A DNA stretch of 32,736 bases from Chloroflexota bacterium (GTDB lineage Bacteria > Chloroflexota > Chloroflexia > Chloroflexales > Roseiflexaceae). This document shows, piece by piece, positions 1 through 32,736 of this stretch. The stretch's first letter is position 1, and every line of letters starts with the position of its first letter. A program made the position numbers and the translations under genes. The notes beneath the pieces were generated by a model. It was given only the letters and a program-made list of their open reading frames with translations, was not told where the DNA came from and made no database searches. The DNA is taken from assembly GCA_018969485.1 (NCBI GenBank), contig JAGWYG010000034.1, positions 1 to 32,736 on the forward strand, in the 5' to 3' direction.

Positions 1-245
1 TCTCCTTCGTGTCTTCGTGTCTTCGTGTGAGACCGTCTCCCGTCTCCTTCGTGTCTTCGTGTCTTCGTGTGAGACCGTCCCCCGTCTCCTTCGTGTCTTC
101 GTGTCTTCGTGTGAGACCGTCTCCCGTCCCCCGCCCCTTCGCGTCTTCGTGTCTTCGTGTGAGACCGTCTCCCGTCTCCTTCGTGTCTTCGTGTCTTCGT
201 GTGAGACCGTCCCCCGCCCCTTCGCGTCTTCGTGTCTTCGTGTGA
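1..245. repeat. Tandem repeat array, about six units of 41-48 bp
   Basis: Six consecutive units begin near 1, 43, 85, 133, 175 and 216. Spacing is 42 bp except for one unit with a 6-bp insertion (48) and one of 41. Each unit contains the nested short repeat GTCTTCGT twice, followed by GTGAGACCGTC and a C-rich tract. Some units carry the small palindrome GAGAC-C-GTCTC (for example 29-39); others have it broken by T-to-C changes. The array starts at or before the window edge and ends just upstream of the promoter for the first gene. The short open frames that cross it are repetitive low-complexity translations, so I treat it as non-coding. Confidence 0.93.
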
Positions 246-267
246 CACACCCGCGCCCTGATCGCGG

Positions 268-273
268 TACAAT
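268..273 (+). promoter_or_regulatory. Candidate -10 box upstream of the aldo/keto reductase
   Basis: TACAAT lies 51 bases before the reductase start, between the repeat array and the gene. No good -35 box is visible at 16-18 bp; a GTGACA-like string sits about 20 bp upstream. Identical TACAAT boxes occur before murF and ftsZ. Confidence 0.45.
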
Positions 274-324
274 GTGGACAGAGAGGGAATCGGCTGCGCC
301 GCTGGCGCACGAAGGGAGCACGAC

Positions 325-1320
325 ATGACCTGGCAACCTGCGGCGGAGCGCTACACCGCGATGCCCTATCGACGCAGCGGGCGCAGCGGTCTGCGACTGC
401 CGGCGATCTCGCTCGGCCTGTGGCACAACTTCGGCGGGATCGACCCGTACGAGAACGGCCGCGCGATGGTGCGGCGAGCGTTCGATCTGGGCATCACCCA
501 CTTCGATCTCGCGAACAACTACGGCCCGCCGGCCGGTTCGGCCGAGGAGACGTTCGGCCGCATCATGCGCGACGATCTGGCCGCCTGGCGCGACGAACTG
601 GTGATCTCGACCAAGGCCGGCTATTTCATGTGGCCCGGGCCCTACGGCGAATGGGGCTCGCGCAAGTACCTGGTCGCCAGCCTCGACCAGAGCCTGCGGC
701 GGATGCGGCTCGAGTACGTGGACATCTTCTACAGCCATCGCCCGGATCCCGAGACGCCGCTGGAGGAGACGATGGCGGCGCTGGATGCGATCGTGCGGAG
801 CGGCAAGGCGCTCTATGCCGGGATTTCGTCGTATTCGCCGGAGCAGACGCGCGCCGCGGCGCAGATCCTGCGCCAACTCGGCACGCCGTGTCTCATCCAT
901 CAGCCGAGCTACAACCTGTTCAACCGCTGGATCGAGCACGGGCTGCTCGACGTGCTGGCCGATGAGGGCATCGGCTGCATCGCGTTCTCGCCACTCGCAC
1001 AGGGATTGCTCACCGACCGGTACCTCGCCGGCATTCCGGCCGATTCGCGCGCCGGCCGGCCGAACGGATTCCTGCGCCCCGAGCATCTCACCGACGAGAA
1101 GCTGAGCCGGGTGGTACATCTGCAGGCAGTGGCTGCGGCGCGCGGGCAGAGCCTGGCCCAGTTCGCCGTGAGTTGGGTGCTGCGGCATGCCGGCATGACC
1201 TCGGCGCTGATCGGCGCGAGCCGCGTCAGCCAGATCGAGGAGGCGGTCGCGGCGGCCGATGCTGCAGCGATCACCGCCGAGGAGTTGGCGGAGGTGGAGC
1301 GCATCCTCAGTGCCGGCTGA
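325..1320 (+). CDS. gpr: Aldo/keto reductase, YghZ-like (L-glyceraldehyde 3-phosphate reductase type)
   Basis: This 331-residue cytosolic TIM-barrel oxidoreductase closely resembles Escherichia coli YghZ along its whole length, for example in the SLGLWHNFGG, FDLANNYGPP, YSHRPDPETP and LIHQPSYNLFNRW blocks. That family reduces L-glyceraldehyde 3-phosphate and other small aldehydes with NADPH and is linked to methylglyoxal detoxification. The catalytic tetrad is visible as Asp61, Tyr66, Lys97 and His138. The C-terminal LIGAS stretch is the usual cofactor phosphate-binding part. The start at 325 is chosen over an in-frame ATG at 274 because GAAGGGAG sits 6 bases upstream and the N-terminus then matches YghZ. 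The next gene overlaps its 3' end. The family is clear; the physiological substrate is inferred. Confidence 0.92.
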   Translation: MTWQPAAERYTAMPYRRSGRSGLRLPAISLGLWHNFGGIDPYENGRAMVRRAFDLGITHFDLANNYGPPAGSAEETFGRIMRDDLAAWRDELVISTKAGYFMWPGPYGEWGSRKYLVASLDQSLRRMRLEYVDIFYSHRPDPETPLEETMAALDAIVRSGKALYAGISSYSPEQTRAAAQILRQLGTPCLIHQPSYNLFNRWIEHGLLDVLADEGIGCIAFSPLAQGLLTDRYLAGIPADSRAGRPNGFLRPEHLTDEKLSRVVHLQAVAAARGQSLAQFAVSWVLRHAGMTSALIGASRVSQIEEAVAAADAAAITAEELAEVERILSAG

Positions 1321-2899
1321 CGCGCGCGCGGCCGGCATCGTGGGCATCGTGGCGCTGCTGCTGACGGCCTGTGGCGGCGTGGTGCCGCCAGCCCGGCCCA
1401 CCGCCACGCCGACGGCGCGCGCCACCACCATGCCGACCGCGACCGCCACGGCGACGGTGCTGCCGACGCCGACGGTGCAGGGCGCGGCACGGTTTGCCGA
1501 CGCCACCTGCCGCTTCGCGGTGCCCGCCGGCGCCAGCGTCAGTTGTGGCGACCTGACCGTGCCGCTGGATCATACCCGGCCTGCCGGGCCGACGGTCACG
1601 CTGCACGTGGCGATCTACGCCAGCACTGCGGCACAGCCGGCCGACGACCCGATCGTGTATCTCGAAGGCGGCCCCGGCGGCCACGCGCTTGCCCGCGTCG
1701 CGCTGATGTACGACACCTGGTTCCTGCCGCTGCTCGCCGAACGCCCGCTGATCGTCGTCGACCAGCGTGGCGCCGGTGCTTCGCGCCCGGCGCTCGATTG
1801 CCCGGAATTGAGCGAACTGGGCTACGCCTGGCTCGACGAGGCGCTCGACGCTGCCGGACGCGATGAGCGCTGGAACGGGGCCTGGCGCCGCTGCGCCGGC
1901 CGGCTGCGCGCCGCTGGCATCGAGTTCGGCGCATACCACAGCGCGGCGAGCGCCGCCGATCTCGAGGCGCTGCGCCAGGTGCTGGGCATCGCCCAGTGGA
2001 ACGTCTTCGGCGTGTCATATGGCACGCGCCTCGCACTCACCCTGATGCGCGACCATCCCGCCGGCATCCGCAGCGTCATCCTCGACTCGGTCGTGCCGCT
2101 CGAGGCCAGCGAGACGGCTGCGCCGGCACGGATGGCGGCAGCGTTCGCCGCGCTGTTCGCCGGCTGTGCCGCCGACGCCGCGTGCGCCGCGGCGTACCCG
2201 GCGCTCGACGAGCGCTTCGCCGCCCTGGTCGCACGTCTCGACGAGCGCCCGGTGCTGCGCGAGGTTGCCGATCCCACCACCGGCGAGCGCCATCGCGTCG
2301 TGCTCAACGGCACCACCGTGATCGCGCTCACCGGCCTGGCGCTCGCCAGCGCCGCCATCGTGCCGGCCCTGCCGCTGGCGATCAGCGCCGCCGAGCGCGG
2401 CGTCGACTACAGTCTGTTCACCGCGCTGGCGATCAACGCGGCGGCACAGCACCGGCAATTCAGCTATGGCCTGCTGTATGCGGTGCGCTGCCACGAGGAG
2501 ATCCCGTTCGACGCGCCGCAGGCGCTCGCCACGGCCGGCGCGGCGTGGCCCGCGCTGCGCGGCGCGTTCGATGTCGCCGCCTACGGCGACGCCTGTGCCG
2601 CGCTCGACGTACCCGCCGCCCCCGCCCGCGAGAATCAGCCGGTCGACAGCGATCGGCCGGCGCTCATCCTCGCCGGCGCACTGGACCCGATCACGCCGCC
2701 GGGCGATGCCGGGCGCGTCGCCGGGCGGCTCAGCGCCGCACAGGCCATCGAATTCCCCGCCGCAAGCCACGGCGTGGCGTTCGACGAGCCGTGCGCCCGC
2801 GCCGCGCTGCTGGCGTTCGTGCGCGATCCGCTCGCACCGGTCGCGCTGGCGTGCCTCGACGAGCAGCAACCGCCCGCGTTCATCATCGTGCGGTTCTGA
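1310..2899 (+). CDS. Secreted lipoprotein alpha/beta hydrolase with TAP-like C-terminal domain
   Basis: This is a 529-residue protein with a short lipoprotein signal: hydrophobic segment at 9-18, then the lipobox LTAC with the lipidated Cys at 21. A Thr/Pro/Ala-rich linker follows to about residue 60. The hydrolase domain shows an oxyanion-loop motif (EGGPGG, about 119-124), the nucleophile elbow GVSYG with Ser236, then Asp459 (ALDPITPP) and His487 (ASHGVAF). The arrangement is that of tripeptidyl-aminopeptidase-like or proline-iminopeptidase-like hydrolases with a TAP_C domain, so it may cleave peptides outside the membrane. The GTG at 1310 is preferred because it places the lipobox correctly, has GGAGGTGGAG upstream and overlaps the reductase stop by 11 bases. 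An in-frame ATG at 1259 would put an unlikely Arg-rich stretch before the signal. The true substrate is unknown. Confidence 0.85.
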   Translation: MPADARAAGIVGIVALLLTACGGVVPPARPTATPTARATTMPTATATATVLPTPTVQGAARFADATCRFAVPAGASVSCGDLTVPLDHTRPAGPTVTLHVAIYASTAAQPADDPIVYLEGGPGGHALARVALMYDTWFLPLLAERPLIVVDQRGAGASRPALDCPELSELGYAWLDEALDAAGRDERWNGAWRRCAGRLRAAGIEFGAYHSAASAADLEALRQVLGIAQWNVFGVSYGTRLALTLMRDHPAGIRSVILDSVVPLEASETAAPARMAAAFAALFAGCAADAACAAAYPALDERFAALVARLDERPVLREVADPTTGERHRVVLNGTTVIALTGLALASAAIVPALPLAISAAERGVDYSLFTALAINAAAQHRQFSYGLLYAVRCHEEIPFDAPQALATAGAAWPALRGAFDVAAYGDACAALDVPAAPARENQPVDSDRPALILAGALDPITPPGDAGRVAGRLSAAQAIEFPAASHGVAFDEPCARAALLAFVRDPLAPVALACLDEQQPPAFIIVRF

Positions 2900-2978
2900 C
2901 GGGCCGCCCGGCGGCAGCCGGCTGTGAGGATGCGCATGCTGCGATGCGCGCAGCCGGGACGGCACCGGTGCGCGCGTC

Positions 2979-2987
2979 TGGTATGAT
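2979..2987 (+). promoter_or_regulatory. Extended -10 promoter for ltaE
   Basis: TGG-TATGAT, an extended -10 box, sits 32 bases before the ltaE ATG in the 120-base gap after the lipoprotein hydrolase. No convincing -35 box is seen. Confidence 0.5.
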
Positions 2988-3019
2988 GATGCGGCGACCA
3001 ACCTGGTGAGAGGGAAGCA

Positions 3020-4063
3020 ATGTACACCATCGACCTGCGCAGCGATACCGTGACGCTGCCGACGCCCGCGATGCTGGCAGCCATGGCGACGGCCGAGCTC
3101 GGCGACGACGTCTACGGCGACGATCACACCGTCAACCGGCTCGAGGCGCTGGCTGCCCAGCGCACCGGCAAAGAGGCCGCAGTGCTGGTCGCGAGCGGCA
3201 CGATGGGCAATCTGTGCTCCGTGCTGGCGCACTGTGCCCGCGGCGACGAAGCGATCGTCGGCGACCGGTGCCACATCTACAACTACGAGGCGGGTGGCGC
3301 CTCGGCGCTCGGCGGCGTGATCTACCGGTCAGTGCCGACCACGCCGGACGGCGAATTGCCGCTGGCCGCGCTGGCGGCGGCGTTCAGCCCGGGCTATGAT
3401 GCCCACACGGCGGCGACCAGGCTGATCTGCCTCGAGAACACCCACAATACCTGCGGCGGCGTGGTGGTCGGGCTCGACTACATGGCAGCGGTGCGCGCGC
3501 TGGCCGACGAGCGTGACGTGCGCGTGCACCTCGACGGCGCGCGGGTCTTCAATGCCGCCGTCGCCCTCGGCGTGCCGGTCGACCACATCACGCAGTATGC
3601 CGACAGCGTCACCTTCTGCCTGTCGAAGGGCCTGAGCGCGCCCATCGGCTCGCTGGTGTGCGGCACGGCCGACTTCATCGCCCGCGTGCGGCGCGCGCGC
3701 AAGATGGTCGGTGGTGGCATGCGCCAGGCCGGCATCATCGCCGCCGCCGGCATCGTGGCGCTCGAGCAGACGGTGGAGCGCCTCGCGGAGGATCACGCGA
3801 ACGCGCGCACGCTCGCCACCGGGCTGGCCAGCTTCCCACAGCTCGACGTCGATCTCGCGCGCGTCCAGACCGACATCGTGTACTTCGGGCTGCGCGAGGG
3901 CGCACCCGATGCGCGCAGCTTCATCGCGGCGCTGCGGCAGCACGGCGTGCTGCTCGGCGGTGCCGGCCGGCGGGTGCGCATGGTGACGCATCGCGGCATT
4001 GAGGCGCGCGACATCGAGGATACCCTCGAGGCGGTGGCGGCAGTGCTGCGTGACGCCGCCTGA
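3020..4063 (+). CDS. ltaE: Low-specificity L-threonine aldolase
   Basis: This 347-residue fold-type I PLP enzyme splits L-threonine or L-allo-threonine into glycine and acetaldehyde in the cytosol. It opens with the family-typical IDLRSDTVTLPTPAM. Visible active-site features are the SGTMGN phosphate-binding stretch (59-64), His85 which stacks on PLP (CHIYNYE), Asp172 and Arg175 in HLDGAR, and the Schiff-base Lys203 in LSKGLSAP. The length is normal for the family. The start is supported by GAGAGGGA about 5 bases upstream. The gene has its own probable promoter and converges on the membrane protein downstream, with 21 bases between the two stops. Stereospecificity cannot be read from sequence. 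Confidence 0.95.
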   Translation: MYTIDLRSDTVTLPTPAMLAAMATAELGDDVYGDDHTVNRLEALAAQRTGKEAAVLVASGTMGNLCSVLAHCARGDEAIVGDRCHIYNYEAGGASALGGVIYRSVPTTPDGELPLAALAAAFSPGYDAHTAATRLICLENTHNTCGGVVVGLDYMAAVRALADERDVRVHLDGARVFNAAVALGVPVDHITQYADSVTFCLSKGLSAPIGSLVCGTADFIARVRRARKMVGGGMRQAGIIAAAGIVALEQTVERLAEDHANARTLATGLASFPQLDVDLARVQTDIVYFGLREGAPDARSFIAALRQHGVLLGGAGRRVRMVTHRGIEARDIEDTLEAVAAVLRDAA

Positions 4064-4070
4064 CCCTACC

Positions 4071-4085
4071 GGCGCCTCGGGCGCC
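4071..4085. terminator. Small hairpin between convergent genes
   Basis: GGCGCC-TCG-GGCGCC could form a 6-bp stem with a 3-base loop between the stops of ltaE and the O-antigen-ligase-like gene. There is no T tract on either side and the second arm reaches the stop codon of the minus-strand gene, so a terminator role is only possible. Confidence 0.3.
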
Positions 4086-5515
4086 TAGTCGGGCGGGCCG
4101 AGCGCCTCGGCGACCGTCGCCAGGCCGATGGTGATCCACAGCAGCGCGCTCATGTGGCTGAACTCGATGTTGAAGAAATAGTGATCGAGCAGCCCGACTG
4201 CCAGCGCTGCCGCCAGCGCCGCCTGCAGCGACACCAGCCAGGCGGCGCGCTCGTCGTCGCCGGCCGCGACGCTGCGCCGCAATGCGGCGATGCTGCGGGC
4301 GAAGAACCAGGCGAGCAGGCCACAGAAGGCGGCCAGGCCGATCAGCCCGGTGCGCTGCGCCACCGCCAGGTACACGCTTGAGACGCCGGCCACCAGGTCG
4401 AGCTCGGGGGCCTGGCCGAAGCCGATGCCGAGGAACGGGTAGGCCTGGATGACGGCGAGGGCATTCTGGTATTCGGCCAGCCGCATCTGGTTGGCCTGGT
4501 CGCGGAACTGCACGCCATCGATGACGCGCTCGACGAACTGTTCGCCGACGCCGACGCCGATGAGCAGGACGGCGGCGAGCGCTCCGCCGCCGAGGATGGC
4601 CCACCACAGCCGACGATAGCGCAGCGTCGCAACGTACATGGTGGCGACGATCAGGCCGCCGAGCGCGGCCCGTGAGTAGGTGAGAAACAGCACCACGCCG
4701 ATGAGCAGCGACGCAGCGGCGATGGTGCGCCGGTGCAGCAGCGGGCGCTCCGCCACAAGCTGCGTCGCGGTCAGCGCCCCGACGAGCGCCAGCATGCCGC
4801 CGAAGCTGTTGGGATCGACCGCCAGGCCGATGGCGCGCTCGAGCCCGCTGGCGTCATCCTCGACGTAGCGCAGGACGCGGCCGCTCTCGGGGTACCCGAT
4901 GCGCCCGAGCGACACCAGCGCCCGCCGCGCGAGCTCGTCGGGCAGCACATAGAGCACCAGCCCGACCAGGGCGGCGGCGGTGCCGGCGATGATCAGGCAG
5001 CGCAGCGCCCAGCGCACGCCGGCCCGGTCGCGAATCACGTTGAGGATGCTGAAGAAGCACAGCGTGGCGATGGTGAACTTGGCGTAGTTGTGGATCAATG
5101 CGCCGTCAGGTGACAGGTTCGAGCCGATCAGGAACGAGACCAGCGTGAGGCCGAGGAAGCCGAGCAATGGCAGGCCCAGCGGCGATACGACCAGACGCGT
5201 GCCGGGCGTGAGGGCCAGGCGCGTCAGCCAGACGGCGGCCAGCGCGAGCGCGGCCAGCGTCAGCAGCGTCGGCGTGATGACGGCGCGGAATGGCAGGGTG
5301 GCGAACGGGATGATCGTCGCGATACCGATCAGCAGCGCCAGGGCGACGCGGGCGTCGGTGATGGCGGCGTAGGCCAGCGCCAGGAGCGGCAGCGCGATGA
5401 AGCCGGCCCAGAACGGCAGCCAGGTCACCAGCGCACCGACGCCGATGCCCAGGGCGACCGCGAGGCCTGCGGCGCGCAGCGCCGGGCGCGACGATGGCAG
5501 ATTGCGGTCGATCAT
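4085..5515 (-). CDS. O-antigen ligase/polymerase-like polytopic membrane protein
   Basis: This is a 476-residue protein with about a dozen hydrophobic segments. The central block with TYSRAALGGLIVA, a long external loop, then LGIGFGQAPEL and SVYLAVAQRTGLIGLAAF is the layout of the Wzy_C (O-antigen ligase/polymerase) family. Such enzymes transfer or polymerise undecaprenyl-linked glycans on the outer face of the membrane. The ATG at 5515 is chosen because an extended -10 promoter lies just upstream (5546-5551) and GAGGG is close before it; an upstream ATG at 5626 would precede that promoter. In a Chloroflexia cell, which is not thought to make classical LPS, a role in exopolysaccharide or wall glycopolymer assembly is more likely. 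Family confidence is moderate to good; the substrate is unknown. Confidence 0.75.
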   Translation of the reverse strand: MIDRNLPSSRPALRAAGLAVALGIGVGALVTWLPFWAGFIALPLLALAYAAITDARVALALLIGIATIIPFATLPFRAVITPTLLTLAALALAAVWLTRLALTPGTRLVVSPLGLPLLGFLGLTLVSFLIGSNLSPDGALIHNYAKFTIATLCFFSILNVIRDRAGVRWALRCLIIAGTAAALVGLVLYVLPDELARRALVSLGRIGYPESGRVLRYVEDDASGLERAIGLAVDPNSFGGMLALVGALTATQLVAERPLLHRRTIAAASLLIGVVLFLTYSRAALGGLIVATMYVATLRYRRLWWAILGGGALAAVLLIGVGVGEQFVERVIDGVQFRDQANQMRLAEYQNALAVIQAYPFLGIGFGQAPELDLVAGVSSVYLAVAQRTGLIGLAAFCGLLAWFFARSIAALRRSVAAGDDERAAWLVSLQAALAAALAVGLLDHYFFNIEFSHMSALLWITIGLATVAEALGPPD

Positions 5516-5545
5516 GAGCCCTCGCTGTTGCGTTCTCCCGGCGCC

Positions 5546-5554
5546 AGTGTACCA
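5546..5554 (-). promoter_or_regulatory. Extended -10 promoter for the O-antigen-ligase-like gene
   Basis: Read on the minus strand, TGG-TACACT lies about 31 bases before the ATG at 5515. It argues against the longer upstream start. No clear -35 box is present. Confidence 0.45.
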
Positions 5555-5555
5555 T

Positions 5556-5833
5556 GGAGGGGAGAGGAGAGGATGGCTCCGTCTCCCGTCCCCGCGTGCG
5601 AGGGGGGGTGCGGTCGGCTCCAGCACGCCGGCGTAGCGCTCGACTCCCGTCCCCGCGTGCGGGGGGAGGTGATTGGGCTACTGCAGCAAGCCTGGCCAAC
5701 GGCGGCGCCTGGCGCCCATGCCCAGGCCGGGCATCCCGAAGCGCCTGGACGTGCGCTTGCCGCATCAGGGCACCCTGTCGTAGGTGGCGATGGACACCCC
5801 TCCCCCGAACGGGGAGGACCGGGGGATGATCGA
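5556..5833. other. Spacer with repeat elements between divergent membrane-protein genes
   Basis: This non-coding spacer of nearly 280 bases holds an exact 18-base direct repeat (5583-5600 and 5644-5661), each copy able to form a CCCCGC/GCGGGG hairpin. It also shares the 15-base string CCGTCTCCCGTCCCC (from 5579) with the array at the window start (from 117). A 7-bp hairpin CCTCCCC/GGGGAGG lies at 5799-5817, just before the next gene's ribosome binding site. The frames crossing it are low-complexity and are not supported as coding. Confidence 0.7.
5583..5661. repeat. Two copies of an 18-base REP-like palindromic repeat
   Basis: CTCCCGTCCCCGCGTGCG occurs at 5583-5600 and 5644-5661. Each copy runs into a G tract, giving CCCCGC/GCGGGG stems around a short GT loop. 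The flanks differ, which suggests dispersed repeat insertion rather than one duplicated block. Confidence 0.75.
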
Positions 5834-7702
5834 ATGGATGCCGATGACCGTGAGCCGGTGACGCTGGCCGTATGGTGGATGCCGGCCTGGCTGCCGCTCG
5901 GCTGCGCCGTCGGCGCGCTATCGGCGGTCGGCTGGGCCTGTGGTGCGTCGCCCGGGCTGGCGCTGGCGCTGTCCGCCATGCTGCTGGTGCCCGGTGCCGC
6001 GCTGTTCGCCTGCGACGACGTCGGCGCGCCGGCGCGCTGGCTGGCCGGCTCGGCGGCGCTGCTCACGCTGGCGTTCCTCTGGGCGGGTGTGGCAGCGGTG
6101 CCGCTGCGCCCGCCGGCGCTGCTCGGCGGCCTGCTGATCGCCGCGCTCGTGGCAATCTGGCGGCGCCGTGGCCGTGTGGCGCTGCGCATCGATGGCTGGC
6201 TGCCCGCCGGGCTGGCGCTGACGGCGCTCATCGCCGCGCTGCGCGTCGCACAGCTTGCGCCGCTCGATGCGCCGGCGTGGGTCGACGGCGTGCATCACAC
6301 GCTGCTGGTACGGATCGCCGCCGAGCGCGGCCTGCCGCCGTGGGACCCGCGGCCATACCTGCCCTTCGCGCCGCTGGCCTACCACTGGGGCTACCACGTG
6401 ATCATCGCCGGCGCAGCGCTGCTCGGCGGCGCCAGCGCACCGCCCGATCTGCCGCAGACGATGCTCGCCGGCGGCCAGGTGCTCGGCGTCGCGGCCGCGG
6501 TGGCCTGGGGCAGCGCCGCCGCGGCGCTGTGGCAGCGGCGCAGCGCCGGCGTCATCGCCCTGGCGCTGGTCGGCGTGGTGTCGATCATGCCGGCGTATTA
6601 TGTCAGCTGGGGACGGTACACCCTGCTCTGCGGCCTGGCGCTGGCGCCCGGCCTGCTGTGCGCCGCATGGCAGCCCGCGCCGCGCCGCCTGATCGATGGG
6701 GCGCGGCTCAGCCTGCTGCTGGCCGGGCTGAGCCTGGTGCATCTGCCGCTCACCCTGCTCGTCGGCGTCGGCGCGCTGCTGCTGCGCCTCGCCCGGCGGC
6801 GGGCCGGCGTGCTGCTCGGCGCCAGCCTCGGCAGCGCCCTGCTCACCGCCCCGTGGCTGGGCCTGCTGCTCGCCAATGCCAGCACACGACCAGGCGATCT
6901 CGTCGGCAACCCCTGGTACAACCAGCTGCCCGCCGCGCTGCTGTATGCCGCCAGCAACCCGTTCATCCTCGCCATCGCCGCGCTGGCAGGCTGCTACGGC
7001 ATCGCCCGGCGCCGGCGCCTCGCCGCCGCGCTCGTCCTATGGTGCGCCGGCGCCGTCCTGCTGGCCAACCCCACGCTGATCGGCCTGCCATACCTGGCGC
7101 TGGTCACCAACGAGCTGCTCGCCATCACGCTGTTCGCCCCGGCGGCGCTGCTCATCGGCGGAAGCGCGCTGCTCGCGCCCCGGCGGCGGCTGACGCGCCT
7201 CATCATCGGCGCGCTGCTCATCGGCATCACCGCCCAGAGCGCCTGGGGCGCCCGCGACATCGTGCGGCGCGACACCATCGGCGCCACCCGCGACGATCTC
7301 GCCGCGCTGGCGTGGCTGGCCGGGCACACCCCCGGCGACGCGCGGATCGCCGTCAACGCCGCACCCTGGCTCGGCCACGTCGCGCGCGGCGCCGACGGCG
7401 GCTGGTGGGCCCTGCCGCTCAGCGGGCGGCAGACCAGCGTGCCGCCCGTCGTGTACAGCTACGCTCCCGGCGAGATCGCCGGCGCACTGCGCCGCGAAGC
7501 TGCCGCGATCAGCCTCGAGTGCGGCGACGCCGCGAGCGCCGTCGCGCGCGCACGGCAGGCCGGCTACACCCATCTGTACGCCAGCGATCGCGGCACCTGC
7601 TTTGTGCCGGCCGCACTCGCATCGCTGCCCGGCATCGAGCGCGTCTTCGCCAATGCCACCGTCGCAATCTACGCGATCCACCGCGGCGGATCCGGGCCAT
7701 GA
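5834..7702 (+). CDS. Polytopic membrane protein, possible GT-C-type glycosyltransferase
   Basis: I do not recognise a specific family. The 622-residue product is mostly hydrophobic, with roughly 12-14 membrane segments up to about residue 480, then a soluble C-terminal region of some 130 residues. The loop after an early helix reads WVDGVHHTLLV, then PWDPRPYLPFAPLAYHWGYH, an acidic and His-rich external loop of the kind seen in GT-C enzymes (GT39-like mannosyl or oligosaccharyl transferases). The C-terminal part (GDARIAVNAAP and GYTHLYAS) also resembles tails of such proteins. The ATG at 5834 is chosen because GGGGGA lies 7 bases upstream; the in-frame extension to 5528 is low-complexity repeat sequence. 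The neighbouring divergent Wzy-like gene suggests a role in cell-surface glycan assembly, which is inference. Confidence 0.65.
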   Translation: MDADDREPVTLAVWWMPAWLPLGCAVGALSAVGWACGASPGLALALSAMLLVPGAALFACDDVGAPARWLAGSAALLTLAFLWAGVAAVPLRPPALLGGLLIAALVAIWRRRGRVALRIDGWLPAGLALTALIAALRVAQLAPLDAPAWVDGVHHTLLVRIAAERGLPPWDPRPYLPFAPLAYHWGYHVIIAGAALLGGASAPPDLPQTMLAGGQVLGVAAAVAWGSAAAALWQRRSAGVIALALVGVVSIMPAYYVSWGRYTLLCGLALAPGLLCAAWQPAPRRLIDGARLSLLLAGLSLVHLPLTLLVGVGALLLRLARRRAGVLLGASLGSALLTAPWLGLLLANASTRPGDLVGNPWYNQLPAALLYAASNPFILAIAALAGCYGIARRRRLAAALVLWCAGAVLLANPTLIGLPYLALVTNELLAITLFAPAALLIGGSALLAPRRRLTRLIIGALLIGITAQSAWGARDIVRRDTIGATRDDLAALAWLAGHTPGDARIAVNAAPWLGHVARGADGGWWALPLSGRQTSVPPVVYSYAPGEIAGALRREAAAISLECGDAASAVARARQAGYTHLYASDRGTCFVPAALASLPGIERVFANATVAIYAIHRGGSGP

Positions 7703-7745
7703 GCGCGCCGCACCGCACCGATACGCCATCCGGCGCATCGACTCG

Positions 7746-7754
7746 TGGTATAGT
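7746..7754 (+). promoter_or_regulatory. Extended -10 promoter for the 5'-nucleotidase
   Basis: TGG-TATAGT lies about 90 bases before the GTG start of the nucleotidase. The 141-base gap (7703-7843) holds no other clear element. The -35 position is not conserved. Confidence 0.5.
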
Positions 7755-7843
7755 GGGGGTGCAGCGCTCTGTTCCCACAGACGCGCTGCGCCCGCGATGA
7801 CGCGCCGACCAGGACGTCGCGCGCATGCTGAAGGAGGGGAACC

Positions 7844-9493
7844 GTGCCGCTCACCCGACGAGAGTTCTTACGGTACGCCGCCACCGGAACCGGGATCGCC
7901 ATCTACGCCGCCTCAAGCGACACGACATTCGCCGCAGTCGCCCCCGGGCCCGAAGTCTTTCGCATCCGCATCCTGCACACCAACGACCATCACGCCCGCA
8001 TCGAGCCGGTCGACGGCTCGGGCGGCCCGCTGCATGGTGGCGTGGCGCGGCGCTGGCACCGCATCCAGAAGGTGCGGCAGTCGAAGCGCGGCCGCAACCT
8101 GCTGCTGCTCGACGCCGGCGACGTCTTCCAGGGCACCCTGTGGTTCAACCTGTACGATGGCCTGGCCGACCTCGAGTTCTACAACACCATGGGCTACGAC
8201 GCGATGGCCGTCGGCAACCACGAGTTCGACCGCGGCCAGGCGACGCTGGCGGCGTTCGCCGGGCAGGCGCGCTTCCCGCTGCTCAGCGCCAACATGGTCG
8301 TCGATGCGACCTCGCCGCTGCACGGGCTGGTGCATCCATACATCACGCGCCGCATCGACAACGAGTGGATCGCGATCTTCGGCCTGACGCCCGAAGACAC
8401 CGGCATCCTGAGCAACGCCGGCAGCGGCGTGACCTTCACCCCGCCGATCGAGGCGGCGAAGCGCGTCGTCGCCGAACTGAAGGGCAAGGGGATCGACAAG
8501 ATCATCGCGCTGACGCACGTCGGCATCCATGTCGACCGCCAGATCGCCGCCGAGGTCGCCGGCATCAGCGTCATCATCGGCGGGCACAGCCACACCCCGA
8601 TGGGGCCGATGGTTGCGCCGCCCAATGCGGCGCGGCCGTACCCCGAGCTCATCGCCAACCCCGAAGGCCTGCCGGTGGTGGTCGCCACCGCCTGGGAGTG
8701 GGGCCGCTGGCTCGGCGACATCGCCATCGGCTTCGACCGGCGCAGCCGCGTGGTCACTGTCGATGGCCCGACGATCGAGCTACTGGCCGACATGGAGGCG
8801 GACGCCGGATTCGAGAGCCGCATCACCGAGCTCAAGGCACCGATCAGCGAGCTGCGCGCCCGTGAGATCGGCAGCGCAGCCGAGCTGCTCGATGGCGCAC
8901 GCGCCAATGTGCGCACGCGCGAGACCAACCTGGGCAACCTGGTGGCCGATGCGATGCTCGGTCGGGCGCGCAACGACGGCGCACAGCTGGCGATCACCAA
9001 CGGCGGCGGCATTCGTGCCAGCATCGACGCCGGCACGGTGACCGTCGGCGAAGTCCTCAGCGTGCTGCCGTTCGGCAACACCCTGGCGCGCGTCGACATG
9101 AGCGGCGCGCAGGTGCTGGCAGCGCTCGAGAACGGCGTCAGCCAGGCCGAGACCGGCGCCGGCCGCTTCCCGCAGGTGGCCGGGCTGCGCTTCTCGTGGG
9201 ATCCCGGCGCAGCGGCGGGCGCGCGGGTCACCGCGGTGCACGTGGCTGGCGCCGATGGGTTCACCCCGCTCGACGCGGCGGCCACCTACCGCGTGGTGAC
9301 CAACAACTTCATGCTCACCGGCGGCGACGGCTACCGCTCGATCGCTGCGGGGCAGCACGCGATCGATCTGGGCTACATCCTGGCCGATGTGGTGGCCGAC
9401 TACATCGCCGCCAACTCGCCGGTGTCGGTGGCCGTCGATGGCCGCATCATCGAGGGTGCCTCGCTCAGCGAACCGGCGGCCGTCCGGCCGTGA
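7844..9493 (+). CDS. Tat-exported 5'-nucleotidase / metallophosphoesterase (UshA-like)
   Basis: This 549-residue two-domain enzyme should remove phosphate from nucleotides outside the membrane. A twin-arginine signal, TRREFLRYAATG, starts at residue 4. The N-terminal calcineurin-like domain carries the metal ligands HTNDHH (Asp48, His50), DAGD (Asp90), GNHEFD (Asn125, His126), THVG (His225) and GGHSH (His248, His250). The C-terminal 5'-nucleotidase domain shows TNGGGIRAS and the TGGDGYRS substrate-binding motif. The GTG start is decided by an excellent AAGGAGG six bases upstream. The Tat route suggests folding with metal in the cytoplasm before export. Which nucleotide or sugar-nucleotide it prefers cannot be told; phosphate or nucleoside scavenging is the usual role. 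Confidence 0.9.
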   Translation: MPLTRREFLRYAATGTGIAIYAASSDTTFAAVAPGPEVFRIRILHTNDHHARIEPVDGSGGPLHGGVARRWHRIQKVRQSKRGRNLLLLDAGDVFQGTLWFNLYDGLADLEFYNTMGYDAMAVGNHEFDRGQATLAAFAGQARFPLLSANMVVDATSPLHGLVHPYITRRIDNEWIAIFGLTPEDTGILSNAGSGVTFTPPIEAAKRVVAELKGKGIDKIIALTHVGIHVDRQIAAEVAGISVIIGGHSHTPMGPMVAPPNAARPYPELIANPEGLPVVVATAWEWGRWLGDIAIGFDRRSRVVTVDGPTIELLADMEADAGFESRITELKAPISELRAREIGSAAELLDGARANVRTRETNLGNLVADAMLGRARNDGAQLAITNGGGIRASIDAGTVTVGEVLSVLPFGNTLARVDMSGAQVLAALENGVSQAETGAGRFPQVAGLRFSWDPGAAAGARVTAVHVAGADGFTPLDAAATYRVVTNNFMLTGGDGYRSIAAGQHAIDLGYILADVVADYIAANSPVSVAVDGRIIEGASLSEPAAVRP

Positions 9494-9524
9494 GCCGCGT
9501 GGCGTCGCAGGGGCGCCACACCCA

Positions 9525-9566
9525 CGCGCCCGCCGGACCTGGCTGTGGCCAGGTCCGGCGGGCGCG
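9525..9566. terminator. Strong bidirectional hairpin terminator
   Basis: A perfect 19-bp GC-rich stem (arms 9525-9543 and 9548-9566) with loop TGTG lies 31 bases after the nucleotidase stop and 6 bases after the stop of convergent moaC. There is no T tract. Position and symmetry point to termination or 3'-end protection for both transcripts. Confidence 0.75.
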
Positions 9567-9572
9567 CTGGCG

Positions 9573-10061
9573 TCAGCCGGCCTCGTGGCGCACGTAGTCG
9601 CCGCGCTGCCCGCCGTGTTTGCGCTGCAGGGCGATCTGTTCGATCGTCATGCCGCGATCGATCGCCTTGCACATATCGTAGAGCGTCAGCGCCGCCGCGC
9701 TCACCGCCGTCAGCGCCTCCATCTCCACTCCGGTCGGGCCGGTCGTCCGTACCGTCGCCTCAATCACCAGCCGATCACCGCTCGCGGCAGGATCGATCGT
9801 GATCGCGACGTAGCTCAGCGCCAGCGGATGGCACAGCGGAATCCACTCGGCAGTCCGCTTGGCCGCCATGATCCCGGCGATCCGCGCCGTCGCCAGCACA
9901 TCGCCCTTGGGCATGGCACCAGCCAGAATCGCGGCCAGGGTCGCTGGCGCCATGCGCAGCACACCCCGCGCCACCGCCTCGCGGTCGGTGGCCGGCTTCG
10001 CGCCGACGTCGACCATCCGTGCCCGGCCGTGTGCATCGAGGTGAGTCAGTCCGTCGCTCAT
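9573..10061 (-). CDS. moaC: Cyclic pyranopterin monophosphate synthase MoaC
   Basis: This 162-residue enzyme carries out the second step of molybdenum cofactor synthesis, making cyclic pyranopterin monophosphate from the MoaA product. Conserved parts are [16 protein letters not shown], the [13 protein letters not shown] block with its Lys, the LCHPL signature, [23 protein letters not shown] with the catalytic Asp, and the C-terminal [12 protein letters not shown]. Two consecutive ATGs start the gene; the second (10061) is preferred because AGGAG is then 6 bases away. The length matches the family. No other moa, moe or mob gene is in the window, so it stands alone, divergent from the dcw cluster with which it shares an upstream region. 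Confidence 0.96.
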
Positions 10062-10076
10062 CATCTGCTCCTGATT

Positions 10077-10090
10077 CGTGACAAATTCGT
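10077..10090. promoter_or_regulatory. Possible operator, copy 1 of a shared 14-base motif
   Basis: CGTGACAAATTCGT lies between the moaC start and the dcw promoter. A copy with one difference, CGTGACAAACTCGT, sits at 26911-26924 just after the ftsZ -10 box. The motif has weak symmetry (ACG...CGT on the longer copy). An operator role is inference. Confidence 0.3.
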
Positions 10091-10100
10091 TAGATTCCTC

Positions 10101-10129
10101 TTGAACCACCGTCTGCTATCGATTATAAT
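10101..10129 (+). promoter_or_regulatory. Main dcw promoter upstream of rsmH
   Basis: TTGAAC (10101-10106), a 17-base spacer and TATAAT (10124-10129) make the best sigma-70-type promoter in the window. Transcription would begin near 10136, giving a leader of about 165 bases before rsmH. The -10 region is also nearly symmetric: TATAAT can be read on the minus strand at 10127-10122 and may serve moaC, though without a matching -35 box. Confidence 0.75.
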
Positions 10130-10135
10130 ACGGCG

Positions 10136-10303
10136 GCGATAGGGGATCGAGGCGACCAGGCGTCGCTGGCCTGGCGAATGGCTGGGGCAGCGACGGTGCT
10201 GCCGCGCCGACGAGCCCAAGCGCGCCAGCAGCGCTCCGGCGTCATTCCCGCCGTCGTGCCAGGCCAGCCTGCGAAGCCAGCCAGGAGATCGCTCGAGGGG
10301 TGC
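10136..10303 (+). other. Structured 5' leader of the dcw transcript
   Basis: This non-coding leader holds several complementary segments. CCAGGC (10156-10161) pairs with GCCTGG (10169-10174), and GCAGC (10187-10191) with GCTGC (10198-10202). Alternatively CTGGCCTGGC (10166-10175) can pair over 10 bases with GCCAGGCCAG (10258-10267), and GGCTGG (10180-10185) with CCAGCC (10277-10282). The local and long-range pairings exclude each other in part. An in-frame ATG at 10178 would make much of this coding, but the resulting residues look like a low-complexity shadow and the family starts later. Confidence 0.4.
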
Positions 10304-11236
10304 ATGGCCGATCCCGTCTTCCAGCACATCCCGGTGTTGCGTGACGACGTCATCAGCGCGCTGGCGCCGCAGCCAGGCGGCTGCTACATCGACGGCACGC
10401 TCGGCGGCGCCGGGCACGCCGCCGCACTGCTCGCCGCCGCACCCGGCGCGCGGCTGCTCGGCATCGACTGCGACCCCGCCGCGCTGGCGGCGGCGCGGGA
10501 GCGGCTGCACCCCTGGGGCGAGCGCGTCACGCTGATGCACGGCAACTTCCGTGATCTCGGGCGCATTGCCGCTGAGGCCGGCATCACGGCGGCCGACGGC
10601 ATCCTGCTCGATCTCGGCGTCTCATCGCATCAGCTCGATCACGGCGCGCGCGGGTTCTCGTTCATGCACGACGCACCGCTCGACATGCGGCTCGACCCGA
10701 CCGCCCCGCTCAGCGCCGCCGACCTGGTCGCCGATGTCGACGAGCGCCAGCTCGCCGACCTGATCTATCGCTATGGCGACGAACCGGCCTCGCGGCGGAT
10801 CGCGCGGTTCATCGTCGAGCAGCGTCGGCGTACGCCAATCCGCACCACCGGCGAGCTCGCCGCGCTGGTCGTCAGGGCGCTCGGCGGGCGGCGGGGCAAG
10901 ATCCATCCAGCCACGCGTACCTTTCAGGCCCTGCGCATCGCCGTCAACGACGAGCTCGCCAGCCTGACGGCCGTCCTGCCGCAGGCCATCGCGCTTCTGC
11001 GCCCCGGCGGGCGGCTCGCCATCATCGCATTCCACTCGCTCGAAGACCGGCTGGTGAAGCACGGGTTGCGCGACGCCGCCCACGACGGGCGCGTGCAGCT
11101 CATCACCAGGCGGCCGATCAGCGCCGACGACAGCGAGATTCGGCAGAACCCGCGCAGCCGCAGCGCGCACCTGCGCGTCGCGCAACGGCTCGATGCCGAC
11201 GCCGCCGGGCAGATCGACGAGGTCGTATGGCCGTAA
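10304..11236 (+). CDS. rsmH: 16S rRNA (cytosine1402-N4)-methyltransferase RsmH (MraW)
   Basis: The 310-residue enzyme N4-methylates C1402 of 16S rRNA in the ribosomal decoding site, using SAM. It shows [10 protein letters not shown] at the N-terminus, the SAM loop [14 protein letters not shown], the [15 protein letters not shown] signature followed by RGFSF and [23 protein letters not shown], and the C-terminal [12 protein letters not shown]. It opens the dcw cluster, where mraZ would usually precede it; no mraZ is present. The start at 10304 fits the family N-terminus and has GAGGGG close upstream. Its end overlaps ftsL by 10 bases, indicating translational coupling. Confidence 0.97.
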
Positions 11237-11607
11237 ATCTCCGCCGCCTGCTGCCACTGCAACAGATGCGTGCGAGCCGCCGGGCGCTCGCCAGCTATCT
11301 CACGCTCGATGGCGGCCGGACGCTGATCCTGGCGGCGATCGCATTCGCCCTCATGAGCCTGCTCACGCTCGCCCAGACCGGGCGTTCCGCGACGCTGGGG
11401 CAAGAGCTCGCCGATCTCGAAGTCCAGCGGGCGGTGCTGCTCCGCGAGCGCGGCGACCTGTCGCTCCAGCTCGCCGAAGCGCAGGCCTTCCGCGGCATCG
11501 CCGACCGCGCCGCGGCCGATGGCCTGCGCCCGGCCACGCGCGACCAACTGCGCTACATCGATCTGTCCGATGCCGATCCGACGCCGATTCCCCTGGTGAC
11601 GCCATGA
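11227..11607 (+). CDS. ftsL: FtsL-like septum formation initiator
   Basis: This 126-residue single-pass membrane protein sits at the conserved ftsL position between rsmH and ftsI. It has a short basic cytoplasmic N-terminus, one membrane helix at about 31-50 and an external coiled-coil stretch at about 55-90 ([19 protein letters not shown]), then a short tail. FtsL normally pairs with FtsB/DivIC and FtsQ and activates the FtsWI synthase. Sequence conservation in this family is low, so the call rests on topology, size and context. The start overlaps the rsmH stop by 10 bases and the stop overlaps ftsI as ATGA. Confidence 0.85.
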
Positions 11608-13490
11608 GGCATAGCCGCACCTACACCTACCGGCCGGCGCGCGCCGCGCCGCGCCGCGCCGACGGCGCCGTGCCATCGCTGCACATCAGCCGCATGCGCC
11701 TGCTCATCGTCCTCGTCGCCGTCGCTGCCATCATGCTGCGCGTCGGCATCCAGCTCGTCACGCTTACCGGCGAGACCGTCGAGCTCAATGGCACGTCGGT
11801 CAACCTGCGCCAGATGGCGCGCAACGAAGTCAACAGCCGGCAGGTCATCGAGCCGACCCGCGGCGTCATCCGCGACCGGGCCGGCAACACGCTCGCGATG
11901 AGCATCGAAGCACCATGGATCGTCGTCGACCCCACCACCATCAGCGATGCGCGTGCCGCCGACCTCGCCCGCGAGCTCGGTGGCGTCCTCGGCATGCCGG
12001 CAGCCGAACTCGAGGCGATGCTCACCGATCGCACCACGCGCTACCGGGTCATCCGCCGCTGGGTCGACCCCTCGACCGCCCGCGCCATCCTCGAGTCGCT
12101 GGCAGCCGGCGAGATGCGCTTCAGCGGGGTGTTCGTCGAATATCACCAGCGCCGTATCTACCCGGCCGGTCCGTCCGGCGCGGCATTGCTCGGCGCCGTC
12201 AATGACGAAGGCACGGGGGTTGCCGGCGTCGAGGCCTACTACGACGACATCCTGCGCGGTCGCGCCGGCATCCTCACCGCCGAGATCGACGCCCGCGCCC
12301 AGCCAATCGGCATCGGCCAGCAGGAGCTACGCGCCGCCAACGATGGCATCGATCTGGAATTGACCATCGACCCCTTCATCCAGAGCCTGGCCGAACGCGA
12401 GCTCGAGCAGGCCATCGCCATCCAGAGCGCCGACGGCGGCGTCGTCATCGTGCTCGATGTCCAGAGCGGCGCGATCCGGGCGATGGCCAGCCTGCCCTCA
12501 TTCGATCCGAACGAATACCAGCAGTATCCGGCGAGCGTCTACAACCTCAACCCCGCCACCAGCCAGGTCTACGAGCCGGGATCGACGTTCAAGGCGATCC
12601 TGGCTGCGATTGGCCTGCAGACCGGGCGTTTCAGCGCCGACACGCAGGTCGACGACACCGGCGAGATCGATCGCTACGGCTACCGCCTGGGCAACTGGAA
12701 CCGCATGGCCAATGGGCTGCTGACCCCCGGGCGGATGCTGTACTACTCCAGCAACGTCGCCGCGCTGCAATTTGCCGAGATGATCGGCACCGAATCGTTC
12801 TATGAGTACGTCGACCGGTTCGGCTTCGGCCGGCCGACCGGCGTCGATATCTCGGCCGAGGCGACCGGGATCGTGAGCAGCCCCGCCAGCGCCGGCTGGA
12901 GCCCGATCGTGCTGAGCACCAATGGCTACGGCCAGGGCATCGCGGTGACGCCGCTGCAGCTCGTGCGCGCCATGGCGACCATCGCCAACGATGGCGTCAT
13001 GATGCGGCCGTACCTGGTCGAGCGGCGCTGTCGCGGTGCCGAGTGCGTGAGCACCCAACCCCGCGCGATCAAGCAGGTGGTCGCCCCCGATGTCGCGCAG
13101 GCGGTGCAGCGCATGCTGGTCGAATCCGCCAATCACTACGCGCCGGTCGTCTGGAGCGAGATCACCGGACAGGGCGGTGATACCTGGCTGGTACCCGGCT
13201 ACGAGGTCGCCGCCAAGACTGGCACGTCGTCGATCCCGAACGGGCGCGGCGGATACGAGACCGATGGCGTGATCGGTTCGGTCGTGGGATTCGCGCCGGC
13301 CAAACAGGCACGCTATGCCATCCTGGTGAAGATTGATCGGCCACGCCGCGACCCGTGGGGCGTCGACACGGCCATCCCGGTGTTTCAGGCGATCGCCGAG
13401 CAATTGATGCGCTACGAGCATATTCCGCCAGACGCCGCGCTCGCCGGCCCCGGGCAGATCGCCGGCGAACTGGTGGCGGCGCATCCCTGA
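11604..13490 (+). CDS. ftsI: Peptidoglycan transpeptidase FtsI (class B penicillin-binding protein)
   Basis: This is a 628-residue bitopic class B PBP that crosslinks septal peptidoglycan outside the membrane. After a basic N-terminus there is one membrane helix (about 32-53), then the dimerisation domain with its EPTRGVIRDRAGNTLA motif (83-98). The transpeptidase domain carries the nucleophile motif STFK (Ser327, Lys330), SSN (382-384) and KTGTSS (538-543). No PASTA domains follow, unlike PBP2x of Gram-positive bacteria. The ATG at 11604 overlaps the ftsL stop as ATGA; the in-frame upstream extension would lie in ftsL and rsmH. It should form the septal synthase with the FtsW encoded downstream. 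Confidence 0.95.
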   Translation: MRHSRTYTYRPARAAPRRADGAVPSLHISRMRLLIVLVAVAAIMLRVGIQLVTLTGETVELNGTSVNLRQMARNEVNSRQVIEPTRGVIRDRAGNTLAMSIEAPWIVVDPTTISDARAADLARELGGVLGMPAAELEAMLTDRTTRYRVIRRWVDPSTARAILESLAAGEMRFSGVFVEYHQRRIYPAGPSGAALLGAVNDEGTGVAGVEAYYDDILRGRAGILTAEIDARAQPIGIGQQELRAANDGIDLELTIDPFIQSLAERELEQAIAIQSADGGVVIVLDVQSGAIRAMASLPSFDPNEYQQYPASVYNLNPATSQVYEPGSTFKAILAAIGLQTGRFSADTQVDDTGEIDRYGYRLGNWNRMANGLLTPGRMLYYSSNVAALQFAEMIGTESFYEYVDRFGFGRPTGVDISAEATGIVSSPASAGWSPIVLSTNGYGQGIAVTPLQLVRAMATIANDGVMMRPYLVERRCRGAECVSTQPRAIKQVVAPDVAQAVQRMLVESANHYAPVVWSEITGQGGDTWLVPGYEVAAKTGTSSIPNGRGGYETDGVIGSVVGFAPAKQARYAILVKIDRPRRDPWGVDTAIPVFQAIAEQLMRYEHIPPDAALAGPGQIAGELVAAHP

Positions 13491-13521
13491 TCGCCCCACC
13501 CCACGCGATTGCTACGGTCTG

Positions 13522-13530
13522 TGGTACAAT
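13522..13530 (+). promoter_or_regulatory. Internal dcw promoter upstream of murF
   Basis: TGG-TACAAT, an extended -10 box, lies in the 81-base gap between ftsI and murF, the first real gap in the cluster after rsmH. It may add transcription of the mur-heavy middle part. No -35 box is seen. Confidence 0.5.
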
Positions 13531-13571
13531 GCCAGCGGGTTCCCAACCAGTTTACTGATACGAGGATCATC

Positions 13572-15056
13572 GTGGAACTGCGCTTGGCCGACGTGTTGGG
13601 GGACATTCGGGGAAGTCGCGGGGCGGCGCGCCCGGTGCCGCAGATCATCGGGCAGTCGATCATCCGCGATGTGGTGATCGACTCGCGGCTGGCCACGCCG
13701 GGCAGTCTGTTCGTCGCGCTGGGCGGCGCGACCGTCGACGGCCATGCGTTCGTCGGGCGCGCATTCGATGCCGGCGCCAGCATGGCGCTGGTGGCGCGCG
13801 ACCGCTGGCGCAGCTATGCGCCGTCACGCCCGGTGACGGTGATCGACGCCGCCGACGATGCGGATGTCACCGCTGCAGCGGCCGACCGCCCGCTCGTGAT
13901 CGTCGTCACTGATCCACTCACCAGCCTGCACGCCATCGCGGCCGCCCACCGGCGGCGGCACCAGGTGCGGGTCGTCGGCATCACCGGCAGCGTCGGCAAG
14001 ACGTCCACCAAGGAGGTCATGGCGACGGTGCTGGCGCGGCGCTTCCGCACGCTGAAGACGCCGCGCAGCTACAACAGCGCCGCCACGCTGCCGCTGGTGC
14101 TGCTGCATCTGCGCCCCGCGCACGAGGTGGCAGTGATCGAGATGGGGATGTACCTGCCGGGCGACATCAGCCGGCTCGCCGCGCTCGCACAGCCGCTGCT
14201 CGGCGTCGTCACCAACGTCGGCCCATCACACCTCGAGCGCGTCGGTTCAATCGAAGGCGCCACCGATCCGCTCGAAGGCATCACCCGCGCCAAATCCGAA
14301 CTGCCGGCCAGCCTGCCCGGGCACGGCGTCGCGATCCTCAACGCAGACGACCAGCGCGTCCGGGGGATGGCCGGCATCACGCGCGCCCGGATCGTGATGT
14401 ACGGCCGTGCCGACGACGCCGACGTGCGCGGCGCGATCCTCGCCGACCGCGGGCTCGAAGGGTTGCGCGTGCGCATCACCTACGACGCACACACCTTCGA
14501 CTGCGCCGTCCGGCTCGCCGGAGCGCATCACCTGGCGACCATCCTGAGCGTCGTCGCCGTGGCGCGCGAGCTCGGCATGACGCCGGACGAGATCAGTGCC
14601 GGGCTCGGCGACGTCGCCGGCGACATCCGGCTGCAGACGAGCCAGGGCGCGCGCGGCGAGGTCATCATCGACGACACCTGGAACGCCGCGCCGGCCTCGA
14701 TGATCGCGGCGCTCGGCATTCTCGCCGGCCAATCCGGGCGGCGCGTCGCCGTGCTGGGCGACATGCGCGAGATCGGCGCGATCGAAGTCGAGGAGCACCG
14801 GCGCGTCGGCGCAGCCGCCGCTGGCTGTGCCGACTGGCTGATCACCTGTGGCGAGCGCGGCCGCTGGATCAGCGAGGGCGCCCAGGACGCCGGCATGCCA
14901 GGCGATCGCATCATCCACTGTGGCGGGCTGGCCGCTGCCATCGCGGCCGTGCGGCAGATCACCGGCGCCGGCGACCATATTCTCGTCAAGGGATCGCGTG
15001 CGATGGCGATGGAGCAGATCGCCGACGCACTTCGTGCTGGACCTTCAAGAACCTGA
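13572..15056 (+). CDS. murF: UDP-MurNAc-tripeptide D-Ala-D-Ala ligase MurF
   Basis: The 494-residue cytosolic ATP-dependent ligase adds D-Ala-D-Ala to the UDP-MurNAc-tripeptide. It shows the N-terminal IDSRLATPGSLFVAL block, the P-loop GITGSVGKTSTK (136-147), a conserved RSYNSAATLPL stretch, IEMGM, TNVGPSHLE, and DDTWNAAPASM, which corresponds to the MurF DD-YNANP-SM motif and separates it from MurE. The GTG at 13572 has GAGG six bases upstream; an earlier in-frame ATG at 13509 precedes the probable promoter. MurE is absent from the cluster, so the tripeptide substrate must come from a gene elsewhere. Confidence 0.96.
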   Translation: MELRLADVLGDIRGSRGAARPVPQIIGQSIIRDVVIDSRLATPGSLFVALGGATVDGHAFVGRAFDAGASMALVARDRWRSYAPSRPVTVIDAADDADVTAAAADRPLVIVVTDPLTSLHAIAAAHRRRHQVRVVGITGSVGKTSTKEVMATVLARRFRTLKTPRSYNSAATLPLVLLHLRPAHEVAVIEMGMYLPGDISRLAALAQPLLGVVTNVGPSHLERVGSIEGATDPLEGITRAKSELPASLPGHGVAILNADDQRVRGMAGITRARIVMYGRADDADVRGAILADRGLEGLRVRITYDAHTFDCAVRLAGAHHLATILSVVAVARELGMTPDEISAGLGDVAGDIRLQTSQGARGEVIIDDTWNAAPASMIAALGILAGQSGRRVAVLGDMREIGAIEVEEHRRVGAAAAGCADWLITCGERGRWISEGAQDAGMPGDRIIHCGGLAAAIAAVRQITGAGDHILVKGSRAMAMEQIADALRAGPSRT

Positions 15057-15072
15057 GTGCAGGGAGCTGATC

Positions 15073-16164
15073 GTGCAAGAGACGTTCCGCATTCTTCTCG
15101 TCCCGGATCTGGCGCGCTCGCTCCTGCTCGCTGCCACGGCGTTCGTCATCACCGTCGCGATGGGCGGCTGGTGGATCCGGCGGCTGCGCGCCTGGCGCAT
15201 CCTCAAGCGCGAGCGCGGCGATGTGCCGGCCGGCCAGCAACGCAAGAGCGGCACGCCCACGATGGGCGGCATTCTCATCCTGGTACCCGTGCTGCTGCTC
15301 ACCGTCGCGTTCAACCTGATCGACCGCTGGTCGATCCTGCTGCCCCTGATGGTGATGATGCTGTTCGCGGTGCTCGGCGCGCTCGACGACCGGCTGTCGC
15401 TGGTCGATACGCCGCCCACGACCCACGGGCTGTCGGAGGGGCACAAGTTCCTGCTGACGGGCGCCGTGGCATTCATCGCCGCGCTGGCGCTGTACCTGCC
15501 GCCACCGTTCGGCCTCAACAATCGCGGGCTGGTGTTCATCCCGTTCTTCGGCTCGTTCGACATCGGCTGGTGGTTCATCCCGCTGGCCATGTTCATCATC
15601 CTGGGCAGCAGCCACGCGGTCAACTTCACCGACGGCCTCGACGGCCTCGCCGGCTGGAACCTGATGCTGGCATTCGCCTCGTACGGCATCATCGCCGCGC
15701 TCGACGGCCGTTTCACCAATCTCATGGCCTTCAGCTTCACGCTGGTCGGCGCGTGTGCCGCGTTCCTGTGGTTCAACGCCCAGCCAGCGCAAGTCTTCAT
15801 GGGCGACCTCGGCGCGCTCTCGCTGGGCGCGGTGCTCGGCGTCATCGCACTGCAGTCACAGCAATGGCTGCTGCTCGGCGTCGTCGGCTTCGTCTTCGTC
15901 GTCGAGGCGCTATCGGTGATGGCGCAGCGCTACTACTACAAGTGGACCAGAATACGCACCGGCACGCCGGTTCGCATCCTGCGGCGTGCGCCGCTGCACC
16001 ATCACTTCCAGTTGCTCGGCTGGAGCGATTCTCAGGTCCTGACGCGGTTCGTGCTGGTGGGGCTGGTCGCGAGCCTGATCGGCATCTCGCTGGCGCTGAC
16101 GATCGACCAGGCGCGCGACGGGGCGTTCGCGGCGCTGCTCGCCAGGCTCCTGGCGCGAGGGTGA
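15073..16164 (+). CDS. mraY: Phospho-N-acetylmuramoyl-pentapeptide-transferase MraY
   Basis: The 363-residue polytopic membrane enzyme transfers phospho-MurNAc-pentapeptide to undecaprenyl phosphate, making lipid I on the cytoplasmic face. About ten membrane segments are visible. Diagnostic motifs are GTPTMGG, the Asp pair in GALDDRLS, HAVNFTDGLDGLAG, VFMGDLGALSLG and the PLHHHF loop. The GTG at 15073 is supported by AGGGAG 6 bases upstream, 16 bases after the murF stop; the longer frame inside murF is rejected. The length is typical. Confidence 0.96.
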   Translation: MQETFRILLVPDLARSLLLAATAFVITVAMGGWWIRRLRAWRILKRERGDVPAGQQRKSGTPTMGGILILVPVLLLTVAFNLIDRWSILLPLMVMMLFAVLGALDDRLSLVDTPPTTHGLSEGHKFLLTGAVAFIAALALYLPPPFGLNNRGLVFIPFFGSFDIGWWFIPLAMFIILGSSHAVNFTDGLDGLAGWNLMLAFASYGIIAALDGRFTNLMAFSFTLVGACAAFLWFNAQPAQVFMGDLGALSLGAVLGVIALQSQQWLLLGVVGFVFVVEALSVMAQRYYYKWTRIRTGTPVRILRRAPLHHHFQLLGWSDSQVLTRFVLVGLVASLIGISLALTIDQARDGAFAALLARLLARG

Positions 16165-16170
16165 TGTGTG

Positions 16171-17577
16171 ATGCGTGAGTTGCGTGGCATCAAGGCAGTT
16201 GTGCTGGGGCTGGGCGTCCATGGCGGCGGCGTGGGCGTGGCCCGTTTCCTCGCCGAACAGGGCGCCGACGTGCTGGTCACCGATCTGCGCCCGGCCGAGC
16301 AGTTGGCGGATTCGCTCGCGGCGCTGGCCGACCTGCCGATCCGCTTCGTGCTGGGCGAGCACCGCGCCGACGACATGGCCGCCGCCGCGCTGGTGGTGCG
16401 CAATCCGGCCGTACCCGACGCGTCGCCCTACATCCGGATCGCGCGCGCCGCCGGGGCCGCGATCGAGATGGAGATGACGCTGTTCTTTCGTCGGTGTCCG
16501 GCGCCGATCATCGGCATCACCGGCACCAAAGGCAAGACGACCACGACGATGCTGGTGGGCGCGATGCTGCAGCAGCACGATGCCGACACCGTCGTCGCCG
16601 GCAATCTGCGCGTCTCGGCGCTGGCCCAGCTCGGCCGCATCGGCCCGACGACGCCGGTGGTGCTCGAGCTGTCGTCATTCGTGCTCGAGGGGCTGGGGGC
16701 CGCCGGGCTCAGCCCGCGGCTGGCGCTGGTGACGAATATGTCACCGGATCACCTCGACCGGTATGCGGATTTCGCGGCGTATGTCGCGGCCAAGCTGGCG
16801 ATCGTGACGCACCAGCGGCCGGGCGATACGGCGATTCTCAACGCCGATGATGCGACCGCACCGCAGTTCGCTGCGGCGGCCGGTGGGGCAGTCGGCTGGT
16901 TCGGCATGCACGCCCCCGGCCCGGATCGTGGCCTGGCCGCCTGGTACGCCGACGGCTGGCTCGTCGTACGCGTCGATGGCCGGGACGAGCCGGTGTGTCC
17001 GGCGGCGGAACTGCGCCTGGCTGGCGCGCACAACCTGGCCAACCTGGCCGGCGCGGCGTTGCTGGCGCGCGTGCATGGCGTTCCATGCAGCACCATCCGC
17101 GCTGCCGTCCGGCAATTTCGTGGCGTGCCACACCGACAGCAACTCGTCGCCGAGATCGGCGGGGTGCGCTACATCAACGACACTGCGGCGACGGCGCCCG
17201 ATGCGGCGATCGCGGCACTCCACAGCTACACGGCGCCGATCGTGCTGATCGCCGGCGGCTCGGACAAGCGCCTGCCGCTGGCGCCGCTGGCGCGGGCCAT
17301 CGCCGCGCGCGCACGCCATGTCATCCTGCTGGCAGGCAACGCCACGCCACACCTCCAGCACGAACTGGCGGCCACGCCGGGGGCGCCGCCGATCAGCGGG
17401 CCATACGACGACATCGACCAGGCGGTCGCCGCGGCGGCGGCGCTCGCGCGCCCCGGCGAGCTAGTGCTGCTCTCGCCGGGGTGTGCCAGCTTCGGCATGT
17501 TCCGCAACGAGTTCCACCGCGGCGACGCATTCAGCGCCGCCGTCGCCCGACTCGCGGAGGGCGCCGATGCACGCTGA
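16171..17577 (+). CDS. murD: UDP-MurNAc-L-alanine:D-glutamate ligase MurD
   Basis: The 468-residue cytosolic ligase adds D-glutamate to UDP-MurNAc-L-Ala. It has the N-terminal Rossmann-like [16 protein letters not shown], the P-loop GTKGKTTT (118-125), [33 protein letters not shown], the HRQQLV and [12 protein letters not shown] blocks, and the C-terminal [10 protein letters not shown]. These are MurD-specific rather than MurC, MurE or MurF. The start is either ATG 16171 or the adjacent GTG 16168; GAGGG sits 6-9 bases upstream of these, so the choice is uncertain by one codon. The 3' end overlaps the rhomboid gene by 11 bases. Confidence 0.96.
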
Positions 17578-18334
17578 CCCGCTGCAACCAGCGCAGGATG
17601 CCGCCGAACCCGACGTGCCGCCGTCGGGCCCGCTGCCGCGGATCAGCGCCAGCCGAATCATCCTGGGCGTCATCATCGCCCTGTGGCTCGTCCCCGAGCT
17701 CGTCGGCTTCGTCACCGGCCAGCCGTACGCACAGCTCGCGCTGCTGCTCGGCGGCAAGTGGAATGAGCGTATCGCCGACGGTGAGTACTACCGGCTGCTG
17801 ACCGCCGCGCTGCTGCATACCTCGCTGCTCCACCTGGGCTTCAATGCCTATGCGCTCTACAGCCTCGGCCAGCACATCGAAGATCTGCTCGGCGCGCCGC
17901 GCTTCGTCGCGCTGTACGCCATCAGCGCGCTCGGCGGCAGCGTCGCCTCGTATCTGCTCAATCCGGCACCTGCCGTCGGCGCCTCCGGCGCGATCTTCGG
18001 CATCGTCGGCGCGCTGGCCATCCATGCCTGGCAGACGCGCGCGCTGTTCGGCGAGGGCGCGCGGCAATTGCTCGGCAGCATGCTGTTCATCGTCCTGATC
18101 AATCTCGGCCTCGGCATGACCACCCCATCGATCGACAACACCGGCCATCTGGGCGGTCTCGTCGCCGGCGCACTCGGCGGCCTCGCCCTGCTGCCACGCT
18201 TCCGCCTCGCGCCCGGCTTCCCCACGCCGCGGCTGGTGCGGCACAGCCTGCCCGGCGCATGGCTCGCCGCCGGACTGCTCGCCCTGGGCTTGCTCGGCAT
18301 GGTGCTGGTGCTGCCACCAGCGGTCGGGGGGTGA
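17567..18334 (+). CDS. Rhomboid family intramembrane serine protease
   Basis: The 255-residue protein has about seven hydrophobic segments and the rhomboid catalytic dyad: Ser140 in GASGAIFG and His194 in [11 protein letters not shown]. The [16 protein letters not shown] stretch (oxyanion His/Asn region, about 83-98) is also present. Rhomboids cleave membrane-anchored proteins within or next to the bilayer. The gene is locked into the dcw operon: its ATG overlaps the murD stop by 11 bases, with GGAGGG just upstream, and ftsW starts 3 bases after its stop. A rhomboid is not a usual dcw member. Its position suggests co-expression with the divisome and possibly a divisome substrate such as FtsL, FtsQ or FtsI; this is inference. 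Confidence 0.93.
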
Positions 18335-18337
18335 GCC

Positions 18338-19579
18338 ATGCTCCGTCAGCGCGGTGGCCGCCCCGACTACGCCCTGCTCACCGTCGTCGGCATCCTGATC
18401 CCCATCGGCCTGCCGATGGTCTACAGCGCCTCGCTCGTCGATGCGATCACGCTGCATGATAACCACCTGTATTATGTCTGGCGGCAGGTCGGCGCCGCGC
18501 TCGCCGGCATCATCGGCATGGCCGTGCTGATGCGCATCGACCTGCAGTGGCTGCGCAGCCAGTCGGCACGGTTCATGGTGCTCACCATCGTCCTGCTCAT
18601 CCTGCCGCTGGCGCTCCCCGAGAGCATGACCACGGTGAACGATGCGCGCAGCTGGATCCGCATCGGCGGCTTCAGCTTCCAGCCGTCCGAGCTAGCCAAA
18701 TTCGCACTCATCCTGTTCGTCGCCGACTGGCTATCGCGGCGTGGCGCACGCGTCAGCGATTTCCTCTATGGCCTGCTTCCGTTCACCGGCATCATGGCCG
18801 TCGTCTGCGGGCTGGTGCTGCTCGGCCGCGATCTCGGCACGACGATCGTCATCGCGGTGATCGGGGCCGTCATGTATTTTGTCGCCGGCGCGAGCATCGT
18901 ACACATCGCCGGGGCGGTCGTGCTCGCCGCCGGTGCGTTCTGGTCGATGATCGCGCTCGCGCCGCACCGCATGGCGCGCATCCAGGCGTGGTACGATATT
19001 CTGGCGCACAGCAATGGCGCCGGATATCAGCCGCTGCATGCCCTCTACGCGCTCGCCAGCGGTGGCTGGTTCGGCGTCGGCATCGGCCAATCGCGGCAGA
19101 AGTTCGCGTGGTTGCCACAAGCGCACACCGATGCCATCTTTGCGATCATCGGCGAAGAGCTCGGCGTCATCGGCACCATCGGCGTGCTGGTGCTGTTCGG
19201 CATCTTCGCCATGCGTGGCCTGCGCATCGCCGTCCGCGCCCCCGACTCGTTCAGTACGCTCGTAGCTGTCGGGCTGACGGCATGGATCGTGTTCCAGGCG
19301 CTCATCAACATTGCCGTCGTCACGTCGTTGATCCCATTCACCGGTCTGACGCTTCCATTCCTGAGCTACGGCGGAACATCGTTGATGGTCTCGTTGTTCG
19401 CGGTCGGGATGTTGCTCAACATCTCGCGACATACCGCAGGAACTGCGGTGGAGCCTGCAGATGACAGCGAAGCACGATCCCACGCCATCCCGTACACGCA
19501 ACGTCTGGCTCTGTGGTGGCGGAACCGGTGGGCACGTCTACCCGGCGCTAGCCGTCGCCGACGCGCTCCGTACCGATGA
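18338..19579 (+). CDS. ftsW: Septal peptidoglycan polymerase FtsW (SEDS family)
   Basis: The 413-residue SEDS glycosyltransferase polymerises lipid II at the septum together with FtsI. About ten membrane helices are visible. Conserved blocks are ARSWIRIGGFSFQPSELAK (about 103-121), GRDLGTTIV, PQAHTDAIFAIIGEELG with the key Asp of the SEDS family, and LPFLSYGGTSLM. GGGGGG lies shortly before the ATG. The last 39 or so residues are Arg-rich and lie in the region that overlaps murG in another frame, a 119-base overlap, so the tail is probably shaped by the murG coding sequence rather than by FtsW function. Confidence 0.95.
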   Translation: MLRQRGGRPDYALLTVVGILIPIGLPMVYSASLVDAITLHDNHLYYVWRQVGAALAGIIGMAVLMRIDLQWLRSQSARFMVLTIVLLILPLALPESMTTVNDARSWIRIGGFSFQPSELAKFALILFVADWLSRRGARVSDFLYGLLPFTGIMAVVCGLVLLGRDLGTTIVIAVIGAVMYFVAGASIVHIAGAVVLAAGAFWSMIALAPHRMARIQAWYDILAHSNGAGYQPLHALYALASGGWFGVGIGQSRQKFAWLPQAHTDAIFAIIGEELGVIGTIGVLVLFGIFAMRGLRIAVRAPDSFSTLVAVGLTAWIVFQALINIAVVTSLIPFTGLTLPFLSYGGTSLMVSLFAVGMLLNISRHTAGTAVEPADDSEARSHAIPYTQRLALWWRNRWARLPGASRRRRAPYR

Positions 19580-20654
19580 TGAGCCGGCAATGGCGCTGAC
19601 GTACATCGGCAGCGTCGGCGGCATGGAGGCCGAACTGGTCGCGCGCGAGAGCGATCTGCCGTTCCGCAGTGTGCATGCGGCGCCGCTACGCGGCCAGACG
19701 CGCGGCGCGCTGTTCGGCGGGCTGATGACGATGCTGCGGGGCATCGCCGACGCCTGGCGGCTGATCGGGCGCGAGCGGCCCGACGCCATCCTGGGCACGG
19801 GTGGGTACGTGTGCGTGCCGGTGATGGTCGCCGCACGGCTGCGCGGCGTGCGCACCGCCCTGTACCTGCCCGACGTCGTCCCGGGGATGGCGGTACGGCT
19901 ACTGTCACGCATCGTCACGATCACGGCCTGCACCAGCACCGCCTCGCAGCCATACCTGTGGGGCGTCAGGCTGCGGGTCACCGGGTATCCCGTGCGGCGC
20001 TCCTTCGGCGCCAGCGACAAGCTCGCCGCGCGCGAGGCGTGCGGCCTGCGCCACGACTGGCCGGTCGTCTTCGTCTACGGCGGCAGCCGCGGCGCGCGCA
20101 GCATCAATCATGCCATCGCCGAGATTCTCGAACCGGTGCTCGAACTGGCGCAGGTGATCCACCTGTGCGGCCGCGAGGGCGACGAGGCGATGCTGCAGCG
20201 CGCCGCCGCCGAGTTGCCCGAATGGCTGCGCGAGCGCTACCGGCTGTACCCGTATCTGCATGCCGGCCGCGACGGCGCCACACCGGCGCTGTTCGACGCC
20301 TTCGCCTCGGCCGACCTGGTCATCTCGCGCAGCGGCGCGTCGGTGCTGGGCGAGTTGCCTGCCGCCGGCGTGCCGGCGATCCTGATCCCGTATCCGCATG
20401 TGCACCAGGACGAGAATGCCGATGCACTCGTGGCGGCGGGTGCGGCGCTGAAGATCGCCGACCACGAGCTCGCCACCACCGGCGATGCGCTCGAGGGGCC
20501 GCTCTATCGGGCGCTGTACCGATTGATCACCGACTGGATGGTGCGTGGCACGATGGAGGCGCGCATGGCCGAACAGCATCGGCCGGATGCGGCAGCCACG
20601 ATCGCCCGCATCGTTCGGGGCCTGGCACTCCGGGAGCCGATCCATGCGCTTTGA
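19461..20654 (+). CDS. murG: UDP-GlcNAc:lipid I N-acetylglucosaminyltransferase MurG
   Basis: The 397-residue peripheral membrane GT-B enzyme converts lipid I to lipid II. The N-terminal glycine loop CGGGTGGHVYPALAVADAL contains the family His (His25). The second domain has VYGGSRGARSIN, the SRSGASVLGELPAAGVPAILIPYP donor-site block and HQDENADAL. The usual HEQN acceptor-side motif is replaced by LPDV at 136-139, followed by the normal PG-AVRLLSR. The ATG at 19461 has GGAG 7 bases upstream and lies 119 bases inside ftsW; no later start codon keeps the glycine loop, so the overlap is real unless ftsW ends early. It overlaps the next gene by 11 bases. Confidence 0.94.
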   Translation: MTAKHDPTPSRTRNVWLCGGGTGGHVYPALAVADALRTDDEPAMALTYIGSVGGMEAELVARESDLPFRSVHAAPLRGQTRGALFGGLMTMLRGIADAWRLIGRERPDAILGTGGYVCVPVMVAARLRGVRTALYLPDVVPGMAVRLLSRIVTITACTSTASQPYLWGVRLRVTGYPVRRSFGASDKLAAREACGLRHDWPVVFVYGGSRGARSINHAIAEILEPVLELAQVIHLCGREGDEAMLQRAAAELPEWLRERYRLYPYLHAGRDGATPALFDAFASADLVISRSGASVLGELPAAGVPAILIPYPHVHQDENADALVAAGAALKIADHELATTGDALEGPLYRALYRLITDWMVRGTMEARMAEQHRPDAAATIARIVRGLALREPIHAL

Positions 20655-21285
20655 GGGCGATCAGCTGATCATCGACCTCTCGGGGCCGCTGGTGGCGCTG
20701 CTGCTGTACGGTGGGTTCACCCTGTACGGCTGGCTGCGCGGATTTCGGCACATCGTCACGCTGGCCGGTGCGCTGACGCTGGGGTACCTGCTCACCGTCC
20801 GTGGCGATGGCGCGGTGGTCGGTCTGGTGAACGGCGCCTGGGCTGGCACGGTGCGCGTCGGCAGCATGCTGGGCGACGGCGTCGCCGAGATGCTGCCGGC
20901 CACACCGCTGATCGCCGCGAGCCTCGAGGCGCCGCTGCTGCTGCGCGTGCTGGTGTTCGGCATCGTGCTCGCCGTCGGCGGCAGCTACGTCGCGCCATGG
21001 AGCGACGGCGGCCTGCAGGGCATCGGCGGCGCGGCCCAGTTGCGCATGCTCGGCGCCGGCACCGGATTCTACTGTGCGCTGCTGCTGATCAACGCGCTGG
21101 CCGTCTTCTGGGGCGCTGCGCGCCCCGTCCTCGCTTCCGACGGGCCGCTGGCGACGGCGCTCGACAGCCTGCGGCCCAACCCCGACGTGGCGGGGGTCTT
21201 CATCATGACGTTCGTCGGCGTCGTGGTCTTCGTCATCATCACCCGGTTCAATCGGCTCGTCGTGCCCGACGACGAGCGTGACTGA
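20644..21285 (+). CDS. Uncharacterised membrane protein, weakly CvpA-like
   Basis: The 213-residue product has about five hydrophobic segments. The first part (LSGPLVALLLYGGFTLYGWLRGF then a long hydrophobic run) resembles the start of CvpA-family proteins, where a helix is followed by an RGF motif; that likeness is weak and I do not claim the function. The C-terminus has a last helix and a charged tail. It overlaps the murG stop by 11 bases and murC follows at 21305, so it belongs to the same transcript. GGGAG lies upstream of the ATG. Its location between murG and murC suggests a role at the septum or in precursor traffic. Confidence 0.75.
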   Translation: MRFEGDQLIIDLSGPLVALLLYGGFTLYGWLRGFRHIVTLAGALTLGYLLTVRGDGAVVGLVNGAWAGTVRVGSMLGDGVAEMLPATPLIAASLEAPLLLRVLVFGIVLAVGGSYVAPWSDGGLQGIGGAAQLRMLGAGTGFYCALLLINALAVFWGAARPVLASDGPLATALDSLRPNPDVAGVFIMTFVGVVVFVIITRFNRLVVPDDERD

Positions 21286-21304
21286 CGCGACAGGAGCGGG
21301 CGCG

Positions 21305-22711
21305 ATGGCTCGACACTATCACATCATCGGCATCGGCGGCGCCGGCATGAGCGCGATGGCGCACATCCTGCTCGACCGTGGCGCCCGGGTGAGCGGCTCG
21401 GATCTGAGTGATGGCGCGGCGCTGCAGGCGCTGGCGGCGCGCGGCGCCGCGCTGCGCGTCGGCCACACCGCTGCCGCCATCGCCGGCGCCGATGCGGTGG
21501 TGACGACCTCCGCCGCCGCGCCGGATCACGTCGAGATCCAGGCGGCCCATGCCGCCGGCATCCCGGTGCTCAAGCGCGCCGACGTGTGGCGCGAATGGTC
21601 GGCCGAGCGCCGCGTGGTGGCGATCGCCGGCACGCACGGCAAGACGACCACGACGGCGCTGATCGCGCTGATGCTGCACGCCGCCGGCCAGCAGCCGGGC
21701 TACCTGATCGGCGCCGACGTACCAGGGCTGGCGCGGCCCGCCGCCTGGGGTGATCCGACCGCACCGCTGGTGCTCGAGGCCGACGAGTACGACCGGGCGT
21801 TCCTGGCGCTGACGCCCGATGTCGCCGTCATCACCACCGTCGAATGGGATCACGTGGATATCTACCCGGACCCGGCCGACTACGCGGCGGCGTTCGCGCA
21901 GTTCGCCGCGGCCACCCCGGCCGGCCGGCTGATCGTGTGTGGCGACGATCCCGGTGCTGCGGCGCTGGCGCACGATCCGGCAACCCTGCTCGTCGGCATC
22001 GATGAGTTGCTCGCCCGCGACCCCGTGTCGTGCCGCCGGTCTCCGCTCGACTGGGCGGCCTCGGGGGTGCGGCATGCCGGCGACGCCACCCACTTCGAGG
22101 TGTGGCGCTACGATCGCCGCTTCTTCGCCACGCGTCACGTCGGCAGCGTGGCGACGCGCCTGGCGGGCGTGCATCATGTGCGCAACGCCCTGTGCGCGAT
22201 GGCGGCAGCCACGCTGCTCGGCGCTCCGCGGGCGGCGGTCGATGCCGCGCTCGCCAGCTTCGCCGGCGCCCGGCGACGATTCGAGCAGCGTGGCAGCGCC
22301 GGCGACGTCCTGGTGATCGATGACTACGCCCACCATCCCGCCGAGGTGCGCGCCACGCTCGCCGCCGCCCGCGCGCGCCATCCCGGGCGGCGGATCGTCG
22401 CCTACATCCAGCCGCACACCTTCTCGCGCACACGCGCGCTGCTCGGCCAGTGGCCCGGCGCCGCCGATGGGGCCGACATCGTGTACGTCGGTGCGATCTA
22501 TGCCGCGCGCGAACGCGATGATGGCACGGTCAGCGCCAGCGACCTGGTGCGACAGCTCGGCCATCGCCAGGCGCACCTGGCCGGCACCGTCGCCGAGGCG
22601 GCCAACCTGATCGCCGCGGAGCTCGTGCCCGGCGACCTGCTGCTCACCATGGGCGCCGGCGACGGCTGGCAGATCGGCGAGGCCATCCTGCGGCGACGAG
22701 GCCAGCCATGA
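21305..22711 (+). CDS. murC: UDP-MurNAc:L-alanine ligase MurC
   Basis: The 468-residue cytosolic ligase adds the first amino acid to UDP-MurNAc. It opens with HIIGIGGAGMSAMAHILL, the MurC nucleotide loop, and carries the P-loop GTHGKTTT (109-116), EADEYDRAFL, VEWDHVDIYPD and DDYAHHPAEV. The ATG at 21305 is preferred because AGGAG lies 8 bases upstream and the protein then begins as in the family; an in-frame GTG at 21278 would overlap the preceding gene. The stop overlaps murB as ATGA. Confidence 0.96.
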   Translation: MARHYHIIGIGGAGMSAMAHILLDRGARVSGSDLSDGAALQALAARGAALRVGHTAAAIAGADAVVTTSAAAPDHVEIQAAHAAGIPVLKRADVWREWSAERRVVAIAGTHGKTTTTALIALMLHAAGQQPGYLIGADVPGLARPAAWGDPTAPLVLEADEYDRAFLALTPDVAVITTVEWDHVDIYPDPADYAAAFAQFAAATPAGRLIVCGDDPGAAALAHDPATLLVGIDELLARDPVSCRRSPLDWAASGVRHAGDATHFEVWRYDRRFFATRHVGSVATRLAGVHHVRNALCAMAAATLLGAPRAAVDAALASFAGARRRFEQRGSAGDVLVIDDYAHHPAEVRATLAAARARHPGRRIVAYIQPHTFSRTRALLGQWPGAADGADIVYVGAIYAARERDDGTVSASDLVRQLGHRQAHLAGTVAEAANLIAAELVPGDLLLTMGAGDGWQIGEAILRRRGQP

Positions 22712-23598
22712 CCAGCCCGACGACGATCACTTGGCACGCACACGAGCCGCTGGCGCCCCTGACCTCGTGGCGCATCGGCGGGCCAGCCCGGCGCTTCACC
22801 GTCGTCCACGATCCGGCCGCACTGCAGATGGCGGTCGCGCAGGCCGACGCGCTCGGCTTGCGCTGGTTCATCCTGGGTGGTGGCAGCAACCTGCTCGTCC
22901 CCGATCACGGCTGGAACGGCGCGGTCATCCGCTACCGTGATCGTCGCTGCGAGATCGAGCGCCACGGCGATGCCGGCCTGGCGCTCATCGGTGCCGGCGC
23001 TCCGATGGCCGGCACCGCGCGGCGGCTGGCACACCTTGGCTGGGCCGGCCTCGAGTGGGCCGAGGGCCTGCCCGGCACCATCGGCGGCGCAGTCTTCGGC
23101 AACGCCGGCTGCTACGGCGGCGACACCGCCAGCACGCTCGAATACGCCACGCTGCTCGTCGACGGTACTCTCGAGCGCTGGAACATCGCACGCCTCGACT
23201 ACGGCTATCGCACCAGCGCACTGAAGCGTCGCCCCGGCGACGCGCCACGGCCAGTGATCCTCGGCGCCGCCATCCGCCTGCAGCGCAGCGATCCGGTCGA
23301 ACTCGCCAGACGGATGGAGCTCACCGCCAGTCTGCGACGCAGCCGGACGCCCTGGGGCGCATCGTGTGGCAGCGTATTCAAGAACCCGCCCGGCGAGAGC
23401 GCCGGCCGCCTGATCGAAGCCGTCGGGCTGAAGAACAGCCGCAGCGGTCAGGCGATGATCGCACAGGAGCATGCCAACTACATCATCAATCTCGGGCAGG
23501 CATCGAGCGATGACGTGCTCCGCCTCATCGACCAGGCACGCGAGCGCGTGCTCAGCCACTTCGGCATCACCCTCGAACTGGAGGTCCAACTCCTATGA
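22708..23598 (+). CDS. murB: UDP-N-acetylenolpyruvoylglucosamine reductase MurB
   Basis: The 296-residue FAD-dependent enzyme reduces enolpyruvyl-UDP-GlcNAc to UDP-MurNAc with NADPH. FAD-binding motifs RIGGPARRF and [11 protein letters not shown] are followed by [21 protein letters not shown]. Catalytic residues are visible as Arg168 in YGYRTSALK, Ser222 in [10 protein letters not shown] and Glu292 near the C-terminus. The compact C-terminal part fits the short type IIb form common in Gram-positives and Chloroflexota. Start and stop overlap murC and ddl as ATGA, so translation is coupled on both sides. Confidence 0.96.
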
Positions 23599-24671
23599 CC
23601 GGCAAGATTCGCGTCGCCGTCCTGCTCGGCGGGCAGTCCGGCGAACATGAGGTCTCGCTGCTCTCGGCCCAGTCTGTGCTCGCCGCGCTCGATCCGGCGC
23701 GCTACGAGGTCGTGCCGATCGGCATCACCCGCGCCGGGCGCTGGATCACCGGCGACGACCCGCTCGCGGCGCTGCTGGCGGACGCCGACCCCCGGCGGTT
23801 GCCCGACGGCGTGGCATCGGCGCACGACGTCGCACACATCGCGCGACACCGGGAAGTCGCCCCGCTGCACGCCGCACAACAGGTCGACGTCGTCTTTCCG
23901 GTGTTGCACGGCCCCAACGGCGAAGATGGCAGCATCCAGGGATTGTTGCAGCTCGCCGGCGTGCCCTACGTCGGCTGTGGCGTCGCCGCATCGGCAGTCG
24001 GCATGGACAAGGGCCTGATGAAGGCGGCGTTTGCCCACGCCGACCTGCCGATCGTGCCGTGGCGCCTGGTGCGCCGCGGCGACTGGCAGGCCCAGCCGGC
24101 GGCGATCGTGGCACGTCTCGAGGCCGCGCTGCAGTACCCGATGTTCGTCAAGCCGGCCAACCTCGGCAGCAGCGTGGGCATCAGCAAGGCCGCCGATCGC
24201 GCCACGCTCGGCGAAGCGATCGGAGTGGCGGCCGGCTACGACCGCCGTATCATCGTCGAGCAGGGCATCGATGCCCGCGAAATCGAGATCAGCGTGCTCG
24301 GCAACGATCGCCCGCGCACCAGCGTGCCCGGCGAGGTCATTCCGTCAAACGAGTGGTATGATTATGACGCGAAGTACCTGAGCGGAGCGTCGCGCATCGT
24401 GATCCCGGCAGATCTGCCCGCTGCGACGGCTGCCGCGATCGCGCAGCTAGCGATCCGGGCCTTCGAGGCGATCGATGGCGCCGGGCTGGCGCGCGTCGAC
24501 TTCTTGCTCGACCGGACCACCGGGGCGGTGTTTCTGAACGAAGTCAATACCATGCCGGGCTTCACCAGCGTGAGCATGTATGCGAAGATGTGGCAGGCCA
24601 GCGGCCTGAGCTATGCGGCATTGGTCGACGAACTCATCGCGTTGGCGTTCGAACGTCATCAACGGGGATAG
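23595..24671 (+). CDS. ddl: D-alanine--D-alanine ligase
   Basis: The 358-residue ATP-grasp ligase makes the D-Ala-D-Ala dipeptide used by MurF. Motifs are [66 protein letters not shown] and [10 protein letters not shown]. The Tyr in the DAKY omega-loop corresponds to the residue associated with D-Ala-D-Ala rather than D-Ala-D-Lac activity, so the cell should be vancomycin-sensitive at this step. The ATG overlaps the murB stop as ATGA. Confidence 0.96.
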
Positions 24672-24675
24672 ATAG

Positions 24676-25494
24676 ATGCAGCGCCGCGACCTGGGCAGGA
24701 GCCTCAGCCAGACACGTACCACCACGCGGCGCCGGCCGCGGCGCGCGGCTGCCCGGCCGGGGGCGTGGCGCGTGCTCGGCGAGGCCCTCGCGACCGGTCG
24801 GCTCGCCAGCGGGCTGGTGCTCGTCGCAGCGCTCGCCGTGGCAGCCCATGTCGCCACCGCGCCGCAGTTCCGCATCCGTGATATTCGCGTGACCGGAGTA
24901 CAGATGCTCGACGACGCCGACGTCATCGCCCTGAGCGGCGCCGCCGAACGGATGATCTGGACCGTCGACACCGCGCGCATCGCATCGATGCTGGCGGCCA
25001 ATCATTATGTCGAAAGCGTGAGCGTCCATGCCTACCTGCCCGATCGGCTCGACATCGCGATCACCGAGCGCCGACCCGACATCCGGTGGGTCGCCGGTGG
25101 CAGCGCATATCTCGTCGATGCCGCCGGGCTGGTGCTCGGCCGGGCTGCGGCGCCCGACGACAGCGCCGGCATCCTTGCCATCCAGGATCTGAGCGGCCAG
25201 CCAGTCGAACCGGGCACGCGGATCGACATCGCCGTCCTGAGTCTCTGTCGCGAACTGGCGCTGCGGCTGAGCGCCGAGAGCGGCACCACCATCGCCACGC
25301 TGACGTGGCACCCGATCGACGGGGTCATCGTGACGACCCCGGCCAACCAGCGCATCGCCATCGGCGACGGCAGTCGGCTCGATGAGAAGATCGCGGTCAT
25401 TCGCTGGCTCCACGACGAGCAGATCGCCTACACCTCGCTTGATGTCCGGCCGGAGGCACCGTTCTACCGCACGGATGGGCAGGTACGGCCATGA
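24676..25494 (+). CDS. ftsQ: Cell division protein FtsQ
   Basis: The 272-residue bitopic divisome protein has a strongly basic N-terminal tail (about 1-35), one membrane helix (about 44-60) and an external POTRA domain starting at FRIRDIRVTGVQML, with the typical YLPDRLDIAITERRPDI end. The beta domain follows. FtsQ links FtsL/FtsB to the septal synthase. The gene starts 5 bases after the ddl stop. Position ahead of ftsA and ftsZ matches the classical dcw order. Confidence 0.92.
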   Translation: MQRRDLGRSLSQTRTTTRRRPRRAAARPGAWRVLGEALATGRLASGLVLVAALAVAAHVATAPQFRIRDIRVTGVQMLDDADVIALSGAAERMIWTVDTARIASMLAANHYVESVSVHAYLPDRLDIAITERRPDIRWVAGGSAYLVDAAGLVLGRAAAPDDSAGILAIQDLSGQPVEPGTRIDIAVLSLCRELALRLSAESGTTIATLTWHPIDGVIVTTPANQRIAIGDGSRLDEKIAVIRWLHDEQIAYTSLDVRPEAPFYRTDGQVRP

Positions 25495-25564
25495 ATCCTG
25501 GCGCGAGGCTGCACGGTGCGCCGATCCGCGATGTGGATGTGGCATGCCGGGAGGAAGGAACCGC

Positions 25565-26797
25565 ATGGCGCATCGTACCGTCGTAGCCATCGATGTGGGC
25601 ACCACCAAGATCTGCACCGTCGTCGCCCAGGTCGATCAGGACACGGGCGAGATCAGCGTGCTCGGCATCGGCCTCACGCCCTCCAAAGGTGTCGAGCGCG
25701 GCGTGGTCGTCAACATCGACGACGCGATCAGCGCGGTCGCGTCCAGCATCGATCGCGCCGAACGGCTGTCGGGCTATCGCATCACGACGGTCTACGTCGC
25801 CGCAACCGGCCGATATCTCACCTCGCTCAACAGCCGGGCCGCCGTCGCCGTCGCCGGCCCTGATCGCGAGATTACCAGCCACGACATCGCCCGCGCAACC
25901 GAAGCTGCCAAATCGATCACCATTCCGATGCAGCGCGAGATCATCCTCATGCAGCCACGGTCGTACGTCGTCGATGGCAATGAGGACATCCGTGACCCTA
26001 CCGGCATGTTCGGCTACCGCCTCGAGATCGAGGCCCACATCGTCGTCGCCGAAAAGATGCAGTTGGAGAACCTGATCCGCAGCGTCCGGCGGAGCGGCGC
26101 CGAGATCGAGGAGATCACGCTGCAGTCGTTTGCCGCTGCCGAAGCAGTTCTCAGCGACGACGACCGCGACCAGGGCGTCGTGCTCGTCGACATCGGTGGC
26201 GGCACCACCGACATCGCGATCTTCGCCAAAGGGCGGCTGTGGCATACCTGCGTGCTGCCGGTCGGTGGCGGCCACTTCACCAACGATATCGTCGTGGTCA
26301 TGCAACTGCCGTATCGCGTGGCCGAGTCGCTCAAGCTGGAGCACGGCAGCGCCATCGCCGATCCGTGCGACGACGAAGAAGCTGATGTCATCAGCGTCGA
26401 GGGATTCGTACCCGGCGAGGAGCAACTGATCAGCCGTACGCTGCTCAACGAGGTGCTCCAGGCGCGGGCGATCGAGACCATCGAACTGATTCTGCGGGAG
26501 ATCCGCCACAGCGGGTACGAAGGTATGCTGCCCGCTGGCGTCGTGCTGACCGGCGGCGCCGTCCAGTTGCCACGTTTCGACGAATTGATGCGCGATCAGA
26601 TCGGCATACCCGTGCGCATCGGTACTCCCCGCAACCTGACCGGATTGGACGAACTGGTCGACCGGCCGGAGTTCGCGACGGCGATCGGGCTGATCCGCTG
26701 GGGCAATCAGCTTGGGACGCCGAACGACGACGAGCAGCGCCCGCCACATGAGTCCTGGATCCAGCGGCTGCTCAGGTTCGTGCGCGAGCTCTGGTGA
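25565..26797 (+). CDS. ftsA: Cell division protein FtsA
   Basis: The 410-residue actin-like ATPase tethers FtsZ filaments to the membrane. The phosphate-1 loop is IDVGTTK (9-15) and the phosphate-2 loop DIGGGTTDIA (209-218); VVLTGGAVQLP is the adenosine motif. The C-terminal SWIQRLLRFVRELW (397-410) is an amphipathic membrane-targeting helix. A strong GGAGGAAGG lies before the ATG, and the 70-base gap after ftsQ holds nothing else clear. The in-frame upstream ATG at 25382 lies inside ftsQ and is rejected. Confidence 0.96.
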   Translation: MAHRTVVAIDVGTTKICTVVAQVDQDTGEISVLGIGLTPSKGVERGVVVNIDDAISAVASSIDRAERLSGYRITTVYVAATGRYLTSLNSRAAVAVAGPDREITSHDIARATEAAKSITIPMQREIILMQPRSYVVDGNEDIRDPTGMFGYRLEIEAHIVVAEKMQLENLIRSVRRSGAEIEEITLQSFAAAEAVLSDDDRDQGVVLVDIGGGTTDIAIFAKGRLWHTCVLPVGGGHFTNDIVVVMQLPYRVAESLKLEHGSAIADPCDDEEADVISVEGFVPGEEQLISRTLLNEVLQARAIETIELILREIRHSGYEGMLPAGVVLTGGAVQLPRFDELMRDQIGIPVRIGTPRNLTGLDELVDRPEFATAIGLIRWGNQLGTPNDDEQRPPHESWIQRLLRFVRELW

Positions 26798-26893
26798 TCG
26801 CCAGACCGACGCATGACGCTCGACCCATGCTCCTCGTTCGCGAAAGGCCCGGAATCCTGCGACGTTGCTGTGCCAGCCTCTTGCATTCTGTAG

Positions 26894-26899
26894 TACAAT
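26894..26899 (+). promoter_or_regulatory. Candidate ftsZ promoter (-10 box)
   Basis: TACAAT in the ftsA-ftsZ gap would give a leader of about 97 bases. No -35 box at normal spacing and no TGN extension are seen. A separate ftsZ promoter is common in bacteria, where FtsZ is needed in excess over FtsA. Confidence 0.45.
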
Positions 26900-26910
26900 G
26901 GCGCATCATA

Positions 26911-26924
26911 CGTGACAAACTCGT
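26911..26924. promoter_or_regulatory. Possible operator, copy 2 of a shared 14-base motif
   Basis: CGTGACAAACTCGT matches the copy at 10077-10090 in 13 of 14 bases. It begins about 12 bases after the TACAAT box, so it would overlap the start of transcription, a classical repressor position. Function is inference. Confidence 0.3.
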
Positions 26925-27002
26925 CTCGCAGTGGAAACGCAGGAACTGCCAGACGACCAAGTGGCACCAGGCCCCTGCGCCGTGTCTACCGTGGAGGAAA
27001 GG

Positions 27003-28370
27003 ATGTCGGACTATCAGTCGCATGGCCAGCATCATGACGGGTTTGCTCGTATCAAGGTCATAGGCGTTGGTGGCGGCGGATCGAATGCGATCGATCGCAT
27101 GGTCGACACGATCAGCGGCGTCGAGTTGATCACGGTCAATACCGACGAGCAGGCGCTGAGCCGCTCACTTGCACCGATGCGCCTCCGGATCGGCGAGCGG
27201 CTCACCAAGGGTCTCGGCTCGGGCGGCCTGCCCGTCGTCGGTCAGAAAGCCGCCGAGGAGACCTACGAGGAACTCCAGGCAGTACTGCGCGGCGCCGACA
27301 TGGTCTTCATCGCTGCCGGCATGGGCGGTGGCACCGGCACTGGTGCGGCACCGGTCATCGCGAGCATCGCACAGGATATGGGCGCGCTGACCGTCGGGGT
27401 CGTGACCAAACCATTCCGCTTCGAGGGCAGCCATCGCATGCGGACCGCCGACCAGGGCATCGAGCAGTTACGCCCGATGGTCGATACCCTGATCGTCATC
27501 CCCAACGAGCGGCTGCTGGCGCTGGCGAATCGCAGCACGACGATGGTCCAGGCATTCCAGATGGCCGACAGCGTGCTTCAGCACGCCATCCAGGGCATTG
27601 CCGACCTGGTGACGCAACCTGGTATCGTGAACGTCGACTTCGCCGACATCAAGTCGGTGATGGCGAATACCGGATCGGCATTGATGGCGATCGGCACGGG
27701 ACATGGCGACAATCGCATGATTGATGCGATGAATGCGGCGATCTCGTCACCTCTGCTCGAAGTCTCGATCGATGGGGCGCGGGGTGTACTGCTGAACGTC
27801 ACCGGCGGCGAGGATGTTACCCTGGTCGAGCTCTACGAGGCTGCAAACGAACTGACCACCATGGTATCGCCGGATGTCAACATGATCTGGGGCCATACGA
27901 TCGACCCGAATCTTCCACAGGGCCAGGTGAAGGTCACGCTGATCGCCACCGGCTTTGACCCCATCCGCACCGAGCAGGTACGGGCCGCCGCCAGCGCCCG
28001 CATGCAGCCGCTGTCGAGCTCGGGGGTTCAGCCACCGCAGCGCCCCGCAGCATCTGGTACGCGGCCAGGGGTTCCTGCGGCACAGACGCCACGGCTGCAA
28101 CAGCCGACGCCGCCAGCGCCGACACCGCCGGCGCGGCCAACCGGGCCACAGCGGTCTGTGGTGCCTCAGTCGGCGTCAGTGCCGACACCGCCGGCGCGGT
28201 CGACGCAGTCGCCGGTGCCGCAGCGTAGCGATCAGATCCGCCGGACTACGCCGGCGCGGCCTCAATCGGGAGGGCAGCAGCAATCGGGAGGGCAGCAGCC
28301 GAGCGATGCGAATGACAACGACGCCATTGACATTCCGTCGTTTCTGCGCAATCGCCGACCGCAGCAGTAG
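27003..28370 (+). CDS. ftsZ: Cell division GTPase FtsZ
   Basis: The 455-residue tubulin homologue forms the Z ring. Visible are the GVGGGGSNA loop (21-29), the tubulin signature GGGTGTG (108-114), the T7 loop NVDFADIKSVM (210-220) and the C-terminal peptide IDIPSFLRNRR (442-452) that binds FtsA. Between the core (to about 325) and this peptide lies an unusually long Pro/Gln/Thr-rich linker of more than 110 residues with internal repeats (TPPARP and TPPARS, and a doubled QSGGQQ). GGAGGAAAGG just before the ATG at 27003 decides the start. It is the last gene of the cluster. Confidence 0.98.
   Translation: MSDYQSHGQHHDGFARIKVIGVGGGGSNAIDRMVDTISGVELITVNTDEQALSRSLAPMRLRIGERLTKGLGSGGLPVVGQKAAEETYEELQAVLRGADMVFIAAGMGGGTGTGAAPVIASIAQDMGALTVGVVTKPFRFEGSHRMRTADQGIEQLRPMVDTLIVIPNERLLALANRSTTMVQAFQMADSVLQHAIQGIADLVTQPGIVNVDFADIKSVMANTGSALMAIGTGHGDNRMIDAMNAAISSPLLEVSIDGARGVLLNVTGGEDVTLVELYEAANELTTMVSPDVNMIWGHTIDPNLPQGQVKVTLIATGFDPIRTEQVRAAASARMQPLSSSGVQPPQRPAASGTRPGVPAAQTPRLQQPTPPAPTPPARPTGPQRSVVPQSASVPTPPARSTQSPVPQRSDQIRRTTPARPQSGGQQQSGGQQPSDANDNDAIDIPSFLRNRRPQQ
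28263..28298 (+). repeat. 18-base tandem duplication inside the ftsZ linker
   Basis: CAATCGGGAGGGCAGCAG is present twice in direct succession (28263-28280 and 28281-28298). It keeps the reading frame and doubles a QSGGQQ-like segment of the linker. Confidence 0.95.
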
Positions 28371-28385
28371 CGGTGGTGCGGTCGC

Positions 28386-28421
28386 CCGCCATGTGCTACC
28401 TGATGCGGTACCACATGGCGG
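28386..28421 (+). terminator. Hairpin after ftsZ, probable dcw terminator
   Basis: CCGCCATGTG (28386-28395) and CACATGGCGG (28412-28421) form a perfect 10-bp stem; inside it, after one C-C mismatch, TACC and GGTA add 4 bp around the loop TGATGC. It lies 15 bases after the ftsZ stop. There is no T tract, as for the other hairpins in this window. Confidence 0.65.
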
Positions 28422-28745
28422 TGCGCTGCCAGCCCGCCGCGCCGGCTCAGCCCTGCCGCGCGGCACCGGCCGGTGGTATCCGGCGCACGCCGTGAGCCGC
28501 CCCGCACACCAGGCCTGCTGCGCGATGCGGTCGCCGCCTGGCAGGCGGGGTTGTCGCGGCGCGCGTCGCCTGCGCGCATCAAGCGGTGTCACCGGTTCCA
28601 CAACCATGTGCGCTACGGCGCGAGGTGCGGCCCACACGCCAGGTGCCGGCAATGTCGGCGGCCGCCGCGCGGTCGCGGCATCACGGTCTATCCCTTGGCA
28701 GTCCGACTGCGGCAGTCGCATGAGTGCGACAGCGCCGTCATCGGC
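28422..28745. other. Stretch without a recognised gene
   Basis: About 320 bases between the ftsZ hairpin and the end of the minus-strand gene. Open frames here are Arg-, His- and Pro-rich shadows without ribosome binding sites. The only structure seen is a small hairpin CCGCCT-GGC-AGGCGG at 28534-28548. Confidence 0.5.
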
Positions 28746-29453
28746 TCAGCCGGCGCCGTCGGCGGCGATGCAGCGACAGACGACGTCGAGGCGCGCAAAG
28801 CACGCCTCGATCAGCGGCAGCGCCGTGTGCGCCGCAAGCAGCGCGCCACGGTCGTCGGGCCGGGCCAGTCGCCGCAGCAGCGCGGCATGCGCTGCCGGCA
28901 AGTCGACCGCAGGAATGACGAGCCCGTCAGATCGCCACACGAGGGACAACTGCGCCGGACGGGCGCAGGCATAGCCGAGCAGGTGCGCCTCATCGGCGCC
29001 GCAGGCCGCGAGACGCGCCACCCCCACGCGGGCATACGCTGGCGCGCCGCGCGTGCGCCTCAGCCGCAACGGCATGCCGGGAACAACCTCCAGCGATGCC
29101 ACGTCGCACGCCACCCAACCGAGCCGCTCCTGGTCGAACCGCGCGACCCGCTCGCCCGGCGCCGGGTGATACCACCACGCCGGGCCGGCGGCTGCAGGCG
29201 CGGGCGGCGCTGCCAGTGCCGCGATCAGGTCGCTCAGCCAGGCGACGGTGATGCCCCGCTGGCGCAGCCGCGCTGCCAGCCCCGCGCGGCGCGCCGTGTG
29301 CAGCGTGATGAACATGCCGTGGCGCTCACCTTCGCCGGCAAGGACTGGCCACGCCCGTCGATCACGCACGAGACAGCAGTCCGGTGTGACTTCCTCGACG
29401 CCGGGTGGTGCGCCGGCGCGCGCCGATGATTGGGTACGCTTCGATGACGACAC
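28746..29453 (-). CDS. Unrecognised 235-residue protein
   Basis: I do not recognise this protein. It is soluble-looking, with no clear signal peptide or membrane helix, rich in Ala, Arg and Leu, and contains a MFITLHTARRAGLAARLRQRGITVAWLSDL stretch that reads as two alpha helices, then WWYHPAPGERVARF and a C-terminal Cys-containing helix. It is supported as a gene by a well-placed AGGAGG six bases before the GTG at 29453 and by a TATGAT -10 box at 29473-29478. An ATG upstream (29663) would cross the promoter and an inverted repeat. The opposite frame is an Arg/Gln-rich shadow. It is divergent from rfbB and its position after ftsZ may be coincidental. Confidence 0.65.
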   Translation of the reverse strand: MSSSKRTQSSARAGAPPGVEEVTPDCCLVRDRRAWPVLAGEGERHGMFITLHTARRAGLAARLRQRGITVAWLSDLIAALAAPPAPAAAGPAWWYHPAPGERVARFDQERLGWVACDVASLEVVPGMPLRLRRTRGAPAYARVGVARLAACGADEAHLLGYACARPAQLSLVWRSDGLVIPAVDLPAAHAALLRRLARPDDRGALLAAHTALPLIEACFARLDVVCRCIAADGAG

Positions 29454-29472
29454 GCTAGCCCTCCTGATGCAC

Positions 29473-29478
29473 ATCATA
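29473..29478 (-). promoter_or_regulatory. Candidate -10 box for the unrecognised minus-strand gene
   Basis: On the minus strand TATGAT lies about 20 bases before the GTG at 29453, giving a very short leader that contains AGGAGG. No -35 box is evident. Confidence 0.45.
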
Positions 29479-29560
29479 CCCGAGGTTGGCGCAATGCCCG
29501 GCGCAGCACCACGCCGGTCCGCTGCGATGGCCCGGCACAGCCCGCGCACGCCAAACCGCA

Positions 29561-29614
29561 GCGCACAGCCGCGGCGCCGGGCGTGCGCGCGGCCGCAGCC
29601 CCGCGGCTGTGCGC
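29561..29614. repeat. 14-bp perfect inverted repeat in the rfbB upstream region
   Basis: GCGCACAGCCGCGG (29561-29574) is exactly complementary to CCGCGGCTGTGCGC (29601-29614), with a 26-base GC-rich centre. It lies between the two divergent promoters (29473-29478 and 29679-29687). It could act as a regulator site, a transcriptional insulator or a remnant repeat. Confidence 0.75.
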
Positions 29615-29678
29615 CGCCGTTGCCAATGAGCCAGCCACGTGGCGCGGCACCGGGCAGCGCCACACGAGCGGAAAACCT

Positions 29679-29687
29679 GTGCTAGAA
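29679..29687 (+). promoter_or_regulatory. Extended -10 promoter for rfbB
   Basis: TGC-TAGAAT lies 63 bases before the rfbB ATG. It has the same TGN-extended form as the promoters before ltaE, the nucleotidase and murF. No -35 box is seen. Confidence 0.5.
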
Positions 29688-29750
29688 TCGGCGGCGTGCG
29701 CCGCGTGCCCGCTCATCACGGCAGCGGCTTCGCGTCGAGCAGGAGCCTCC

Positions 29751-30769
<1,019 letters not shown>

Positions 30770-30773
<4 letters not shown>

Positions 30774-31690
30774 GCGCTGTCGGCGCGGTCTCGCAGTTGA
30801 TCCGTGCTGCGACGCCTCACGCGACGGCCGTGCGCACAGCGCTCGCCGAGCTCGAGGATGCCCGTGTCTGGCTGGCGCTGCAGCGCGGCGGCGTATGGTG
30901 TGATGCCCGGCGGATCGACGACGATGCGTCGGTGGTACCGGCCGGAGCGACCCTGGTGGTGCGCCTGCCGCCAGATGCCGGCTATCCCGATGTCGCCATC
31001 GATCCCGGCTGGATCATCCACGAGGACGCCGACCTGCTCGTCGTCGACAAGCCGGCCGGCGTGGTGGTCAACGCGGTACCGTGGGATGCGCAGGGCAACC
31101 TGCAGGTGGCACTGGCGCGCTGGCTGCTGGCGCGCGACGGCGCGATCGGCAGGCTGCATCCGGCGCATCGGCTCGATCGCGAGACCAGCGGCGTGCTGGT
31201 CTTCGCACGTTCGCAGCGCGCCAACGCCGGATTGCAGCGGGCATTCGCCGGTGGTGGCGCGGCCAAGCGCTACCATGGGCTCGCCACCGGCAGGCCCGCC
31301 GCCCCGCACCTGACGCTCACCACCGGTCACGGTCGCTCGGCGCATGGCGTGTTCCGCACCTATCCGTCCGACCAGATCGGCCGAACGCTGCCCGACGGCA
31401 GCACCGTCAAGGCGATGGTCACGACGTTCGAGTTCCGCGGGCGCGATGACGGTAGTTGGTGGTTCGAGGCGGCGCCCCAGACCGGCCGGACGCACCAGAT
31501 CCGCCTGCACCTGGCCGCGCTGGGATGCCCGCTGCTCGGCGACCGACGCTATGGCGGCGAGCCGGTGTGGCGTGGTGCGGCGCTCACGCGGCATCTGCTG
31601 CACGCCTCGCGGCTCACAGTGCCGCATCCACGCGATGCGCTGCCGGTCACGTTCGAGGCACCAGCACCCGACTGGCTGACCGGATCATGA
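30770..31690 (+). CDS. RluA-family RNA pseudouridine synthase
   Basis: The 306-residue enzyme isomerises uridine to pseudouridine in rRNA or tRNA. The catalytic motif HRLDRETSG contains Asp136. Further family blocks are VVDKPAGVVVN and GRTHQIRLHLAALGCPLLGDRRYG. Unlike RluD of E. coli, the N-terminal part (about 1-75) is not a clear S4 domain, so the exact target (RluC, RluD or RluA class) cannot be given. Its ATG overlaps the rfbB stop, so the two are co-translated. It converges on the methyltransferase with 16 bases between the stops. Confidence 0.92.
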
Positions 31691-31706
31691 TGCGCGGATG
31701 GTGCGC

Positions 31707-32459
31707 TCAGGCACGCCGCGCGCGCAGCAGCGCCGTCGTCACCGTGAACGACTGGTCGTCGACGCACAGCGTCGTGCGCACTTCATCGGGCGCGGCAGCA
31801 AACACCCGCCGAATCTGCTCGGCGGTCGCTGCCGGCACCCGCATGCGCGCCAGCCACGGCTCGAGCTGCAGCACCGTGGCATGGGTGCCGAGCAGGTCGG
31901 CAGGCAGTCCGGCGGCGGCGCACAGCGTCAGCCACTGCGATGTCGTGTGATCGCGCACATGCGACGGATCGCGCAGCACCTCGACGGCATTGAGCACCGT
32001 GTCTGCCACCAGCAACGGCGGCGCCACCACATCGGACAGCAGCAGGCAGCCGCCGGGGCGCAGCACGCGGGCCACCTCGCGCAGCACCTGGAGCGGATCG
32101 GGGAAGTGGTGCGCGCTGTAGCGCGATGTCACCACATCGAAGCTGGCATCGTCGAAGGGCAGATGGCCGGCATCGCCACGCTCGAAGCGCACCGCCGTGA
32201 TGCCGCGCTGCTGTGCCAGCAGGCGTGCCTGCGCCAGCATCGCCTCGCTCAGGTCAATCGCCACAACTGCCGCCACATGGCGGGCGATCGCCAGCGCGGT
32301 GTGCCCCGGCCCGCAGCCGATGTCGAGTGCGACGCCAGCGTGGGCCGGCAGCGCCGCCACGAGCGCCGCCAGATCGGCGCCGGCCGCATGGACGGCGCTG
32401 GTGGCGTAGTCGGCCGCCACCGGGTCGAACTGCCGGATGATGCTCTGTTGCAGCGACAT
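31707..32459 (-). CDS. SAM-dependent methyltransferase (class I)
   Basis: The 250-residue protein has the Rossmann-type SAM fold: motif I ALDIGCGPGHTALAIA, VAIDLSEAML as motif II, GDAGHLPFDDASFDVV and RYSAHHFPDP, then RVLRPGG. This is the Methyltransf_11/UbiE-like pattern, but the substrate (small molecule, quinone or other) is not shown. The ATG at 32459 has GAGGTG upstream and an extended -10 promoter at 32498-32506; the longer frame to 32678 crosses that promoter and is rejected. Confidence 0.88.
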   Translation of the reverse strand: MSLQQSIIRQFDPVAADYATSAVHAAGADLAALVAALPAHAGVALDIGCGPGHTALAIARHVAAVVAIDLSEAMLAQARLLAQQRGITAVRFERGDAGHLPFDDASFDVVTSRYSAHHFPDPLQVLREVARVLRPGGCLLLSDVVAPPLLVADTVLNAVEVLRDPSHVRDHTTSQWLTLCAAAGLPADLLGTHATVLQLEPWLARMRVPAATAEQIRRVFAAAPDEVRTTLCVDDQSFTVTTALLRARRA

Positions 32460-32497
32460 CAACACCTCGCGGGCGCGTCGGCCATGCCTCGGCTCCC

Positions 32498-32506
32498 AGT
32501 ATAGCA
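32498..32506 (-). promoter_or_regulatory. Extended -10 promoter for the methyltransferase
   Basis: On the minus strand TGC-TATACT lies about 39 bases before the ATG at 32459. It supports the short start of the methyltransferase. Confidence 0.5.
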
Positions 32507-32600
32507 CCGCGGCCGCCATGCTGCCGAACGCCGCGCCGATACGGGTACAGGCATGCATTGACAGCGCGTTGAGCGCTCCGCCGGAAGGGGGTACGATTCG

Positions 32601-32736
32601 TTGCTCACCACAACCCGTACCACCCGCGCCCGCGGGCTGCCGGTGGGCAGCGGCACGGTGGAGCGCGCCTGGCAGCACCGGGTGAGCGCACGGCTCACGC
32701 TCGCCGGCATGATCTGGGACGTACCAGGCGCCGAGG
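32601..32736 (+). pseudogene. C-terminal part of a transposase-like gene, cut by the window edge
   Basis: The frame from about 32601 reads RARGLPVGSGTVERAWQHRV and then ARLTLAGMIWDVPGA to the window end. The G-PVGSG-VE-A and R-AGM-W spacing is the C-terminal signature of ISKra4/ISLre2-like DDE transposases, in which the Glu of GSGTVE is catalytic. The frame is open only from 32562 (a TGA lies at 32559-32561), so the N-terminal domain and most of the catalytic core are missing. I see no ATG or ribosome binding site. It is therefore a 5'-truncated remnant, unless the missing part was moved; the 3' end lies outside the window. Confidence 0.6.

Follow-up and report, generated by a model that had tools for sequence, protein, structure and literature searches.

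In Bacillus subtilis the divisome protein FtsL has been proposed as a target of intramembrane proteolysis by the protease RasP. RasP is a site-2 metalloprotease with type II substrates and not a rhomboid, and type II proteins of the divisome, such as FtsL, are the usual targets of site-2 proteases.

The rhomboid GlpG of E. coli, H. influenzae and Shigella has a six-helix core with a Ser-His dyad and the motifs HxxxN and GxSG. YqgP (GluP) of B. subtilis is an active bacterial rhomboid that is discussed for both cell division and FtsH-linked quality control of membrane proteins. Its large N-terminal domain binds divalent cations, and its cut in the polytopic protein MgtE falls in a loop adjoining a TM helix (PMC7231995). 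As cited in PMC7231995 and PMC8899591, a division defect was reported for the gluP (yqgP) mutant, according to the former without a rescue experiment. N-out single-pass proteins are the favoured substrates of rhomboids, and GlpG removes orphan subunits (PMC7232013). A stable linkage of a rhomboid to a peptidoglycan gene is described for the mycobacteria, in which Rv1337 adjoins murI across the lineage (PMC2989971, PMC6656915). For the dcw cluster itself, a study of its evolution (PMC8871954) concluded that the cluster has probably gained no genes since it arose; rhomboids are nowhere mentioned in that study.

The window, i.e., the whole stretch of 32,736 nucleotides that was analysed, comprises a dcw cluster from rsmH to ftsZ, and in between murD and ftsW it carries a complete rhomboid reading frame. 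The features used below are:

11227-11607, plus strand: ftsL-like gene, 126 amino acids, one TM helix, predicted N-in by charge; assigned by its position after rsmH and a TM/charge scan, no Pfam match
11604-13490, plus strand: ftsI, class B PBP, one N-terminal TM helix, predicted N-in by charge; PF00905 and PF03717
16168-17577, plus strand: murD, whose 3' end overlaps the rhomboid by 11 nt; NCBIfam TIGR01087, 376.7 bits (cut-off 211.95)
17567-18334, plus strand: rhomboid intramembrane serine protease, 255 amino acids, 6+1 TM helices, short cytoplasmic N-terminus; PF01694, AlphaFold2 model, GlpG and iRhom matches in the PDB
17831-17845, plus strand: His89 to Asn93, HxxxN of TM2, invariant in 54 homologues; oxyanion-hole residues of GlpG by homology
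17984-17986, plus strand: codon of the predicted catalytic Ser140, GASG motif, invariant in 54 homologues
18146-18148, plus strand: codon of the predicted catalytic His194, invariant in 54 homologues
18338-19579, plus strand: ftsW, separated from the rhomboid stop by 3 nt; NCBIfam TIGR02614, 370.7 bits (cut-off 337.5)
20653-21285, plus strand: CvpA-like multi-TM membrane protein of ~210 amino acids between murG and murC; homologues at the same place, sub-threshold PF02674 in relatives
24676-25494, plus strand: ftsQ, one TM helix, predicted N-in by charge; PF08478 (POTRA_1)

The product of 17567-18334 is apparently a catalytically competent rhomboid of the GlpG fold that belongs to a Chloroflexota subfamily. 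Pfam Rhomboid (PF01694) matches with an E-value of 1.7e-36 and 126 bits, above the curated cut-off of 22.6. The Ser140/His194 dyad, which the first-pass annotation had read from the sequence, is confirmed by the alignment of 54 homologues, in which both residues are invariant together with His84, His89 and Asn93. In the AlphaFold2 model (mean pLDDT 92.5, pTM 0.87) the predicted helices fit the six core TM segments of the rhomboid fold and a seventh at residues 231-248. The 38 matches in the PDB at E <= 0.001 are, without exception, structures of GlpG or the rhomboid-like iRhom, and the GlpG structures align with probability 1.00 and a TM-score of about 0.8. However, identity to GlpG is only ~20%, the N-terminal domain of GlpG is absent, and the extra C-terminal TM7 and the dcw context set the protein apart. 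Unlike YqgP, its N-terminus has only ~27 residues. An identity as GlpG equivalog (TIGR04239, 57.9 bits, cut-off 250) or as rhombosortase (TIGR03902, 47.9 bits, cut-off 84) was rejected. No further rhomboid turned up in the source genome in a profile search. The structure model, the invariance count and the phylum search are based on alignment A2, which consists solely of loci and was translated directly from them. The class survey took its profile, and the tree its choice of rows, from a second alignment, A1, in which one row has one wrong N-terminal residue.

The reading frames around the rhomboid are nearly continuous. The rhomboid ATG falls within the murD frame (murD stop 17575-17577), giving the overlap of 11 nt, and its own stop at 18332-18334 is followed after 3 nt by the ftsW ATG at 18338, exactly as first annotated. 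The consensus scan detected no promoter-like and no terminator-like site at the gene junctions. Over the related loci the spacing from murD to the rhomboid has a median of -1 nt (39 loci), with many ATGA overlaps, and that from the rhomboid to ftsW a median of 44 nt (48 loci), as expected for translational coupling. The rhomboid is probably translated in step with the genes for envelope synthesis and division, and would be co-transcribed with murD and ftsW. The CvpA-like gene is a second non-canonical member of this cluster and is found order-wide at the same place. Behind ftsZ, a frame of 305 amino acids on the opposite strand (28746-29663, minus strand) has no Pfam match even at E 5.

In 60 relatives a rhomboid match lies directly 3' of murD almost throughout. 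A class-wide survey of 131 genomes compared where murD, ftsW and the rhomboid lie, the last of these located with profile A1. The order of the window, presumably the Chloroflexales in the GTDB sense, is represented by the families f1-f4 with 76 genomes, of which 64 show murD-rhomboid-ftsW, 5 murD-rhomboid and 2 rhomboid-ftsW at contig ends. Four genomes stop at contig breaks and were left out of the decidable ones. The rhomboid thus adjoins murD and/or ftsW in 71 of 76 genomes, or in 71 of the 72 decidable ones, and by this conservation of position across a clade it is a member of the dcw cluster in this order. G055 is the sole decidable genome of the order in which murD is followed by ftsW without the rhomboid. 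Carriers include Candidatus Oscillochloris fontis strain Chuk17 (L072); other members of the order in the set are a Chloroflexales MAG (L071) and Herpetosiphonaceae MAGs (L074, L095). Outside the order, murD is joined directly to ftsW in all 34 decidable genomes of the class (f5-f10, f12). Family f13 lies outside the scored set; its ftsW is below threshold or absent in most genomes, and at L154 (G129) murD is directly followed by murC, with no ftsW found in the cluster. The first-pass annotation had suggested a survey of gene order in Chloroflexota; the one made here places the rhomboid between murD and ftsW across one order, the Chloroflexales, and not in Chloroflexota generally. An artefact of one genome only, the outcome that the first-pass annotation had named as a refutation, is ruled out by the order-wide synteny.

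In the tree all dcw rhomboids group in a single clade (ultrafast bootstrap 96, SH-aLRT 90; SH-aLRT 90 with another sample, too), and the second rhomboid that many genomes of the order carry is distant from this clade. Synteny and tree together make it close to certain that the order's common ancestor gained the rhomboid between murD and ftsW in a single event, and that the gene has stayed there since. In a comparison of the source genome with the congener G001, dN/dS was 0.27 for the rhomboid, 0.24 for ftsW, 0.24 for murF and 0.12 for murD; the mraY row, read in a wrong frame, was left out. In this one pair the rhomboid is under purifying selection about as strong as that on FtsW, and the frame is thus not a chance frame. 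In the small-genome genus g8 the rhomboid in the dcw place is the only one in most genomes (G023 is undecidable).

In G055 no rhomboid match was obtained anywhere in the genome. Its murD frame runs into HPAALLLAIAAMALLLPPAS, which matches the C-terminus of the rhomboid of a congener, ATALLLVIAAMALLLQPAS. This remnant of the last TM helix, fused in frame to MurD, indicates that G055 lost the rhomboid by secondary deletion, subject to assembly error, and an ancestral absence was rejected on the same grounds. The dcw operon of G055 is otherwise intact, with ftsW and the CvpA-like gene kept. The fused frame (L150, 11632-13167) proceeds from MurD through a PDGHPA repeat to the rhomboid remnant and, if real, would give a membrane-tethered MurD.

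Beyond the order, the subfamily occurs in other settings. In Anaerolineae gmk is immediately followed by a rhomboid of the same subfamily at more than 20 loci, in four of which Pfam confirmed the guanylate kinase. The pair resembles the window in that the rhomboid follows a housekeeping gene directly and often abuts it, although the partner is guanylate kinase and not a dcw gene. The pair appears to be conserved in several Anaerolineae families, often with abutting or overlapping genes (L073, L077, L082, L090, L092, L094, L103, L105, L111, L131, L170-L182, L188). Within the class, the neighbour of the rhomboid in families f5 and f7 is selA, a histidine kinase or a response-regulator/GGDEF gene, and none of 36 loci scanned outside the order has dcw genes within about 4-5 kb of the rhomboid. 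Given these other contexts, the job of the protein is independent of the dcw setting, and riding in housekeeping operons is a habit of the subfamily. In family f27 two rhomboids of the subfamily stand in tandem at L185 (G231:C37:64088-66008), and also in G306, G294, G238 and G152. Rhomboids adjoin wall or division genes in other lineages as well. The mycobacterial Rv1337 belongs to another lineage and is linked to murI and cysM, not to dcw. In Desulfosporosinus and Ca. Dichloromethanomonas (L083, L086, L093, L144) the rhomboid is followed by an FtsI-like PBP, with a PASTA domain in L086, and in an acI actinobacterium (L146, 489-3513) cyclophilin (ppiA), a rhomboid and the division gene crgA lie within 3 kb. 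The PASTA-PBP and crgA neighbourhoods are single-lineage sightings.

What the protease cuts is constrained by topology. In the charge scan the single N-terminal TM helix of FtsL, of FtsI and of FtsQ is flanked by more positive charge on its N side, and all three are accordingly predicted to be N-in, type II proteins. Since rhomboids prefer N-out segments (PMC7232013), this orientation is the strongest single argument against these three as substrates; it would leave FtsW, MraY and the CvpA-like protein possible. Activation of TatA, as known for AarA, was considered as well and set aside: the simplest start of the best TatA in the source genome, MPSLGIPELL, gives no clear N-terminal extension, a weak argument, as an upstream ATG exists.

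We favour, with moderate confidence, growth-coupled quality control or processing of membrane proteins, a housekeeping task, as the role of the rhomboid. In such a scheme the protease would cleave membrane proteins that are misassembled or in surplus, either in N-out TM segments or in outer loops, and leave the fragments for FtsH to finish, by analogy with GlpG/Rhom7 of Shigella or YqgP of B. subtilis. A full-length FtsH is encoded in the source genome. The position in the dcw cluster would set the dose of the rhomboid to growth without marking FtsL, FtsQ or FtsI as substrates. A general role is preferred to a division role because of the Anaerolineae gmk pairs, the contexts in f5-f7, the loss in G055 and the known functions of bacterial rhomboids (PMC7232013, PMC7231995). 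Several points weigh against it. The order-wide stable linkage in a highly conserved cluster exceeds the needs of a merely convenient promoter, small genomes retain the dcw rhomboid while lacking a second one, and the division defect reported for B. subtilis gluP speaks for a closer tie to division. The neighbourhoods with murI, PASTA-PBP and crgA argue against this role and against a merely passive one. If the gene had landed between murD and ftsW by chance, had been locked in by the overlapping and coupled frames and served unrelated substrates such as surface proteins, then the two or more lasting operon homes of the subfamily (dcw, gmk), the viability of the G055 genome after the loss and the lack of any candidate substrate nearby, TatA of the source genome with no clear extension of the AarA-substrate type included, would be explained. 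Purifying selection as strong as on ftsW, the retention of this gene as the only rhomboid in most g8 genomes and a single loss among 72 decidable genomes make such a neutral passenger unlikely.

More specific tasks in the envelope were also considered. The first-pass annotation had named the co-encoded FtsL, FtsQ and FtsI as plausible substrates; on this view their cleavage would time or limit septation in the manner proposed for RasP and FtsL. The order-wide linkage inside dcw with nearly continuous genes and the gluP defect, as cited in PMC7231995 and PMC8899591, would suit this proposal, but the N-in topology, the relatives housed with gmk in Anaerolineae and the G055 operon, intact apart from the missing rhomboid, all speak against it. 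In addition, searches of the open-access literature for a rhomboid with the dcw cluster, or for rhomboid protease, FtsW and bacterial cell division, returned no paper. We therefore regard dedicated control of the divisome through these proteins as very improbable. Alternatively, the rhomboid might cut outer loops or N-out helices of unassembled FtsW, MraY and CvpA-like protein, with FtsH removing the rest, as for YqgP and MgtE. These proteins are polytopic and co-encoded, FtsH is present, and both the loop cut of YqgP in a polytopic protein (PMC7231995) and the orphan removal by GlpG (PMC7232013) provide precedents. However, the dcw rhomboid is limited to one order, in contrast to the near-universal FtsW and MraY, and in G055 both ftsW and the CvpA-like gene persist although the rhomboid is gone, so that an orphan-subunit control specific to the envelope also appears doubtful. 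That the rhomboid is integral to the septal peptidoglycan machinery of this one order, acting on the assembly of the FtsW/FtsI complex or on an N-out division protein, is a rather improbable reading; if true, division would be controlled by intramembrane proteolysis from inside the dcw operon.

Going by the open-access literature searched, the placement of a rhomboid between murD and ftsW has apparently not been described before. The order-wide gain of a protease at this position is a counter-example to the view that the dcw cluster has gained no genes, and murD-rhomboid-ftsW provides a clean marker for the order. With a named carrier strain, Ca. Oscillochloris fontis Chuk17, and a natural loss in G055, a participation of rhomboids in envelope synthesis or division, as raised by the report on gluP of B. 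subtilis, becomes testable.
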